Below, in pieces: positions 1 through 64,000 of a stretch of DNA of 64,000 bases. Position numbers and translations under genes: made by a program. Below the pieces are notes generated by a model that was given only the letters and a program-made list of their open reading frames with translations, was not told the DNA's origin and searched no databases. Numbering within the stretch: position 1 is the first letter of the stretch; every line of letters starts with the position of its first letter. Source of the stretch: Roseovarius arcticus (GTDB taxonomy: Bacteria; Pseudomonadota; Alphaproteobacteria; Rhodobacterales; Rhodobacteraceae); contig NZ_SZZN01000001.1 of assembly GCF_006125015.1 (NCBI RefSeq), positions 1,178,001 to 1,242,000 of the forward strand, in the 5' to 3' direction.

Positions 1-14
1 TTTGGAGGCATTCG

Positions 15-332
15 ATGACAATCGTTGCGCGATTTCAACCGCCGCCTGACACGGGCGCGACCGCTGAGTTCGAATATGAAGGCGCGGCCATCACCGCCCC
101 GCTTGGCATATCTCTTGCGGCGGCCTTGCTTGCGCATTCGGGCGCATTCACCCGCCAAACGGCGGGCGGCGACACGCGCACCGCGTTTTGCATGATGGGC
201 GTCTGCTTTGATTGTCTGGTCGAGGTCGACGGCGTGCCCAACACGCAGGCTTGCATGACCTCGGTCCGCCAAGGCATGGTAGTCAGGCGCCAGATTGGAT
301 TGCGCAGACTGAACGGGTGCAGCGATTCCTGA
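15..332 (+). CDS. (2Fe-2S)-binding small subunit of an HcnA-like amino-acid/opine oxidase
   Basis: This 105-residue protein carries a ferredoxin-type cluster motif: Cys59, Cys64, Cys67 and Cys80 (C-x4-C-x2-C-x12-C). Size and motif match the small iron-sulfur subunit of HcnA, LhpE-type and opine-oxidase complexes, which passes electrons from an FAD-dependent amine oxidase subunit. The ATG lies 7 bases after a GGAGG. The larger BFD-type subunit follows directly and overlaps its end, so the two are translationally linked. The catalytic amine-oxidase subunit (HcnC/OoxB type) is not in the window and may lie just to the left. The substrate cannot be read from the sequence; the downstream amino-acid ABC transporter suggests an amino acid or opine. 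Confidence 0.85.
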   Translation: MTIVARFQPPPDTGATAEFEYEGAAITAPLGISLAAALLAHSGAFTRQTAGGDTRTAFCMMGVCFDCLVEVDGVPNTQACMTSVRQGMVVRRQIGLRRLNGCSDS

Positions 333-1716
333 ATTTCACCTCATCATCATCGGCGCCGGCCCTGCTGGCATGTCAGCGGCTGTAGCAGCAGCCGATGGTG
401 GCCTGCGTGTGCTGCTTCTGGACGAGCAGCCGCAGCCCGGCGGCCAGATTTATCGCAACGTCGGCGCGGGCTGCGCCGCACCCAAATGGCTGGGCAAGGA
501 CTATGCGGCCGGATCTCAGCTGGTCGATGCGCTGGCCCGGTCCGGCGTCACGGTACAGTCCGGCGCGGCGGTCTGGCGTGTGGATGGCGGGCCGCGCGTG
601 GTCTGGTCCCAGAACGGCCTTAGCCGGGTAACGACCGCGCCCTATGTCCTGCTGGCCAGCGGCGCGCAGGAGCGGCCTGTGCCGTTTCCGGGTTGGACGT
701 TGCCGGGCGTGATGACGGCAGGAGCCGCGCAGATACTGATGAAGACAGCGGGGATGCTGCCGAAAGATGCCGTGCTCGCAGGCTCAGGTCCATTGCTCTA
801 TCTGGTCGCGGCGCAGATGATCGACGCGGGATGCCCGCCAAAGGCGCTGGTCGAAACGCAGACACATGGCATGCTGTTGCGTGCCTTGCCGCATTTGCCC
901 AAAGCGCTGTTTTCACCGGATATGCTGATGAAAGGGCTCGGCCTGATCGGCAAAATTCGCGCAGCGGGCGTGCCTCGTTACAAGGGCGCCTCAGGCTTTG
1001 CGGCGACGGGCGATGGCAGCGGCATGGTCAACTTCTCGTTTCGCTGCAAGGGCAAGTTACAGAACCTGAAGTGCACTTTGCTGCTGACGCACCAGGGCGT
1101 CACACCGTCTACGCATATGAGCCGCGCGGCTGGGATCAAGCATGAGTGGAACGCGGCCCAGCACGCCTTTCAGCCCATCTGCGACATCTGGGGCGCGACT
1201 GATCGGCCCGGCCTATATGTCGCGGGTGATGGGGCAGTTATCAACGGTGCAAGCGCTGCGAGCGCCACTGGAAAGCTGGCGGCGCTGGACATTTTGCGCG
1301 CCTCGGGACGTATCAGCGCCGATGCCCGCAACCAGCGCGCCACGACGTCCCTGTCGGCCCTGTTTCGCGCCCGCGCCATACGTCCCTTTTTGGACGCAGC
1401 CTACCAGCCGCCCGCCGAAATCCTGTCGCCGCCAGACCAGACGATCGTCTGCCGCTGCGAGGAAGTGACGGCCCGCGCAATCCGGCAGGGCATAAGCGAA
1501 GGCGCGAACGGCCACCGCCAGATCAAGACTTCGCTGCGCGCTGGTATGGGCCCGTGTCAGGGCCGGATGTGCGACGCCACCGTTCGCGGTATCCTGAGCG
1601 CGGGGAAGGCATCCCGCATGGGGGGCATAGACCCGCCAAGAGCACGCGCGCCGATCAAGCCGATCACCTTGGGCGAACTTGCCGCGCTCTCACCCCAGTC
1701 GGAGGACACTGCATGA
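325..1716 (+). CDS. FAD/NAD(P)-dependent oxidoreductase with C-terminal BFD-like [2Fe-2S] domain (HcnB/OoxA-like)
   Basis: The reading frame has the dinucleotide-binding motif GAGPAG right at its N-terminus and a second internal nucleotide-binding region. Its C-terminal BFD-like domain has Cys376, Cys378, Cys411 and Cys416 (C-x-C-x32-C-x4-C). It fits the FAD/Fe-S subunit of HcnABC-type oxidases. The first ATG in frame (370) would delete the GAGPAG glycine loop, and an in-frame TGA at 310-312 limits any extension. The only plausible start between them is ATT at 325, which gives a normal beginning (x-P-E-F-H-L-I-I-I-G-A-G). This start overlaps the upstream stop by 8 bases. ATT is rare as an initiator, so a sequencing indel must also be considered. 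The downstream ATPase overlaps the stop by 4 bases. Confidence 0.85.
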   Translation: MPEFHLIIIGAGPAGMSAAVAAADGGLRVLLLDEQPQPGGQIYRNVGAGCAAPKWLGKDYAAGSQLVDALARSGVTVQSGAAVWRVDGGPRVVWSQNGLSRVTTAPYVLLASGAQERPVPFPGWTLPGVMTAGAAQILMKTAGMLPKDAVLAGSGPLLYLVAAQMIDAGCPPKALVETQTHGMLLRALPHLPKALFSPDMLMKGLGLIGKIRAAGVPRYKGASGFAATGDGSGMVNFSFRCKGKLQNLKCTLLLTHQGVTPSTHMSRAAGIKHEWNAAQHAFQPICDIWGATDRPGLYVAGDGAVINGASAASATGKLAALDILRASGRISADARNQRATTSLSALFRARAIRPFLDAAYQPPAEILSPPDQTIVCRCEEVTARAIRQGISEGANGHRQIKTSLRAGMGPCQGRMCDATVRGILSAGKASRMGGIDPPRARAPIKPITLGELAALSPQSEDTA

Positions 1717-2483
1717 GCCATCCCGCAGCACTGAAGATCGAAAACCTGCACAAAAGTTTCGGCAGTCACAAGGTCATCAAAGGCATCTCGCTGGAGGCGC
1801 AAAAGGGCGAGGTCATCGCCATTCTGGGCGCCTCCGGATCGGGCAAAAGCACGTTTCTGCGCTGTATTAACTTGCTGGAGACGCCCAATTCCGGCGATGT
1901 CTGGCTGGCCGGTGAAAAGATGCGGATGAAGCCGGGCCGCCATGGCGATGCTATCCCTGAGGATATTCGGCAGGTCGAGCGAATGCGCGCGCGCCTCGCC
2001 ATGGTCTTCCAGAGCTTCAACCTCTGGTCGCATATGACAGTGATGGAGAACGTCATGGAGGGGCCGCTCTACGTTCAGAAAACGCCCAAAGCCGAGGCCC
2101 GTGAAAAGGCAAAGGCGCTGCTCGCCAAGGTCGGGCTTTCGGATCGCGCGGATTATTACCCGGCGCATCTGTCAGGTGGCCAGCAACAGCGCGTCGCGAT
2201 TGCGCGCGCGCTGGCGATGGACCCTGATGTGATGCTGTTCGACGAGCCTACCTCAGCCCTTGATCCCGAGTTGGTGGGCGAGGTGCTGGGCGTCATGCGC
2301 GATCTGGCAGACGAGGGCCGAACGATGCTGGTCGTCACACACGAGATGAGCTTTGCCCGCGATGTATCGTCCAAGACCGTTTTTTTGCATCAGGGCGAGA
2401 TCTGCGAACAGGGCCCGCCAACCGAGCTGTTTTCCAAACCGAAAACCACCGAATTTCAGGCGTTCCTATCGCGCATGAATTGA
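1713..2483 (+). CDS. Polar amino-acid ABC transporter ATP-binding protein (HisP/OccP-like)
   Basis: This 256-residue ATPase shows Walker A GASGSGKST (about 39-47), signature LSGGQQQRV (about 153-161) and Walker B ending in LFDEPTSALDPE. The Q-loop region has the FQSFNLWSHMTVMENV stretch typical of HisP, GlnQ and OccP. It would drive uptake through the two permeases encoded downstream. The ATG at 1713 overlaps the oxidoreductase stop as ATGA. A longer frame open upstream overlaps that gene's C-terminal domain and was discarded. The tight coupling of transporter to oxidase suggests the imported compound is the oxidase substrate; that is inference. Confidence 0.95.
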   Translation: MSHPAALKIENLHKSFGSHKVIKGISLEAQKGEVIAILGASGSGKSTFLRCINLLETPNSGDVWLAGEKMRMKPGRHGDAIPEDIRQVERMRARLAMVFQSFNLWSHMTVMENVMEGPLYVQKTPKAEAREKAKALLAKVGLSDRADYYPAHLSGGQQQRVAIARALAMDPDVMLFDEPTSALDPELVGEVLGVMRDLADEGRTMLVVTHEMSFARDVSSKTVFLHQGEICEQGPPTELFSKPKTTEFQAFLSRMN

Positions 2484-2525
2484 TCCGACCGACCAAATAA
2501 ACCAACCCAAAGAGAGGATAACCCC

Positions 2526-3314
2526 ATGATCCGTAGAACTTTTGTAACCACAGTCGCTGCTGCAGCTCTTGCTGCATTCACCATTCCTGCCGCAGCCCAA
2601 GACGTGCTGCGCATCGCAGTTGAGGGCGCGTACCCTCCGTTCTCGTCCACGGAATCGGACGGCTCACTTGTCGGCTTCGACATCGACATCGCAGAGGCGT
2701 TGTGCGCTGAAATGCAGCGCGAATGCGAGCTTATTCAGCAAGAATGGGACGGCATGATTCCGGCGCTCAAGGCGCAGAAGTTTGACGCCATCGTCGCCTC
2801 CATGTCGATTACAGAAGAGCGCAAGAGCCAGGTCGATTTCTCGGACAAGTATTACCAAACGCCGGCCCGTGTCGTCGCGCCCAAGGATGCGGGCTTCGAA
2901 GACACCGCTGAGGGGATGGCGGGCAAGCGTATCGGCGTACAGCGCGGGACCACGCACCAGTGCTATGCTGAAAAGATGTTCCCGGATGCCGAAATCGTCC
3001 TTTATGGCACGCAGGAAGAGGTCTTTCGCGATCTGGCCCTTGGCCGTGTAGACGCCCAACTATCCGACAGCCTGATTGCGTTGGAGGGTTTCTTGAAAAC
3101 TGATGAGGGCGCCGACTATGCGTTTTTGGGCGGCGATCATCTCGACCTCGAATGCTACGGCGAAGGCGTGGGCGTCGCTGTGCGCAAGAACGAAGAAGAG
3201 CTGCGCGACGCAATCAGCGCTGCGATTGCCGCCATTCGTGAGAACGGCACCTATGCCGAGATCAACGATAAGTATTTCGATTTCGACATCTATGGCGCAC
3301 GTCCCGCCGAGTGA
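2526..3314 (+). CDS. Periplasmic amino-acid/opine-binding protein of ABC transporter
   Basis: This 262-residue protein has a signal peptide (basic MIRRTF start, alanine-rich core, likely cleavage after AAAQ near residue 24). It then shows the solute-binding fold of the polar amino-acid family: VEGAYPPFSSTESDGSLVGF and DWDG-like EWDGMIPALKAQKFD segments. It resembles lysine/arginine/ornithine- and octopine/nopaline-binding proteins. A GAGG sits 8-9 bases before the ATG. It lies between the ATPase and the permeases of the same operon. A stable stem-loop follows the gene, a common arrangement that lets the binding protein be made in excess. Ligand not determinable. Confidence 0.93.
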   Translation: MIRRTFVTTVAAAALAAFTIPAAAQDVLRIAVEGAYPPFSSTESDGSLVGFDIDIAEALCAEMQRECELIQQEWDGMIPALKAQKFDAIVASMSITEERKSQVDFSDKYYQTPARVVAPKDAGFEDTAEGMAGKRIGVQRGTTHQCYAEKMFPDAEIVLYGTQEEVFRDLALGRVDAQLSDSLIALEGFLKTDEGADYAFLGGDHLDLECYGEGVGVAVRKNEEELRDAISAAIAAIRENGTYAEINDKYFDFDIYGARPAE

Positions 3315-3342
3315 TCGAAGCTGCGGCATGTGAAACGAACAG

Positions 3343-3369
3343 ACCGGGGCGGCCTTGCGTCGCCCCGGT
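3343..3369 (+). terminator. Stem-loop between binding protein and permease genes
   Basis: A perfect 9-bp stem (accggggcg at 3343-3351 with cgccccggt at 3361-3369) encloses a 9-nt loop. No T-run follows, so it is more likely an mRNA-stabilising or attenuating hairpin within the operon than a full terminator. Confidence 0.6.
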
Positions 3370-3391
3370 AACCCCAGCTTAAGGACGGCAG

Positions 3392-4084
3392 ATGGACCTG
3401 ATACTGGAGTATAAATCCCAGCTTATTGACGGCACGCTGATGACAGTGCAACTGGCGCTGACGTCGCTGGTCATTGCGCTGATCTTTGGCCTGCTCGGGG
3501 CATGGGCCAAACTCTCGTCCAGCAAGGTCGCGCGCCGGGTCGCTGGACTATACACCACGATCGTGCGCGGCGTGCCTGACCTGGTGCTGATTCTGCTGGT
3601 CTTTTTTGGCGGGCAGGTAACGTTGAACAATATCGGTGCGATGACGGGCCTCTGGGGCTATATCGAAATCAGCCAGTTCGCGGCTGGCGCCTGCACCATT
3701 GGCGTCATTTTTGGCGCCTATTTTACCGAGACGTTTCGCGGCGCAATCATGGCCATTCCCCGTGGCCAGATCGAGGCCGGAATCAGCTGCGGTATGTCTA
3801 GGTCGCTGATTTTTCGCCACATTATCTGGCCCCAAATGGTTCGATACGCCTTGCCCGGCTTCACCAACAACTGGCTTGTTCAGCTCAAGGCGACGGCGCT
3901 GGTATCGATAATTGGACTTCAGGACTTGGTCTATAATGCGTTCACCGCAGGCCGCTCTACCGGGCAGCTTTTTACGTTTATGGCGGCGGCCTTCGTCATC
4001 TATCTTATGCTGACGGCAATTTCGGACCTACTGCTGCGCGCGCTGGAACGGCACTACAGCCGCGGCGTGGTTAGGGCACGATGA
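3392..4084 (+). CDS. Amino-acid ABC transporter permease (HisQ-like)
   Basis: This 230-residue inner-membrane protein has about five hydrophobic helices and the permease EAA loop (residues near 126-145, GQIEAGISCGMSRSLIFRHI). The layout is that of HisQ, ArtQ and OccQ. It starts 22 bases after the inter-operon hairpin and its stop overlaps the next permease gene by 4 bases. It should form a heterodimer with that second permease to pass the polar amino acid or opine delivered by the binding protein. Confidence 0.92.
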   Translation: MDLILEYKSQLIDGTLMTVQLALTSLVIALIFGLLGAWAKLSSSKVARRVAGLYTTIVRGVPDLVLILLVFFGGQVTLNNIGAMTGLWGYIEISQFAAGACTIGVIFGAYFTETFRGAIMAIPRGQIEAGISCGMSRSLIFRHIIWPQMVRYALPGFTNNWLVQLKATALVSIIGLQDLVYNAFTAGRSTGQLFTFMAAAFVIYLMLTAISDLLLRALERHYSRGVVRAR

Positions 4085-4842
4085 TGGAGCATATACTGTC
4101 CTACATTCCGCTCGACATTTCGCTCATCGCCGAGAATTTCGACCGCTTTCTTTATGGGGTTTGGGTTACGTTGAACCTGACATTTCTGGCGTTGTTTTTG
4201 GGCGGGCTTCTCGCGATTCCGATGGCGATTGCACGGGCATCCCAGCACCGGATCTTTAATCCGATGATCCAAGTCTTTACCTACGTTTTTCGCGGCACGC
4301 CCCTGCTGGTTCAAACCTATCTGATTTACTACGGCGTCGGCCAATTCGATGTCATACGCAATAGCTGGCTATGGGATCCCATTTTGTCGTCGGCATGGTG
4401 GTGTGCACTGATCGCGTTCACGCTAAATACTGCGGCCTATACCACCGAACTTTTACGCGGTACCATCGCCGATACCCCCACCGGCGAGGTCGAGGCGGCA
4501 ATTGCAACGGGCCATTCCTATCGCAGCCGGATGCGCCGGATCATCCTGCCTTCGGCGTTTCGGCGGGCAATTCCGGCTTATTCGAATGAGGTCATTTTTA
4601 TGCTTCACGGATCGGTCATCGCCAGCACGATCACTCTTCAGGATATACTCGGGGTCGGTCGCTGGCTGAACGGGCGCTACTACCTTGCCTATGAGGGGTT
4701 CATCACGGCCGCGCTGCTGTATTTTCTGATAGTTTTATGCATTACGTGGGCCTTCCGCTGGTTCGAGCGCCGTTACCTGCGGCATCTGGTACGCCGCGAT
4801 GCAGGACCAGAGCCTAGTGAGGCGCCAAAGCCTGCCACCTGA
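4081..4842 (+). CDS. Amino-acid ABC transporter permease (HisM-like)
   Basis: This 253-residue membrane protein is the partner of the preceding permease. It has FRGTPLLVQTYLIYYG near the second or third helix and an EAA loop GEVEAAIATGHSYRSRMRRI, both typical of HisM and OccM. The ATG overlaps the upstream stop (ATGATG). It is the last gene of the left operon; about 120 bases separate it from a convergent minus-strand gene, and I see no strong terminator there. The 20-residue tail is proline- and charge-rich and probably cytoplasmic. Confidence 0.92.
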   Translation: MMEHILSYIPLDISLIAENFDRFLYGVWVTLNLTFLALFLGGLLAIPMAIARASQHRIFNPMIQVFTYVFRGTPLLVQTYLIYYGVGQFDVIRNSWLWDPILSSAWWCALIAFTLNTAAYTTELLRGTIADTPTGEVEAAIATGHSYRSRMRRIILPSAFRRAIPAYSNEVIFMLHGSVIASTITLQDILGVGRWLNGRYYLAYEGFITAALLYFLIVLCITWAFRWFERRYLRHLVRRDAGPEPSEAPKPAT

Positions 4843-4963
4843 GAGCTTGGGTCTCCTCACTAGATCCGGTCTGCACGAGCGTAGTCTGGATCACTCGGCA
4901 TTCATGCTGAGGCGATAACAGAACTGGTCACTCTGCCGCGCGGCGAACTAGGGCAGGGGCAGC

Positions 4964-6133
4964 CTAGCCCGTGTCCTTTGTAGCAAATAGAACGCTGGCT
5001 GCGGCAAAGAGGCGCTCTTGTTGCGGGCGACGCGTCGCTTGCGGTGTATCAGTGTTAGCACTGGTGATCACGCTCTTGCTGCGTTGTGTGCCAACCGTCG
5101 CGTGCGAGCTGCTGATAGACAGCCCATCGAGAGCCGCCTCCAGTTTTCCGGGCGTCGGGGCTGCATGCACGTCGACTGATACGCTGATGCGCAGAGAAGG
5201 ATCATCCTTCAGATGATAGGCGTGATCATTCAGAACGCGGCGCACTTCTGTCATTATGCGCTCGGGCTCTGCAACTTGGCGAAAATCCAGCGACATGACG
5301 ATGCGCCCGTCATTGGTTACTGCGATCGCAACTTCAGTTGCGTCAAATTCCTGTAGGCGAAGGCGCATCGCGCTTTGAACCTCGCGAAAAGCATCGCGCC
5401 CCAGGTCTTTGGCCAGACGCCTCGCGCCAAGGGTGCGAACCACCAGCAGACCGGTGACGCGCCCGTTGCAATCGCTGCGGGCAAGAGCCAGCGCGTCGCG
5501 CTTGAATTGTTCGAAATTGGCAAGTCCACTGATGGGATCGAACGTAAGGTCTGTCGCCAGCGCGCGCTCTGCCAGCATGCGCAGTCTTTCATGTTCAAGA
5601 AATGCCGCTGCTATCGGAATTGACAGCATGTTTAGCCCAGCCATGGGTAAGGCGGCCGTCGCAAAGAAGGCAATGCAGACCTCCCAAGGTAGCAAAAACG
5701 CCGCGATCATGTGGCTGCTCACGAGGGCCGCTAAAACCATCAATTGTACGATTCCACGCCGCTTGGCGCGCATGGTGTAGTAGTTCCAGAGATAGCCAGC
5801 GCCGCAAGCGATCATCATCGCGGCGATGCCGGACGGCATACCAACCCCGCCAATCGTGAAACGGGTCGCAGCAGCAATGGCAACGCAGACAAGCGCCCCG
5901 CGCCATCCCAAGAACGCACCGGCAAGCGCCACGGGAACGTTCCGCATGTCCAGTATAACGCCCGGCACCATCTCAATCGGGGCGTTCATCTGGAACATCG
6001 CGACCAAGCCAAAGGCCAAACCTAGCGCAAGCTGCGCACGTGCGTCGTGCAACCACGACCTAATTGCTCCAAATGCCGAAGCCAGCAACGCGACGACCGC
6101 AAGCGATCCAATAATTTCCGGTAACAATAGCAT
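4964..6133 (-). CDS. 5TM (LytS-type) membrane protein with degenerate GGDEF domain
   Basis: In this 389-residue protein, residues 1-180 form a hydrophobic 5TMR-LYT-like sensor. The conserved DMRNVPVALAGAFLGWRGA and later RFTIGGVGMPSG segments are hallmarks of that domain. Residues 195-340 align with a GGDEF fold: DPISGLANFEQF (199-210) corresponds to the family's DxLTGLxNR. Where the GGDEF signature should be (about 273-284) the sequence reads VTNDGRIVMSLDF, so the catalytic site is lost. It is therefore unlikely to make cyclic di-GMP and could be a sensor or scaffold. The last 50 residues are polar and low-complexity. A GGGG precedes the ATG. Confidence 0.75.
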   Translation of the reverse strand: MLLLPEIIGSLAVVALLASAFGAIRSWLHDARAQLALGLAFGLVAMFQMNAPIEMVPGVILDMRNVPVALAGAFLGWRGALVCVAIAAATRFTIGGVGMPSGIAAMMIACGAGYLWNYYTMRAKRRGIVQLMVLAALVSSHMIAAFLLPWEVCIAFFATAALPMAGLNMLSIPIAAAFLEHERLRMLAERALATDLTFDPISGLANFEQFKRDALALARSDCNGRVTGLLVVRTLGARRLAKDLGRDAFREVQSAMRLRLQEFDATEVAIAVTNDGRIVMSLDFRQVAEPERIMTEVRRVLNDHAYHLKDDPSLRISVSVDVHAAPTPGKLEAALDGLSISSSHATVGTQRSKSVITSANTDTPQATRRPQQERLFAAASVLFATKDTG

Positions 6134-6293
6134 GAGAAATACCCCCTAGGCCCACATCTCATCAATGAAGGGAGGGGAATAACATTGTCTTAACAGATAA
6201 AATCGAGCCTAAAAGGAGCGGCACATTTTTCTGTGGGCCCGCGCTTACAGTTCCCTAGAACAGACGTCATTACAGAGCATTAGAGGATGACGC

Positions 6294-6848
6294 TCACCCG
6301 CCAGAATTCGGCGGGAGGATGAAGCCGTTTATTGGGTAGACGCTGCCGAACGCGTCTGGATTGCTCTCGAGGCGGACTGCAGTCCAGTCGCCCTTGGGAG
6401 AGACGTCGATGACAGCCATGCCCTGGCTGACCTGATCGCGGTGCCAGTTTGCGTGATCAATCAAAATTCGGTCTTGGGACACGATTTCCGACACGACGGC
6501 GACATGGCCCAGCGGCATTGATGGGGTTGAGCGGAAAGACATGACCGCACCAACGGCGGGCTTATGGCTTTGATCAAAGCTATTTTTCGCCTTGCCCCAC
6601 CAGGTATGCGCATTGCCGCGAATGTTAATGCCGCTGACGTTGCGTGCGAAGGGCACGCACCAGACGCGCTGGCCTTTGGCACGCAGCGCTGACGCCTCGC
6701 GCAGGGCCATCGCCTCGCGGACGGGATCGATGCTGGCGTGGCTGACCTCTTCCATCCGGGGGGCGCCTGCGCAGGCCGACAAGGCGAGTGCGGCAACACA
6801 CATAAAGGGCGCTATGCGCCATGATTTCCGGCTATATTGGATGGTCAT
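6294..6848 (-). CDS. CHAP-domain lipoprotein (predicted peptidoglycan amidase/endopeptidase)
   Basis: This 184-residue protein starts with a lipoprotein signal ending in the lipobox LSAC (Cys26). A CHAP-type cysteine peptidase domain follows, with candidate catalytic Cys64 (RVWCVPFAR), His115 (LGHVAVV) and Asn134 (DHANWH). CHAP enzymes cleave peptide or amide bonds in peptidoglycan, so this is probably a periplasmic cell-wall hydrolase anchored to a membrane. A GAGGGA lies 5-6 bases before the ATG. It stands alone between two minus-strand genes. Confidence 0.8.
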   Translation of the reverse strand: MTIQYSRKSWRIAPFMCVAALALSACAGAPRMEEVSHASIDPVREAMALREASALRAKGQRVWCVPFARNVSGINIRGNAHTWWGKAKNSFDQSHKPAVGAVMSFRSTPSMPLGHVAVVSEIVSQDRILIDHANWHRDQVSQGMAVIDVSPKGDWTAVRLESNPDAFGSVYPINGFILPPNSGG

Positions 6849-7020
6849 GTAGGTCCCTCAAAGAGTCTCGTGCCCGTGACGCTCTTGCGGCGCTCGCAGG
6901 AATGTTTCCTACAATTTTCCTGCAAACCGAAGTGTTTAGAATCTCGCCGGCGAGATTCCGCTTGAAATCGCGGTCCGTTAAACAGGTTAAGGATCGTGGT
7001 AAATATACACCGCACACGAA

Positions 7021-7044
7021 AAAGCCCCGCCGAAGCGGGGCTTT
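7021..7044 (-). terminator. Rho-independent terminator of the one-carbon operon
   Basis: A perfect 10-bp stem (aaagccccgc at 7021-7030 with gcggggcttt at 7035-7044) has a tetraloop cgaa and a T-run following on the minus strand. It lies 21 bases after the stop of the corrinoid methyltransferase gene. Confidence 0.9.
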
Positions 7045-7065
7045 AAGGCCTGTCTCAGGTGCATC

Positions 7066-8124
7066 TTAGCGGCGTTTGCGGCCGCCAACGCGGCCAGCAC
7101 GGCCGCGACCTTCTTCGCCAGCTTTGGGTGGCTGCTTGTTAAAGCGGATCCACTCGCCGCCATGCGGGTCATTGTTGGTCAGGAAGTTGGCAGCGCGAAT
7201 CGCTTCCATTTCGGTCCCGGATTTTGGCAGCGTGCTGCCGAGGCCAAAGAGCTGGCAGAACGTCTCGTCGTCCATATCCTCGGGGATTTCGAGGCCGGTC
7301 GCAGCGACTTCGGCGCGCTTTTCCGCGATCTTGGCGGCAGGGACGGGCAGGCCGACCGGGTTCATGATGGCCGACGTCATGCCAGCGCCCATCGCCATGG
7401 GCAGGAACGCGTTGTTGATACCGTGCCGATTAGGCAGGCCAAAGCTGATGTTGGACGCGCCGCAGGTGGTGTTTACGCCAAGCTCTTCGCGCAGGCGGCG
7501 GACGAGGGCAAAGACCTGAAGGCCGGCGGTGCCCATAGCGCCGATGGGCATGACCAGCGGATCGACCACGATGTCATGCGCAGGGATGCCGAAATCAGCG
7601 GCCCGCTGGACGATCTTTTTTGCCACTTCGAACCGTACATTTGGATCCTCGGAAATGCCGGTGTCGTCGTTTGAAATCGCCACGACGGGCACGTTGTATT
7701 TCTTGACCAGCGGCAGCACGAATTCCAGCCGGTCCTCCTCGCCCGTCACAGAATTTAACAGGGGGCGACCCTCGCAGGCCTTCAGCCCCGCCTCAAGCGC
7801 GGCAGGAACCGAGCTGTCGATGCAGAGCGGCAGATCAACGAGATTTTGCACCATCTGGACAATCTTGCTCATCAACGGCGGCTCTGTCTCGTTCGGGTTG
7901 GGGTTGGAGTTATAGACGACGCCCGCATTGATATCGAGGACGGTGGCGCCGGCGTTGGCCTGCGCGACCGCGTCCTTCTCCACGGTCGAGAAGTCGCCCG
8001 CCTCTAGTTCGGCCGCCAGCTTCTTGCGACCTGTCGGGTTGATGCGCTCGCCGATGACGCAAAAGGGCTCGTCAAAGCCGATGACGGCGGTTTTCGTTTT
8101 GCTCTCGACGATAGTGCGGGTCAT
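7066..8124 (-). CDS. Methyltetrahydrofolate:corrinoid methyltransferase (dihydropteroate-synthase fold)
   Basis: This 352-residue protein has the pterin-binding TIM-barrel signatures IGERINPTGRKK, VLDINAG, CIDSSVPAALEAGL, NSVTGEE and VVDPLVMPIG, as in AcsE and the folate module of MetH. It should transfer the methyl group of 5-methyl-THF to a corrinoid protein. The ATG at 8124 follows AAGGA by 4-5 bases; a longer frame adds 24 unlikely residues. The C-terminus ends in an Arg/Gly-rich tail (EEGRGRAGRVGGRKRR), unusual for this family. It follows a MetF-like gene by 20 bases. In Rhodobacterales a separate folate-binding module serves a split methionine synthase, and this gene is a candidate for it. 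Confidence 0.85.
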   Translation of the reverse strand: MTRTIVESKTKTAVIGFDEPFCVIGERINPTGRKKLAAELEAGDFSTVEKDAVAQANAGATVLDINAGVVYNSNPNPNETEPPLMSKIVQMVQNLVDLPLCIDSSVPAALEAGLKACEGRPLLNSVTGEEDRLEFVLPLVKKYNVPVVAISNDDTGISEDPNVRFEVAKKIVQRAADFGIPAHDIVVDPLVMPIGAMGTAGLQVFALVRRLREELGVNTTCGASNISFGLPNRHGINNAFLPMAMGAGMTSAIMNPVGLPVPAAKIAEKRAEVAATGLEIPEDMDDETFCQLFGLGSTLPKSGTEMEAIRAANFLTNNDPHGGEWIRFNKQPPKAGEEGRGRAGRVGGRKRR

Positions 8125-8144
8125 GTGTGTTCCTTGTATTTGAA

Positions 8145-9074
8145 TTACTTGGCCGAGGCAGGCACGCCAGACGCGCCTGCATTCTCGATCGCCCATGTCG
8201 CGTTTGCCTTGATCCCGCCCAGCGGAAAGAAGTGGACATTGGTGATGTTGAAATCGGGGTTCGCGGCCTTGTGCGTCGCCAGTTGGCCGATGACGTCAGT
8301 CGGCTCATAGGGCAGCAGCAGCTTGGTCACGTCCATCGCGCGTTTTTGCAGCACTTTCAGCGACGGGCCGACGCCGCAGGCGATGGCGAACTTGATAAGC
8401 GTCTGCAATTTGGCCGGGCCAGCGATGCCGATATGGATCGGCAGATCAATGCCTGCGGCCTTCAATCCGTCTGCCCATTCGATGATCGGGCCTGCCTCAA
8501 ACGCGAATTGCGTGGCAAGCGCCATTTCAGCGTCGGACGTCTCGGAAAACGCCTGCTTCCACTTGAGCGCAGCGGACACGTTGTCCATGCCCCCCGACGG
8601 ATCGATATCGCGGTTGCCCTCGGGGTGGCCAGCGACGTGCAGCCGCTTGAATCCTGCCTTGCCGAATTCACCCGATTCCAGCAGCTGCATTGAGCTGTGA
8701 TAATCGCCATGCGGAGTGGTGACCCCGCCGGCCAGCAGCAGCGCCTGATCGACGCCGGCCTCGCCCTGATAGCGTGCAATCCAGTCGGCCAACATCGCGC
8801 GATCCTTGATGATGCGCGCGGGGAAATGCGGCATTACAGGATAGCCATCCTCGGCCAGACGCTTGGCCGTCGCGACCATATCCTCGATCGGGGTGCCCTC
8901 GATATGGGCGATATAGACGCGCGTTCCCTCGGGCAGAAGATCGCGGAAATTCTCGACCTTTTCGGCGGTGCGCGGCATTACCTCGATCGAGTAATCCTTG
9001 AGCAGCGCCTCGACAGCGGCAGGCGGGGCGGCGGGTGCAGCATGGGTGCGCTTCTTGAAGTTCAAAAGAGCCAT
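8145..9074 (-). CDS. Methylenetetrahydrofolate reductase family protein (MetF-like)
   Basis: This 309-residue protein resembles the divergent MetF family found beside corrinoid methyltransferases. Visible elements include YIAHIEGTPIEDMVATAKRL, PHFPARII, LLLAGG near residue 130, LHVAGHPEGNRDI and HIGIAGPAKLQTLIKFA. It would reduce 5,10-methylene-THF to 5-methyl-THF for the methyltransferase encoded next. The ATG at 9074 has an AGGAGG 6-7 bases upstream; the extended frame from 9134 has no such signal and overlaps the neighbour. It is the middle gene of the trio. Confidence 0.85.
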   Translation of the reverse strand: MALLNFKKRTHAAPAAPPAAVEALLKDYSIEVMPRTAEKVENFRDLLPEGTRVYIAHIEGTPIEDMVATAKRLAEDGYPVMPHFPARIIKDRAMLADWIARYQGEAGVDQALLLAGGVTTPHGDYHSSMQLLESGEFGKAGFKRLHVAGHPEGNRDIDPSGGMDNVSAALKWKQAFSETSDAEMALATQFAFEAGPIIEWADGLKAAGIDLPIHIGIAGPAKLQTLIKFAIACGVGPSLKVLQKRAMDVTKLLLPYEPTDVIGQLATHKAANPDFNITNVHFFPLGGIKANATWAIENAGASGVPASAK

Positions 9075-9100
9075 TATAGCCTCCTTAATCCCGGTAGGGG

Positions 9101-9421
9101 TCATTCCTGAGGGGTCTCGCCTGCGTTGTTCCAACCGTCATTGGCAATCAATGCCTTGATACGGTCGCGGTCATATTCTGCGTCGATACGGGCGGCCTCC
9201 GCGGCGACGACGTCGGATGCCTCGCCGTCCAGCTGATAAGGCGAGGCTTTGCGCCATTCGGCAAGGTAGGCATCGCTATCGCCTGCGCCAATTTTCATCG
9301 CCGCGCGGTCGATGGCTTGCTCGAACCGTTCGGGCAGCTGCTTCTTAGCGCCGCTGCGGCCCTTGCCGACTATGACCTGCGCGGGAATGTCCCGCCAGTA
9401 GACTATTGTGACATCGACCAT
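9101..9421 (-). CDS. Small 'virulence factor' family protein linked to MetF
   Basis: This 106-residue soluble protein begins MVDVTIVYWRDIPAQVIVGKGR. It matches the short family that databases call 'virulence factor' and that recurs upstream of MetF-like and corrinoid methyltransferase genes in alphaproteobacteria. No catalytic motif is visible. It is acidic at the C-terminus. The start has GGAGG 7 bases upstream. Position as first gene of the trio suggests a role in methyl transfer to the corrinoid or folate enzymes; function unknown. Confidence 0.75.
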   Translation of the reverse strand: MVDVTIVYWRDIPAQVIVGKGRSGAKKQLPERFEQAIDRAAMKIGAGDSDAYLAEWRKASPYQLDGEASDVVAAEAARIDAEYDRDRIKALIANDGWNNAGETPQE

Positions 9422-9451
9422 GGTGATTCCTCCGGCTGCTCGCCTTTGCTT

Positions 9452-9565
9452 CTATTGCACGTCCGGCAGCGCGCGGCGCCTGTTTTCGACCCAACGCGCG
9501 CCCTGCGCGACGTGCCCTTGGTAACCCAAGTCCGCGCATGTCGCCAATCGGGTTATCCGCCCCAT
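9452..9565 (-). CDS. Possible 37-residue leader ORF upstream of the one-carbon trio
   Basis: An ATG-to-TAG frame (MGRITRLATCADL start, RRRALPDVQ end) lies 30 bases before the 'virulence factor' start. Codon third positions are strongly G/C, as in the real genes here. No Shine-Dalgarno is visible, so it may be a leader, a decayed gene or chance. Confidence 0.25.
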   Translation of the reverse strand: MGRITRLATCADLGYQGHVAQGARWVENRRRALPDVQ

Positions 9566-9679
9566 AAATATCGGGTGGTCATTGAAATGGATGGGTGCGC
9601 GCGGCCATGCGCGAGCGGGCTTGCGCCGGAGCGCCATAGCCCATACCTTGATGGTAACTCGAAATGGAAGGCGTTCCCT

Positions 9680-10798
9680 ATGACGCCCAAGCGTCCCGAA
9701 GGTGCGGGCGCAATCCCTATACCGGTTGAGAGCCCCGCGCCGAAACCGCCCAGCAGACCGCCGCTTTATGCGGCGCTTGATCTGGGTACGAATAGCTGCC
9801 GGATGCTGATCGCGGAGCCGCGAGGCAGCCAATTCCGTGTGATCGACAGCTTTAGCAAGTCTGTGCAACTAGGCGCCGGTCTGGAAAAGACCGGACAATT
9901 GTCGCGCGCCTCAATCGGGCGCACGATACAGGCGCTGCGCGTTTGCCAGCAAAAACTCAAACGCCACAAAGTCACATCAATGCGCCTTATCGCAACAGAG
10001 GCATGTCGCCGCGCAGGCAATGGCGCCGCTTTTATGGCGCGCGTTCAGCGCGAGACGGGCCTCTCGCTGGACGTTATCTCCCCTCTGGAGGAGGCGCAGC
10101 TGGCTGTTGTTAGCTGTGCGCCGCTGGTGGCCCCCGAAACGGACCAACTGCTAGTTGTCGATATTGGCGGCGGCTCAACCGAATTAGTGTGGATTGATCT
10201 GACGGAGGTGCCACCCCATGACCGGCGCCGCGCCATCATGCGCCTGCACGGCGGCTTTGACATCGGCAGCGGGGAAGGCAAGCCGCGCGCGCGGGTCGTT
10301 GACTGGATCAGCGTGCCGCTGGGCGTCGCGACCTTGCGTGACCAGTTTCGCGACGTCGATGACGACGCCGCCCGGTTTGCGCTCATGAGCTGGTTTTTCG
10401 AGGAAAATCTGGTCGAATTCGCCCCCTACAAGAGCGAGCAGTCGCGCAAGGGTTTTCAGATCATCGGCACGTCAGGCACAGTCACGACTGTCGCGGCCAG
10501 CCACCTTAACCTCAAGCGATATGATCGCAACCGAGTTGATGGCCTGCGCATGACATCGGACGAGATTGACACGGTCATCCACAGCTACCTGGCGCTTGGT
10601 CCCGAGGGCCGGCGCACCGATCCGCGAATTGGGCTGGACCGGCACGCGCTGATCATGTCGGGCGCGGCGATATTACAGGCGCTCTTGCGCTGTTGGCCAA
10701 CAGACCGTCTATCGGTCGCTGATCGCGGGCTGCGCGAGGGGATGTTATACGCTCAGATGTCAGCAGACGGCGTGCTGAGTGTCGAGGAGGACGCATGA
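9680..10798 (+). CDS. Ppx/GppA family exopolyphosphatase / pppGpp phosphohydrolase
   Basis: This 372-residue member of the ASKHA superfamily has the phosphate-binding motif [15 protein letters not shown] near residues 30-45 and the second motif [17 protein letters not shown] near 160. Also present are [10 protein letters not shown] and [13 protein letters not shown]. It is shorter than the two-domain E. coli Ppx (about 510) and fits the short alphaproteobacterial form that lacks the C-terminal HD region. The ATG at 9680 follows GGAAGG; upstream in-frame sequence is not credible coding. The stop overlaps rlmE by 4 bases. The N-terminal 28 residues are proline-rich. Polyphosphate versus pppGpp specificity cannot be told. 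Confidence 0.9.
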
Positions 10799-11511
10799 AC
10801 AAAGGACCGGATGGCAAGAACACGTCGGGGCGTGGCCAACGCGACCTGACCGTCAGAGTCAAAAGCGCGCGCGGTCGTAAGGCGTCGTCGACGCGCTGGC
10901 TGCAACGGCAGCTCAACGATCCATACGTCAAACGCGCGCAGGCCGAGGGGTATCGCGGCCGGGCGGCGTACAAGATCATGGAGGTGGACGACAAGTTCCG
11001 CTTTCTGGTGCCGGGCGCGCGCATCGTCGATCTGGGCTGTGCGCCTGGTGGCTGGGTGCAGGTGGCGGTGCCGCGCATCAACGCGCTTGGCGAAAAGAGC
11101 GGCAAGGCGATCGGCACCATTCTGGGTATCGATTTGCAAGAGATGGAGCCGATTACAGGCGCGACGTTGCACCAGCTGGATTTCATGGCCGAAGGCGCGG
11201 ACGAGCAAGTCAAGGAATGGCTGGGAGGGCCTGCCGATGTGGTGATGTCCGACATGGCGGCCTCCAGCTCAGGGCATAAGCAGACAGATCACCTTCGCAT
11301 CATATCGCTCTGCGAAGCGGCGGCCTATTTTGCGTTCGATGTATTAGAGGTCGGCGGCACGTTCGTCTCCAAGGTGCTGGCCGGCGGTGCAGAAGGCGAG
11401 TTGCAAAAGCTGCTCAAGCAGCGCTTTACCAAGGTGTCAAACGTCAAGCCGCCAGCATCACGCTCGGACAGCTCGGAAAAGTTCGTGGTCGCCACCGGCT
11501 TTCGCGGCTGA
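10795..11511 (+). CDS. rlmE: 23S rRNA (uridine-2'-O-)-methyltransferase RlmE (FtsJ/RrmJ)
   Basis: This 238-residue protein has the SAM-binding motif [15 protein letters not shown], the acidic motif [13 protein letters not shown] (catalytic Asp), KVLAGG (catalytic Lys) and a C-terminal [19 protein letters not shown], which completes the K-D-K-E tetrad region. It methylates U2552 in the A-loop of 23S rRNA and aids 50S assembly. The N-terminal basic extension of about 35 residues is usual in alphaproteobacteria. It overlaps ppx/gppA by ATGA and has GGAGG 4 bases before the start. Confidence 0.97.
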
Positions 11512-11514
11512 AGA

Positions 11515-11706
11515 TCAGCGCATCTTTTGCCAAGAGGCGGCGGCGCGGCGCGCGATCTGCGTAAGTGCGCCCTGCGCCTCCGGTGTGTCGCCTTTCATCC
11601 TTTGGGCGACGCACTGGGCGCGCTGCTGCTGGCGGAGCAATTCGAAAAGACGCGCGTGACGCGCTGCGACCGAGTCCGGGATGCCAAGTTCAAAATTGGA
11701 ATTCAT
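11515..11706 (-). CDS. Small hypothetical protein (63 aa)
   Basis: A short frame convergent with rlmE begins MNSNFELGIPDSVAARHARL and contains LRQQQRAQCVAQRMKGD. An AGGAGG lies 8 bases before the ATG at 11706; an adjacent GTG at 11709 is also possible. The sequence is largely helical and basic at the end, with no known domain recognised. The good ribosome-binding site and GC-type codon use argue that it is real. Confidence 0.55.
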   Translation of the reverse strand: MNSNFELGIPDSVAARHARLFELLRQQQRAQCVAQRMKGDTPEAQGALTQIARRAAASWQKMR

Positions 11707-11784
11707 CACACTGTCCTCCTACCCTCCTTAAGAGCTATGCGTCAGAATAACGCAGGATCACGAACCGGGCGTGACCGAAACATG

Positions 11785-11804
11785 GCAAAATAAGACTATT
11801 TTGC
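11785..11804. repeat. Perfect inverted repeat in divergent intergenic region
   Basis: gcaaaata (11785-11792) and tattttgc (11797-11804) form a perfect 8-bp dyad with a 4-base spacer. It lies between the small minus-strand gene and the fasciclin gene. It could be an operator or a small hairpin; a second dyad, tcacgg-ct-ccgtga, lies at 11853-11866. Confidence 0.5.
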
Positions 11805-11940
11805 ATAAAATTGAGCGCGCCTCGACCTAACGGTAGCCCCAAAATCGGGATCTCACGGCTCCGTGAATGATCTGCTCGCAGTTCCGTCCGTATCTCTCCC
11901 ATCGTCAATACCGACGACACCCTGACAGGAGAGTTTGATA

Positions 11941-12426
11941 ATGATCCGTAGAACATTCATGGCACTGGCCGCATCGACCGCTATGGCATTTCCCGCATTT
12001 GCCGACAACCATTCCAGCATGGACGTCGTTGACACAGCCGTCGAAGCAGGCTCCTTTACCACGCTGGTTGCAGCCGTCGAGGCCGCAGGCCTGGTCGAGA
12101 CGCTGAAGGGCGAAGGCCCGTTCACCGTTTTTGCCCCCACCGACGAGGCATTTGCAGCACTGCCCGAAGGCACCGTCGATGACCTGCTGAAGCCCGAGAA
12201 CAAAGATAAGCTGACAGCAATCCTGACCTATCACGTCGTCCCCGGCAAAGTCATGTCGACCGACCTGACCGATGGTATGACTGCGGCGACGGTCGAGGGC
12301 AGTGATGTCACCATAAAAACTGAGGGCGGCGTCATGGTGAATGATGCAGCCGTCACGAAAGCTGACATTGAAGCGTCCAATGGCGTCATCCATGTTATCG
12401 ACAGCGTCCTGATGCCGTCAATGTAA
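11941..12426 (+). CDS. Secreted fasciclin (FAS1)-domain protein
   Basis: This 161-residue protein has a signal peptide ([12 protein letters not shown] start, cleavage near AFADN). A single FAS1 domain follows, with the H1 motif [15 protein letters not shown], the [10 protein letters not shown] segment and the H2 motif [13 protein letters not shown]. Such secreted proteins act in adhesion or surface binding. The ATG at 11941 follows AGGAG by 9 bases; a TTG two codons upstream is unlikely. It is monocistronic and ends at a strong hairpin. The first 14 bases match the start of the amino-acid-binding protein gene at 2526, reflecting a shared signal-peptide start. Confidence 0.92.
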
Positions 12427-12480
12427 GCGATCCTAACATAGGGCGCGGTTATTTGCGCGCTATGTCGAACGCTTAACGCG

Positions 12481-12512
12481 AAACGCTGCCGAAGATTACT
12501 TCGGCAGCGTTT
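12481..12512. terminator. Bidirectional terminator
   Basis: A perfect 14-bp stem (aaacgctgccgaag at 12481-12494 with cttcggcagcgttt at 12499-12512) has loop atta. It lies between the convergent fasciclin and acidic-protein genes and is usable from both sides. Confidence 0.9.
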
Positions 12513-12535
12513 TCGTTGTCGATGACGGCACGTCC

Positions 12536-14833
12536 CTACGCCGACTGGCGAAATTCGGTGACAGATGTGACGGCAAAGCGGCCACCCTTCAACTTTTGCA
12601 GCTTACCTTGGCGCAGCAGTTGACCGAACGACCGCAGGCCATCCTCGCGTGAGAAGTCTTCGTCCTGCGCCTCGCGCAGCTTTTGCATCAGCATGGGTCG
12701 CGAAAATTGCGGCGTCCCCTCAACATCGGCCAGGTAGGCGGCTGCCGCCTCTAGCATTTCGGTCAGGCTGCTGGCGCCCTTCTGTTCGGCGAAGTCTGCA
12801 AAGCTTGCACTGCCTTGCGCATTTTGCGCGCCAGAGCTTGGATTTGCGCCGTCTGTCCGTGCTGATTGCTCGGGTCTGGCCGGAACCAGGTCGGCGCGGG
12901 TAATGCGGCGCGGGCGCACGGGCTGAACTGCGTCGGACGGCGAGTCGATGCGCTGCTCGGCAACCAGTTTCAACGGGGCAGGGCGCGAGGCGAGAGTTGC
13001 CCCCGGGCGCGGTGTCATTGATGTGGAAACAGGTTGCGGTCGCCGCGGGCGAACTGCGCTTTGCAGGTCGTTGCGATAGGGTTGGTCGTCAACGTCCACC
13101 TGCATGGCGCCGCCTGCGCGGCGCTCGGCCTTGGTTGCGGCGACTGCGGCGCGCAGATGCTGGATCGCGCTGCGCCGCTGATTAGATTCCGGCTCTTCCA
13201 GCTGGGTGTCAGCCTCGTCAAAGATGCGCGCGGCCTGCGCGTCGGACGCAGGCGCGTCCAGATGCTTGGCCCGGGGCGCGTCATTCTCGTGGTCGCTTTT
13301 CTCGTCGGTGCCGTCGGTCTCAGGCGTGACGTCAGGCGCCTCATCTGGCGTGATTGCAGTGGTTTCGGCTTCACAGTCCGAATCCTCGATGGACGAGGGT
13401 GACATCGTGACATCCGCAGTAATCGTCTCGGGCGCGCGTGTTTGGTGCAGCTCTGCCTCGACCTCGGCCAACTCGCGCTGAAGATCCGCCTCGGCTTCGT
13501 CACTTAGATCGCTGGGGGCATCTGTCGCCTCGATCACTTCTTGCAGGTTTTCACCGGCGAGGGCCGCATCCAGATCCGAACGCTTCATTTTGATGACGCG
13601 CGCGGCTAGGGGCCGCTCGTCTGAGGGGGCTGCGTCGGCTTCGTCGATTTCAGACGCGTTGGCATCGGCGGTATCCTGTGCCTGAACGTCATTTTCTGGT
13701 GCGCTTTCAACCTTCGAAGTTTCATTACCTGCGGCGCCACCGTCCAGCGCATCGGCCAGAAGCTGAGATAGCGTGTCGTCGCCTGCGCCGTATTCGTCAT
13801 CTGCCTCGTCGTCATAGTCGTCGGCGTCATCGCTGGCTTGCGCGCCAAGGCTCGCATCGCGAAGGAATGCGTCTAGGTCATCTGATTGCTCGGCTTCGCT
13901 CGCTTCTTCCTCTGAGGCGTCTGTTTCTGAGGCGTCTGCCGTCAGGTCGGGCACGGCGCCCGCATCGGCGTTCAACCGCGTCAAAATGTCGTCGTCGTCG
14001 TTATCGTCTACTTCGTCTGTGATCTCAGGGACGGCATCGTCGCTGTCATCCGCGGTTTCCGTCTCTGCCGCCACAACGTCATCCTGCGCCGTTTCAAGGG
14101 TAACTTCGGATGTGGGCTCTGCGGTGTCCGTAGCGGGATCGGCGGCGGCGTCCTCGGCGGTCTCTGGTTGCGGATCGGGCAACACGTCAGCCTCATCGCT
14201 ATCACGCGATGCTTCGGATGGGACGTCGTCTGCTGCGTCCTCGGCAGGCTGGTTCATGCCCGATTGAATTTCCTGAGGCTGGATGGCAGCGCCTGCCAGG
14301 AAGTCTTGTGTATTATCGTCCTCGTCAAAGCCGCTTCCTGGAAAGGTAGAGATGCTGGGTGCGGCGACTGCGCGGATGCGGCGCAACTTGTCAGCCATGC
14401 TCTCGCTGGATGTATGATTGGTGCGCGGGGCAGGCGCAGAAGCGGATGGCGGAGCAGATTGCGAGACCGGCTCTGCTGTTGCGTGCGGCGTTGGGGCAGC
14501 CCATTCAGCAGTCTCATTCGCAGCAGTCTGATCGGCGGTAGTCTGGTCAGCAATAGGATCGGCGGCGGGCAGGGCGGCGGTGCCTGCGCGCAGGTGGATT
14601 TTGCCGTTGGTGTCATGCGCCTCGACCCGGCGGGAAATCTCGCGCTCGGCGATGCGGGCCAGCATTTCGGCGTCAGGCGCCGCAGGTTCGGCGCCGAAGT
14701 AGCGGTCGTCAGCGGCGAGGTCGCGGAAATACTCGGCAATCGCCTTCATGGTGTCGAACGAATCATCAAAGCCTTCCAACGTGCAGGAGAAAGTGCCGTA
14801 GGAGACCGTGAGGATCTTGCTGTTGCTGACCAT
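12536..14833 (-). CDS. Large acidic, mostly disordered protein of unknown function
   Basis: This 765-residue protein has a three-part layout. Residues 1-90 look folded (ILTVSYGTFSCTLEGFDDSF, AIAEYFRDLAADDRYFG). Residues about 90-640 are extremely rich in Asp, Glu, Ala and Ser and are probably disordered. The last 75 residues look like a small helical or winged-helix domain (FSRPMLMQKLREAQDEDFSRED, FGQLLRQGKLQKLKGGRFAV). The ATG at 14833 was chosen because the conserved-looking N-terminus starts there; 11 upstream codons are open but unlike it. I recognise no enzyme motif. It stands divergent from the thiamine pyrophosphokinase gene. Confidence 0.8.
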   Translation of the reverse strand: MVSNSKILTVSYGTFSCTLEGFDDSFDTMKAIAEYFRDLAADDRYFGAEPAAPDAEMLARIAEREISRRVEAHDTNGKIHLRAGTAALPAADPIADQTTADQTAANETAEWAAPTPHATAEPVSQSAPPSASAPAPRTNHTSSESMADKLRRIRAVAAPSISTFPGSGFDEDDNTQDFLAGAAIQPQEIQSGMNQPAEDAADDVPSEASRDSDEADVLPDPQPETAEDAAADPATDTAEPTSEVTLETAQDDVVAAETETADDSDDAVPEITDEVDDNDDDDILTRLNADAGAVPDLTADASETDASEEEASEAEQSDDLDAFLRDASLGAQASDDADDYDDEADDEYGAGDDTLSQLLADALDGGAAGNETSKVESAPENDVQAQDTADANASEIDEADAAPSDERPLAARVIKMKRSDLDAALAGENLQEVIEATDAPSDLSDEAEADLQRELAEVEAELHQTRAPETITADVTMSPSSIEDSDCEAETTAITPDEAPDVTPETDGTDEKSDHENDAPRAKHLDAPASDAQAARIFDEADTQLEEPESNQRRSAIQHLRAAVAATKAERRAGGAMQVDVDDQPYRNDLQSAVRPRRPQPVSTSMTPRPGATLASRPAPLKLVAEQRIDSPSDAVQPVRPRRITRADLVPARPEQSARTDGANPSSGAQNAQGSASFADFAEQKGASSLTEMLEAAAAYLADVEGTPQFSRPMLMQKLREAQDEDFSREDGLRSFGQLLRQGKLQKLKGGRFAVTSVTEFRQSA

Positions 14834-14981
14834 AATTAACTCGCCTTTCCTTGACTGCGAAGCCAATGTTTACCATGGCGTGAAAGCCCAAAGAGGCCCG
14901 AATCTGCGATCATCAAAGTATTATTTCATGGCAAGATTGTGATTTGTTTCCAAAAAAGATGTAAGTCCGAAGGAATTTAGT

Positions 14982-15650
14982 ATGATTGTTCACAGATCCG
15001 GCACTGTCGCGTTGATTGGTGGGGCGGATGTCCCCTCCGAGGTGATGCGGCTGGCACTGTCGCTGGGCGAACGGACCATTGCCGCTGATGGTGGGGCCGC
15101 GACCGCGCTGGCGTATGGAGTCGTGCCCGAGGCGGTCATCGGCGATTTCGATTCGATTTCAGACGAGGTGCGCACGGCGTTGCCGAAGTCCGTGCTGCAT
15201 CCCGTTACAGAACAGGATAGCACCGATTTCGAAAAATGCATCAGCCGGATCGATGCGGCCCTGATTGTCGGCGCGGGTTTCAGTGGCGCGCGGGTGGATC
15301 ATCAGCTGGCAGTTTGCAACGTCTTGGTGCGTTGGCCCGCCCGTCGCTGCGTGCTTATTGGCGCGGATGACGCGATTTTTCTCGCGCCGCCTACCATGGC
15401 GCTGGATTTGCCTCAGGGCTGCCGCGTGTCACTCTTTCCCATGGGCGCGGTCGAGGGGCGCTCGGACGGGCTGAATTGGCCGATCGATGGCCTGACGCTG
15501 ACACCGGACGGACAGATCGGAACGTCGAACTTTGCAGTTGGTCCCGTGAACCTAACTGTGACGACGCCCAAGCTGCTGGTGATTCTGCCGGTAGAGCATC
15601 TGGGGCAGGTCGCAGATATGTTGTTGAGCAATCCGGCACGCTGGCCCTGA
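14982..15650 (+). CDS. thiN: Thiamine pyrophosphokinase (thiamine diphosphokinase)
   Basis: This 222-residue protein shows the family motifs in order: ADGGAATAL, VIGDFDSI (metal and ATP site), EQDSTDFEKC, GFSGARVDHQLA, and a C-terminal thiamine-binding region with GLTLTPDGQIGTSNFA. It converts thiamine and ATP to thiamine diphosphate and AMP. Length is normal for the bacterial enzyme. An AAGGA lies 5-8 bases before the ATG. No TPP-riboswitch-like sequence is evident in the 148 bases upstream, which also hold the divergent start of the acidic protein. Confidence 0.92.
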   Translation: MIVHRSGTVALIGGADVPSEVMRLALSLGERTIAADGGAATALAYGVVPEAVIGDFDSISDEVRTALPKSVLHPVTEQDSTDFEKCISRIDAALIVGAGFSGARVDHQLAVCNVLVRWPARRCVLIGADDAIFLAPPTMALDLPQGCRVSLFPMGAVEGRSDGLNWPIDGLTLTPDGQIGTSNFAVGPVNLTVTTPKLLVILPVEHLGQVADMLLSNPARWP

Positions 15651-15673
15651 CAATCGGCCTCGGGGCTGTAATC

Positions 15674-16600
15674 TCAGGGCTGTGGCAGAGGGCGGCGCTC
15701 TAAATGTCTTTCGCGCAAAAGGACAAAGAGGCCGGACGCCACGATCAGCGCAATACCGATGAATGCGATGGCATCCGGCAGATCACCAAAGATCCAGAAA
15801 CCCAGCGCCGTGGCGGTGATGATTTCCATGTATTGCACCGGTGCAAGCGTCGAGGCAGGCGCGAATTTCAGCGCAAAGCTGATGCAGATATGGCTGACGG
15901 TGGCACACAGGCACAGCCCGACCAATAGCCACACCTCGCGCATGGCAGGCCACGCGGGGTCCAGCTGCGCAAAGCCTGAGCCGTCAAAGGCGATCAACAC
16001 AGGCAAGGCCAGGGCCAGCGCGGCAAGACCGGTATACGCCTGAAGTGTGATCGGGTGCATCCGCGTGGCCATGCGCCGCGTCAAAATCATATAGAAAGCA
16101 AAGAGTAATGCGGTGCAAAGCGGCAAGATAGAGGGCGCACCAACCTCCTGAAAGCTGGGCCGGATAATCAGCAGCGCACCCGCAAAGCCGACTGTGCAGG
16201 CGATGTAACGTCGCGCGCCTACCACCTCGCCTAGTAGCAGCCCGCCCAGAATGGTCAGGATGAACGGCTCAACAAAGAAGATGGCGATGGCATCGGCAAC
16301 CGGCATGAATTGCAGCGCATAGAAAAAGCATGTGGTGGCGACCAGAAGTAACGCGGCGCGCACCAGATGCAGGGCGATTTCGGCCCTTGGCGGCCAGTGC
16401 AACCAGCCCATTGCGGCGGCCAAAGGCATAAGGAGGGCCGCCTGTGCAAAAAACCGGATCGCCGCGACCTGCGTCACCGGGAGGGCGTCGCCGATCAACT
16501 TGGCAAAGCTGTCCATCGCCGGCGCGATCAGTCCGAACGCGACCATCATCAAGATGCCGAGTGAGGCGCGTGTCGCCGGATTGGCTAGAACGGGTTCCAT
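15674..16600 (-). CDS. DMT-superfamily (EamA) transporter
   Basis: This 308-residue membrane protein has ten predicted hydrophobic helices in two EamA repeats. FFYALQFMPVADAIAIFFVEP (split across helices 3-4) and APVQYMEIITATALGFWIFGD are typical family segments. Members export amino acids or other metabolites. It starts only 10 bases after the serine deaminase stop on the same strand, so the pair is probably co-transcribed and the transporter may move serine or a related compound. The start lacks a strong Shine-Dalgarno, consistent with coupling. The substrate is inference. Confidence 0.88.
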   Translation of the reverse strand: MEPVLANPATRASLGILMMVAFGLIAPAMDSFAKLIGDALPVTQVAAIRFFAQAALLMPLAAAMGWLHWPPRAEIALHLVRAALLLVATTCFFYALQFMPVADAIAIFFVEPFILTILGGLLLGEVVGARRYIACTVGFAGALLIIRPSFQEVGAPSILPLCTALLFAFYMILTRRMATRMHPITLQAYTGLAALALALPVLIAFDGSGFAQLDPAWPAMREVWLLVGLCLCATVSHICISFALKFAPASTLAPVQYMEIITATALGFWIFGDLPDAIAFIGIALIVASGLFVLLRERHLERRPLPQP

Positions 16601-16610
16601 TATTCGCGCG

Positions 16611-17984
16611 TTAACAATTCGGCACGTTGACGGCGAGGCCGCCCAGCGATGTTTCCTTGTACTTGTCCATCATGTCGGCGCCGGTCTGTCGCATCGTCTC
16701 TATACAGGCGTCCAGCGGCACCAGATGCGTGCCATCGCCGCGCATCGCGAGGGAGGCCGCCGATACGGCCTTGATCGCGCCCAAACCGTTCCGCTCGATA
16801 CATGGCACCTGCACGAGGCCTTTGACCGGATCGCACGTCATGCCCAAGTGATGCTCCAGCGCGATTTCGGCCGCGTTCTCAATTTGCATCGGGGTGCCGC
16901 CCATCACGGCGCAGAGGCCCGCAGCGCCCATCGCGGCGGCGCTGCCGACCTCGGCCTGGCAACCTGCCTCGGCGCCCGAAATAGAGGCGTTGAACTTGAC
17001 GAGTCCGCCGATCGCGGCGGCGGTCAGCAGGAAATCTTCGACATGCGCCTCCGACGCGCCGGGATAGTGGTCGAGGTAGTACCTGATGACTGCCGGCACG
17101 ACGCCCGCTGCGCCATTCGTCGGCGCCGTCACAACCTGGCCGCCGGCCGCGTTCTCCTCGTTGACGGCCATGGCGTAGCAGCTCATCCAATCGTTGATCT
17201 TGTGCGGCGCTTGCAGGTTTGTACCGCGCTCGGCGATCAGGCCGTCGCGGATGCTTTTCGCGCGGCGCTTCACGTTCAGACCGCCGGGCAGGATGCCATC
17301 GGTCGTCATGCCGCGCTCAATACAGTCATTCATCACTTGCCAGATGCGCTTTATCCCAGTGGTCATGTCGGTCTCGCCCCTACGAGAGATCTCGTTAGCC
17401 TTCTTCATCTGGGCGATTGTTTTGCCGGAGGTCTCGCACATCTGCAGCATCTCGGTGGCGGATTTGAACGGGTAGGGAACAGGATCGCCCTCATCGGTAT
17501 TGCGCCCTGCCGCCAGCTCGGCTTCGGTCATGACAAAGCCGCCGCCGATGGAATAATACGTCTCTTGCAGGATCGTGTCGCCCTGACTGTCGGTCGCCAT
17601 CAGGACCATGCCATTTGCGTGACCGGGCAGATTGGGGCCGAAATCAAAGAGCAGATCTTCTTTGGGGTTAAAGGAGAGCGGCGGCAGCCCGGCGGGCGTC
17701 AGGGTGTGGGTCTCGCGGATCTGGTCCATGGTTTGTTCGGCCGCGGAGTGATCGTAGGTGTTGGGCAGATAGCCCGCGAGGCCAAGGATCGTCGCGCGAT
17801 CAGTCGCGTGGCCGATCCCAGTAAAGGCAAGGCTGCCGTGCAGTGATCCCTTGACGCCGTGGCAGGCAAAGGGGGCTGCGCGCATTTTGTCCAGAAACCG
17901 TGCGGCGGCCACCATTGGGCCCATCGTATGCGACGACGACGGGCCGATGCCAACCTTGAACATGTCGAAGACGGATAGGAACAT
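16611..17984 (-). CDS. sdaA: L-serine ammonia-lyase (serine deaminase), iron-sulfur type
   Basis: This 457-residue single-chain enzyme deaminates L-serine to pyruvate and ammonia. The N-terminal domain has [13 protein letters not shown]; the C-terminal alpha domain carries the [4Fe-4S] cysteines in [19 protein letters not shown] and VPCIERN, plus [15 protein letters not shown]. Length equals that of E. coli SdaA and SdaB. The ATG at 17984 has GGAGG 7-8 bases upstream; a 44-residue longer frame is non-conserved. An EamA exporter gene follows in the same transcript. In organisms with dimethylglycine breakdown, glycine can reach pyruvate through serine and this enzyme. Confidence 0.96.
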
Positions 17985-18098
17985 AAGGTGGCCTCCTTTT
18001 AGTATATGCGCGGCTGCGCCCTTGTCGCAGGTTGCGGGAGCGCGGCCTATACCGAATACGACATAGAGCGGCGCTGTTGTGACGCGGGCGTTGCGGTT

Positions 18099-18137
18099 AG
18101 GGGCGTTGCCCCTCACGCTGAATTCCAGAGGAATTCA
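18099..18137. repeat. Tandem inverted repeats downstream of the nucleobase operon
   Basis: Two hairpins stand side by side: aggggc-gtt-gcccct (18099-18113) and tgaattcc-aga-ggaattca (18119-18137). A further ttttt-ggc-aaaaa dyad lies at 18155-18167. They occupy the gap between the codA-like stop (18187) and the sdaA start (17984) and may end the former transcript. Confidence 0.55.
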
Positions 18138-18186
18138 ACGCTCACCCCAGGATATTTTTGGCAAAAAGAAAGATGCAGGGAAGGGG

Positions 18187-19461
18187 CTATTGAACTTGAT
18201 GGCGGCGGCGGATGGTTTCGGGGCGTCCGGGAATCGTGAGGGCAGCATCCATGCGAGGGGTGCGGGATATGACGCGGCCTTTGGCGATGACGCACAAACG
18301 CGCGGCGCGCAGGCGCAATGCCTCGATTGGATTTGCGGCATCGAGGATGACAAGCGAAGCGGTCGCGCCGACATGCAGGCCGTAATCCTCAAGGCCCATG
18401 ATGGCCGCGTTCTGGTGCGTGACCATATCAAAGCAGTGCGCCATTTCATCGGGTGATGACATTTGCGCGACGTGCATTCCCATGAACGCAACGTCGAGCA
18501 TGTCAGCAGTGCCCAGTGAATACCAAGGGTCCAGCACGCAGTCCTGCCCCCAGCCGACAGTGATGCCGTGGGCTTGCATTTCCTTGACGCGGGTCATGCC
18601 GCGCCGCTTGGGGAATGTGTCTTGGCGTCCTTGGATCATAATGTTGATTAGCGGATTGGGCACCGCTGACACCTCTGCCTCGGCGATCAGGGGCAGCAGT
18701 TTGGACACATAGTAATTGTCCATCGAGTGCATGGATGTGAGGTGGCTGCCGTTGACGCGGCCTTGCAGGCCGAGGCGCTGCGTCTCGTATGCTAGGGTTT
18801 CGATGTGGCGGCTCATCGGATCGTCCGATTCGTCGCAATGCATGTCGACGCGCAGGCCGCGCGTGGCGGCCATTTCGCACAGATCGCGGACAGACGCCGC
18901 GCCATCCGCCATCGTGCGCTCAAAATGCGGGATGCCGCCGACAACGTCGACGCCCATATCCAGCGCGCGGATGGTATTGGTCCGCGCGGTGGGATCGCGG
19001 TAGAGGCCGTCCTGCGGGAAGGCGACCAGTTGCAGGTCAATATACGCCTTTACCGCATCTTTGACGTGCAGCATCGCCTCGACGCCCTTGAGGCTGTCGT
19101 CGCAGGTATCCACATGACTGCGGATCGCCAGAAGGCCCATGGACGCGGCCCAGTCGCAATATGTCAGCGCGCGGGTCACCATGTCGCCCACGGTCATGAC
19201 CTCCTTCAACTCGCCCCAGAGGCCGATCCCCTCTAGCAGCGTGCCCGATACGTTGATGCGCGGTGTGCCGTAGGACTGGGTGGCATCCAGGTGAAAATGC
19301 GGGTCCACAAAAGGCGGCGAGACGAGATCGCCAGTCGCGTCAATCACTTCGCCCGCGTCTGCGTCCAGCGATCCGATGGCTTTGATCCGTCCCGCCTCAA
19401 TGCCGATATCGGTGATGCGGCCATCTGGCAGCGTGCCGCCCTTGACGATAATATCGAACAT
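18187..19461 (-). CDS. codA: Cytosine deaminase-like amidohydrolase
   Basis: This 424-residue amidohydrolase-superfamily enzyme has metal-binding HFHLDATQ near residues 55-62, RSHVDTCD, DMHCDESDD, GSHLTSMHS and a late aspartate in VGWGQDCVLDPW. This is the CodA pattern (HxH, H, H, D). CodA converts cytosine to uracil and ammonia; isoguanine and related pyrimidine or triazine substrates are alternatives. It is the last gene of a nucleobase/nucleoside ABC operon, starting directly at the stop of the upstream permease, which supports a nucleobase as substrate. Confidence 0.85.
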   Translation of the reverse strand: MFDIIVKGGTLPDGRITDIGIEAGRIKAIGSLDADAGEVIDATGDLVSPPFVDPHFHLDATQSYGTPRINVSGTLLEGIGLWGELKEVMTVGDMVTRALTYCDWAASMGLLAIRSHVDTCDDSLKGVEAMLHVKDAVKAYIDLQLVAFPQDGLYRDPTARTNTIRALDMGVDVVGGIPHFERTMADGAASVRDLCEMAATRGLRVDMHCDESDDPMSRHIETLAYETQRLGLQGRVNGSHLTSMHSMDNYYVSKLLPLIAEAEVSAVPNPLINIMIQGRQDTFPKRRGMTRVKEMQAHGITVGWGQDCVLDPWYSLGTADMLDVAFMGMHVAQMSSPDEMAHCFDMVTHQNAAIMGLEDYGLHVGATASLVILDAANPIEALRLRAARLCVIAKGRVISRTPRMDAALTIPGRPETIRRRHQVQ

Positions 19462-20406
19462 TCAGCGTTCCCCTTTGTTGAATGGCACCATCAATGCGGC
19501 GGGCACCTCGGCCCGGCGCGACATCACGACCAGTGCGAGGATGGATAGGAAGTAGGGCATCATCAGGAACACCTGATAGGGGATGCCCGCCCCTAGCGGC
19601 GTCTGCTGGATGCGGATTTGCAGCGCATCGAACGCGGCAAAGAGGATCGCGCCCAACAGCGCCTTGCCCGGCCTCCACGCACCAAAGACGACGAGGGCGA
19701 TGCAGATCCAGCCGCGCCCCGACACCATTTCGAAGAAGAAGCTGTTGAACGCCGACATAGTCAGGAACGCGCCGCCGATAGCCATCAGGCCGCTGCCGAC
19801 CATCACCGCGCCCATACGGATGGCTGTAACCGAAAGGCCCTGCGCGGCCACGGCCTGCGGGTTTTCACCCGCTGCGCGCACAGCAAGGCCCAGAGGCGTG
19901 CGGTAGAGGATGATCGCGACGATGGCGACCATCGCGAAGGCCAGATACGTCAGCGGCGTCTGTGCGAAAAGGGCCGGGCCGATTAGCGGGATATCCGACA
20001 GAACCGGTATTGGCAGCGGTTGAAACGCGTCAATCTTCGGCGGGCTGGTGACTTCGGGCAGGGCGAGGCGATAGGCGTAGTAGGTGCTAGACGTCGCCAA
20101 CAGGGTGACGCCAAGGCCAACGACATGCTGCGAGAGGCCAAAGGGCACCGTCAGGATCGAGTGGATCAGCCCAAACCCCATGCCGACGACGAACGCCACA
20201 GCGACGCCCGGCCAGAGGCCAAGGCCCGAATAGACCGCCATCCACCCAGCGAACGCGCCCGCGACCATGATCCCCTCAATCCCAAGGTTCAGAACGCCCG
20301 CGCGCTCGCAAATCAGCTCGCCCAAGGTCGCAAAAATCAGCGGCGACGCAATGCGGATCGCGGCGGTCCAGAAGCTGGCTGTCATCAGGATTTCGAGGAT
20401 GTCCAT
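19462..20406 (-). CDS. Nucleoside/nucleobase-type ABC transporter permease (second)
   Basis: This 314-residue membrane protein has eight to nine hydrophobic segments of the BPD_transp_2 family. Typical elements are GELICERAGVLNLGIEG near the N-terminus and GRGWICIALVVFGAWRP. This subtype works with BMP-type lipoproteins or binding proteins to import nucleosides or nucleobases. It lies 2 bases from the first permease and abuts the codA-like gene, all in one operon. Confidence 0.92.
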   Translation of the reverse strand: MDILEILMTASFWTAAIRIASPLIFATLGELICERAGVLNLGIEGIMVAGAFAGWMAVYSGLGLWPGVAVAFVVGMGFGLIHSILTVPFGLSQHVVGLGVTLLATSSTYYAYRLALPEVTSPPKIDAFQPLPIPVLSDIPLIGPALFAQTPLTYLAFAMVAIVAIILYRTPLGLAVRAAGENPQAVAAQGLSVTAIRMGAVMVGSGLMAIGGAFLTMSAFNSFFFEMVSGRGWICIALVVFGAWRPGKALLGAILFAAFDALQIRIQQTPLGAGIPYQVFLMMPYFLSILALVVMSRRAEVPAALMVPFNKGER

Positions 20407-20408
20407 TC

Positions 20409-21458
20409 CTATTCCCTCACCACGCGGAACCGGGTCAGAAGGATGGCCACGACCATCAGCAGCAGCGCGGTGGCCAGCATTATGTCGGCCAGATATGTCG
20501 GCACGCCGACCGCCCGGCTCATACTGTCGGCGCCGACGAATATACCCGCGACAAAGAGAGCGGCCACGACGACGCCCAGCGGATTAAGCAGCGCCAGCAT
20601 AGCCACGATGATGCCCGTGTAGCCAAAGCCGGGGCTCAGATCGAGGGTGAGCGAGCCCTTGAGGCCCGCCACTTCGGAGTATCCTGCGAGCGCCGCAAGA
20701 CCGCCCGACAACAGCGCTGTTTTGATCAGTACGCGGCCCACGGGAATGCCCGCGAATTCGGCGGCGTCGCGATTGAGGCCGACGGCGCGCATCTCGTAAC
20801 CCAGCGTCGTGCGCGCGCCGATAATCCAGACAATGACCGCCGAGATCAAAGCAAGGCCGAAGCCCCAGTGCAGGCGCAAGCCGTCCATGATGCGGGGCAG
20901 GCGCGCCTCATCAATCAGGCGCGCGGATTTAGGCCAGCCCATGCCCATGGGGTCCTTGAGCGCGCCTTCAAGCAGCATCGAGACGAATAGCAAAAAGATG
21001 AAGTTTATCAATAGGGTCGTGACCACTTCGTCGACGCCAAGCCGGACCTTGAGCAGGGCCGGGATGAGCAAGAGCACCGCCCCCGCGATCATGGCAAGGA
21101 TCGCCATAAACGGCAGCAGCACGGCGCTGGGCCAGTCCAAGAGGCCCGCGCCGAGGATCGCAACGACGAGCGCGCCGGCGTATAACTGGGCCTCTGCCCC
21201 GATATTCCACAGACGCGCGCGGAACGCGACAGCGACCGCAAGACCGGTAAAGATCAGCGGTGTGGCGCGGTTTAACGTCTCCAGAAGGGCAAACTGGCTG
21301 CCAAACGCGCCTTTTATGATGAGACCCAGCACTGCGAGCGGATTTGCCCCGGCGAGCATTGCCAGCAGCGAAGCGGTGACCACTGTAGCGATGATTGCCA
21401 GCGCAGGCGGCGTTAGGGTGCGGGCCAGTGATGGGTTTGCGATAGGCTCAAGACGCAT
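20409..21458 (-). CDS. Nucleoside/nucleobase-type ABC transporter permease (first)
   Basis: This 349-residue multi-pass protein of the BPD_transp_2 family has NRATPLIFTGLAVAVAFRA, WNIGAEAQLY and RAVGLNRDAAEFAGIPVGR, all typical of nucleoside permeases. The ATG at 21458 is preferred because GGAGG lies 6 bases upstream; a start five codons earlier is open. It overlaps the end of the ATPase gene by 11 bases. It pairs with the next permease to form the membrane channel. Confidence 0.92.
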   Translation of the reverse strand: MRLEPIANPSLARTLTPPALAIIATVVTASLLAMLAGANPLAVLGLIIKGAFGSQFALLETLNRATPLIFTGLAVAVAFRARLWNIGAEAQLYAGALVVAILGAGLLDWPSAVLLPFMAILAMIAGAVLLLIPALLKVRLGVDEVVTTLLINFIFLLFVSMLLEGALKDPMGMGWPKSARLIDEARLPRIMDGLRLHWGFGLALISAVIVWIIGARTTLGYEMRAVGLNRDAAEFAGIPVGRVLIKTALLSGGLAALAGYSEVAGLKGSLTLDLSPGFGYTGIIVAMLALLNPLGVVVAALFVAGIFVGADSMSRAVGVPTYLADIMLATALLLMVVAILLTRFRVVRE

Positions 21459-22992
21459 GGGCGGCCTCCGCAAAGCCGTGACCGGCCATCCAGATGCCTA
21501 AATCGGCCGGGCTCATGCTACCACGGGGGAACGGTGGTGACAGGCGGCCTTCGGATATGACGTGAATAACGTCCGACAAGGTCATGATTTCATCCAAGTC
21601 TTCTGAGATCAGAAGGACCGCCGCGCCGCGATCCCTAGCGGCCAGTAACTGCGAATGGACGTAATTTACAGCGCCAATATCGAGGCCGCGCACGGGCTGA
21701 TTGGCGAGGATGATCTGCGGTGCGCCCTCCATTACGCGGCCAAGGATCAGCTTTTGCATATTGCCGCCCGATAGCAGGCGAATGCGCGTGCCGGGGCCGG
21801 GGCAGCGCACGTCATAACGGGTGATGATCGCTTCGGCAAACCCCTTAGCTGCGCGCCAGTTCATCCAGCCATGATGGCTGAAGGGGGCGTCTGCATAGGT
21901 CTCAAGTATTGCATTCTCGGTCAGGTCGAAATCGGCGATCGTCCCGGTCTTGTGCCGGTCCTCAGGGATGCGCGCGATCCCGGCATGAATGGCGGCGCGC
22001 GGCGACCATGTCGTGACCTCCGCGCCATCCAGCGCAAGTGTCCCGGTGGCAGGCCGGATCATTCCGCCGATGAGGTCGGCCAGCGCCGCCTGACCATTGC
22101 CCGACACGCCCGCCAGCCCGGTAATCTGCCCGGCCAGCAGGCTGAAATCCAGCGATTTGAGGCCGGGTGCAGCGCCGCGATCCGGTGTCGACACAGCTGC
22201 CAGTGACAGCAGCGCCGCGCCGGGGGTGCCGGGACTTGCCTCTGGCGCGTTTACTTCGCCGCCGACCATTCGCGCGGCCAGATCCTGTGGGTCCGTCTCG
22301 CGCGTGGCGCCTTCGTGGACGACTTCGCCGTGGCGCAGGATCACGACGCGGTCCGAAATGGCCATGACCTCATGCAATTTGTGCGAGATAAAGACTATGG
22401 ACAGCCCCAAGGCCACCGCTTTGCGCAAGGTTTCGAACAGATCGTTCGTTTCTTGGGGTGTCAGAACCGCTGTCGGTTCGTCCAGTATCAAAATCCGTGC
22501 GTCGCGGTAGAGCGCCTTGAGAATCTCGACCCTCTGCCGCTCGCCCACGGTCAACGTGCCGACGCGGGCATCCGGATCGACGCTGAGCTTAAAATCGGTC
22601 GCCAGTTGAGCAATCCTGGCCCGAGCGGCAGCGCGGCCCTGGCCCAGCGACCATAGCGAACGGGTGCCCAGCGTCACGTTCTCTAGCACGGTCATGTTGC
22701 CCGCCAGCGTGAAATGCTGGTGCACCATGCCGACGCCAGCATCCAGCGCTGCGCGTGGATTGCCGGCGGGCAGGGGCGTGGCCATAACCTCGACCGTGCC
22801 GCTATCTGCAGTGTATTGGCCAAAGAGGATGTTCATCAAAGTCGTCTTGCCGGCGCCATTCTCGCCCAAGAGCGCGATGACCTCTCCCTTGTGCAGAGAG
22901 AGGCTAACCGCGTCGTTCGCAGTGAGGGCGCCGAATGTCTTGGTGATTTGGTCGAGGCGCAGGACGACCTGCGCCTCTTTGGTATCAGGCAT
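21448..22992 (-). CDS. Nucleoside/nucleobase-type ABC transporter, double ATPase
   Basis: This 514-residue protein has two fused nucleotide-binding domains. The first has Walker A GENGAGKTT, signature LTVGERQRVEILKAL and Walker B ILILDEPTAVLTPQE. The second has the degenerate GVSGNGQAALADLIGG P-loop and LLSGGNMQKLILGR typical of this family, with VRGLDIG replacing the usual Walker B stretch. It energises import by the two permeases that follow. It abuts the binding-protein gene, its ATG directly following that stop. Confidence 0.95.
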   Translation of the reverse strand: MPDTKEAQVVLRLDQITKTFGALTANDAVSLSLHKGEVIALLGENGAGKTTLMNILFGQYTADSGTVEVMATPLPAGNPRAALDAGVGMVHQHFTLAGNMTVLENVTLGTRSLWSLGQGRAAARARIAQLATDFKLSVDPDARVGTLTVGERQRVEILKALYRDARILILDEPTAVLTPQETNDLFETLRKAVALGLSIVFISHKLHEVMAISDRVVILRHGEVVHEGATRETDPQDLAARMVGGEVNAPEASPGTPGAALLSLAAVSTPDRGAAPGLKSLDFSLLAGQITGLAGVSGNGQAALADLIGGMIRPATGTLALDGAEVTTWSPRAAIHAGIARIPEDRHKTGTIADFDLTENAILETYADAPFSHHGWMNWRAAKGFAEAIITRYDVRCPGPGTRIRLLSGGNMQKLILGRVMEGAPQIILANQPVRGLDIGAVNYVHSQLLAARDRGAAVLLISEDLDEIMTLSDVIHVISEGRLSPPFPRGSMSPADLGIWMAGHGFAEAAHAS

Positions 22993-24024
22993 TTACTGGG
23001 ACTTCGGCTCTTCGTCGTTAATCTCGGTGACGTAGTCGCCGGCCATGATTTCGGCCTTACGGGCCTCGACCATATCCATCGCCTCCTGCGGGACTTTGCC
23101 CTCAAAGGTGCCCAGCGGAGCCAGCTCTGCGCCGCCTTCCTTCATGGTGGAGTATATCCCGTAGTCAAAAGCCGAGAACGTGCCATCCCTGACTTGACTG
23201 ATCGCCATGTTCAACGTCGGCTCAAAATTCCAGATGGCCGAGGCGACGACGGTGTCCGGATAGTCGGCTTGGGTGTCGATCACGTTGCCAATGGCCAAAA
23301 CGCCCTTTTCCTGCGCCGCGTCAGAGACGCCGAACCGTTCGGCATAAAGCATGTCCGCGCCGTTTTCGATCATCGCATAGGCCGTTTCCTTGGCGGCGGG
23401 CGGATCGAACCAAGAGCCAATGAAGCTGACCTGAAATGTCGCCTCAGGCTTTGTCTCACGGACGCCTGCCATAAAGGCGTGCATCAGGCGGTTCACTTCG
23501 GGAATGGGAAAGCCGCCGATCAGGCCGATATTGCCGCTTTCGCTGAGTGATCCGGCAATGATACCAGTCAGATAGGACGCATCCTGAATGTAGTTGTCAA
23601 AGACCGCAAAATTCATAAGCGCATCGTCAGGCTTGAAGCTGGAGCCAAGCAGGAACGCAATTTCAGGATACTCAGCAGCCACCTCGCGTGCCTCCTGCTC
23701 GACGGCGAATGCCTCGCCGATGATCAGGGTGTAGCCGTCATTTGCGTATTCGCGCATGACGCGGGCATAGTCGGTGTTGCTGACGTTTTCGGAAAACGCA
23801 TATTCAATATCGCCGCGCTCGGCCGCTGCTGTTGCGGCCTTGTGGATGCGGCTGACCCATTGCTGCTCAACGGGGACGGTGTAGATGCCGGCAGTCTTGA
23901 TCGGGTCCGCGGCCATTGCGGGGCGCGCGCCGCCTATCAGCCCGGCGGTGAGTGCAGCGGCCGCAGCCGTCGCCAAGAAGTGGCGGCGGGTCATGCCGCG
24001 CCGCGGTGTCATCAGCTTTGTCAT
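22993..24024 (-). CDS. BMP-family ABC transporter substrate-binding protein
   Basis: This 343-residue exported protein has a twin-arginine-like leader (TRRHFLATAAAAALTAG, cleavage near AMAAD). The BMP fold segments GEAFAVEQEAREVAAEYP, GSLSESGNIGLIGGFPIPEVNR and GAELAPLGTFEGKVPQEAMD follow. The family binds purine and pyrimidine nucleosides or nucleobases. Alternative ATGs at the first few codons exist; the one at 24024 is kept. First gene of the operon ending in the cytosine-deaminase-like enzyme. Confidence 0.93.
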   Translation of the reverse strand: MTKLMTPRRGMTRRHFLATAAAAALTAGLIGGARPAMAADPIKTAGIYTVPVEQQWVSRIHKAATAAAERGDIEYAFSENVSNTDYARVMREYANDGYTLIIGEAFAVEQEAREVAAEYPEIAFLLGSSFKPDDALMNFAVFDNYIQDASYLTGIIAGSLSESGNIGLIGGFPIPEVNRLMHAFMAGVRETKPEATFQVSFIGSWFDPPAAKETAYAMIENGADMLYAERFGVSDAAQEKGVLAIGNVIDTQADYPDTVVASAIWNFEPTLNMAISQVRDGTFSAFDYGIYSTMKEGGAELAPLGTFEGKVPQEAMDMVEARKAEIMAGDYVTEINDEEPKSQ

Positions 24025-24373
24025 TTGTCGTATACCCCCTCAGGTTTTCGTCTTCTTATTCTGGGGTGAGCGTAAAATTTTTCCGCGCGAATGACCAGTA
24101 TTTTGACACGCTTCTGGGCTTTGCTGCGCTGCCTTCGGTCGGCTGCCAATTTTTGGTGCAGGTAAAGGTGGCAAAGCCGGTCAGGCAGTGCGGTATCCGG
24201 TTGCACGCAGCAGGGCGGGTTTCGCGAATGCGTTTTATTCCGGGCGCGGCACCTGCGGCAAGGTGACACCTCGCATTGAGGCCCGCAGATATGGAGTGTC
24301 GGGAACCTACGGTATGCTCTATAAGTTGGAGTATCTATTAGAAGTAAGGTCCGTAAAGGGCCAAGGAGGAACC
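24025..24373. other. 349-base divergent intergenic region
   Basis: This stretch lies between the divergent BMP-protein gene and the cytochrome c gene and should hold both promoters. Short open frames cross it but none has a convincing ribosome-binding site or protein-like composition. I see no clear repeat or riboswitch. Confidence 0.6.
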
Positions 24374-24844
24374 ATGAACCGCTTTATTCTAACGGCAACC
24401 GCCGCCGCACTGACGCTAGGTGCGCCTGCCTTCGCGGCAAGCGACGACACTGCAATGGCCGCCCCCAGCGGCGACGTCGCCGCAGGCGAAGCAGCGTTTG
24501 GAAAGCAATGTGTGTCGTGCCATGTGGTCAAATCAGACGATGGCGAATTGCTGGCGGGCCGCAATGGCCGCCAAGGCCCGAATCTATTCGGCGTCGCGGG
24601 CGGTAAAGTTGGGTCTGTCGAAGGTTTCAAATATGGCAAGGCGTTGGCCGCGGCAGGCGAGGCTGGCAATATGTGGGACGAGGAAAACTTTGTCGCCTAC
24701 GTCCAAGATCCGACAGATTGGCTACGCAAAGCTACAGACGACAAGAAGGCCCGCAGCCGCATGGGATGGAAGGTGCGCGACCCGCAAGAGGCCGCTGATC
24801 TGTACGCATATCTCTATTCCATCGCGCCAGCCGCAGCAGAATAA
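24374..24844 (+). CDS. Cytochrome c (class I, c2-like), periplasmic
   Basis: This 156-residue protein has a signal peptide (cleavage near AFAAS) and one haem-binding motif CVSCH followed by GRQGPNLFGVAGG. The likely methionine ligand is in ARSRMGWKV. It would carry electrons between membrane complexes in the periplasm, as cytochromes c2, c550 and c552 do. The ATG at 24374 has AAGGAGG 5 bases upstream; the open frame to 24188 is discarded. It is a single-gene unit ending in a strong terminator. Confidence 0.93.
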   Translation: MNRFILTATAAALTLGAPAFAASDDTAMAAPSGDVAAGEAAFGKQCVSCHVVKSDDGELLAGRNGRQGPNLFGVAGGKVGSVEGFKYGKALAAAGEAGNMWDEENFVAYVQDPTDWLRKATDDKKARSRMGWKVRDPQEAADLYAYLYSIAPAAAE

Positions 24845-24870
24845 ACCTCCGTAGACAAAACGATCAAAAA

Positions 24871-24890
24871 GGCAGGCCGCAAAGCCTGCC
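24871..24890. terminator. Bidirectional rho-independent terminator
   Basis: The stem ggcaggc (24871-24877) with gcctgcc (24884-24890) is flanked by aaaaa on the left and tttttt on the right. It sits between the convergent cytochrome c and dimethylglycine-dehydrogenase-type genes. Confidence 0.92.
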
Positions 24891-24914
24891 TTTTTTCATT
24901 GGTGCCGCGAAGTC

Positions 24915-27353
24915 TCAGGCTTTTACCCGTTCCATTTTAGGATCGTAGAGCGCAGTCAGATGCACCTCGGCGTGCACCCGCTCGCCCGCGACCTCTAGCT
25001 CGTACGCGCCTGCCATTACATCCTCGCGCGTCAGTCCGGCCGCATCGCGCACATACCCCATGCCAATGGATTTTTGGACCGTGTGGCCAAAACCCGCAGA
25101 GCTGAGCCAGCCGCAGCGCTTGCCGTTTCGGTAAATCGTCTCGCGCCCCGACAGGATCACGTCTGGCGCGGTGGTGAATGTTGCCATGATCTTGCGCACG
25201 CCATCCGCCCTTTGCGCGATGCAGGCATCGCGGCCCCGGAAATCGAGGTTCGTCTTTAGCTTGACCGCCCAACCAAGCCCCGCCTCAATCGGCGTATGAT
25301 CCGGCCCAATATCGGATGCCCAGGCGCGGTATCCCTTTTCCAAGCGCAGCGTTTCAATCGCGCGGTAACCTGCGTTGCGCAGCCCGTGGCGCGCGCCTTC
25401 CTCGGTCAGTTTGGCATAGACGGCAGTGGCATATTCGGTGGGAACGTGCAGCTCCCAGCCCAGCTCGCCCACGTAGGTTACGCGCAGCGCGCGGACGGGC
25501 GCGCCTGCGATACCGATGGTCTGCGCGGTGCCAAAGGGGAATGCGGCGTTCGACATATCCGCGTGAGTTACGGCCTGCACGATGTCGCGCGCGCGCGGTC
25601 CCATGATCGACAGAACCGAGTAGGCAGAGGTCACATCAACCAGCTGCGCGCGCGTTCCATCCGGGATATTTCGCGCGATGTGGTCGAAATCATGGGTGGC
25701 ATAGCCGGTGCCGGTGACGATGTAGAATTCATCAGGCGCGGTGCGCAGGCAGGTCAGATCGCATTCGATGCCGCCGTGATCGTTTAGCATCTGGGTATAG
25801 GTCAGCGTGCCAACCGGGCCGCGCACGTCATTCGCAGCGATCCAATTCAGCGCCGCCTCCGCATCTGCGCCCTTCAGCACAAACTTGGCAAATGACGTCT
25901 GATCGAACAGGACTGCCGCGTCGCGTGCTGCATTGTGTTCGCGGGCGACGGCGGTGTGCCAATTAGGCGTCTGGAAGGTATAGATATCGCGCGCCTCTTC
26001 GCCGGGGGCGGCAAACCAGTTGGGCCGCTCCCATCCCAGCTTTTCACCGAACACCGCGCCTTGGGCTTTCAGCGTGTCATAAAGCGGTGACTTGCGGCAG
26101 GGGCGCGCCGACGCGTGTTCTTCGCTGGGCCACGCCATGGTGTAGTGTTTGCCATATGCCTCGTAGGTGCGGGCGCGGATCCAGTCATCATCGAAATGCG
26201 GCCTGCCAAAGCGGCGGATGTCGACCGCCCACAGATCATATGGCGGCGCGCCCTTGGCGACCCATTCGGCCAGCGCCATGCCCGCGCCGCCGCCCGCCGC
26301 GATACCGTACGCGTTAAAGCCCGCCCCAACAAAGAAGTTGCGCAACTCGGGGGCCTCACCAAGAATGAAATTGCCATCGGGGGTGAAGCTTTCGGGGCCG
26401 TTCGTCAGCGTCTTGACCCCTGCGGTCTGCAACGCAGGAACGCGGCCTAGCGACAGCTCCATCAGTTGCTCAAAATGGTCAAAGTTGCTGTCCAGCAGCG
26501 TGTAGTGAAAATCCTTGGGAATGCCGTTTTTCGCCCAAAGGATCGGATTGGCCTCGTAGCCGCCCATCACCAGTCCGCCGACCTCCTCTTTGTAATACGT
26601 CAGGCGGTCGGGATCGCGCAGAGTAGGCAAATCCGGGGTCACGCCGTCAATGGGCTCGGTCACCATATACTGATGCTCCACCGGGACGAGAGGGACGTTG
26701 ACGCCCACCTGCTTGGCAAACTGGCGCGTCCACTGGCCGCAGCAGGCGATAACGATAGGCGTGTCGATGCGGCCCTTTTCGGTCTCGACGCCCTTGATGA
26801 CGCCGTCCTCCATGATGACGCGGGTGACTTTGGTATCTTCAAAGATCCGCGCGCCCTTTTGCCGCGCACCCTTGGCCAGCGATAGGGTAATGTCGGATGG
26901 GTTGGCCTGCCCGTCGGTGGGCATGTAGGCGGCGCCGATCACGTCATCGACCTGCATCAGCGGCCATAGCTCTTGCGCCTCTGACGGTGTCAGCAGCTCC
27001 ATCTCCAGCCCGAATGAATGCGCGGTTGTCGCCTGACGCTTCACCTCGGTCCAACGCTCCTCGTTACAGGCAAGGCGAAGACCGCCGTTCATCTTCCACC
27101 CGGTCGCCTGACCCGTCTCGGCCTCCAGCCGCTTATAAAGATCAACGGAGTAGCCCAGCAGTTGCGTGATATTCGCGTTCGAGCGTAGCTGGCCAACCAA
27201 GCCGGCGGCATGAAACGTTGTGCCCGATGTCAGCTTCTTGCGCTCCAGCAGGACCACGTCCCAGCCCAGATCGGCAAGGTGATAGGCGGTGGAGCATCCG
27301 ATGATGCCGCCGCCGACGATGACCGCGCGGGCCTGATTGGGAAAATCGCTCAT
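24915..27353 (-). CDS. Dimethylglycine/sarcosine dehydrogenase-type flavoprotein with GcvT domain (paralogue 1)
   Basis: This 812-residue fusion has an N-terminal DAO-type FAD domain with AVIVGGGIIGCST (about 10-22) and GTTFHAAGL, whose His48 matches the covalent FAD-linking histidine of mitochondrial dimethylglycine dehydrogenase. The C-terminal half (from about 420) is a folate-binding GcvT-like domain, with YVGELGWELHVP and RAIETLRLEKGYRAW. Such enzymes demethylate N-methylglycines and trap the carbon as methylene-THF. It is the last gene of an operon of betaine-type ABC transporter and choline-kinase-like enzyme, overlapping the kinase by 4 bases. The true substrate (dimethylglycine, sarcosine or another methylamine) is open. 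Confidence 0.9.
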   Translation of the reverse strand: MSDFPNQARAVIVGGGIIGCSTAYHLADLGWDVVLLERKKLTSGTTFHAAGLVGQLRSNANITQLLGYSVDLYKRLEAETGQATGWKMNGGLRLACNEERWTEVKRQATTAHSFGLEMELLTPSEAQELWPLMQVDDVIGAAYMPTDGQANPSDITLSLAKGARQKGARIFEDTKVTRVIMEDGVIKGVETEKGRIDTPIVIACCGQWTRQFAKQVGVNVPLVPVEHQYMVTEPIDGVTPDLPTLRDPDRLTYYKEEVGGLVMGGYEANPILWAKNGIPKDFHYTLLDSNFDHFEQLMELSLGRVPALQTAGVKTLTNGPESFTPDGNFILGEAPELRNFFVGAGFNAYGIAAGGGAGMALAEWVAKGAPPYDLWAVDIRRFGRPHFDDDWIRARTYEAYGKHYTMAWPSEEHASARPCRKSPLYDTLKAQGAVFGEKLGWERPNWFAAPGEEARDIYTFQTPNWHTAVAREHNAARDAAVLFDQTSFAKFVLKGADAEAALNWIAANDVRGPVGTLTYTQMLNDHGGIECDLTCLRTAPDEFYIVTGTGYATHDFDHIARNIPDGTRAQLVDVTSAYSVLSIMGPRARDIVQAVTHADMSNAAFPFGTAQTIGIAGAPVRALRVTYVGELGWELHVPTEYATAVYAKLTEEGARHGLRNAGYRAIETLRLEKGYRAWASDIGPDHTPIEAGLGWAVKLKTNLDFRGRDACIAQRADGVRKIMATFTTAPDVILSGRETIYRNGKRCGWLSSAGFGHTVQKSIGMGYVRDAAGLTREDVMAGAYELEVAGERVHAEVHLTALYDPKMERVKA

Positions 27354-28243
27354 GTCAGGGTATCCTTGGCTTTGAGGTCTGCCAGCGCAGCGCGATAGCG
27401 GCTCAGGTTCTTGTCGGTGTATTCGGAGTAGTCAAAGTCGATGACAGAGGTCTGCTCGCTGACCATCGACCACATCGTCTCGCGCAGCAGGGAGGCGCAT
27501 TTCATGGCGCTGTAGCTGCGCCACAACGCGGCATCGGGTGGGGCGCCATAATAGCGCGCCAGCATCGCCTCCTCGGCGCCGCGCGGCAGGTCGCAGTTAG
27601 ACGCGAGGCCGCCCAGATCGAAGAGAGGCGAGTTGAACCCGCCGTATTCCCAGTCGATCACCCAGAGGCGATCATCGGCGCGCAAGATATTAGCAGGCAG
27701 CAGGTCGTTATGGCCCAGCACCAGTCTCACAGGGCCGACCGCGCGCTCCAACATGTCGGCCTCGTCCAAGAGGCCCGCGAGCGCGGGCGCATGGCGCGAT
27801 CCGCGCTCAGCCAGATCATGGGCATAGCTGCGTAGAATGTGGAACACCCAGAAGGCGAGGACAGGGCCATGCGCGTGGCGCGGCAGTTGGCGATGCACCT
27901 GAGCGATCAGGTCCGTCGCCCGCATCAGCGTGGCCGCGTCGTGCAGATCGCCCTCGGTCAGTGCCACGCTGTCGATGAAATCGATGACCAGCGCGCCCGT
28001 TTCATGATGATGCACTCGCGGCGATAGCCCCGCATCTGCGGCGGCGCGGCTTAGCGACAGCTCGTGCCAGCGCAGGATGCCATGCTCAGGTATATCCTCA
28101 CCCAGCCGCACCACATAGTCGCGGCCCTTATCGGTCACCTTGATGTTGTGATTGGTGATGCCGCCGTCCAGCGGCACAGCGGCTGTCACCGTGGTCCAGC
28201 AGGGCAGAGTGCGCGCGATGCGGATTGCCTCATCAGGTGTCAT
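27350..28243 (-). CDS. Choline/ethanolamine kinase-like phosphotransferase
   Basis: This 297-residue kinase-fold protein has GGITNHNIKV near residue 27, the Brenner motif LVLGHNDLLPANIL (catalytic Asp) and the metal motif VIDWEYGGFNSPLFDL. These match LicA-type choline kinases more closely than aminoglycoside kinases. It should phosphorylate a small amino alcohol. It overlaps the permease and the dehydrogenase genes by 4 bases each, so it shares the fate of the imported amine. A kinase in a demethylation operon is unusual and is discussed as a finding. Confidence 0.82.
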   Translation of the reverse strand: MTPDEAIRIARTLPCWTTVTAAVPLDGGITNHNIKVTDKGRDYVVRLGEDIPEHGILRWHELSLSRAAADAGLSPRVHHHETGALVIDFIDSVALTEGDLHDAATLMRATDLIAQVHRQLPRHAHGPVLAFWVFHILRSYAHDLAERGSRHAPALAGLLDEADMLERAVGPVRLVLGHNDLLPANILRADDRLWVIDWEYGGFNSPLFDLGGLASNCDLPRGAEEAMLARYYGAPPDAALWRSYSAMKCASLLRETMWSMVSEQTSVIDFDYSEYTDKNLSRYRAALADLKAKDTLT

Positions 28244-30237
28244 GTCAGGCCCAGCCTTTCCTTGGATTTAGCGGCCATGGCCGAGATCATGCGATCCGCG
28301 ATGATCGCAATGAACGCCACGGAAAGGCCTGCGACGATGCCCTGACCCACATTAGCCTTGGTCAGCGCGATATAGACTTCCTGTCCCAGATCGCGCGTGC
28401 CCACGAGGGCGGTGATGACCAGCATCGACAGCGCCAGCATGATCGTCTGGTTTAGCCCCAAGAGAAGCGAAGGCGCGGCCAGCGGCAGCTTGATGCGCCA
28501 TAGTAATTGGCGGGGCGTGCAGCCGGCGACCAGCCCCGCCTCGATCATCTGCGGATCGACAGACCGTACGCCATGCGCGGCATAGCGAACGGCAGGGGCG
28601 AGCGCATAGAGGACGACCGCGATCATGGCCGAGAAGTCGCCAACTCGGAACAGCATCACCACCGGGATCAGATACACAAAGCTGGGCAGCGTTTGCAGCG
28701 TGTCGATGAACGCGCCGACCCAAGCATGGGCGCGCGCCCGTTGCCCGGCCCAGATGCCCAGCGGCACGCCAATTGCATAAGCGATCAGTACGGACACGCC
28801 GCACAGGTAGACGGTCGTCATCGCCTTGTCCCAGAGGCCCACAGCCGCGATCAGCCCAGCCATGACCGCAGCCATCAGGCCCAAGCGCCAGCCGCCCACG
28901 CGCGCCGCCGCCAGACCAGCGGCGATGATGCCCCAAGCCCACGGGATGCCAGTGAAAAAGCGCTTGACCGGCAGCAGCAGCCACGTGAGGAAGAAGGATT
29001 TGATCGTGTCCAGCGTGTCAAAGAACGTAATATTGATCCAGCGCATCGCATCCTCCCAGAACGCGCTGGTCGTCAGCGTAAACCGCTCGGGGTAGTCCTG
29101 CACGAAAGGCAGCGCGAGGCTGGCAAGGTATGTAACAACCACGATGAGCGCGGCAACCACCAGATAGGGATGGCGCTGGGCGATGTTTGCGCCGCGCACG
29201 GGCGCCGCGTCTGGCAGGCGGCTCGCAAAGGCTTGGCTTACCCGGTCCAGCGCGATGGCGATGACCACAATAGCGAGGCCCGCCTCAATGCCGCCGCCAA
29301 TGTCGAGGCGGCGCAGCGCACTGAGCACGTCAAAGCCAAGGCCGCCGGCGCCGATCATAGACGCGATGATGACCATGTTCAGCGATAGCATGATGACTTG
29401 GTTGACGCCCACCATCAGCGTCGGTGCGGCAGAGGGCACCAGCACCTTCCACATCATCTGGCGCTTTGTGCAGCCGGCCATATGGCCGGCCTCGACCACC
29501 TCAGGCGGCACCGATTGCAGGGCAACCGTCGCCACCCGCACCATCGGCGGCATGGCGTAGATCACGGTGGCAACCAGCGCCGAGACGGGGCCAAAGCCGA
29601 AGAGGAAGAGGATCGGCACCAGATAGGCAAAAATCGGGACCGTCTGCATCAGGTCCAGCACCGGGCGCAACGACCGTTCGACCCACGCCGCGCGATAGCT
29701 CGCGATGCCAAGGGCAAGGCCCCCCAGCACCCCGATCGGGACGGCGATGACGACGGACGCCAGCGTGACCATGGCGCTGTCCCACTGGCCAAAGACCGCC
29801 AGATAGACAAAGCATGCACCGACGAGCGCGGCCAGCCCCCAGCCGCGTGCGTAGCGCGCCAGCAGCACCATAAGCGCTGTAACCGCGATCCAGCTAAGCG
29901 GCGGCGCGATGTCGACCGCATTGCTGCCCAGACCGCGCACAAAACCGTCTGCCAACAGCGCGCGTGCCGCGTCATACGGCACCTCAATGATGGCCGAGAT
30001 AAAGCGGGTCAGTTCTTGAAACGTGAAGAGACCGAAACTGGCATCCTCCAGCAGCCATTTCATTGCCGACGATATCCAACCCTCGAAATTTAGCTGCCAA
30101 CCCTTGGGAAAGCGGATGATCCAGCGGGCGTCCAGCGCCTTGTAAAGTGGGAATGAATAGGTCGAAAGCGCCCAAGTCAGGCCCAGCAAACCCCACCAGA
30201 AAAGCGCGCTGGGCGTGGTGAGGCGCCGCCAGTTCAT
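28240..30237 (-). CDS. Betaine/quaternary-amine ABC transporter permease, tandem fusion
   Basis: This 665-residue membrane protein contains two ProW/OpuAB-type permease domains in one chain. Each has an EAA loop: VVEAGHMAGCTKRQMMWKVL in the first half and MIEAGLVAGCTPRQLLWRIK in the second, followed by similar GLNQTIML / GVNQVIML helices. Normal ProW-type permeases are about 280-350 residues and dimerise; here the dimer is built in. It overlaps the ATPase gene by 4 bases and serves glycine-betaine-like compounds. Confidence 0.92.
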   Translation of the reverse strand: MNWRRLTTPSALFWWGLLGLTWALSTYSFPLYKALDARWIIRFPKGWQLNFEGWISSAMKWLLEDASFGLFTFQELTRFISAIIEVPYDAARALLADGFVRGLGSNAVDIAPPLSWIAVTALMVLLARYARGWGLAALVGACFVYLAVFGQWDSAMVTLASVVIAVPIGVLGGLALGIASYRAAWVERSLRPVLDLMQTVPIFAYLVPILFLFGFGPVSALVATVIYAMPPMVRVATVALQSVPPEVVEAGHMAGCTKRQMMWKVLVPSAAPTLMVGVNQVIMLSLNMVIIASMIGAGGLGFDVLSALRRLDIGGGIEAGLAIVVIAIALDRVSQAFASRLPDAAPVRGANIAQRHPYLVVAALIVVVTYLASLALPFVQDYPERFTLTTSAFWEDAMRWINITFFDTLDTIKSFFLTWLLLPVKRFFTGIPWAWGIIAAGLAAARVGGWRLGLMAAVMAGLIAAVGLWDKAMTTVYLCGVSVLIAYAIGVPLGIWAGQRARAHAWVGAFIDTLQTLPSFVYLIPVVMLFRVGDFSAMIAVVLYALAPAVRYAAHGVRSVDPQMIEAGLVAGCTPRQLLWRIKLPLAAPSLLLGLNQTIMLALSMLVITALVGTRDLGQEVYIALTKANVGQGIVAGLSVAFIAIIADRMISAMAAKSKERLGLT

Positions 30238-31253
30238 GTGCGGGGCCGTCCGATCAGCACGTCGACGACGGCTGCGGCATCCACTTGGCCTACGGCCGCT
30301 CCGTCCTGGGTCACGCGAAACGGGCGCTGGGCCGCCTCGACAGAATCGGCCACGTCGGCGATGCGGGACGCCGCATCCAAATCGCCCGCAAAGGGGCCGC
30401 TGCCGAGGGGGGCCATAATTGCGCCGATGCTAAGTACTTTGCCGCGCGGGATATGCTTGGTAAATTCGGCGACGTAGTCATTGGCTGGATTTAGCACCAA
30501 TTCCTCGGGCGTGGCGGTCTGCACAATGCGCCCGTCCTTCATCACTGCGATCCGGTCAGCGAGGCGGATTGCCTCGTCAAAATCATGCGTGATGAACACG
30601 ATTGTCTTATGCAGTAGGCCCTGCAGCCTCATAAATTCATCCTGCATCTCGCGCCGGATAAGAGGGTCCAGCGCCGAGAACGGCTCGTCCAGAAACCAGA
30701 TCTCGGGCTCGCCCACGAGGGAGCGCGCGATACCGACGCGCTGCTGCTGGCCGCCAGATAACTGGCGGGGAAAGTTATCCTCGCGGCCCTTCAGGCCAAC
30801 GATGTCGATCATCTTATGCGCGCGCGCCTCGCGGGTAGCGCGGTCGACGCCCTGCACATCCAGCGGAAACGCGATGTTTTGCAAGACGGTCAGATGCGGC
30901 AAGAGGGCAAAGTTCTGGAACACCATCCCGATCTTGCGCCGGCGCAACTGCGTCAGCTGCGCCGCGTTCATCGCCAGCAGATCTTCGCCGTCAAATTCGA
31001 TCTCGCCGCCCGTCGGCTCCACCAGCCGCGACAGGCACCGGACAAGCGTAGATTTGCCGGAGCCAGACAACCCCATGATGACGAAAATCTCGCCCTCGCG
31101 AATTTCGACATTGGCAGCGCGCACGGCGCCGATCATGGCGCCCTCTGCGAGGTCCGCATCAGTAGGGTCGGCGTTTTGGTCTAGAAAGCCGCGCGCGTCC
31201 GCGCCGTACAGCTTCCAGACGTTGCGGCAAAGAAGTTTACGCGCACGGGGCAT
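30234..31253 (-). CDS. Betaine/quaternary-amine ABC transporter ATP-binding protein (ProV-like)
   Basis: This 339-residue ATPase has Walker A GLSGSGKST, signature LSGGQQQRVGIARSL, Walker B IWFLDEPFSALDPLIRREMQDE, and the ProV/OpuAA-type N-terminal extension RNVWKLYGADARGF. The C-terminal region after residue 260 is a short regulatory extension without a clear CBS pair. The ATG at 31253 has GAGGTG 5 bases upstream; the longer frame reaches into the hairpin after the binding-protein gene. Second gene of the operon. Confidence 0.93.
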   Translation of the reverse strand: MPRARKLLCRNVWKLYGADARGFLDQNADPTDADLAEGAMIGAVRAANVEIREGEIFVIMGLSGSGKSTLVRCLSRLVEPTGGEIEFDGEDLLAMNAAQLTQLRRRKIGMVFQNFALLPHLTVLQNIAFPLDVQGVDRATREARAHKMIDIVGLKGREDNFPRQLSGGQQQRVGIARSLVGEPEIWFLDEPFSALDPLIRREMQDEFMRLQGLLHKTIVFITHDFDEAIRLADRIAVMKDGRIVQTATPEELVLNPANDYVAEFTKHIPRGKVLSIGAIMAPLGSGPFAGDLDAASRIADVADSVEAAQRPFRVTQDGAAVGQVDAAAVVDVLIGRPRT

Positions 31254-31306
31254 CAAACACCTCGGAGTGGCCCACTTGCGGGCATTATCAGGGCTTGAGA
31301 GAAAAA

Positions 31307-31329
31307 CGGGGGGCAAAACGCGCCCCCCG
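31307..31329 (-). terminator. GC-rich hairpin with T-run between binding-protein and ATPase genes
   Basis: An 8-bp stem (31307-31314 with 31322-31329, six consecutive G:C pairs) is followed on the minus strand by five T. It has the form of an intrinsic terminator and probably attenuates transcription so that the binding protein exceeds the membrane parts. Confidence 0.8.
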
Positions 31330-31354
31330 GTTAGCCTCAGGAAGGTTCGTGTGC

Positions 31355-32293
31355 TTAGTTGATCCAGCCGTCCACTTTGGCCGCGTTATCAGCCATCCAC
31401 TGATCCGCGACTGCCTCAATGGATTGCCCATCCAGATCAACGGCCGACACCATCGCGCCCATTTCCTCATTAGTGAGGGTGTAGTTGCGGACAATCTCGG
31501 CAGCGCCCGGCCATTTATCCTCGACTCCAGCCCACGCGACCTTCCAGATGGGGCCTGTCGGCTTGCCGCAGTCATAGGCGGCGTCCGGGTTTATACCGAC
31601 CGAGGCATCATCGTAGCAGGCCTTGGAGTATTCGGGGAATTCGATGAACTTACCATCGTATTTCGCAGGGGCCCAGTGCGGCGAGTAAAGCCACAAGACA
31701 ATTGGCGCCTCGCGCTGATAGGCCGACTCAAGCTCCGCGAATAGTGCCGCATCCGTGCCCGCATGGACCACCTCGAAATCTAGGCCAAGCGCCTCGACAC
31801 GCTCTTCGTCAAAGCCGCCCCATGTGACGGGCCCCCCCAGATAGCGGCCCAGCGGGGCCGTTTCGGACGTGGCGAATTCCGACGCACAGTTGTTCAGCGC
31901 CTCCCAATCGGGCAGTCCGGGGCAGCGCGCCTCCATATAGCTGGGGTACCACCATTCCTCGATGGCGATCATCCCGCCTTCGCCCATGTTAACGACGTTG
32001 CCGGTCGCGACGGCCTCGTCCATCGCCTCGCGGCCCGTCGTTTCCCAAATTTCGGTGGCGACGTGCAGATCGCCGGTTTTGAGGCCTGCGAATTGCGCGA
32101 TGTAGTCGGCTTGTACCAGTTCGGTATTGTAGCCCGCCTTTTGCAGCACGTCCTGAAGGATGGTCGTGTTGATGATCTGGCCGGTCCAGTCATGCGTGGT
32201 CAGACGGATCGGATCCTGGCTTTCAACCTCGGCAATGGCGGGCAAGGCGGCAAGCGTGGCGCACGCGGCGGCGGAGAAGGCGATACGTTTCAT
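31355..32293 (-). CDS. Glycine-betaine-type (OpuAC/ProX) substrate-binding protein
   Basis: This 312-residue periplasmic protein has a signal peptide (cleavage near AIAEV). Its body has THDWTGQIINTTILQDVLQKAGY at the start and several tryptophan/tyrosine-rich segments (IEEWWYPSYME, LWLYSPHWAPAKYD), the aromatic cages that bind quaternary amines. It is the first gene of the operon and diverges from the DeoR-type regulator 200 bases away. Candidate ligands are betaine, choline, TMAO or another methylated amine. Confidence 0.9.
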   Translation of the reverse strand: MKRIAFSAAACATLAALPAIAEVESQDPIRLTTHDWTGQIINTTILQDVLQKAGYNTELVQADYIAQFAGLKTGDLHVATEIWETTGREAMDEAVATGNVVNMGEGGMIAIEEWWYPSYMEARCPGLPDWEALNNCASEFATSETAPLGRYLGGPVTWGGFDEERVEALGLDFEVVHAGTDAALFAELESAYQREAPIVLWLYSPHWAPAKYDGKFIEFPEYSKACYDDASVGINPDAAYDCGKPTGPIWKVAWAGVEDKWPGAAEIVRNYTLTNEEMGAMVSAVDLDGQSIEAVADQWMADNAAKVDGWIN

Positions 32294-32495
32294 TAATGGG
32301 ACTCCCTGAAATATGCGCCGCCCTCATTGAATCGGGTGCGGCGTTATAGCAGCGAGTGAAGCGCAGATTCCAACATATGGCAACACTAAATGTGGTTTTA
32401 TGTTGGATATGTACGGCTGCCGTGCCAAGGTCCGCTTGCGCCCGAAATGCACTGATGCCATTTCGGAAATGACCCGTTCTTAATCGTCAGGCCCT

Positions 32496-33272
32496 ATGGA
32501 CAACGCCCATCCCACTCATCGACAGCAAGAAATTCTCGACGCGCTGCGCAGGGGCGGCGGATCGTTGCGCGTGCAGCGATTGGCCAGCGATCTGGATGTC
32601 AGCGAGGAAACCGTGCGCCGCAATCTCAAGCGGTTGGTGAATGCGGGCCTCGTCGAAAAGATGCATGGTGGCGCGCGACTGGCCGAGGCGGGCGGCGAGG
32701 GCGATTTTCAGCATCGTCTCAGCATTGCGGCAGGCGCCAAGCAGCGCATAGCGCGGCATGTGGCAGGGATGATCCCTGATGGCGGATCGGTGTTTTTGGA
32801 TGTCGGCAGCACGACCAGCTACATAGCCGATGCCCTGCGCGATCATGCGGATCTGCTGGTGGTGACCAACTCTGTCTCGGTCGCGTACAAACTGGCGACG
32901 CGCGGCGGGAACCGCGTTTATATGGCTGGCGGCGCGCTGCGCGCCCATGACGGCGGTGCGTTCGGTGCAGAGGCACTGGCGTTTGCAGATAACTTCAAAA
33001 CGGATTTGGCCGTATTGTCGACGGCAGGCATCACGGCAAAGGACGGCTTCATGTTGTTCGATCTGGAAGAGGCTAATTTCAGCCGCGCAATTATCAAGGG
33101 CGCGGCCCGGCGCATCGTGGCTGCCGATTCGTCGAAATTCGGGCGCGCGGCGCCGATTACTGTGTGCGATCCGTCGCTCATAGATACGCTTGTCACGGAT
33201 GCCCCCCCGCCTGATGATTTGGCGGCGGCGGCGGCCCGATGGGGGACAAAAGTAGAGGTGGCAAGGACATGA
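32496..33272 (+). CDS. DeoR-family transcriptional regulator
   Basis: This 258-residue regulator has an N-terminal DeoR helix-turn-helix (RQQEILDALRRGGGSLRVQ, then LDVSEETVRRNLKRL) and a C-terminal sensor domain of the sugar-phosphate isomerase fold (VFLDVGSTTSYIADAL, GGALR, DLAVLSTAGI, ADSSKFGR). DeoR regulators usually sense phosphorylated metabolites. It diverges from the betaine-type transporter operon, which encodes a kinase, so a phosphorylated amine is a plausible effector. Its stop overlaps the phosphatase gene by ATGA. Confidence 0.92.
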   Translation: MDNAHPTHRQQEILDALRRGGGSLRVQRLASDLDVSEETVRRNLKRLVNAGLVEKMHGGARLAEAGGEGDFQHRLSIAAGAKQRIARHVAGMIPDGGSVFLDVGSTTSYIADALRDHADLLVVTNSVSVAYKLATRGGNRVYMAGGALRAHDGGAFGAEALAFADNFKTDLAVLSTAGITAKDGFMLFDLEEANFSRAIIKGAARRIVAADSSKFGRAAPITVCDPSLIDTLVTDAPPPDDLAAAAARWGTKVEVART

Positions 33273-34048
33273 AACTACAGCAGATAGCATCAATCGCCGC
33301 GCGTATCGCCGAGGAGGCAAGCGCGGTTCCAATGCGGCATTTTCGGCAAGCGGGCCTTGGGGTCGAGACGAAGGATGACGCCGATTCCAGCCCCGTCACC
33401 ATCGCTGACCGCGCGACGGAGCAGGCGATCCGCGATGCATTGGCCGCCGAATTTCCCGGTCACGGTATTTTTGGCGAAGAGTTCGGCGTAGCCGGGTCGC
33501 TGGACGGGCTCGCGTGGATCATCGACCCTATCGACGGCACGCGGTTCTTTCTGACCGGGTATCCGGGATTCGGCATGCTGATCGGGCATTTACAGGCGGG
33601 TGTGCCGCAGGTGGGCATCGTGCGTATGCCCGCCTTGAACGAGACATATGTGGGCATCCTTGGCGGCGGCGCCACACTGAACGGCGCAGCCATCGCGGCA
33701 CGCGGGACCACGCAATTGGCCGAGGCGCGCGTATATATTAACGAGGCTGAACGCACGTATGACCATGATCCGGCACTTTTTGCGAAGCTATGCAAGATCG
33801 GCCACACGCGGCGCATGTCCTACGATTGCTATCCCCACGCGCTTGTCGCGGCGGGGCAGATCGACGCGGTGACGGATATCGGCCTTGAGCCGTATGATTT
33901 TCTACCGCTCGCCCCTCTGGTCGAGGCGGCGGGCGGTGTCATGACCGACTGGGACGGGCGCGCGCTGACTTTGGGATCGGACGGGCGCGTGGTCACGGCG
34001 GCCACGCCAGAGCTGCACGCGGCGCTGCTGGATATGCTGAACGGCTGA
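33269..34048 (+). CDS. Inositol-monophosphatase-family phosphatase (HisN-like)
   Basis: This 259-residue protein has the metal-binding EEFGVAG and DPIDGTRFFLTGYPGFGML motifs and a C-terminal EPYDFLPLAPLVEAAGGV. The last replaces the usual WDxAA with YDFLP, as in the histidinol-phosphatase (HisN) branch. Substrates in the family range from inositol phosphate to histidinol phosphate and PAP. It is translationally coupled to the DeoR regulator, so it may act on the phosphorylated compound made by the kinase in the divergent operon; that link is inference. Confidence 0.85.
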   Translation: MKLQQIASIAARIAEEASAVPMRHFRQAGLGVETKDDADSSPVTIADRATEQAIRDALAAEFPGHGIFGEEFGVAGSLDGLAWIIDPIDGTRFFLTGYPGFGMLIGHLQAGVPQVGIVRMPALNETYVGILGGGATLNGAAIAARGTTQLAEARVYINEAERTYDHDPALFAKLCKIGHTRRMSYDCYPHALVAAGQIDAVTDIGLEPYDFLPLAPLVEAAGGVMTDWDGRALTLGSDGRVVTAATPELHAALLDMLNG

Positions 34049-34111
34049 GGTCGCTGGGCCTGGCGGTGGCGCCGTGATATAGTGTTGCCCGTCTCACGGA
34101 AATTTAGCGAC

Positions 34112-35113
34112 ATGACCCAATCGGACTATATCCCCAAAGGCGCGGCCAGCTTTCGCATCGCGCCGGTCGCAGCGCCGCGCATGTTCGATTTCGTGCTGTT
34201 GCCCAAGCTGACGATGCTCGCGCTATCCGCTGCCATTGAGCCGTTGCGCGTTGCCAATCAGATATCGCAGCAGGAGCTGTACCGCTGGCGCACCATGACG
34301 TCCGGCGGCGGGCATATCCGCTGCTCCAACAACCTGGCGCTGGTGCCTGACGCGCCCCTTAGCCCGCCAGCGCGGGGGGCGCGCGTTTTCATCTGTTCGG
34401 GCGTGGAGCCGGCAGAGACCGTGGACACGTCCGTCATCCACTGGGCCGCGCGGCAGGCGGCGCATGGCACACCGGTGGGCGCGATCTGCACGGGGGCATT
34501 CACGCTGGCGCGAGCCGGACTGCTGGGCGGGCGCACGTTCACGCTGCACTGGGAAAACCAGCCCGCCTTTGTCGAGGCGTTTCCGAATTTGGTGCCAACC
34601 CCGAACCTTTATGAGGTGGACGGCGATCTAATGACGGCGGCGGGCGGGTCTGCGTCGACCGACCTGATGCTAAGCGTCATCGAGGATGATTTCGGTCCAG
34701 ATTTCGCGCTGGTCGTGTCGGATATGTGCCTGCACGGACGCAGCCATTCGGACCACGCGCCGCAGCAAACCGCGCGCTCGGCAGTGATTGGCAGCCGCAA
34801 TAGTCACTTGATCGCCGCGATGCGCCTGATGCAGCTGCATCTGGAAGAGCCGATGACGGTAGAGGCCATCGCCAGCGAGGCGGGCATATCAAAACGCCAG
34901 TTGGAGCGAAGTTTTTCGCAGCATACTGGCCTTAGCCCGCGACGATACTACACTGATATGCGGCTGTCGCGCGCCTACTCGCTGCTAAGTGAGACGGACC
35001 TGCCCATCGCCGAGATCGCCGCCGCCACAGGCTTTGGCGGCACGTCAGCATTTGCACGGGCCTTTCGGGCCAAGTTTGACGTGGCGCCGGGCAAATTTCG
35101 CAAGCGTTGGTAG
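34112..35113 (+). CDS. GlxA-family (DJ-1/PfpI plus AraC) transcriptional regulator 1
   Basis: This 333-residue protein has an N-terminal DJ-1/PfpI-like domain (FDFVLLPKLTMLALSAAIEPL; GAICTGAFTLARAGLL with a Cys at the nucleophile position) and a C-terminal AraC double HTH (VEAIASEAGISKRQLERSF; PIAEIAAATGFGGTSAFARAF). GbdR, CdhR and SouR, regulators of betaine, carnitine and sarcosine breakdown, belong here. The ATG at 34112 is preferred over a GTG ten codons upstream. Its neighbours are the amine transporter cluster on the left and the convergent nitrilase-decarboxylase operon on the right; either could be the target. Confidence 0.9.
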   Translation: MTQSDYIPKGAASFRIAPVAAPRMFDFVLLPKLTMLALSAAIEPLRVANQISQQELYRWRTMTSGGGHIRCSNNLALVPDAPLSPPARGARVFICSGVEPAETVDTSVIHWAARQAAHGTPVGAICTGAFTLARAGLLGGRTFTLHWENQPAFVEAFPNLVPTPNLYEVDGDLMTAAGGSASTDLMLSVIEDDFGPDFALVVSDMCLHGRSHSDHAPQQTARSAVIGSRNSHLIAAMRLMQLHLEEPMTVEAIASEAGISKRQLERSFSQHTGLSPRRYYTDMRLSRAYSLLSETDLPIAEIAAATGFGGTSAFARAFRAKFDVAPGKFRKRW

Positions 35114-35144
35114 AATGGCAGGCGTCCGCCGCGCCAGATGCAGC

Positions 35145-36137
35145 TCACTCTGCCGCAGATGACACCCCTTCGGGTGTATAAATCACACGCGTATCCTCGC
35201 GGAAATCATGTAAGTCCAGCGGCCAGCGGGCGCGGGGCCAGCGCATTTCCATTTGCAGCCGTTGAGGCCGGTAGACCGCCGTGTATAGCGTTCCGAACCC
35301 CTGATCGAACCGCGAAGAATAGAGCGGCGGGCGCAAGAAGGCATTGATGAACTTTTCCTCAGGCTCCACATGCAGGGTCATGCGCTGGAGCAGGTAGCGC
35401 TCGCGCTCGACCGTTGCGGTAAACCGCGCATGGCTCGCCCATTCCACCCGCTCTTGGTGGTTTGTCGCGACGGCCTGATGGGTGATCACTGCCTTGCGGT
35501 CGGGCGCCATAAGGGCGGTCAGGAACTGCCGCTTGGCGTCAACCACGGTGACGTTATAGCTCATATGCGTTGGGATGCGGGCCAGCGCGCGGCCCGCCTC
35601 GGCGGCCGTCTCGCAGGTTTGCAGGACGTAGCGCAGGATCAGCGGCACGCCAAAGCCGTCGCCAACCACGCGCCGACCGCCAAATGTCAGCGAGACCGCC
35701 AGCCCCGCATCGTTTATCCCGTCGACCAGCCCCCAAAGGCCGTCGGACGTGCCCATAACGGCGCGGCCTTGCCACTTTGTGCGCAATGTCAGGCTGTCGA
35801 ACGCCTTGGGCGAATAGTCGTAATTGCGCACTAAAACGGGCTCGGCCCCCGGCCAGATCGCTTGGGAGCAGGACGACAGGTAGGGTGGCGGACAGTAAAA
35901 GCTGAGAAAGCGCGCCGCCTGATCGCTGCCGCCTGCCAGCTCGACAAGCTGGTCGTAGAGGGGCAGCATTTCGGGCATATGCGCGCGCAGCGCCTTGTGA
36001 CTATCGAGGAAGCCTGGCCGCGCCTCGGCACCCTCGCGCGCCCACCAGCGATGGTAGTCGGGCCAGTATTCACGGAAAAGCCCGGCCCATTTAGGGCCGG
36101 GATCATCCTCGGAAATTGCGCGCCAGTTCAATTGCAT
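35145..36137 (-). CDS. C45-type autoproteolytic acyltransferase/amidohydrolase (Ntn-hydrolase fold)
   Basis: This 330-residue protein resembles the peptidase C45 / acyl-CoA:6-aminopenicillanate acyltransferase family. SSCSQAIWPGAEPVLVRNYDYSP contains the likely N-terminal nucleophile Cys90 after self-cleavage, followed by the RNYD-type segment conserved in Ntn hydrolases. GLVDGINDAGLAVSLTFGGR and a late NHQ (VATNHQERVEW) also fit. Such enzymes form or hydrolyse amide bonds. It is the last gene of a four-gene operon, 5 bases after the ATP-grasp stop. Confidence 0.78.
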   Translation of the reverse strand: MQLNWRAISEDDPGPKWAGLFREYWPDYHRWWAREGAEARPGFLDSHKALRAHMPEMLPLYDQLVELAGGSDQAARFLSFYCPPPYLSSCSQAIWPGAEPVLVRNYDYSPKAFDSLTLRTKWQGRAVMGTSDGLWGLVDGINDAGLAVSLTFGGRRVVGDGFGVPLILRYVLQTCETAAEAGRALARIPTHMSYNVTVVDAKRQFLTALMAPDRKAVITHQAVATNHQERVEWASHARFTATVERERYLLQRMTLHVEPEEKFINAFLRPPLYSSRFDQGFGTLYTAVYRPQRLQMEMRWPRARWPLDLHDFREDTRVIYTPEGVSSAAE

Positions 36138-36142
36138 GGGAC

Positions 36143-37600
36143 TTACATGATCTTGAATGCCGGATCGGCAAGGGCTGGCCCCGCCTCGGCGGTCGGCAAT
36201 GGCCGCCCATGAACGCCGTTCTTGATGCCGTGAATCCAGCGCTTGCCACGCTCATTCAGCTTAAATCCATTGGTCATTGAGCGCCCGCGCGTGACGAGAA
36301 TACCGATATCGGCACCCTCATAGCGGTAATCGCCCGGCTGCAGAATACGCAAGAAGAACGCCTCATTTTCACTTTCCACCGCGCGGCGGTGATAGTCAAA
36401 GCGGTTGAAATCGATGCTGCCGTCTTCCTTCATCCGGTAGATGCCCGTCTCGGGGACTTCGGTCGCGATGTCGACGGTGTCGTCGGTGTGCTTTATGACC
36501 ATCTGGGACCAGCTGTCGATCATCTTGGGATCGGCCCAACGGCTGTTCAGTTCGTCCACGTCCAGCGAGAATTTTTTCTTGGAGAATTCGAGCAGGTGGA
36601 ACAGGAACAAGGGCGCGTCCGCATGCGCAAAGGCCGCGTGGTTCGTCATCGACGAGCAGCCAGTGATGCGCGGGTTCAACTCGCCCAGCCAGATATCGCC
36701 GGTTTTTTTGTCGATCAGGAAATCCAACTCAAAATAGCCGCGATAGCCCTCCTTACGCAGTTGCTCACCGAACTTGAAGGTCAGCTCACGCGCTTTCTGG
36801 CGGACCTTCGGAGGGAAGGCCGTCGATAAAATCTCGTTCCCGCACCAACCGCCGCGATAAGGTGTCAGTTCTTTGAAGCCGACAAGCTCGGTCATCAGTG
36901 GGCCGACGATCGTGCCCTCCTTGGTGGCGCAGCCCTCAATCGCCGATCCGCGGCAATCAATTCGCTTCATAATCTTGATCTCGCCCTCGCCGACGATGTC
37001 GTGCTCATGGCGGCGGAAATCAGCCTCGGATTTTATGAAAAACGTTGTATGGCCACTATCGCCAAAGGCCGATTGCAGTACCAGATCGTGGCCGAGGCCC
37101 GCTTTGTCGCAAATCTCTTTCAGGTTATCGTAGCTCTCGACCACGCTCAGCGTGTTTGGCACAGACGGCACGCCGGCCTTGTTGCCGATGCGGACGGTCT
37201 CGATCTTGTTGTCCATCTTCTGGCGCAGCTTGGCCTTGGGGAACCAGACATCGGCGCCCAGCTCTTTGGACAGGCGCTCGGTTTCCTCGTCGAACATGAG
37301 GAACACAAACTTGGGCTTGCCGCCGCGCCGCTTGATGAGGTCGATGACCTCTTTGTGCTGCAGCAGATAGTTGTTGATGTCCTCAATCGACTGGAATTCA
37401 GCATGCGGCTGCTCGCTAGGGACGAACGTGTTCGGATGTTTGCCGCCGTAGCAGTCGATATAGCAGATATACTTGAAGTTCTTGCACCATTCATCCAGCC
37501 CCAAAAGGTTGAAGTTGGTGGCCGAGATGAAATAGATCGGATCTTCGTTGCGGTGAAAGTGGCGGCGGATTTCCGAGATATTCTTGAGCTCTGCGGACAT
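36143..37600 (-). CDS. ATP-grasp carboxylate-amine ligase-like protein
   Basis: This 485-residue protein has an ATP-grasp core: KMDNKIETVRIGNKAGVPSVP, LVLQSAFGDSGHTTFFI (flexible glycine loop), and YFELDFLIDKKTGDIWLGELNPRI split around residue 310, with the metal-binding Glu/Asn. Automated annotation tends to say 'biotin carboxylase', but it lacks biotin-domain partners. Ligases of this kind join an amine to a carboxylate through an acyl phosphate. AGGAGG lies 10 bases before the ATG. It sits between the PLP decarboxylase and the C45-type enzyme in one operon. Confidence 0.82.
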   Translation of the reverse strand: MSAELKNISEIRRHFHRNEDPIYFISATNFNLLGLDEWCKNFKYICYIDCYGGKHPNTFVPSEQPHAEFQSIEDINNYLLQHKEVIDLIKRRGGKPKFVFLMFDEETERLSKELGADVWFPKAKLRQKMDNKIETVRIGNKAGVPSVPNTLSVVESYDNLKEICDKAGLGHDLVLQSAFGDSGHTTFFIKSEADFRRHEHDIVGEGEIKIMKRIDCRGSAIEGCATKEGTIVGPLMTELVGFKELTPYRGGWCGNEILSTAFPPKVRQKARELTFKFGEQLRKEGYRGYFELDFLIDKKTGDIWLGELNPRITGCSSMTNHAAFAHADAPLFLFHLLEFSKKKFSLDVDELNSRWADPKMIDSWSQMVIKHTDDTVDIATEVPETGIYRMKEDGSIDFNRFDYHRRAVESENEAFFLRILQPGDYRYEGADIGILVTRGRSMTNGFKLNERGKRWIHGIKNGVHGRPLPTAEAGPALADPAFKIM

Positions 37601-37665
37601 GTTGGGTGGTCCTCCTGTTGGGTAGGTCTTTTTTTTGATTTTGTCGTTGGTCAGAGATTGGCTGG

Positions 37666-40425
37666 CTATAGATTGGCCCGAGCGTCGTTAAGTTTCAACC
37701 TTGCAGTGTTAGCTTTGCCCGCGCGCTTCAGCGCATCTTGGGTAAAGACGCGCAGGCCCAGATCGCCGCGATAGCCGTGGATTTCGCTGACGTCCAACGC
37801 GCGCATGAATGCCAGGATTTCCGCGCTAACCACCTGTCCGGGGACGAGGATGGGAAAGCCGGGGGGATAAGGGATGATGAACTGCGCCGATACGACGTCG
37901 TCCCCGGTGGACATTGCCTCGTGGATGCTGCCGTCCAGCTCCAAATAGTCGCAATTCTTGTCGTCATAGCTAAGGAAGAAGGCCGAGCGTATGTCGCCCT
38001 CGGGCGTTTCCTTACCAGAGCGGAAGGAATCGTGGAAACGGCTGAAGTCGGGCAGGGGTGGCAGATCATCCATCAGATTGGCCACGCGCTTCTCAAAGCC
38101 GCGCCGCTCCATCATTGAGGCGTCGTCCTGCAATTCGTCCAACTCGCGCGCGATTTCGACCAACACTTCGATCAGGTAGGCGACCGAGGATCGCGTGGTG
38201 CCGATATTGGTCATAAAGAGGACCGTATTGCGCGACGTCTTGTTGATCTGAATACCGTACTTATCCATCAGGATCTCGGTCTTGAACGTGTCACCGTCCC
38301 AGCCAGTGGCACCAACGGCCAGCGTCACGCGGGTCGCGTCCAGCACAAACTCGTCGTTCTCCCAGCAGTCCCAGATATCGGTCCAACCCTGCTCGGGATC
38401 GTAATACGACTCAACGCCGCTCTCGCGGTGCTCCTCAGGGATCATGTCGCCGGCGGTCAGCACCTTGAAGTATTTTTGCAAGAGCGGATGGGTCGAGATT
38501 GCCCGCCGCATCGACATCGCCGCCTCAACCTGTCTTTGAACGAATTCAAAGCCTTCCAGCTCGACTTGCCTGCGGCCCACGTCCAGCGACGCGATGATCT
38601 GGTAGTTGGGCGAGGTGGACGTATGCGTCATGTACGCCTCGCGAAACGATGCCTCGACTTCGCCTTTGAAGTCCTGATCGTTGACGTGGATCATCGAGCC
38701 TTGGCGCAGCGACGTCAGTGTCTTGTGCGTCGATTGGGTGGCATAGACGCGGACGCGGCTGGTCGGCGGCGGAATGAGGCGGGTGTTTATCAACGTCTCC
38801 GCGTCCGCGTCCTTCAGCTTTTCCTGCTGGGCGGCATATGCCTCTGCGTGGCTGTCGCTGCGGAACCGCTCGCGCAGGTTGTTTGCGGCGTTCATTGCAG
38901 TGCGCTGTCGGTAGGTCGGGCCAAAGCGGGCAAATGCGAACCACGCCTCGTCCCACAGGAACACGAGGTCGGGCTTGATGGCGAGGCATTCCTCCATCAT
39001 CCGCTCAACGTTATAGACGATGCCGTCGAAGGTGCAGTTCGTCAGCAGCAGCATCCGCACACGGTCAAGCTTTCCGGCGGCTTTCAGCTCCAACAATTGG
39101 CGCTTGATGTCCTTCAGCGGCACCGCGCCATACATCGAATACTCATTGAGCGGATAACTATCCAGATAGCAGACCTGCGCGCCCGCCAGCACCATTCCGT
39201 AGTGATGCGATTTGTGACAGTCGCGGTCGACTAGAACGATATCTCCTGGTCTTACAAGGGCTTGGACGACGATCTTGTTGCAGGTTGAGGTGCCGTTAGT
39301 GGCGAAATACGTCTGTTTCGATCCGAACGCGCGGCTGGCAAGGCGCTGCGCCTCTTTGATCGGGCCATGCGGCTCTAGCAGACTGTCGAGGCCGCCGGAC
39401 GTGGCAGATGTTTCCGCCAGAAAGATGTTGGGGCCATAGAAGGCGCCCATATCCTGAATCCAGTGCGACCGGGAAATGGACTTGCCCCGGCTGATGGGCA
39501 TCGCGTGAAACACGCCTGTCGGCTGCTTGGAATACTCGACCAGCGCAGTAAAGAACGGCGTTTTGTAGCGCGCCTGAACGCCGCGGATGATGTTCAGGTG
39601 CAGCTCTAGGAAATCTTCTTGGTTGTAGAACACGCGGCGGCAGATGCCGAGGTCCAGACCCGCAATATCCTCGACCGAGCGGTCGGTGATGAGGTATGCG
39701 TCCAATTCGGGCCGCACGCGGGCGATCATGCGACACAGCTCGGGGCCGTAGTTGCTAGGGTCCAGCTCCTCCAGCGCCTTCATGCCGCCGGCGCGTTTCA
39801 GATACCGCTCAAGGATGGGCAGCACCATTTTCGACGTCAGCGTCAGACCGGGGCGCACCACGATGGCCTGAATGTTGTGATTAAACAGTACCCCCAATAG
39901 TGCATCCTGAAGGCTGGGCACGACGACCGCCTCGTAGTGAAAGGGGTCCTCTGGGCGGCGCATCCGCTGGAAATTTGACTTCAACCAGCGCTCCTGATGC
40001 TCGTTCAGGTTGTCGACGACCATCACCTCAAAATAGGGCTTGGTCAGGGCACGGGCCTCTAGCGATTGCATCGCCTCGTCCTCGTGATCGTCTGCGTCGA
40101 CGCTGTCGCGATCCAATGGGATATGTCGCCGGCGGTACGCGCCGCTGGTCAGCGCGCGCGTGATGCGCTGCACGGTATGGGACAACTCTTCATGATGTCC
40201 GGCATCGAAGTGGCGGCGCAGGACGTCAAAGGCAGGAGTGCCGGGAAAGGCCCAATATGTCTCTATCGGGGCCAGTTGGTCCAGCAAGTTGTCGATCTTC
40301 TCGATCAGACCCTTGGACCCGCGCCCGCCGTCCGCGCGCACCAACTCCGCGGAGGCTTCGCGCAGCGAACTCCACCTGTCGGACCGCAGTTGAACCGCTG
40401 AATAATAGTCTGCCATCGAATGCAT
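37666..40425 (-). CDS. Large Orn/Lys/Arg-type PLP-dependent decarboxylase
   Basis: This 919-residue fold-type I PLP enzyme is of the prokaryotic ornithine/lysine/arginine decarboxylase group. ATSGGLDSLL and ATNGTSTCNKIVVQAL build the cofactor pocket, WDEAWFAFARF carries Asp492 for the pyridine nitrogen, and QSTHKTLTSLRQGS carries the Schiff-base Lys568. A wing-like domain of about 300 residues precedes the catalytic core, and the chain is some 160 residues longer than AdiA or SpeF. It may decarboxylate a basic amino acid or a derivative. It lies 65 bases upstream of the ATP-grasp gene. Confidence 0.85.
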   Translation of the reverse strand: MHSMADYYSAVQLRSDRWSSLREASAELVRADGGRGSKGLIEKIDNLLDQLAPIETYWAFPGTPAFDVLRRHFDAGHHEELSHTVQRITRALTSGAYRRRHIPLDRDSVDADDHEDEAMQSLEARALTKPYFEVMVVDNLNEHQERWLKSNFQRMRRPEDPFHYEAVVVPSLQDALLGVLFNHNIQAIVVRPGLTLTSKMVLPILERYLKRAGGMKALEELDPSNYGPELCRMIARVRPELDAYLITDRSVEDIAGLDLGICRRVFYNQEDFLELHLNIIRGVQARYKTPFFTALVEYSKQPTGVFHAMPISRGKSISRSHWIQDMGAFYGPNIFLAETSATSGGLDSLLEPHGPIKEAQRLASRAFGSKQTYFATNGTSTCNKIVVQALVRPGDIVLVDRDCHKSHHYGMVLAGAQVCYLDSYPLNEYSMYGAVPLKDIKRQLLELKAAGKLDRVRMLLLTNCTFDGIVYNVERMMEECLAIKPDLVFLWDEAWFAFARFGPTYRQRTAMNAANNLRERFRSDSHAEAYAAQQEKLKDADAETLINTRLIPPPTSRVRVYATQSTHKTLTSLRQGSMIHVNDQDFKGEVEASFREAYMTHTSTSPNYQIIASLDVGRRQVELEGFEFVQRQVEAAMSMRRAISTHPLLQKYFKVLTAGDMIPEEHRESGVESYYDPEQGWTDIWDCWENDEFVLDATRVTLAVGATGWDGDTFKTEILMDKYGIQINKTSRNTVLFMTNIGTTRSSVAYLIEVLVEIARELDELQDDASMMERRGFEKRVANLMDDLPPLPDFSRFHDSFRSGKETPEGDIRSAFFLSYDDKNCDYLELDGSIHEAMSTGDDVVSAQFIIPYPPGFPILVPGQVVSAEILAFMRALDVSEIHGYRGDLGLRVFTQDALKRAGKANTARLKLNDARANL

Positions 40426-40517
40426 ATTAATTCCCCGCTATTATTGGCAGGCGATCAGATGATGAGAGCAGTGACGTCGTGCCGTCTCAGTCTGATCGGC
40501 CGCAGTTATTATTTATA

Positions 40518-41552
40518 TCAGTTGGTAATCGGCGGCGTGCCTCCGGCCTTTATGCCGGGCATAACGCCGACGGGCGGCTCTGCATCCTCTTGCATCCGCA
40601 GCGGCAGGGGCATGTGCCCTTGTCCCTCCAGCGTGCCGGGCCTCGTGCCCACCGGATCGCCCAGACCCGCCCGCGCTGCACCTGAATGGTCCTGTCCGGG
40701 CACAACTAAAGGGCCCAATGTGTGCAGGTAAGCATCGGTGCCGCTGCTGCGGTCGTAGACGGAAAAATCGACCTCGCGGTCGCGAAAGCTCTTGAGGACT
40801 TGGCCCAGCCCCTTCATGCCGCGCTCGCGCTGGCGGCGCACATAGCTGAGGTCGACCTCAATGGGAAACATGTCCTCCTGTCCCGCCGACTGGTGCAATA
40901 CTGTCGAGGTTGGGTCAATCACGCATGATTTGCCCACACCGCCGGCACCAAGGCCATTCACATCAATGACATAGCACTGGAACTGCGCGGCAGTGGCGCG
41001 GGCAATCGACAGCTCTGCCTCGCGGTCGGTCGTGCCGGTCAGGACCGGATGCAGTAACACCTCGACGCCCTGCGAGGTCAGTTGGCGCGTCGTTTCGGGA
41101 AACCACATGTCATAGCAGATCGAGAGGCCAAAACGCCCCACATCGGGCACATCGAACACGCAAAAACCCGTGCCCGCCTCAACGCCCGCTTCATAGGGGC
41201 GAAATGGGAACATCTTGCGATAGTTGCACACAACTTCGCCCGCGGGATTGATCACCGAGGAGGTGTTATAGATGCGCCCGTCCTCGGCCGTCTCAAACAT
41301 CGAGCCGGGGATCAGCCAGACGTTATGGCGGCGCGCTGCCTCGCAGAACCGATCAACGGTTTCATTCCGCAGCGGCAGCGAAAACTTGGTCAGCGGCCCG
41401 AATGGCGCCAGCTCGGAAAACAGCACCATCTGCGTCCAGGGAAAGCGCGTCATCAGCAGGTCAAGCCTGTGGATCATCCCATCGACATTGGATTGCAGCG
41501 CGTTCACGTACATCTGAACACCTGCGATTGCGAATGGCGTCATAGAGAGCAT
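40518..41552 (-). CDS. Carbon-nitrogen hydrolase (nitrilase superfamily amidase)
   Basis: This 344-residue protein has the Glu-Lys-Cys triad in order: Glu47 (LFSELAPFG), Lys113 (NYRKMFPF) and Cys146 (SICYDMWFPE). The layout resembles amidases of the N-carbamoylputrescine / aliphatic amidase type rather than true nitrilases. The last 60 residues are proline- and glycine-rich and not part of the fold. First gene of the four-gene operon; AAGGA lies 4 bases before the ATG. The catalysed step is probably hydrolysis of an amide made or met in the pathway. Confidence 0.88.
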   Translation of the reverse strand: MLSMTPFAIAGVQMYVNALQSNVDGMIHRLDLLMTRFPWTQMVLFSELAPFGPLTKFSLPLRNETVDRFCEAARRHNVWLIPGSMFETAEDGRIYNTSSVINPAGEVVCNYRKMFPFRPYEAGVEAGTGFCVFDVPDVGRFGLSICYDMWFPETTRQLTSQGVEVLLHPVLTGTTDREAELSIARATAAQFQCYVIDVNGLGAGGVGKSCVIDPTSTVLHQSAGQEDMFPIEVDLSYVRRQRERGMKGLGQVLKSFRDREVDFSVYDRSSGTDAYLHTLGPLVVPGQDHSGAARAGLGDPVGTRPGTLEGQGHMPLPLRMQEDAEPPVGVMPGIKAGGTPPITN

Positions 41553-41691
41553 TTTTCCTTAGGAATGCATGCGGGTTCGGCCACCATACGACAGGTATTT
41601 GCTAAATAACAACAGGGGAGGAGGCGTGCCACAAGCGATTACGCAGCGTCAATCATGTGCGCACCGGGTCGGGCAAGTCAATAAAAGCTGG

Positions 41692-41763
41692 CTGGGGTGG
41701 TAGGATTCGAACCTACGATACACGGTACCAAAAACCGATGCCTTACCGCTTGGCTACACCCCA
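41692..41763 (-). tRNA. tRNA-Gln (anticodon TTG)
   Basis: A 72-nt cloverleaf on the minus strand has acceptor TGGGGTG/CACCCCA, D-arm GCC..GGC, anticodon loop TTTTGGT (anticodon TTG) and T-arm GTAGG-TTCGAAT-CCTAC. The discriminator is G, followed by an encoded CCA (41689-41691). The top anticodon-stem pair (27:43) is a T-T mismatch. Confidence 0.96.
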
Positions 41764-41915
41764 ACGTGGCGTGGGTGTTACTCCGGAGTGCATTGGGGCG
41801 CAAGGCCGAATGGCGAAAAATTCTGGTGAATTTGGGGATTGGTTTTCCGGATCATGTGCTTGGCTTGTCGCGGTTGTAGGCATTGGACGGGGCAGGCGGC
41901 AGAATAAAGGCGGGA

Positions 41916-42455
41916 TCAGTCCAGAATTTCGTCCGCGCCCACACCCCAGATCGCGGTTTTCTGCACCCAGCCCCCGTAGCCGCCGACCTTTAGCTCGCAC
42001 CAGTCTATCCCGCATTCCTCGATCCGGGCAATCACGCCCAGTTCCAGTTGTGCGGTGGTCATCGTGTTGAGGTCGGGCGAAGTGTGCATTTGCAGCATGT
42101 CCTGCTCGACGATGGCGGTGCGCACGCCCGATAACAGCGAATAGTGCATCCAGCCGCCTGCGCCGTCGCGGTCGCGCACGCGGCGCCAGTGGCCATGCTC
42201 GGCGGTGATTTCCAGCGGGGTATCGCGCCGCTTGAATATCCAGTCGATCCGGTGGGTCCGGCTGGGTCCGCGCCGCACGTTACCCTCAGCGGCCTTTAGC
42301 GAGACAAAGCGGGGGATGGGCAGGTTCGTCACCGGCCCCCGCACCTGCAAAGTTGGCGGCTGCGCAGCCTCTTGCACCGTCTCTTGCGCAGTGACGGCAA
42401 AGGGAAGCGCGGCGACCAACGCCAGCGCATATGCAAAGGGGGATCTTCTGCCCAT
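41916..42455 (-). CDS. Secreted SH3-like (SH3b) domain protein
   Basis: This 179-residue protein has a signal peptide (ALALVAALPFAVTAQE). Two bacterial SH3-like modules follow: LKAAEGNVRRGPSRTHRIDWIF with a WRRVRDRDGAGGWMHYSLL strand, then MHTSPDLNTMTTAQLELG and WCELKVGGYGGWVQK. These domains bind cell-wall peptides or proteins in the periplasm. It diverges from the 2-hydroxyacid dehydrogenase gene 105 bases away. Confidence 0.85.
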   Translation of the reverse strand: MGRRSPFAYALALVAALPFAVTAQETVQEAAQPPTLQVRGPVTNLPIPRFVSLKAAEGNVRRGPSRTHRIDWIFKRRDTPLEITAEHGHWRRVRDRDGAGGWMHYSLLSGVRTAIVEQDMLQMHTSPDLNTMTTAQLELGVIARIEECGIDWCELKVGGYGGWVQKTAIWGVGADEILD

Positions 42456-42560
42456 ATCGCTATTTCTGCCTCATCCGGTCTGCGGAGTTCTTGTGCCCCG
42501 CCCGTTCCTGCGCCACCATGGCACCAAAGCGCAACATATGAAAGATCAAGGAGGCGCCCC

Positions 42561-43541
42561 ATGCCATCAGAACGCCTGAGTGTTGTCGTGACGCGCCGCC
42601 TGCCGGCGCCCGTCGAGGCGCGACTAAGCGAATTGTTCAACGCCCATCTGCGCCCCGACGACACGCCAATGACCCGCGATGAGCTGGTCGAGGCCGCGCG
42701 CGGCGCCGACGTGCTGGTGCCGACGCTGTCCGACCGGATCGACGCAGGTCTGATCGGGCAGGCGGGCGACCGGCTGAAATTGATCGCAAATTATGGCGCG
42801 GGCGTTGACCATATCGACGTGGCCACGGCGCGACAGCGCGGCATACTGGTGTCCAACACACCGGGCGTGTCTGCGGACGATACTGCCGATATGGCGATGG
42901 CGCTGATCCTCGCCACATTGCGGCGCATCCCCGAGGGGCTTGCGATGATGCAATCAGGGGAATGGGCCGGCTGGTCGCCGACGGCCCTGATGGGCGGGCG
43001 CGTGTCAGGCCGGCGTCTGGGAATACTTGGCCTTGGACGGATCGGACAGGCGGTAGCGCGGCGCGCGGCGGCCTTTGGCATGCAGGTACACTACCACAAT
43101 CGCAAGCGCCTGCGGTCCGAGATTGAGGAGACATTGGGGGCCACCTATTGGGAGAGCCTCGACCAGATGGTCGCGCGGATGGACGTGATTTCGGTTAACT
43201 GCCCGCACACGCCGTCGACCTTTCACCTGATGAATGCACGCAGGTTAAAGCTGATGAAGCCGGAAGCGGTGATTGTGAACACCTCGCGCGGCGAAGTGAT
43301 CGACCAAAACGCGCTAACGCGGATGCTGCGCGCGGGCGACATCGCGGGCGCGGGTCTCGACGTTTATGAGGATGCCGCCAACCCGCGCCTGCGCGAGATG
43401 AAGAACGTGGTTTTGCTGCCTCATATGGGTTCGGCCACGCATGAGGGCCGCGTCGAGATGGGCGAAAAAGTGCTGCTGAACATCAAGACATGGGCAGATG
43501 GCCACCGCCCGCCCGATCAAGTCGTTCCGGCGATGCTGTAG
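42561..43541 (+). CDS. D-2-hydroxyacid dehydrogenase (glyoxylate/hydroxypyruvate reductase-like)
   Basis: This 326-residue enzyme has the Rossmann motif LGILGLGRIGQAVARRA near residue 155, catalytic Arg in VNTSRGEVIDQNAL, Glu in the LDVYEDAANPRL region and His in LLPHMGSATHEGR. It would interconvert a 2-keto acid and a D-2-hydroxy acid with NAD(P)H; glyoxylate or hydroxypyruvate reduction is the likeliest role. The ATG at 42561 follows AAGGAGG; the longer frame overlaps the divergent gene. The ggt gene starts one base after its stop, so they form one transcript. Confidence 0.92.
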   Translation: MPSERLSVVVTRRLPAPVEARLSELFNAHLRPDDTPMTRDELVEAARGADVLVPTLSDRIDAGLIGQAGDRLKLIANYGAGVDHIDVATARQRGILVSNTPGVSADDTADMAMALILATLRRIPEGLAMMQSGEWAGWSPTALMGGRVSGRRLGILGLGRIGQAVARRAAAFGMQVHYHNRKRLRSEIEETLGATYWESLDQMVARMDVISVNCPHTPSTFHLMNARRLKLMKPEAVIVNTSRGEVIDQNALTRMLRAGDIAGAGLDVYEDAANPRLREMKNVVLLPHMGSATHEGRVEMGEKVLLNIKTWADGHRPPDQVVPAML

Positions 43542-43542
43542 G

Positions 43543-45279
43543 ATGCGCGCGCTTTTCCTCGCTCTGATGTTCGCGGCTTCGGGCGCAGCCGCCCAGCAGG
43601 CTGCCGACGCAGTTGCGCCGGAGGTGGGTGCGTTTCAGGTCGGCGAGGCAGTCGCGCCTGTGACGGCCGAAAACTGGATGGTCGTCGCGGCCCATCCATT
43701 GGCAAGCAAGGCAGGCGCACGCGTTTTGCGGCAGGGCGGCACGGCCGCCGACGCCATGATCGCCGTGCAGCTCGTGCTGGGTCTTGTTGAGCCGCAAAGC
43801 TCAGGCCTTGGCGGCGGCGCGTTTTTGGTCTGGTGGGACGCGGCGGCGCAGACGCTGACCACCCTCGACGCGCGTGAAACGGCGCCGCAGGGCGCGACGC
43901 CGCTGCTGTTTCAAAATGCCGCCGGGCAGCCAATGGACTTCTTTGACGCCGTCGTCGGGGGCCGCTCGGTGGGGGTGCCCGGCACGCCGATGCTGCTGGG
44001 CGAGGCGCATGCGCGCTGGGGACGGCTGGACTGGGCGGACCTCTTTGAAGAGGCGCACGATCATGCGACGAACGGCTTTGCCGTCAGCCCGCGCATGGCC
44101 GCCTCCATCGCTGCCAATGCAGACACCCTAGACCGTTTTACCGCCACGCGGGATTACTATTTTCCGCAAGGCCGCGCGCTCAGGGAAGGGGATACGCTGA
44201 AAAATCCGGCCTACGCCCAGACGCTTGCGACCATTGCGCAAAACGGACCCGCGCCGTTCTATATTGGCGATATCGCGCGCCAGATCGTCCGCGCTGTGCA
44301 AACTGCGCCGGGCAATCCTGGCACGCTCGATCTGCTCGATCTGGCGCTTTACGCGGTCAAGGAAAGGCCCGCCGTTTGCGCTTCTTATCGTGCCTATGAG
44401 GTTTGCGGCATGGGGCCGCCATCCTCGGGCGCGATCGCCGTAGGCCAGACGCTGGGCGCCTTGGAGGCGTACGATCTGGCTGCATATGGTCCGCAATCGC
44501 CGGATGCGCGGCGGCTGATTGGCGATGCCAGCCGCCTCGCCTTTGCCGACAGGGGGCGCTATGTCGCCGATGCCGATTTTGTGCCTGTCCCGGTCGAAGG
44601 TATGCTCGATCCCGCCTATTTGGCTGCCCGCGGTGCGCTGCTGGGCGGCGATGCCGCACTGGAGAATACTGATCCCGGCCAGCCAAAATTCGACCACGCG
44701 CTGAACTGGGCGGATGACATTGCAGTGGAGGCGCCCTCGACCTCGCATATCTCCATCGTTGACAGCTACGGCAACGCACTGTCGATGACGACGACCATTG
44801 AGAACGCCTTCGGCTCGCGTGTCATGGCGGCTGGTTTTATGCTGAATAATGAGCTGACTGATTTCAGCTTTGCCAGTCACGAAAATGGCGTGCCCATCGC
44901 CAACGCGGTCGCGCCGGGCAAGCGGCCGCGCTCGTCCATGGCGCCAACGATTGTTCTAAAGGATGGCGCGCCTCGCCTCGTATTGGGCAGCCCCGGCGGC
45001 AGCCGCATCATTCCCTACGTCGCAAACGCGATCATCGGATATGTTGATTGGGGCATGGACGCGCAGGCAATCACGGCGATGCCGCATCTGGTAAATCGCT
45101 TTGGCACCTATGATCTGGAGGAGGGGACAGACGCCGAGGCGCTGGCCCAACCCCTCCGCGATATGGGCTATGAGGTAGAGTTGCGCGGCCTGAATTCGGG
45201 CCTTCATGCGATAGCTATCGGGGATGCCCTGACAGGCGGCGCCGATCCGCGCCGCGAGGGGCTGGCCATCGGCGAATAA
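43543..45279 (+). CDS. ggt: Gamma-glutamyltransferase, periplasmic
   Basis: This 578-residue proenzyme has a signal peptide (cleavage near AAAQQ). Self-cleavage is expected before Thr400 in PSTSHISIVDSYGNALSMT, which gives the nucleophile of the small subunit. Other family marks are GGTAADAMIAVQLVLGLVEPQSSGLGGG and RPRSSMAPTIVLKDG. It transfers or hydrolyses gamma-glutamyl groups of glutathione and related peptides. TSH replaces the common TTH. The ATG at 43543 directly follows the dehydrogenase stop. Confidence 0.95.
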   Translation: MRALFLALMFAASGAAAQQAADAVAPEVGAFQVGEAVAPVTAENWMVVAAHPLASKAGARVLRQGGTAADAMIAVQLVLGLVEPQSSGLGGGAFLVWWDAAAQTLTTLDARETAPQGATPLLFQNAAGQPMDFFDAVVGGRSVGVPGTPMLLGEAHARWGRLDWADLFEEAHDHATNGFAVSPRMAASIAANADTLDRFTATRDYYFPQGRALREGDTLKNPAYAQTLATIAQNGPAPFYIGDIARQIVRAVQTAPGNPGTLDLLDLALYAVKERPAVCASYRAYEVCGMGPPSSGAIAVGQTLGALEAYDLAAYGPQSPDARRLIGDASRLAFADRGRYVADADFVPVPVEGMLDPAYLAARGALLGGDAALENTDPGQPKFDHALNWADDIAVEAPSTSHISIVDSYGNALSMTTTIENAFGSRVMAAGFMLNNELTDFSFASHENGVPIANAVAPGKRPRSSMAPTIVLKDGAPRLVLGSPGGSRIIPYVANAIIGYVDWGMDAQAITAMPHLVNRFGTYDLEEGTDAEALAQPLRDMGYEVELRGLNSGLHAIAIGDALTGGADPRREGLAIGE

Positions 45280-45374
45280 CCCGTTGCCGCCAAAGCGCCG
45301 CGACCGCATCGCGAAAATGCCAAGGTTGCCGCCTAGCGTGACGCGCAAACGCACATACCAGCGGGAGCGCATGC

Positions 45375-46565
45375 ATGAACTATTTCGCCATCGGATTTGG
45401 CGCGGTTGCCCTCACGGCGGTCGGGGCTATCGACTATGCCAATCAGGCGAATGCGGCGGGCGAGGCGGCGGGGCGATTCTCGGCGGGCGCGTATGTCGCA
45501 ACCTACGGCGCGCGCATCACTGGTGTGCGCGAGGCGCGCGCCGATGCTGCCGCCGCCAAGGTGCAGGCATCACTGCGCAAGGCCGGCGCGCGCCCCTATC
45601 TGCCAGGCGCGCCTGCTGGCTGGACCCGGCGCGCATGGCTGGACGGCAATAATAGCGCGGTCCTCGTCCCGGTGGCCGATAACATGCCAGAAAACACGCC
45701 CGACCTGCTCAAGAATATGGCCGCCAAGAGTGCCAAGTCAGCTGAGGAGCGCCGCGACGATGAAACGTGGGTCTACCAGCAAGGGGACCGCATCATTGCC
45801 TTGCGCGCCAAGTATACGCCGCGCGATGACGCGCGCAATCTGGCAGGCGTGGTGGCCGATACTCTTGCGGCGACTGCCTTTGTACCCAGCACCGGCTGGG
45901 CGGTAATCGGCGGCGTGGCATTCGCTGAAACCTCTGCCAAGCTGGGCGATGCGGGCGCTCCCTTCATTTCGCAGGCTGGTACGCCCTTTCATGCCTATGA
46001 GGCCCCCATCGGCCTGCACGATGCAGTGCAGCTAAGCGTGTTAAGCAACGCGGGGGAGGATGATCTGCGTGCCGTTCTGGGCGCGATTGACTATAATGGG
46101 TTGAACGCGCTACTCAGTTATCCCCTCGTCCATATTGGTTTGAATGCGCCTGATATTCCGCTGGAGGCGCAGCCGCAGATGGCAGATCTCATGCTAAAGA
46201 TGCACAGTGACCTGAGGGCGCGCCGCAGCGTTGAGGCGCAGGCTTGGCTGCAGCGCGCTGCGACGCCTGAAAACGCGATGAAGATGATGATGAACGAGCT
46301 TGCTACGGGTTGGGGGGCGGGCGGTATTCCGCAGCTGGATCCCGGCGCCGCGTCCGGATCTATGCAAGAGACAGACGAACCCGCGCAGGCCAGCGCATCC
46401 GGCGACGTGCCCAGCAGCAAAAGTGTCGTAGATTTCGCCGCCTCCCTCTTTGGCGGTGGCGAGGACCCCGCAGAACGAGAACCTGCACCCAAGCCAAAAC
46501 GCCTGATGTTGTCTGGCGGCTCTAGCTGCCTTGCCGGATCGGCAGGAAAGTTCTGCCGCGACTGA
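45375..46565 (+). CDS. Hypothetical protein (396 aa) with N-terminal hydrophobic segment
   Basis: The first 30 residues form a hydrophobic segment or signal (MNYFAIGFGAVALTAVGAID). An alanine-rich region, a central domain (VYQQGDRIIALRAKYTP, VADTLAATAFVPSTGWAVIGG) and a polar C-terminal tail ending in two cysteines follow. I recognise no known family. It follows ggt by about 95 bases in the same direction and precedes a lipoprotein gene. Codon use resembles its neighbours. Confidence 0.7.
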   Translation: MNYFAIGFGAVALTAVGAIDYANQANAAGEAAGRFSAGAYVATYGARITGVREARADAAAAKVQASLRKAGARPYLPGAPAGWTRRAWLDGNNSAVLVPVADNMPENTPDLLKNMAAKSAKSAEERRDDETWVYQQGDRIIALRAKYTPRDDARNLAGVVADTLAATAFVPSTGWAVIGGVAFAETSAKLGDAGAPFISQAGTPFHAYEAPIGLHDAVQLSVLSNAGEDDLRAVLGAIDYNGLNALLSYPLVHIGLNAPDIPLEAQPQMADLMLKMHSDLRARRSVEAQAWLQRAATPENAMKMMMNELATGWGAGGIPQLDPGAASGSMQETDEPAQASASGDVPSSKSVVDFAASLFGGGEDPAEREPAPKPKRLMLSGGSSCLAGSAGKFCRD

Positions 46566-46635
46566 CATACACCCCTTGGCCTTTGCCCGCGAACGCGCGA
46601 GGATGCGCGCCGGTGACGCATTGGGGCAGAATTAG

Positions 46636-47313
46636 ATGGGGCAGGTACGCACGCACTTGATCGGCAGGGCCGCGCTATGTGCGTTTTGCCTTGTGCTGGC
46701 TGCGTGCGCGCGCCCATTGACGCAAAACGAGCGCCAATTTGCCGCCGACATCATTGGCCCGACGCTGGATGTGGACGCAGTGCGCATCGCCAATGGCTTT
46801 GCGGCGCTGCCGCCTGCGCCTGCTGAGCCCGATCTATCGGACCTCTACCCTGTCACGGATGAAAACACCGTTACCGGCCTCTGTGCGCGCGCCGCGCCCG
46901 AGCCGCGAAGTGGCCCGCCCCCCGGCTGGGCGCTATGGAACCGCGTGCATTTCAGCCGCGAATTTTATCGCGCCGATCTCGCGCTGGAATGGCCGCGCGC
47001 TGCGCGCTTCCCTCAGGCGTTGGTGCTGGCGCATGAACTGGTTCATGTCTGGCAATGGCAACAGCGCGCCAGCACTGGCTATCGCCCCACGCGTGCTGCG
47101 CTGGAAAGTATGATGAACATGGACCCCTATTTTTACGTCCCAGACGCGGATGCCACATTCCTCAAGTTCGGCTATGAACAGCAGGCGGCGCTGCTGGAGG
47201 ACTACCTCTGCCACGCGCTATATGACCCTGCTGCCCCCCGCCGGGCCGAGCTGCGGCCGTTGCTCGCGCCCTACTTCCCGCTGGACCGGCTGGATGCGGC
47301 ACTCGGCCACTGA
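46636..47313 (+). CDS. Lipoprotein with HExxH zinc-peptidase-like motif
   Basis: This 225-residue protein has a lipobox LAAC (Cys24). ALVLAHELVHVWQWQ holds an HExxH motif (His133, Glu134, His137), the zinc site of metallopeptidases. A further acidic residue for the third ligand may be in the FGYEQQAALLEDYL helix (about 175-190). It could be an outer-membrane-anchored peptidase or an inactive relative; no exact family is recognised. Position after the unassigned 396-residue gene suggests co-transcription. Confidence 0.75.
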   Translation: MGQVRTHLIGRAALCAFCLVLAACARPLTQNERQFAADIIGPTLDVDAVRIANGFAALPPAPAEPDLSDLYPVTDENTVTGLCARAAPEPRSGPPPGWALWNRVHFSREFYRADLALEWPRAARFPQALVLAHELVHVWQWQQRASTGYRPTRAALESMMNMDPYFYVPDADATFLKFGYEQQAALLEDYLCHALYDPAAPRRAELRPLLAPYFPLDRLDAALGH

Positions 47314-47418
47314 CGCCGCGCTTGTCGGTTTTGCATGGCGATTGGTCGGATGGGCTGCGCGCCATATGGGGAAACTGATAGAACCGGAGGCAACGAATGC
47401 CCATCGGAGTCGCATCGC

Positions 47419-49926
47419 ATGAAAACTAAAGTCAAAGCTCTTGTCGTCGGCGGCGGTGCCGTAGGCACGTCCATCGCATACCATCTGGCCAAGGCCGGCT
47501 GGGACGACGTCATGCTGCTGGAACGGGACGAGTTGACATCAGGCTCCACATGGCACGCGGCTGGCCTCTTGCCCTACTTCAACATGAGCTATGCGACGAC
47601 CCACATCCACGACTATTCGATCAAGTACTACAAGACGCTGGAGGAGGAGACGGGCCTGAACGCAGGCTTTGCGGTGGTCGGCAACCTGCGCATGGCACAG
47701 ACGGACGAGCGGATGGACGAATACCGCCTCTATGCGTCGACAGCCGAGACTTGCGGCGTGCCCTACGAGTGGATGACCCCCGACCAGATCAAGGCGAAAT
47801 GGCCGCTGATCCGCACGGACGATCTGAAAGGCGCGATCTACCACCAGACCGACGGCTACATTAACCCCGCCGACGTTACCATGGCGATGGCCAAGGGCGC
47901 ACGCCAGCGCGGCGTGATGATAGAGCGGAAATGGCAGGCAGACGCGTTCCACTGGACCGGCGATGCATGGGAAGTAACGGCGACCAAGATGATCGAAAAG
48001 GGCGGCAATCTGGTGCCCTCAGATGAGCAGATCGTCATCACCGCCGAGCATGTCGTGACGGCATCAGGCAACCACGCGCAGCGCACCGCGAAAATGTTGG
48101 GGATCAAGATGCCAGCCATCCCGGTCGAGCATCAGTTCATCGTGATGGACAGCGATCCGGCGCTGGTCGCCTTTCGCAAGGACGGCAACCCCGAGCATCC
48201 CGTCATCCGCGACGCCGACGCCCAAAGCTATGTCCGCGAGGAGCGGGGTGGCTGGATCCTGGGCGTTTACGAGCCGAACGCGCCTGCGCGGTTTGAGCAT
48301 GGCGTGCCGGACAGCTTCCGCGCGGATCTGTTCCAGCTGGATCTGGACCGGATCGAAGACCAGTATATGGCGATGAACCACCGCATCCCAAGTTGCGAGG
48401 AATGCGGCCTGAAGGACGATTTCAACGGCCCGATCTGCTATACCCCCGATGGCAATCCGCTGGTCGGCCCCGCGCCGGGACTGCGCAACATGTGGCTGGC
48501 CGAAGGCTTCAGCTTTGGTATTACGGCGGCGGGCGGCACCGGCTATTACCTCGCCCAGTTGATGGTAGATGGCGAGGCCGAGATCGACATGGCGAGCCTT
48601 GATCCTAAGCGCTACTCATCAAATTGGATGACCACCGAGTTCGCCGCGCGCAAGAACGAGGAATGCTACGAGCACGTCTATATCCTGCACCACCCAGATG
48701 AGGAGCGTCCCGCCTGTCGCCCCCTGCGCACAGCGCCGGCCTACGAGCGGCAAAAGGCGCGCGGCGCGCAGTTCGGCTTCGTCAACGGTTGGGAGCGGCC
48801 CAACTACTTTGGCCCCCTCGATGCGCCTGATAACTTTGACCACGACGCCCGCAGTTTCCGCCGGGGCGGCTGGTGGCAGCACGCTGTGGACGAGGCGACG
48901 GCAATCCGCGAGGGCGCCGGGCTGATCGACGCGACCGCATTCTCAAAGCATGTCGTCAAAGGACCGGGCGCGACCGCGTTTCTTAATTGGTTTACCTGCA
49001 ACAAGCTGCCCAAAGTGGGCCGAATCAATCTGACCTACGCGCTGACCGCCCATGGTACAACGCGCACGGAATACACCATCGTCCGCAATGGCGAGAATAA
49101 CTATTACCTCGTCTCGGCAGGTGCATGGACGGAATACGATGCTGATTTCCTGCGAAAGGCCGCCGAGGATAAGATGGAGGAGTTCGGTTATATCGAGATT
49201 CAGGACGTCACCACCCAGTGGGGTGTTTTCGCCATCGCCGGGCCAAAATCGCGCGACGTGCTGAAATCTGTGATCGTCGACGCTGATCCTGAAACGGCTC
49301 TCTCGAACAAGCGTTTTCCGTGGCTGACCGCCCGCCAGATCGAACTGGGCATGTGCCCTGTCAATGCCATCCGCGTCGCCTATACAGGCGAGCTGGGATG
49401 GGAACTGCATCACCCGATGGAGATGCAGAACTACCTCTTTGACTTGCTGGAAAAGGCAGGCGAACCGCACGGCATGAAACTGGTCGGCGCCCGCGCGCAA
49501 AACTGGCTACGGCAAGAGAAATCCTACCGCGCGTTTGGCAACGAGCTGGGCCGCGACGCGACCCCGCTGGAGGCCGATCTGCCGCGGTTCGTTGATCTGG
49601 AGAAGGATTTTCACGGCAAGGACAAACTGGTGGAGACGGGTGTGCGCGCCAAATGCTGCACCTTCCTGATCGACGGGCCGGATGATGCCGACCCTTGGGG
49701 CCGCGAAGTGCTGTATACGGAAAGCGGCGAGCGCGTTGGCCGCCTCACCTCGGGCGGCTATTCGGTCGCCTTCGGCAAGAGCATCGGCATGGGCTATATC
49801 AAACCCGAACTGGTGGTGCCGGGCACGGTGCTGAAGGTCAAGATTATGCACAAGCTCTGGGACGCCACTGTGACCGAGGACAGCCCGTATGATCCGAAGA
49901 ACGAGACTATTCGCAAGGATGGCTAA
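47419..49926 (+). CDS. Dimethylglycine/sarcosine dehydrogenase-type flavoprotein with GcvT domain (paralogue 2)
   Basis: This 835-residue fusion has ALVVGGGAVGTSIAYHL (about 7-23) for FAD and SGSTWHAAGL with His46, exactly the covalent-flavin signature of dimethylglycine dehydrogenase. The C-terminal GcvT-like half has YTGELGWELHHP and RQEKSYRAFGNELGRD for folate. It demethylates an N-methyl amino acid and forms methylene-THF. The ATG at 47419 is chosen because the conserved FAD fold begins there; an upstream 28-residue extension is not credible. The next membrane protein gene overlaps its end. Confidence 0.9.
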   Translation: MKTKVKALVVGGGAVGTSIAYHLAKAGWDDVMLLERDELTSGSTWHAAGLLPYFNMSYATTHIHDYSIKYYKTLEEETGLNAGFAVVGNLRMAQTDERMDEYRLYASTAETCGVPYEWMTPDQIKAKWPLIRTDDLKGAIYHQTDGYINPADVTMAMAKGARQRGVMIERKWQADAFHWTGDAWEVTATKMIEKGGNLVPSDEQIVITAEHVVTASGNHAQRTAKMLGIKMPAIPVEHQFIVMDSDPALVAFRKDGNPEHPVIRDADAQSYVREERGGWILGVYEPNAPARFEHGVPDSFRADLFQLDLDRIEDQYMAMNHRIPSCEECGLKDDFNGPICYTPDGNPLVGPAPGLRNMWLAEGFSFGITAAGGTGYYLAQLMVDGEAEIDMASLDPKRYSSNWMTTEFAARKNEECYEHVYILHHPDEERPACRPLRTAPAYERQKARGAQFGFVNGWERPNYFGPLDAPDNFDHDARSFRRGGWWQHAVDEATAIREGAGLIDATAFSKHVVKGPGATAFLNWFTCNKLPKVGRINLTYALTAHGTTRTEYTIVRNGENNYYLVSAGAWTEYDADFLRKAAEDKMEEFGYIEIQDVTTQWGVFAIAGPKSRDVLKSVIVDADPETALSNKRFPWLTARQIELGMCPVNAIRVAYTGELGWELHHPMEMQNYLFDLLEKAGEPHGMKLVGARAQNWLRQEKSYRAFGNELGRDATPLEADLPRFVDLEKDFHGKDKLVETGVRAKCCTFLIDGPDDADPWGREVLYTESGERVGRLTSGGYSVAFGKSIGMGYIKPELVVPGTVLKVKIMHKLWDATVTEDSPYDPKNETIRKDG

Positions 49927-50752
49927 AGCGCGCCCCGGTTTCATACCAGCGATACTTCTTATTGCTGCGCTGTCTATCAGCGCAGCAGTTTTTCATACCA
50001 AGAATCCCATAGCGCGCGGAGCTGAAGGTTATGCCGCCTCCATCGCTACGGTTAGCGCTGCGACATATGTGACCCTACGCACGCTCAATGCGATACTTTC
50101 AACCGCGCAGGAGGTCGAAGTTGGCGCGTCTGTCGGTGTTTCGGGCAGTTTGCAGCCAGGAAAGATCCTGGAACCCGTAGACGACACCATTGAACGCATA
50201 GCGTCGGCGGTGTTCACCCTCATGCTGGTGTCTGGCGTTTTGGCCATCGCCATGGGGCCTATTGGCGCAATAGGAGCGGGAATGATTGCTTTGGCCTGCC
50301 TTTTTTGGCTAGTGGGTCAGCATGAAAGAGTGCTTTCCACTGCACGCAAACTTGGCGTTTATGGTGCATTTCTTACGCTAGGTCTGCCGCTCTGTCTGAT
50401 TGCTTCGGATTTGTTGGCCGTCCCGCTGACGGGCTCGGTGTTAGTTCAGCATCAGTCTGTCGTAGATGCCATTGTTGCTGACGTTCCGAACTCTGCTTCC
50501 GATAGTTTCGAGATGAGCGTTGATGATGACCGTTGGTTTGACGGGCTGCGTGATACGTTCAGCGCAGGGTCTGATTATCTTGCCAAAGGCCAAAGGTTTC
50601 TTGCTCAAGCAAACAACATCATGAGTAACGCCGACACGCTCATTACAAGCTACCTATCAATTTTGGCTGTACTCATCTTTCGCATTTTTCTTTTGCCGAT
50701 ACTTCTCGTCGCCGCTGTCTGGCTCGTCGCGCGCAGTTTTGCGCGATCTTAA
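49919..50752 (+). CDS. Hypothetical integral membrane protein (277 aa)
   Basis: This protein has five to six hydrophobic segments: one near the N-terminus (FIPAILLIAALSISAAVF), a pair around residues 95-135, one around 145-170 and one at the C-terminus (LAVLIFRIFLLPILLVAAVWL). Between the last two lies an acidic periplasmic or cytoplasmic loop of about 80 residues. No known family recognised. The ATG at 49919 overlaps the dehydrogenase stop by 8 bases; an ATG at 49889 is also possible. Codon use is less GC-biased than its neighbours, perhaps a sign of later acquisition. Confidence 0.7.
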   Translation: MAKARPGFIPAILLIAALSISAAVFHTKNPIARGAEGYAASIATVSAATYVTLRTLNAILSTAQEVEVGASVGVSGSLQPGKILEPVDDTIERIASAVFTLMLVSGVLAIAMGPIGAIGAGMIALACLFWLVGQHERVLSTARKLGVYGAFLTLGLPLCLIASDLLAVPLTGSVLVQHQSVVDAIVADVPNSASDSFEMSVDDDRWFDGLRDTFSAGSDYLAKGQRFLAQANNIMSNADTLITSYLSILAVLIFRIFLLPILLVAAVWLVARSFARS

Positions 50753-50816
50753 GATTAATGCAGGCTTGGTAGGTGTTTGCTCAGATTTCCGACCTGCGCA
50801 GGCTGCAGCATTTCAA

Positions 50817-51062
50817 TCACCCGCCCTTCATATACGGCATCAGCACCACTTCGCTGTCCGGCTTCACCTCAGTGAACCAAGAATTGCGGTAGACCAGCCC
50901 GTCGACCGCGAGCGATACCCCGCGGTCGATCTGTGGTTTCAACGCCGGATACTTTGCGGCAAGCGCGTCCAGCAATTCCTTGAAATTGCTGGCCTCAACC
51001 TCGACCGTCTCTTGCCCCTCCGCCAGATCGCGCAGCGAGCCCCAGAGTTTCACCGACACCAT
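50817..51062 (-). CDS. MoaD/ThiS-family sulfur-carrier-like protein
   Basis: This 81-residue beta-grasp protein starts MVSVKLWGSLRDLAEGQ, with LDALAAKYPALKPQID in the middle and a C-terminal MPYMKGG. The terminal Gly-Gly is what E1-like enzymes adenylate and thiolate, as in MoaD (molybdopterin synthase small subunit) and ThiS. It is the last gene of a molybdenum-hydroxylase operon, 4 bases after the large-subunit stop. It may supply dithiolene sulfur for that enzyme or serve as another sulfur carrier. Confidence 0.85.
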   Translation of the reverse strand: MVSVKLWGSLRDLAEGQETVEVEASNFKELLDALAAKYPALKPQIDRGVSLAVDGLVYRNSWFTEVKPDSEVVLMPYMKGG

Positions 51063-51066
51063 TGCT

Positions 51067-53310
51067 TTAGCCCTTTGTCATGACCGCCTTGAGGATCTTG
51101 GGTGGCGACATAGGCAAATCGTGCAGGCGAACACCGATAGCCCGGCCGACCGCGTTCGACAGCGCGGCTAGGGGCGGCACGATCGGCGTCTCGCCCACGC
51201 CGCGCACGCCGTAGGGGTGGCCGGGGTTGGGGATTTCCAAAATAACGGTGTCGATATTCGGCAGATCAGACGCAACCGGGACGCGATAGTCGAGGAAGCC
51301 CGCGTTTTGCAGGCGGCCATCCTCGCCATAGATGTATTCCTCATTCAGCGCCCAGCCGATGCCTTGGACTGCGCCGCCTTGCATCTGGCCCTCGACATAG
51401 TCGGGATGCACGGCCTTGCCTGCGTCCTGAAATACCGTGTAGCGCAGCACTTTCGTCGCGCCTGTCTCGGGGTCGACCTCCACATCGGCCAGATGTACGC
51501 CAAAACTGACGCCAGCGCCCTCGGCGTTCACCTCGTGATGGCCGGCAATCGGCCCGCCGGTTTCCGACGAGATTGCGGCGATCTCGGCCAGCGTCATTGG
51601 CTCAAAATCACCCGCGTTTGGCCCGGAGGGTTTGGCTGCGCCGTCCTCCCATACTACGGCATCTTCGTCGATGCCCCAGATTTTGGCCACACGCCCGCAC
51701 ATCACGCGGATCGCGGCGCGCGCCGCCTTGATCGTGGCGAGGCCCACAGCAAAGGTCACGCGGCTGCCGTCGGTCACGTCGTTTTGGCCCAGCGAGTTTG
51801 TGTCGGTGATGATCGTGCGGACCTTTTCATAGGCAACGCCCAGCTCCTCGGCTGCCATCATCGAAATTGACGCGCGGCTGCCGCCGATATCGGGGTTGCC
51901 CTCGGTCACGCTGACTGTGCCGTCGCTGTTGATGGCCAGTGACACGCTGGTATTGCCGCCGAAGTTGAACCAGAACCCGCAGCTCAGGCCGCGGCCTTGG
52001 TTTTCGCCCAGAGGCGCGCGGTAGTGATCGTGCACTTTTGCGGCCTCCAGCGTTGCCAGCAGGCCGATCTGGTCAAAGGTTGGCCCGTAGGACGATTTCG
52101 TGCCGGCATCTGCGGCGTTCAGGATCCGCACGTCCAGCGGGTCGAGGTCCAACTGCTGGCAGAGCTCGTCCACGACGCTCTCGACGGCATAGATCGCCAT
52201 CGGCGCGCCGGGCGCGCGATAGGCAGCCTCTTTGGGCCGGTTGGTCAACGCATTCCAGCCTTGGGTGCGCACAGCCTTCAGGTCGTAGGCTGCGAACGCG
52301 GCTTGCGCGCCCATATCGACCGTCCCGCAAGGGAACGCGCCGCCCTGATAGCGCAGCTTGGCCTCAGCAGCCGTGATGCGGCCATCCTTGGTCATGCCGA
52401 TGCGCACATCCATCGACGACGACACTGTTGGGCCGGTGGCGCGGAACACGTCGACGCGGCTCATCACGATCTTGACCGGGCGGCCCGCTTTGCGGCTTAG
52501 CGCCAGCGCGACGGGCTCAATAAAGACAGTCGTCTTGCCGCCAAATCCGCCGCCGATTTCCGACGCGGTGACGCGCAGTTGGCTGCCCTCGATGCCCAGG
52601 ATCCCGGAGCAGAGATCGCGAACGAAGTACTGCCCTTGCGTAGTGCACCAAAGGTCAGCCTTGTCGTCATTGCCGTAGGAGGCGACGCAGGCATGCGGCT
52701 CGATATAGCCTTGGTGCGTGGCGGCAGTGGTAAAGCTGCGCTCAAGGATCAAGTCGGCCTTGCCGAAGCCGGCCTCCAGATCGCCGTGCCCGAACTCGCA
52801 ATAATGCGTCACGTTAGGGCCGCAGCCTGCTGGCACGGATTCGTCTGCGCGGGCCTCTTGGACCACAGGCGCGTCCGACTTCATCGCCTCGTCCACGTCG
52901 GTCACGTGGGGCAGGGGCGTATAATCCACCTTGATCAATTTCAGCGCGGCCTTGGCTGTTGCCATATCCTTGGCCGCGACGGCGGCGACGGCGTGCCCGT
53001 CATACAGCACCTTGCCCCGCGCAAGGCAGTTGTCCTGCACGTCGCGCAAGCTTTGGTCCTCTGGCACGCCCAGATCGGCGGAAGTCACAATTGCCTTGAC
53101 GCCGGGCAGGGCCGCAGCCGCGCTCGTGTCGATTCTGTTGATCGTCGCATGCGCATGCGGGCTGCGCAGGATCAGGCCCACCTGCATCCCCGGTACGTTC
53201 AAATCCGCACCATAAAGCGCGCGACCAGTGACCTTGTCCACGCCATCGGGGCGCGGGACTCGGGTGCCGACGACTTTGAAGTTAGCCTTTGTATTGGATT
53301 GAAAGTTCAT
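51067..53310 (-). CDS. Molybdenum hydroxylase large subunit (xanthine dehydrogenase/CoxL family)
   Basis: This 747-residue protein has RVPRPDGVDKVTGRALYGAD at the start, SEIGGGFGGKTTVF (Mo-pterin loop), AAYRAPGAPMAIYAVES and the catalytic-glutamate motif RGVGETPIVPP near the end. The active-site loop reads AYRAPG, not the AYRCSFR of form-I CO dehydrogenase, so it is not a classical CO dehydrogenase. It should hydroxylate a heterocycle or aldehyde using water. The Fe-S subunit gene ends 1 base upstream. The substrate is unknown. Confidence 0.92.
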   Translation of the reverse strand: MNFQSNTKANFKVVGTRVPRPDGVDKVTGRALYGADLNVPGMQVGLILRSPHAHATINRIDTSAAAALPGVKAIVTSADLGVPEDQSLRDVQDNCLARGKVLYDGHAVAAVAAKDMATAKAALKLIKVDYTPLPHVTDVDEAMKSDAPVVQEARADESVPAGCGPNVTHYCEFGHGDLEAGFGKADLILERSFTTAATHQGYIEPHACVASYGNDDKADLWCTTQGQYFVRDLCSGILGIEGSQLRVTASEIGGGFGGKTTVFIEPVALALSRKAGRPVKIVMSRVDVFRATGPTVSSSMDVRIGMTKDGRITAAEAKLRYQGGAFPCGTVDMGAQAAFAAYDLKAVRTQGWNALTNRPKEAAYRAPGAPMAIYAVESVVDELCQQLDLDPLDVRILNAADAGTKSSYGPTFDQIGLLATLEAAKVHDHYRAPLGENQGRGLSCGFWFNFGGNTSVSLAINSDGTVSVTEGNPDIGGSRASISMMAAEELGVAYEKVRTIITDTNSLGQNDVTDGSRVTFAVGLATIKAARAAIRVMCGRVAKIWGIDEDAVVWEDGAAKPSGPNAGDFEPMTLAEIAAISSETGGPIAGHHEVNAEGAGVSFGVHLADVEVDPETGATKVLRYTVFQDAGKAVHPDYVEGQMQGGAVQGIGWALNEEYIYGEDGRLQNAGFLDYRVPVASDLPNIDTVILEIPNPGHPYGVRGVGETPIVPPLAALSNAVGRAIGVRLHDLPMSPPKILKAVMTKG

Positions 53311-53311
53311 G

Positions 53312-53788
53312 TCATGCGCCTCTCATGTCGGCGGCTGCGATCTGAACAGCCTTGATGATCTTGTCATATCCGGTGCAACGGCACAGGTTTCCGGCCAGCC
53401 AATACCGGATCTCGGTATCGGTAGGGTCCGGGTTACGCTCTAGCAGGTTTTTCGCCGCCACCAGGATGCCCGGTGTGCAGATGCCGCATTGCAGGGCGGC
53501 GTGATCGATAAACGCCTGCTGCAGCGGGTGCAGCGCCTCGCCAATGGCCATGCCCTCGACCGTCTTGATCTGGGCATCCTGCGCCTCTGCCCCCAGCACG
53601 AGGCAGGAGCAGACCAGCCGTCCATCCATTTCGACAGTACAGGCACCGCAATCGCCGGTGCCGCAGCCTTCCTTGGCGCCGCTAAGCCCAAGGCGGTTGC
53701 GCAGCGCGTCCAGCAGCGTTTCTTCGGGCGCGCAGACGAATTCGGCTTCATCACCATTAAGAGTGGTTGATACGTGGATGTTTTTCAT
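53312..53788 (-). CDS. Molybdenum hydroxylase [2Fe-2S] subunit (CoxS/XdhA-like)
   Basis: This 158-residue protein carries the two cluster sites: the ferredoxin-type C-x4-C-x2-C...C in [19 protein letters not shown], and the four-helix site in [10 protein letters not shown] with NLCRCTGYD. It passes electrons from the molybdenum centre to FAD. It overlaps the FAD-subunit gene by 4 bases and is 1 base from the large subunit. Length is normal for the family. Confidence 0.95.
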
Positions 53789-54663
53789 GCCTTTTCTCCG
53801 GTCGCATTCTCTTGGGCGCGGTCCATCGCGATGCGCGCCGCGCGTTTGGCCAAAACGCCCACGACTGTGGTGCGAAATTCAACTGTGCCGCGTTTGTCGT
53901 CTATGGGGCTGGCTGCTGCCTCGCAGGCGCGTATCAGCGCGGCAATTGCCGGATCCTCCAGCTTGGAGCCTATGATGGCATCCGCCGCATCCAGAACCAG
54001 CACGACCCTTGGCCCAACCGCGCCGAGGGCGACGCGGGCGGATTTGATCGTCCCGTCACCTGCAAGTTCAATGTTCACTCCGGCAGAGGCGACGGCGATG
54101 TCCATTTCCGTGCGCGGGATAAATCGCAAATAGGCATCGGAGGCCGCCTTGGGCCGCGCAGGCAGAAAGATCGAGCTGACAAATTCGCCCTTGCCGAGGA
54201 CCGTCTTGCCGGGGCCGGTCACGAATTCTTCGACAGGGCAATCGCGTGCGCCCTTCGGCCCCTCGATCCGCGCCACTGCGGCAGCGGCGATCATTGCGGG
54301 AACAGAGTCGGCGGCGGGGCCACCATTGCAAAGGTTACCCGCCATGGTGCAGCGCCCTTGGATCTGGGTCGAGCCGATCAACTCGCACGCCTCGACCACA
54401 CCGGGCCACATCGCGCGGGCGCCCTCATGCTCGCCCAGGAGCTGGCCGGATACCGCCGCGCCGATGCGCAGGCCGCCGTCTTCGGAAGTGATGTCGGCAA
54501 TGCCCTCCAGATGCTTGATATCAACAATCATTTCCGGCTCAATCATGCCGGAGCGCATCTGCACAAGCAGGTCGGTGCCGCCGCCCAGGATACGGGCGGC
54601 GCCCTCGTTCCGGGCGAGGATGTCTGATGCCTCGGCTGCTGTGCTGGGTTTCATGTATTGCAT
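53785..54663 (-). CDS. Molybdenum hydroxylase FAD subunit (CoxM-like)
   Basis: This 292-residue protein has AARILGGGTDLLVQMRSG (FAD pyrophosphate loop), IRIGAAVS-like LRIGAAVSGQL and QGRCTMAGNLCNGGPAADSVPAMIAA, the second FAD site. It hands electrons from the iron-sulfur subunit to NAD+ or a quinone. The ATG at 54663 has GGAG 7-8 bases upstream; the longer frame from 54738 lacks homology. First gene of the operon, divergent from tupB. Confidence 0.93.
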   Translation of the reverse strand: MQYMKPSTAAEASDILARNEGAARILGGGTDLLVQMRSGMIEPEMIVDIKHLEGIADITSEDGGLRIGAAVSGQLLGEHEGARAMWPGVVEACELIGSTQIQGRCTMAGNLCNGGPAADSVPAMIAAAAVARIEGPKGARDCPVEEFVTGPGKTVLGKGEFVSSIFLPARPKAASDAYLRFIPRTEMDIAVASAGVNIELAGDGTIKSARVALGAVGPRVVLVLDAADAIIGSKLEDPAIAALIRACEAAASPIDDKRGTVEFRTTVVGVLAKRAARIAMDRAQENATGEKA

Positions 54664-54929
54664 AGGACGCTCCATGGCTTGCGGGCAGTTGGGTGGCGCG
54701 GCGCAGATGCGGCGGCCAGAAACGGCGTTGGCTGGCAAATCTACATTGAGTAAACCTTAATCAGCGCGCGCCCGCAATGCGCTGTGGCGTGAAATCGCGA
54801 TCAAATTGACGCGCGCAGCCTGCGCATTTCAAGGGTTGCAGGCCGCGCCCGGCAGGGGCAGGTTGCCGCGCAGAAGCTGGTTGCCAAGGCACTTGGCAAT
54901 GTCGCGGTATATCTGGGGCGGAGGCACGC

Positions 54930-55634
54930 ATGAACGATCTGTGGGACGGCCTCGCTCAGGCGTTTTGGCTGATTGTGTCATTTGACGCGGGTCTCTACGA
55001 AATTGCATGGCGAAGCCTTCAGGTGACGGGCGCGGCGCTGCTCATTGCCTGCATTATCGCCCTGCCGCTCGCCGCGTTGCTTGCTGTGCAGCGCTTTCGC
55101 CTGCGGCGCGGGACGATCGCGGTGCTAAACGCTCTGATGGGACTTCCACCTGTTGTCGTTGGCCTCGTTGTCTACGTGCTTTTGTCGCGGTCCGGTCCGT
55201 TCGGTGTGCTGGGCCTTTTGTTCACGCCCACTGCGATGATCATCGCGCAGGTCGTCATCATCGTGCCGTTGATCGCGTCCATCGCGCACCAATCCCTGCG
55301 CGATCTATGGGCCGAATACCACGATCTGCTGATTTCGATGAACGCCACGCGCGCGCAGCGTATCGCGACCCTTCTGATGGATGGGCGGCGCGCGTTGCTC
55401 ACCGCCGCTCTGGCCGGATTTGGCCGCGGCGTGGGCGAGGTGGGCGCGATTATGATCGTCGGCGGCAATATCGACCACGCGACGCGTGTGATGACAACTG
55501 CCATTGCGCTGGAGACGGGCAAGGGCAATTTCGCGCTCGCGCTTGGCCTTGGCTTTATCCTGATAGCGTTGTCGGTGACGATCAATCTGGCGATCCACGC
55601 GCTTAGCCGTACCGAAACGGGGGGCCGGTGGTGA
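54930..55634 (+). CDS. tupB: Tungstate ABC transporter permease TupB
   Basis: This 234-residue membrane protein has six helices. The TupB pattern is clear: LMGLPPVVVGLVVYVLLSRSGP, GLLFTPTAMIIAQ, and a permease loop with GFGRGVGEVGAIMIVGGN. It forms the membrane channel for tungstate with the ATPase and binding protein encoded next. GGAGG lies 6-7 bases before the ATG. It overlaps tupC by a few bases. It diverges from the molybdenum-hydroxylase operon 266 bases away. Confidence 0.93.
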   Translation: MNDLWDGLAQAFWLIVSFDAGLYEIAWRSLQVTGAALLIACIIALPLAALLAVQRFRLRRGTIAVLNALMGLPPVVVGLVVYVLLSRSGPFGVLGLLFTPTAMIIAQVVIIVPLIASIAHQSLRDLWAEYHDLLISMNATRAQRIATLLMDGRRALLTAALAGFGRGVGEVGAIMIVGGNIDHATRVMTTAIALETGKGNFALALGLGFILIALSVTINLAIHALSRTETGGRW

Positions 55635-56344
55635 GCGCGCTGTTACCCCTGACGCTGGCTGGCGCGGCCGTGCATAGGCGCGGCAAGCGCCTGATCGGGC
55701 CGATCAATCTGGTGTTGGACGGGCAGGGGATCACCGCCGTGATTGGCCCCAACGGTGCGGGCAAATCGACCCTGCTCAAGGCCCTGCATGGGCTGGAGCG
55801 GCTGAGCGCTGGCAGCATTTCATGGGCCTGCCCGCGCGACGACGCGCTGCACCGCCAAGCATTTGTGTTTCAGTCGCCTGTGATGCTGCGCCGCTCGGTG
55901 CTGGACAATCTGGCCTATCCGCTGCGCCTGAATGGCACACCCCGCAGCACCGCGCGCGATGCGGCCGCAGGGTGGTGCACGCGCATCGGCCTTGCCGGGA
56001 TGGAGGGGCGCGCCGCAGCCGTCCTATCTGGCGGCGAAAAGCAAAAGCTGGCCCTGGCGCGCGCGATGATCACCGCGCCTGATCTGCTTTTTCTGGATGA
56101 GCCGTCGGCCTCATTGGATGGCCGGGCCACGCGCGAGATCGAGGCGCTTTTGAGGCTTGCAACCGATGGGGGAACCCGTATCGTCATGGCGACGCACGAC
56201 ATGGGGCAGGCCCGTCGCCTGGCCCGTAATGTGGTGTTCCTGCGCGGCGGAATGATCCACGAACAGGGCGCTGCGCCCGAGTTTTTCGATGCCCCCACCA
56301 CGGACGCCGCCAAGGCGTTTCTGGCAGGCGACATCGTCGACTAA
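55628..56344 (+). CDS. tupC: Tungstate ABC transporter ATP-binding protein TupC
   Basis: This ATPase of about 238 residues has Walker A GPNGAGKST, signature LSGGEKQKLALARAM and Walker B LLFLDEPSASLDG, plus TupC/WtpC-like MATHDMGQARRLARNV. It starts at one of two consecutive GTG codons (55628 or 55631), overlapping the tupB stop, which suggests translational coupling. It lies in one operon with tupB and tupA. Confidence 0.93.
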   Translation: MVSALLPLTLAGAAVHRRGKRLIGPINLVLDGQGITAVIGPNGAGKSTLLKALHGLERLSAGSISWACPRDDALHRQAFVFQSPVMLRRSVLDNLAYPLRLNGTPRSTARDAAAGWCTRIGLAGMEGRAAAVLSGGEKQKLALARAMITAPDLLFLDEPSASLDGRATREIEALLRLATDGGTRIVMATHDMGQARRLARNVVFLRGGMIHEQGAAPEFFDAPTTDAAKAFLAGDIVD

Positions 56345-56376
56345 AACCCGAAAACGCAATTCAAAGGACGATCCAA

Positions 56377-57201
56377 ATGCGTAACCTCACCCTAGCCATA
56401 GCCCTTGGCCTGTCTGCCGCCGCCGCACAGGCCGAAGAAATGAAAATGGCTGTCACGACCAGCTTTCACAATTCCGGCCTTGCCGAAGTGCTGCTGCCCG
56501 AGATCAAGCAAGACACCGGCATCGACGTACAACTTTTGGTCGTCGGGACAGGTCAGGCGATCAAGCTGGGCGAGACAGGCGATGTCGACGCGATCCTCGT
56601 CCACGCAAAGGCCGCCGAGGAGGCGTTTGTCGCTGCAGGTCACGGCACGCACCGCCGCGAGATCATGTATAATGATTTCGTCATTATCGGCCCTGACGCT
56701 GATCCAGCAGGCGTGCGCGAAGCTGATTCTGCGGCCGCCGCATTGACGGCGATTGAGCAGGCGGGCGCGCCTTTCGTCAGCCGCGGCGATGATAGCGGCA
56801 CTCACAAAAAGGAACTGAGCCTCTGGAACGCCGCGGGGATTGACCCGGGTGCAGGCGCCGAATGGTACAAAGCTGCAGGCGCAGGTATGGGCGCCGCGCT
56901 GAACACGGCATCTGGCATGGGCGCCTACATCATGTCGGACCGTGCAAGCTGGCTGAATTTCGGCAACAAGGGCGATCTGGCGCTGCTCTTTGCGGGCGAT
57001 CCGATACTGTTCAACCAGTATGCTTATCTCCCGGTTAACCCCGACAAAGGCGACTATATCAAGAGTGATCTGGCGGCTGAGCTGGAAGGCTGGCTAACCA
57101 GCGCACGCGCCAAGGCGCTCATCGACGGTTACCGGGTCGCGGGCGAGCAGCTTTTTACGTTCAATGCGCAGATGACCGATGCGTCAAAGGCGGCGGAATA
57201 A
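56377..57201 (+). CDS. tupA: Tungstate-binding protein TupA
   Basis: This 274-residue periplasmic protein has a signal peptide (cleavage near AQAEE). Its oxyanion site has VTTSFHNSGL, VGTGQAIKLGETGDVDAILVH (in two parts), YNDFVIIGPDADPA and FVSRGDDSGTHKKE, hallmark segments of TupA that bind tungstate with high selectivity over molybdate. It starts 33 bases after tupC. Tungsten uptake next to a molybdenum-hydroxylase operon hints at a tungsten- or molybdenum-dependent enzyme system. A hairpin follows. Confidence 0.95.
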   Translation: MRNLTLAIALGLSAAAAQAEEMKMAVTTSFHNSGLAEVLLPEIKQDTGIDVQLLVVGTGQAIKLGETGDVDAILVHAKAAEEAFVAAGHGTHRREIMYNDFVIIGPDADPAGVREADSAAAALTAIEQAGAPFVSRGDDSGTHKKELSLWNAAGIDPGAGAEWYKAAGAGMGAALNTASGMGAYIMSDRASWLNFGNKGDLALLFAGDPILFNQYAYLPVNPDKGDYIKSDLAAELEGWLTSARAKALIDGYRVAGEQLFTFNAQMTDASKAAE

Positions 57202-57214
57202 GCTGCATCAATCC

Positions 57215-57244
57215 CTGCGGAGGCTTCGTCAATAGCCTTCGCAG
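57215..57244. terminator. Stem-loop between convergent genes
   Basis: An 11-bp stem (ctgcggaggct at 57215-57225 with agccttcgcag at 57234-57244, one G-T pair) and an 8-base loop lie between tupA and the dehydrogenase gene. There is no clear T-run. Confidence 0.6.
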
Positions 57245-57276
57245 AACCCTTGCAGGCACTTAATCTGCGCCTGCTG

Positions 57277-58203
57277 TCAGCGATATGGGCGCAGCACCTG
57301 CTGCATCGCTGTAATCATTGCATCGCGCCGTACCAGCATATCTGCATGACCCTCATCGCCCGCCGCGTCGGCGGCGCCGGCAACGATCAGCGCAATCGTC
57401 TTATCATCTAGGTAGGGCTCGCCCATATCCTTCCACCAGCCATTAAACGTATCGCGAAAATGGTCGCAAAACGCTTGCAGCCCGCCCGGCCCCGCGCCCA
57501 TGCTAAAGCACGCGGTTGGCCCCATCGCGGCCCACCTGAGGCCCGGCCCGGCCCACATCGCCTTGTCTATATCGCCGACACTGGCGACGCCTTCGACCGC
57601 CAGATGGATCGCCTCGCGCCAGACGGCGGCTTGCAGGCGGTTGGCCACGTGCCCCGGCACTTCCTTGTGGATGCGCACCGTCACCTTGCCGATGCTGTCG
57701 TAGAACGCGGCGGCGGCGTCCGCGATGCCGGGTCCGGTGCGGTCATTGCCCATGACCTCTACCAGCGGCACCAGATGCGGCGGGTTGAACGGATGGCCCA
57801 GAACCAGCGGGGCCGGATCGCGCCAGCCTTCCTGCATCTGGCCCAGCGTCAGGCCTGAGGCCGAACTGGCGACGATGGTGCCGGGGGTCAGCGCCGGTTC
57901 GATCTCGGCAAAGAGGGCGTGCTTGATCGCCACACGCTCTGGAACGCTCTCTTGGATAAACGCGGCGCTGCGCGCGGCGTCTGCGGCAGTGCTGTGAAAT
58001 GTGATGGCATCGGGCGTGCCGTTTTCGGTCAGGCCCATCTGCGTCAAAGTGGGCCACGCCGTTTCGACATAGTCGCGCACGGTTTTCTCTGCCTCGGGCG
58101 ACGGATCATAGACCGCGACCGAACGGCCTGAGGCTAAAAACAGCGCCGCCCAACTGGCGCCGATGACACCTGCGCCAATGCAGGCGGTGCGTTCGTATTT
58201 CAT
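57277..58203 (-). CDS. 3-hydroxyacyl-CoA/carnitine/gulonate-type dehydrogenase
   Basis: This 308-residue NAD-binding protein has IGAGVIGASWAALFLASG at the N-terminus. GHPFNPPHLVPLVEV is the segment shared by L-carnitine dehydrogenase, L-gulonate 3-dehydrogenase and 3-hydroxyacyl-CoA dehydrogenases. The short length and isolated domain fit carnitine or gulonate-type enzymes better than bulk fatty-acid enzymes. No CoA-specific partner is nearby. It overlaps the upstream SDR gene by 1 base (TGATG), so it belongs to the Rieske cluster. Confidence 0.8.
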   Translation of the reverse strand: MKYERTACIGAGVIGASWAALFLASGRSVAVYDPSPEAEKTVRDYVETAWPTLTQMGLTENGTPDAITFHSTAADAARSAAFIQESVPERVAIKHALFAEIEPALTPGTIVASSASGLTLGQMQEGWRDPAPLVLGHPFNPPHLVPLVEVMGNDRTGPGIADAAAAFYDSIGKVTVRIHKEVPGHVANRLQAAVWREAIHLAVEGVASVGDIDKAMWAGPGLRWAAMGPTACFSMGAGPGGLQAFCDHFRDTFNGWWKDMGEPYLDDKTIALIVAGAADAAGDEGHADMLVRRDAMITAMQQVLRPYR

Positions 58204-58943
58204 CAAAACAATCCCGGATTGAGGGGGGAGGCAGCCGTCATGCCGCCGTCCACGGTAAAGGACGCACCGCTAACGTATGCCGCCTGATCGGAGGCGAGCC
58301 ATGATACCATATTTGCAATATCGCCGGGTGCGCCCATGCGGCCGACGGGGTGGCGGGCGAGGGCGTCGGCCTTGGCCGCCTGCGGATTATTCGCCAGTGC
58401 GAAGGCATCATCGGCCATTTCCGTCAATATCCAACCGGGCGCGATCGCATTGCAGCGCACATTCGGCCCGTGATCGACGGCGATGGAGCGGGTCAGACCA
58501 TGCACGAAAGCCTTGGACGCATTATAGAGCGCCATTGACGGATCGGCAGCACTGGCCGAAATCGAGCCGATATTGACGATCACGCCGCCTGTTTTCTCCA
58601 TCGCCGGCAGAACGGCGCGACACATGTTGAAAACGCCCCGGCAATTGGCGCCGATGACCAGATCCCAATCGGCGTCCGTGCTATCAGTTACTGTCTTTTC
58701 GACCTGCACGCCGGCGTTATTGACCAGCAGCGCCACCTCGCCCAGTTTCGCGGCCGCCGCGTTAATTTCAATCGCACCCGCCGGATCAGCAACGCTGGCC
58801 TGAACCCAATGCGCGCCCGCCGGAAAATCCGCACCATTCGCACTTCGCCCGCAGCCGACGACGGTATAACCATCAGCCATCAGGCGCTGCGTGATCGCGT
58901 GCCCGATGCCGCCCCCGGCGCCAGTAACGATAGCGACGCTCAT
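58203..58943 (-). CDS. Short-chain dehydrogenase/reductase 1
   Basis: This 246-residue SDR has TGAGGGIGHAI (cofactor loop), NNAGV, the catalytic Ser in SISASAADPS and YNASK. SFTVDGGMTA marks the C-terminal region. It oxidises or reduces an alcohol with NAD(P). The ATG at 58943 overlaps the second SDR gene; the longer frame was dropped. Second-to-last gene of the Rieske cluster. Confidence 0.9.
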   Translation of the reverse strand: MSVAIVTGAGGGIGHAITQRLMADGYTVVGCGRSANGADFPAGAHWVQASVADPAGAIEINAAAAKLGEVALLVNNAGVQVEKTVTDSTDADWDLVIGANCRGVFNMCRAVLPAMEKTGGVIVNIGSISASAADPSMALYNASKAFVHGLTRSIAVDHGPNVRCNAIAPGWILTEMADDAFALANNPQAAKADALARHPVGRMGAPGDIANMVSWLASDQAAYVSGASFTVDGGMTAASPLNPGLF

Positions 58944-59731
58944 AGCTTCATCTGCTGCACTTGGGCGCTCAGGCCGCCGTCCAGCACCCATAGCTGGCCG
59001 GACGCATACCGCGCCTCATCGCTGGCCAGCCAGTTAACCAGATTGGCGATGTCGTCAGGGGTGCCGTAGGCGCGCATTGGATGCACATCCCGCACGGCTT
59101 GCTGCAACTCGCCAATATCCTTGCCGCCGCCGCCCGACCCGTCGCCGGTAAAGAAGCTCTGCAGCATTGGCGTGTCGATATAGCCGGGGCAGATCGCGTT
59201 GACGCGGATGCCCTCAGGTCCGTGGTCGCAGGCCATCGCGCGGGTCAGCGCATGTACCGCGCCCTTGGTCGCGCAGTAGGCGGCAAGGCCCGGATCAGCG
59301 ATAAAGCCGTCATAGCTGCCGAAATTTATCAGCGAGGCGGTGGTGCCGTTTTGCGCGGCCTCTCGCATCAGGGGCAGGGCGTATTTGCTGGTCAGAAACG
59401 TGCCGGTGACGTTAACGGCAAAGCTGCGGTTCCATTCTTCAAGGGTGGTATCCTCGATGGTTTTCTCAATCTCGATACCCGCAGCGTTAACCAAGATATC
59501 CAGCTTGTCCGCCTCAGTACTGACGCGGTGCATTGCGCTGCGCACCTCGTCCTCATTGCTGACGTCCAGCTTGATAAATTCCGCGTCGCCGCCAGGCGCA
59601 TCCAGCGATCCGCCTTCACTCAGATCGGCTGCGTAAACGCGCGCGCCCTCAGCTAGAAACCGTGCGCAGATGGCGCGCCCGATGCCGCCGCGCCCGCCAG
59701 TGACGAGGGCCGTCTTGCCTTGCAGCTTCAT
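58940..59731 (-). CDS. Short-chain dehydrogenase/reductase 2
   Basis: This 263-residue SDR has TGGRGGIGRAICARFL, VNAAGI, SLINFGSYDG and YCATK (active-site Tyr and Lys). SGQLWVLDGGL closes the fold. It differs from its neighbour enough to act on another intermediate. It overlaps both flanking genes by 4 bases, so oxygenase, two SDRs and the dehydrogenase form one tight transcript. Confidence 0.9.
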   Translation of the reverse strand: MKLQGKTALVTGGRGGIGRAICARFLAEGARVYAADLSEGGSLDAPGGDAEFIKLDVSNEDEVRSAMHRVSTEADKLDILVNAAGIEIEKTIEDTTLEEWNRSFAVNVTGTFLTSKYALPLMREAAQNGTTASLINFGSYDGFIADPGLAAYCATKGAVHALTRAMACDHGPEGIRVNAICPGYIDTPMLQSFFTGDGSGGGGKDIGELQQAVRDVHPMRAYGTPDDIANLVNWLASDEARYASGQLWVLDGGLSAQVQQMKL

Positions 59732-60876
59732 GCGGCAACCTCGGCCGCGCGGGCGTAGGCGTCCAGTACCAGCCCGTGGAAATGATGCACCGCATGCTCG
59801 GATTTTCCCGATCCGGCGGGGTCATTGACGATCCGCCCTTGGGTAAAGGCTGGCGTACTCATCCCGCGCTGAACGCTCTCAACCAGTCCGATATCCTCGG
59901 GCTGCAGCACCTCGTCGATGTACCGCATCGCATCAATCTCCATCGCGTCAGGCTCGGGCGTTTCCAGATAAAAATCATACGTCTCAAGCGTGCGGTTCGG
60001 CCCCAGTGGGATCACATTCAGCACGATAATGCTGGACCGCCCCGGATACCGCATCAGGCAGGTCGTCGGCCATAGCCACCAGACAGCATGCGTTTTAACC
60101 GTCGCGTTCGATACGTCATAGGCACTGTTGGGCGAGGTGCCGGCCTCGGCCATGTGGGATGAATAAATGCCGTAGGTGGTGACCTTGTAGGTATCCATAT
60201 CGACCAGATCGCAGAAGTCCTTGTGTGCGGTCGGGCAGTGATAGCATTCAAGGAAGTTGTCGACGACGTTCTTCCAGTTGGACTTGATGTCATAGGTCAA
60301 ACGCTTGGCAAACGTCAGCCCGTCGATATCGGGTGCCCAATGGCGGATTTCAGTCTCTAGATCGCCGGTTTGGCTGGCCAATGACGGCGCCGCGCGGTCC
60401 AGATTAACATAGACAAAGCCGCAGAACTCCTCGACCTGCACCTCGTCGAGGCAAATTTCGGATGGGGTAAAATCCTCCAGATGCTCAGTCTCGGGCGCGC
60501 GGACAAGCTGGCCGTCCAGTTTATAGACCCACGCGTGGTAGGGGCACATGATGCGGGTCGTGTTGCCCTCGCCGCTAAGCAATTCATGCGCGCGATGTTT
60601 GCAGACGTTATAGAAGGCGCGCAGCGTACCTTCGCGGTCCCGCACGATAGCGATAGGCTGGCCCGCGACCTGCAAGGCGATGTAGCTGCCCGGGGCGCGC
60701 AGCTTTTCGACATGGCAGACCCACTGCCAATGCTTGGCCATGATTGCGCGCAGATCGGCGTCAAACCACTTGGCTTCTGTGTAGGCATCAGCGTTCAGCG
60801 ATAGCGAGCGGTTGGTGTCGGCGTCATAGCCGCCGCGAATGGCGGCGAAATCGCTGGGTGAGGGGAACTGTGTCAT
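59728..60876 (-). CDS. Rieske-type ring/amine-hydroxylating oxygenase, large subunit
   Basis: This 382-residue protein has a Rieske centre with Cys92-x-His94 and Cys111-x2-His114 (VCKHRAHELL; MCPYHAW). A mononuclear iron site with ECYHCPTAH gives His213 and His218. It resembles GbcA, CntA and stachydrine-demethylase-type oxygenases that act on quaternary amines. No ferredoxin-reductase subunit is in the window, so it would borrow one. The ATG at 60876 has CGGAG 5 bases upstream. Confidence 0.88.
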   Translation of the reverse strand: MTQFPSPSDFAAIRGGYDADTNRSLSLNADAYTEAKWFDADLRAIMAKHWQWVCHVEKLRAPGSYIALQVAGQPIAIVRDREGTLRAFYNVCKHRAHELLSGEGNTTRIMCPYHAWVYKLDGQLVRAPETEHLEDFTPSEICLDEVQVEEFCGFVYVNLDRAAPSLASQTGDLETEIRHWAPDIDGLTFAKRLTYDIKSNWKNVVDNFLECYHCPTAHKDFCDLVDMDTYKVTTYGIYSSHMAEAGTSPNSAYDVSNATVKTHAVWWLWPTTCLMRYPGRSSIIVLNVIPLGPNRTLETYDFYLETPEPDAMEIDAMRYIDEVLQPEDIGLVESVQRGMSTPAFTQGRIVNDPAGSGKSEHAVHHFHGLVLDAYARAAEVAA

Positions 60877-61048
60877 GGCGGCGCTCCGGGGCATGGGATG
60901 GATCACGGTTAGCATGGCTGAGCGGCGCTGAGAATATGTGCATGGATCGCCGGGAGTTTAACGTGGATAGCCGCCGGGTGCCAATTGCAATCGCGCGCGG
61001 GCGGCTCATCTGGCGGGCTGCGCTGGCATTGCGCCTGACCGGCGCGCC

Positions 61049-62062
61049 CTAGCTGCTTTTGCGATGCATCGGCCACGCCCTAAACTCGAACGGCACGCGG
61101 CCCTCTACCCGGTCCGCGCTTGGCGGCAGGCCAAAGCGCGCGCGATAGGCCCGGCTGAAATGCACCTGACTGGCAAACCCCGATGCCACCGCCACCTGCG
61201 CCAAGGGAAGATCAGTCTGGGTGACAAGCCCGCGTGCGCGGTCCAGCCGGATGTCGCGGTAATAAAGCGCGGGTGTTTTGCGGACGTGGGCGGCAAAGAG
61301 GCGGTCTAGCTGGCGATGCGAGATGCCGACCTCGGCGCAGATCTGCGCTATAGGCAGGGGCGTTTCCAGATGTTTCTCCATCAGGGCGATGGCGCGTTTG
61401 ACGGCGCCGGGCGCGGTGTTGCCGAGCGGCTCGACCGGGGCGTCATTCTGGGCGGTTCCTGGCGGGCGCACGGCACCGTGAAACAGATACCGCGCCGCAC
61501 CATTTGCCGCCGCATCGCCGCGCGCCATGCGGATGATCTGCAGCGCAAAATCCATTGACGCCGCGCCCCCGGCACAGCTGATGCGATCACCGCCCAAGAT
61601 ATAGAGGTCCTCGCTCAGTATGCATTCCGGAAAACGCTCGGCAAAGGCATCCATATGCTCATAATGAACTGTTGCGCGCCGCCCATCCAATAGGCCCGCC
61701 TGCGCCAAAAGGAACGCGCCCGTGTCGATCCCGCCCAAGGTTGCGCCGCCCCGCGCCCATCGCCACAGCGCGCTAGAGAGTTGCGGGACAAAATGCGCCT
61801 CAGGTGTCCAACTGGACGAGACAATGACCATATCGCGCGCCGCGCCGCGCAGATCTGCCAGCGGCACGGTGTCGATGCACATCCCATTGCTGGCAAGGCA
61901 TGCGCCGCCGGCCGCCGACGCAATGTCCCAAGTGAAATGCGCCGTGCCATCTAGATAGTTGGCCGCGCGGAACGGGTCGATAAAGCCTGCCGTCGCCGCC
62001 ATATTGAAATGGGGCGTGACGATCAGGACCAGTTTTGTGGGCGGCGCGTCGGTTTTCACCAT
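61049..62062 (-). CDS. GlxA-family (DJ-1/PfpI plus AraC) transcriptional regulator 2
   Basis: This 337-residue protein has an N-terminal DJ-1-like domain (LVLIVTPHFNMAATAGFIDPF; GIDTGAFLLAQAGLLDGRRA; TVHYEHMDAF) and a C-terminal AraC HTH (PIAQICAEVGISHRQLDRLF; PLAQVAVASGFASQVHFSRAY). The IDTGAF loop and VHYEH stretch match GbdR/CdhR-type regulators of betaine and carnitine use. It precedes the Rieske operon on the same strand, 172 bases away, and probably controls it. It follows the sigma-factor gene by 40 bases. Confidence 0.9.
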   Translation of the reverse strand: MVKTDAPPTKLVLIVTPHFNMAATAGFIDPFRAANYLDGTAHFTWDIASAAGGACLASNGMCIDTVPLADLRGAARDMVIVSSSWTPEAHFVPQLSSALWRWARGGATLGGIDTGAFLLAQAGLLDGRRATVHYEHMDAFAERFPECILSEDLYILGGDRISCAGGAASMDFALQIIRMARGDAAANGAARYLFHGAVRPPGTAQNDAPVEPLGNTAPGAVKRAIALMEKHLETPLPIAQICAEVGISHRQLDRLFAAHVRKTPALYYRDIRLDRARGLVTQTDLPLAQVAVASGFASQVHFSRAYRARFGLPPSADRVEGRVPFEFRAWPMHRKSS

Positions 62063-62102
62063 GCGCCCGAATGTCGGCTCATTCCACGCTCAGGGCAAGG
62101 CG

Positions 62103-62633
62103 CTATAGCAGGCTGGCCACGGGTGCGCCCGGTGCCATGTCCATGTCGCGGCGCAGTTGCGCACGCGCGCGGGCGAGGCGGGACATCACCGTATTGACCG
62201 GGCAGTCGGTCTGATCGGCCAGTGCGGCCGGGCTCGTCTCGCCCGCCATGACCAGCGTGATGAGGTCTGCTTGATCGTCGGGCAGGCGGGTGATGGCGAC
62301 GCGCAGATCGGTGAGGGCCAGCATGGCGAACAACTCAGGCTGGATAGCTGGGCCGTCCTCATCCTCTAGCGGCAGGTGCGGGGCGCGGCGTAGGCCCTGC
62401 CGGAAAAGGTTGCGCATCGCGGCGCGGGCGTAGGCGCGCAGATCATCGACGGCCTCGACCTGCGCGCGCCGCCGCCACAGGCGCAGCAGCGTTTCCTGCG
62501 CCAGATCCTGCGCTTCGGCCTCGCTGGCGGCAAGGCGGCGTGCGAGGCGTATCAGATCGCCCTGCAACGCGCTGATGCATTGCGCGACGTCTGGGGCGAT
62601 GTGCGATGTCGTGTCGGGCAGGGAATGGATCAT
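62103..62633 (-). CDS. ECF-type RNA polymerase sigma factor
   Basis: This 176-residue protein has sigma-2 (AAEAEAQDLAQET-like SEAEAQDLAQETLLRLWRR) and sigma-4 (LPDDQADLITLVMAGETSP, then VMSRLARARAQLR) regions with a short linker. The ATG at 62633 is chosen since the upstream 65 codons are not conserved-looking. I see no adjacent anti-sigma factor gene. It diverges from the EF-hand gene 264 bases away, a possible target. Confidence 0.85.
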   Translation of the reverse strand: MIHSLPDTTSHIAPDVAQCISALQGDLIRLARRLAASEAEAQDLAQETLLRLWRRRAQVEAVDDLRAYARAAMRNLFRQGLRRAPHLPLEDEDGPAIQPELFAMLALTDLRVAITRLPDDQADLITLVMAGETSPAALADQTDCPVNTVMSRLARARAQLRRDMDMAPGAPVASLL

Positions 62634-62897
62634 TGGGCTGGCCTTGTGATCGGGTTGTATGCGGCCAACATTGGGCGGCGCGCGCGCCACTTCAATCGGG
62701 GGGTTTCCGCCGATTGTGCACGCGCACCCTTTTTGCGCGGTAGGGCGCCTGCCCGTGCAAGCCATATCGGCGATGCGCCGCCGCCTAACCCATTGGAGAG
62801 CCAAGGAAGGGACGCAAAGCTGCCCCATAGCGTCTTGTTAGGTGAAGCAGGCAATGACGCCTCTTCCAAAGATCGAAACCGCTACAGGAGAAATCAA

Positions 62898-63140
62898 ATG
62901 ACAAAATTCGTCGTACTGGCACTCGGAATGGGCGCACTGGCAACAACCGCATTCGCGGACATTTCGGCAATGGATACGAACGGTGATGGCCTGCTGACCA
63001 TGGACGAGGTTCAGGCAGCCAACCCAGAGGTTACGGCAGATCAGTTCAGCCAGGTTGATATTAATGGTGATGGCGCCGTCGACGACGCCGAACTGACGGC
63101 CGCCCAAGAGGCGGGCCTGATGCCTGCAAGCGAAAGCTAA
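62898..63140 (+). CDS. Small secreted EF-hand calcium-binding protein
   Basis: This 80-residue protein has a signal peptide (cleavage near AFADI). Two canonical EF-hand loops follow, DTNGDGLLTMDE (26-37) and DINGDGAVDDAE (54-65), each with the five acidic or Asn ligands and the closing Glu. It should bind calcium in the periplasm. AGGAG lies 7-8 bases before the ATG. It is a single gene divergent from an ECF sigma factor and ends at a GC-rich hairpin. Confidence 0.92.
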   Translation: MTKFVVLALGMGALATTAFADISAMDTNGDGLLTMDEVQAANPEVTADQFSQVDINGDGAVDDAELTAAQEAGLMPASES

Positions 63141-63149
63141 TAATATGTG

Positions 63150-63177
63150 CGCGGCGGGGGCCATCCCCCGCTGCGCA
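63150..63177 (+). terminator. GC-rich hairpin after the EF-hand gene
   Basis: A 12-bp stem (63150-63161 with 63166-63177, one G-T pair) has loop ccat. It lies 10 bases after the stop. The T-run is poor, so termination strength is uncertain. Confidence 0.65.
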
Positions 63178-63326
63178 ATAGCATTTTCCCGGCCGCATAT
63201 CTTTCTCCAGCGGACATTGCGGTTCGGGGAAAGGTAGCCGTGGGGCGGCCCCATCTGGGCCACGCCTCACGGCGCCAATTCCCCGCATGACACATATCGC
63301 AGATCCACTAGAACGGCCGACCGCGT

Positions 63327-64000
63327 TTATTGCTTGGGTGCCGCCCGCCGCACCATACCAAACAAATCGCGTGGATCATCGGGATCGGCCAGCAGGTCGA
63401 GTGGCTGGTGATAGTTCGTTCCCTTAATCTGGGCACGTACATATCGCAGCGCGCTGAAATCCTCGGTGGCAAATCCGACAGAGTCGAATAGCGTGATCTG
63501 CGCGTTCGACGTGCGCCCCTTGGCGGTCCCGGTCATCACCTGCCACAGCTCGGTCACAGGGAAATCCTCGGGCATTTGCTGAATCTCGCCCTCGATGCGG
63601 GTCTGGGGCGGGAATTCGACAAAGACGTCCGCGCGCTCCAAAATGGCGGGGGCCAGCTCGGTCTTGCCGGGGCAGTCGCCGCCGATAGCGTTGATATGCA
63701 CGCCCGCGCCGACCATGTTGTCGGTCAAGATCGTCGCGTATTGCTTGTCCGCGGTGCAGGTCGTGATGATCTGCGCGCCTTCCATGCTTTCCTCAGCCGT
63801 ATCGCATTCAACCACGTTCAGGCCCAGCCCGGCGAGGTTCTTGGCCGCCTTGGTGGTTGCCGCTTTGTCGATATCGTAAAGGCGCACATTTTTGATGCCC
63901 ACGATCGCCTTCATCGCGAGGCTTTGGAATTCGGACTGCGCGCCGTTGCCGATCATCGCCATGGTGTCCGCGCCCTTCGGGGCCAGATACTTCGCCACCA
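63327..64000 (-). CDS. Ornithine cyclodeaminase/mu-crystallin family protein, N-terminus cut by window edge
   Basis: About 223 C-terminal residues are present; the frame runs off the right edge. TMAMIGNGAQSEFQ is the NAD-binding loop, NVRLYDIDKAATTKAAKNL follows, and VHINAIGGDCPGKTEL holds the conserved Gly-Asp. LFDSVGFATEDFSALRYV fits the ornithine-cyclodeaminase branch. Full proteins are about 330-350 residues, so roughly 100 are missing. Such enzymes convert ornithine to proline or reduce imino acids. Confidence 0.9.
   Translation of the reverse strand, partial: VAKYLAPKGADTMAMIGNGAQSEFQSLAMKAIVGIKNVRLYDIDKAATTKAAKNLAGLGLNVVECDTAEESMEGAQIITTCTADKQYATILTDNMVGAGVHINAIGGDCPGKTELAPAILERADVFVEFPPQTRIEGEIQQMPEDFPVTELWQVMTGTAKGRTSNAQITLFDSVGFATEDFSALRYVRAQIKGTNYHQPLDLLADPDDPRDLFGMVRRAAPKQ

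What the first reader, a model, noticed from the sequence alone, without database searches (positions are those of the whole stretch)
35145..41552. Four-gene operon of amidase, large PLP decarboxylase, ATP-grasp ligase and C45-type acyltransferase
The sequence shows nitrilase-fold amidase (Glu47/Lys113/Cys146), a 919-residue Orn/Lys/Arg-type decarboxylase (Lys568), an ATP-grasp ligase and an Ntn-type enzyme (Cys90) in one transcript. Decarboxylase plus ligase plus amide hydrolases would allow an amine to be made, joined to a carboxylate and released again, like a gamma-glutamyl-amine route built from other families. I know no described pathway with this set. Pathway direction and substrate are inference.
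Basis: partly seen in the sequence, partly recalled or inferred. Interest (0 to 1): 0.75.

Follow-up and report, generated by a model that had tools for sequence, protein, structure and literature searches.

The report
Conserved GABA-linked amide-making gene operon
Four neighbouring genes that travel together through very different bacteria probably make a small amine such as GABA, join it to a partner by an amide bond and split it off again, a pathway I could not find described; the data also suggest that this large decarboxylase does not use lysine, ornithine or arginine as its family name implies.

Summary
In detail: amidase (NIT), 919-residue decarboxylase (DC), ATP-grasp ligase (ATPG) and C45 Ntn enzyme lie on one strand, gaps 92, 65 and 5 bases, catalytic residues intact. 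It is a real module. In 198 genomes of the family (one per genus) DC and main-type ATPG occur in exactly the same 32. All four genes cluster in 32 of 39 and 55 of 80 loci fetched through ATPG, from Rhodobacterales to Halomonas, Myxococcales and a Phycisphaeraceae MAG; similarity matrices correlate at 0.82-0.95.

DC paralogues pair with AspT-family antiporters (10 of 10 loci). A GABA transaminase lies within 12 kb in 11 of 16 genomes; Thiofilum, without DC, has an arginine-to-GABA set beside ATPG-C45.

Best reading: GABA or a close omega-amino acid is made, amide-coupled by ATPG and released by C45/NIT, like Drosophila black-ebony-tan. Substrates and direction are inferred. Four literature searches found no description.

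The parts
40518..41552 (-). nitrilase-superfamily amidase (NIT), Glu47/Lys113/Cys146
   Evidence: no NCBIfam subfamily above cut-off
37666..40425 (-). large PLP decarboxylase (DC) of the Rv2531c type; PLP Lys568, Asp492; Asn728 and Gln864 where LdcI has Glu526 and Glu663
36143..37600 (-). ATP-grasp enzyme (ATPG), probably a carboxylate-amine ligase; annotated elsewhere as 'biotin carboxylase'
35145..36137 (-). C45/AAT-family Ntn amide hydrolase or acyltransferase, nucleophile Cys90

Best explanation
An omega-amino-acid amide cycle centred on GABA (or a near homologue such as beta-alanine or 5-aminovalerate). DC alpha-decarboxylates an amino acid whose side chain ends in a neutral or acidic group, most likely glutamate, giving GABA. 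ATPG uses ATP to make an amide between this omega-amino acid and a partner amine or acid. C45 (presumably autoprocessed at Cys90) and NIT split secondary and primary amides of this kind and give the omega-amino acid back. GABA transaminase and succinate-semialdehyde dehydrogenase, often linked, drain GABA to succinate. The logic is that of Drosophila black (acidic amino acid decarboxylase), ebony (ATP-dependent omega-aminoacyl-amine synthetase) and tan (relative of isopenicillin N acyltransferase), with a different ligase family. Shown: gene set, conservation, co-inheritance, conserved catalytic residues, altered DC pocket, GABA-gene linkage. Inferred: all substrates, the partner, and the net direction (synthesis with turnover, or salvage).
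Against: No substrate was tested. A ligase plus hydrolases for one bond would be futile unless regulated or separated by another step. The arginine set is not a strict replacement of DC: Roseateles XES5 has a DC elsewhere on the same plasmid, near arginase and ornithine cyclodeaminase, the Shinella genome outside its plasmid was not searched, and other DC-less loci (L036-L038, L141, L152) do not show the set. A urea transporter cluster sits by DC-ATPG-C45 in 11 loci in which NIT was not found and is not explained. L037/L038 hint at a five-carbon acid route, by family matches below cut-off. In 5 of the 16 genomes GabT is not linked, and in the window's own genome it is about 260 kb away. AspT linkage concerns paralogues (46-49% identity), not this DC. 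The role of LdcI Glu526 is itself a proposal.
Confidence: 0.35

Rival explanations
1. Puu-like protection of a basic amino acid or diamine. ATPG acylates the omega-amine of ornithine or lysine (or of a diamine), DC decarboxylates the blocked amino acid, an omega-aminotransferase and ALDH oxidise the free end, and C45 removes the acyl group to give GABA or 5-aminovalerate.
For: A neutral DC pocket also fits an acylated side chain; PuuR-like regulators; class III aminotransferase and ALDH in line with DC in Halomonas; DC of XES5 near arginase and ornithine cyclodeaminase.
Against: AspT-paired paralogues and Rv2531c share the same pocket without this ligase being their known partner; Thiofilum has a free-arginine set beside ATPG-C45.
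Confidence: 0.22
2. Amide route to GABA: ATPG makes a gamma-glutamyl amide, DC decarboxylates it to a GABA amide and C45 or NIT releases GABA (compare BtrJ/BtrK of butirosin synthesis, recalled).
For: Uses every enzyme in one line; neutral pocket; gabT and gabD downstream in L067; dipeptide-type ABC transporters beside the module in L068 and L069.
Against: Net result is glutamate decarboxylation at the cost of ATP; does not explain the DC-less Thiofilum variant.
Confidence: 0.15
3. One reading: DC is an ornithine, lysine or arginine decarboxylase and the ligase conjugates the resulting diamine or agmatine.
For: OKR_DC_1 family match; AdiA-like DEAW motif; arginine-linked variants.
Against: Both acidic pocket residues replaced in 38 of 38; paralogues with AspT.
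Confidence: 0.15
4. The four genes belong to separate known pathways and are neighbours by chance.
For: Each family has members elsewhere; C45 paralogues have another recurring context.
Against: Co-occurrence, synteny across phyla and co-inheritance.
Confidence: 0.02

Closest known systems
Rv2531c-type amino acid decarboxylase of Mycobacterium tuberculosis (PDB 9n0n, 9n0o)
   Same: Full-length match, 837 bits, same Asn/Gln pocket changes
   Different: Its gene neighbours were not examined here; its substrate is unknown (PMC12910592, passages)
E. coli Puu pathway (gamma-glutamylated putrescine to GABA; details recalled)
   Same: Ligase, hydrolase, ALDH, GABA transaminase and PuuR-like regulator; GABA as end-point
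   Different: ATP-grasp instead of a glutamine-synthetase-like ligase, C45 in the hydrolase role, DC included; the PuuR model is matched below cut-off
Drosophila black-ebony-tan cycle
   Same: Decarboxylase for an acidic amino acid, ATP-dependent omega-aminoacyl-amine synthetase, hydrolase resembling isopenicillin N acyltransferase (PMC5085778, passages)
   Different: Ebony is NRPS-related, ATPG is ATP-grasp; DC is OKR-fold; the bacterial partner is unknown; homology of C45 to Tan was not tested
Acyl-CoA:isopenicillin N acyltransferase (2x1c)
   Different: 11% identity; no penicillin context
Biotin carboxylase / PurK / PylC / BesA (ATP-grasp)
   Different: Biotin carboxylase Glu296 equivalent absent

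Membership tests
Orn/Lys/Arg decarboxylase (OKR fold) | PF01276 match above gathering score, PLP lysine and ring-nitrogen aspartate | tested here: met
   251 bits vs 27; Lys568 and Asp492 in 38 of 38
Orn/Lys/Arg decarboxylase (OKR fold) | acidic residue proposed for the substrate's distal amino group (LdcI Glu526) | tested here: not met
   Asn728 in 38 of 38, and Asn in Rv2531c
Orn/Lys/Arg decarboxylase (OKR fold) | NCBIfam model for a known specificity above cut-off | tested here: not met
   best 212.7 vs cut-off 968
biotin carboxylase | catalytic Glu296 equivalent (recalled numbering) | tested here: not met
   A18/I12/C3/V3 of 36, placed by the E-x-N-x-R register, not by a structure overlay
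biotin carboxylase | NCBIfam NF005096 above cut-off | tested here: met
   749.9 vs 684; the model's name is not supported by the active site
ATP-grasp fold | fold and Glu/Asn/Arg motif | tested here: met
   Glu307, Asn309, Arg311 in 36 of 36
C45 / AAT Ntn hydrolase | family match, Ntn fold, Cys nucleophile | tested here: met
   Cys90 in 55 of 55; preceding residue Gly 45, Ala 8, Ser 2, the window has Ser
C45 / AAT Ntn hydrolase | autoproteolysis | not testable with these tools
   needs protein
nitrilase superfamily | Glu-Lys-Cys triad and PF00795 | tested here: met
   25 of 25; 109.6 bits
formamidase, N-carbamoylputrescine amidase, aliphatic amidase | NCBIfam equivalog above cut-off | tested here: not met
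   72.8 vs 406, 66.3 vs 410.25, 56.9 vs 427
Puu pathway | glutamine-synthetase-like (PuuA-type) ligase as the module's ligase | tested here: not met
   the module's ligase is ATP-grasp; the one GS-like neighbour I noticed, in L158, scores 187 vs 650 for gamma-glutamylputrescine synthetase
Puu pathway | PuuD in the same genomes | not tested
   not searched
black-ebony-tan type cycle | decarboxylase, ligase and hydrolase acting on one omega-amino acid | not testable with these tools
   needs enzyme assays

The most novel reading that the evidence does not exclude
A bacterial counterpart of black-ebony-tan: a dedicated cycle that makes GABA or another omega-amino acid, stores or passes it on as an undescribed amide, and takes it back, spread over several phyla; and the Rv2531c decarboxylase family is an acidic or amide amino acid decarboxylase rather than an Orn/Lys/Arg one.
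Probability: 0.27. Interest if true: 0.8.

Novelty: new variant of a known kind. Interest (0 to 1): 0.6.

Why it matters
A four-enzyme module conserved across phyla and tied to GABA metabolism appears undescribed: searches found no paper holding the gene names together, and one search listed one metabolic-model paper that I did not open. The module would give substrates to a decarboxylase family that has a solved structure but no known reaction, question the name 'biotin carboxylase' on a large family (6881 relatives at E <= 1e-3 among the 8000 candidates scored), and point to an unknown amide metabolite in marine, halophilic and root-nodule bacteria. Each step can be assayed directly.

Tried and rejected

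Literature. (decarboxylase, ATP-grasp ligase, C45, carbon-nitrogen hydrolase): 0 papers. (C45 family, ATP-grasp, putrescine): 0. (C45 family, biotin carboxylase): 0. (at least 4 of 5 terms): 1, a metabolic network paper seen only as a listing. (citrulline decarboxylase) 11 papers and (Rv2531c) 7 papers, seen as listings except PMC12910592. PMC9007349 (outline and passages) concerns citrullinase, not this set. PMC8983666 (passages) did not tell the arginine-binding residues. The Rv2531c structure paper was not held and is known only through PMC12910592 (passages).

Limits of the counts. All loci were fetched through ATPG, so they say how often the others accompany ATPG; the unbiased test is. 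Of the family's ATPG places, five were not taken into the 39 regions (G133, G158, G078, G087, G119:C86). Genes were labelled by BLAST score thresholds, so a strongly diverged NIT in L081-L093 cannot be excluded. Neighbour clusters are single-linkage with one or a few representatives annotated; several neighbours were recognised by eye only. Loci near contig ends can lack genes for that reason (for example L035, L039, L138, L152). The 103 loci include 5 decarboxylase-only loci. Alignment rows: of the loci passing length and 82% redundancy filters, L112 and L092 were left out of A2 and L091 and L148 out of A5.
Full report
What is there. Four minus-strand ORFs, 41552-40518, 40425-37666, 37600-36143 and 36137-35145, encode a nitrilase-type amidase (NIT), a 919-residue PLP decarboxylase (DC), an ATP-grasp enzyme (ATPG) and a C45 Ntn enzyme. 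The gaps are 92, 65 and 5 bases. Promoter- and terminator-like patterns are at shuffle level, so one transcript is likely but unproven.

A conserved module. In 198 genomes of the window's family, one per genus, ATPG of the main type (78-100% identity, split over contigs in two) is in 32, and DC (E <= 1e-80) is in the same 32. Four more genomes (G180, G034, G100, G038) have a diverged ATPG (44-57%) and no DC; G119 has both types; G028 has a short 39% fragment. C45 (E <= 1e-45) is in 38: the 36 plus G028 and G063. In a phylum sample 10 of 349 genomes have ATPG at E <= 1e-40. Of 39 regions around ATPG, 32 hold all four genes, DC is in 34, NIT in 37, C45 in 39, and ATPG-C45 are adjacent on one strand in 33. 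Gene order varies: NIT-DC-ATPG-C45 in Rhodobacterales, NIT-ATPG-C45-DC in Halomonas and Marinobacter, divergent pairs in L045. Records titled Enhygromyxa salina, Gemmatimonadetes, Phycisphaeraceae and Crocinitomicaceae (the last three MAGs) are among them; in the Crocinitomicaceae contig DC and ATPG are about 4 kb apart. Plasmid records: ATPG in 32, 24 of them covering at least 80% of it; DC in 39; many are Rhizobium and Sinorhizobium plasmids. Pairwise similarity matrices of the four proteins correlate at 0.82-0.95 over 89-124 loci; 300 label permutations reached at most 0.14. This shows co-inheritance, not function.

Neighbours point to GABA. In 20 module-bearing genomes of the family (20 of the 32), 16 have a GABA transaminase 54-62% identical to that of L038; in 11 of the 16 it lies within 12 kb of ATPG, in 5 it does not (about 3e-21 if genomes were independent, which related genomes are not). 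L067 reads NIT-DC-ATPG-C45-gabT-gabD, with GabT 795.8 (cut-off 724) and SSADH 701.5 (cut-off 646). Another class III aminotransferase (PRK07483, 763-765 vs 485) lies directly after C45 in L060 and L058. Across 103 loci an ALDH cluster occurs in 39, an aminotransferase cluster in 26 and a PuuR-like regulator cluster in 10; representatives: Halomonas ALDH best SSADH 598 (cut-off 646), Halomonas aminotransferase PRK07482 802 (687, unnamed function), PuuR model 142 (211); the ALDH of the Myxococcales locus L094 is not SSADH-like in its best match. In the window's own genome the best GabT is about 260 kb away. Other neighbours: dipeptide-type ABC transporters in L068 and L069, TRAP-like transporters (by eye), glutamate/aspartate-type binding proteins below cut-off in L077 and L140, an NAD-glutamate dehydrogenase cluster in 3 loci and a urea transporter cluster in 11 loci in which NIT was not found (one representative each annotated).

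DC-less variants. On plasmids of Shinella and Roseateles XES5 ATPG-C45 lie between an agmatinase-family gene, 5-guanidino-2-oxopentanoate decarboxylase and ALDH on one side and D-amino-acid dehydrogenase, alanine-racemase-type and RidA genes on the other (the Shinella decarboxylase scores 736.8 vs cut-off 500). By established knowledge of those families this is a route from arginine to GABA. Thiofilum (L124) has a like set after ATPG-C45. The genomes of L124, L141 and L152 have no DC at E <= 1e-40; those of L138 and L126 do. XES5 has a DC elsewhere on the plasmid, and L036-L038, L141 and L152 do not show the arginine set, so the exchange is suggestive, not strict.

The decarboxylase is not an ordinary OKR enzyme. 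Of 19 PDB sequences matched, only 9n0n and 9n0o align over the full length (837 bits); 9n0o is Rv2531c, whose activity is unknown (PMC12910592, passages). Aligned to LdcI, Glu526 corresponds to Asn728 and Glu663 to Gln864, both in 38 of 38 DC rows (35 module-type, 3 AspT-type) and in Rv2531c. The three canonical chains displayed keep both Glu. Glu526 has been proposed as a lysine-binding residue (PMC5607190, passages); that role is not proven. The loss of both charges argues against a free terminal amine or guanidinium and for a carboxylate, amide, ureido or acylated side chain. Paralogues at 46-49% identity sit beside one or two AspT-family antiporters in 10 of 10 loci examined (L073-L075, L171-L177; found), which suggests acidic amino acids for that branch.

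Interpretation. Taking the pocket, the AspT paralogues, the GABA genes and the arginine variant together, the simplest common metabolite is GABA. The module would then supply GABA, couple it by ATP-grasp chemistry and split the amide by C45 and NIT. The insect black-ebony-tan cycle has the same three steps with aspartate, beta-alanine and a biogenic amine, and Tan resembles isopenicillin N acyltransferase (PMC5085778 and PMC8834685, passages). This is likeness of logic; homology of C45 to Tan was not tested. Puu-like protection of ornithine or lysine, or decarboxylation of a gamma-glutamyl amide, are not excluded. Which partner is coupled, and whether the net flow is synthesis or salvage, cannot be told from sequence.

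Novelty. Searches of the open paper library for the gene combination gave no description; most subscription papers are not in it, so this is weak evidence of absence. The enzyme families are known; the combination and its likely chemistry are, as far as I could find, not described.

Noticed in passing
window 43498-45279 (+): Gamma-glutamyltransferase (TIGR00066, 415 vs cut-off 358) close to the operon on the other strand; a relative also lies in L040 (cluster c32).
   Followed up: no
L161:8434-9579 (own genome C1:3047622-3048569) and L162-L170: Second C45 paralogue (41-48% identity) with an RHH_8-type regulator in 10 of 10 loci and a PHB-depolymerase-type esterase in 7 of 10: another recurring, unnamed gene set.
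   Followed up: partly
L073-L075, L171-L177: Rv2531c-type decarboxylase paralogues beside AspT-family antiporters in 10 of 10 loci, a possible acid-resistance or energy-yielding decarboxylase/antiporter system.
   Followed up: partly
L081-L091: Urea transporter cluster (one representative, L085, matches PF03253) beside DC-ATPG-C45 in 11 loci in which NIT was not found; unexplained.
   Followed up: partly
window 34082-35113 (+) and 30234-32293 (-): GbdR-like AraC regulator (276 vs cut-off 480) and betaine/choline-type ABC genes next to the operon; not recurring neighbours of the module in the 39 loci.
   Followed up: no
window 41689-41763 (-): tRNA-Gln 136 bases upstream of the amidase gene on the same strand; no tRNA-Gln in 16 related loci.
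   Followed up: yes
NCBIfam NF005096: Model named 'biotin carboxylase' covers this ATP-grasp family although the catalytic Glu296 equivalent is missing in 36 of 36; possibly a wide misannotation.
   Followed up: partly
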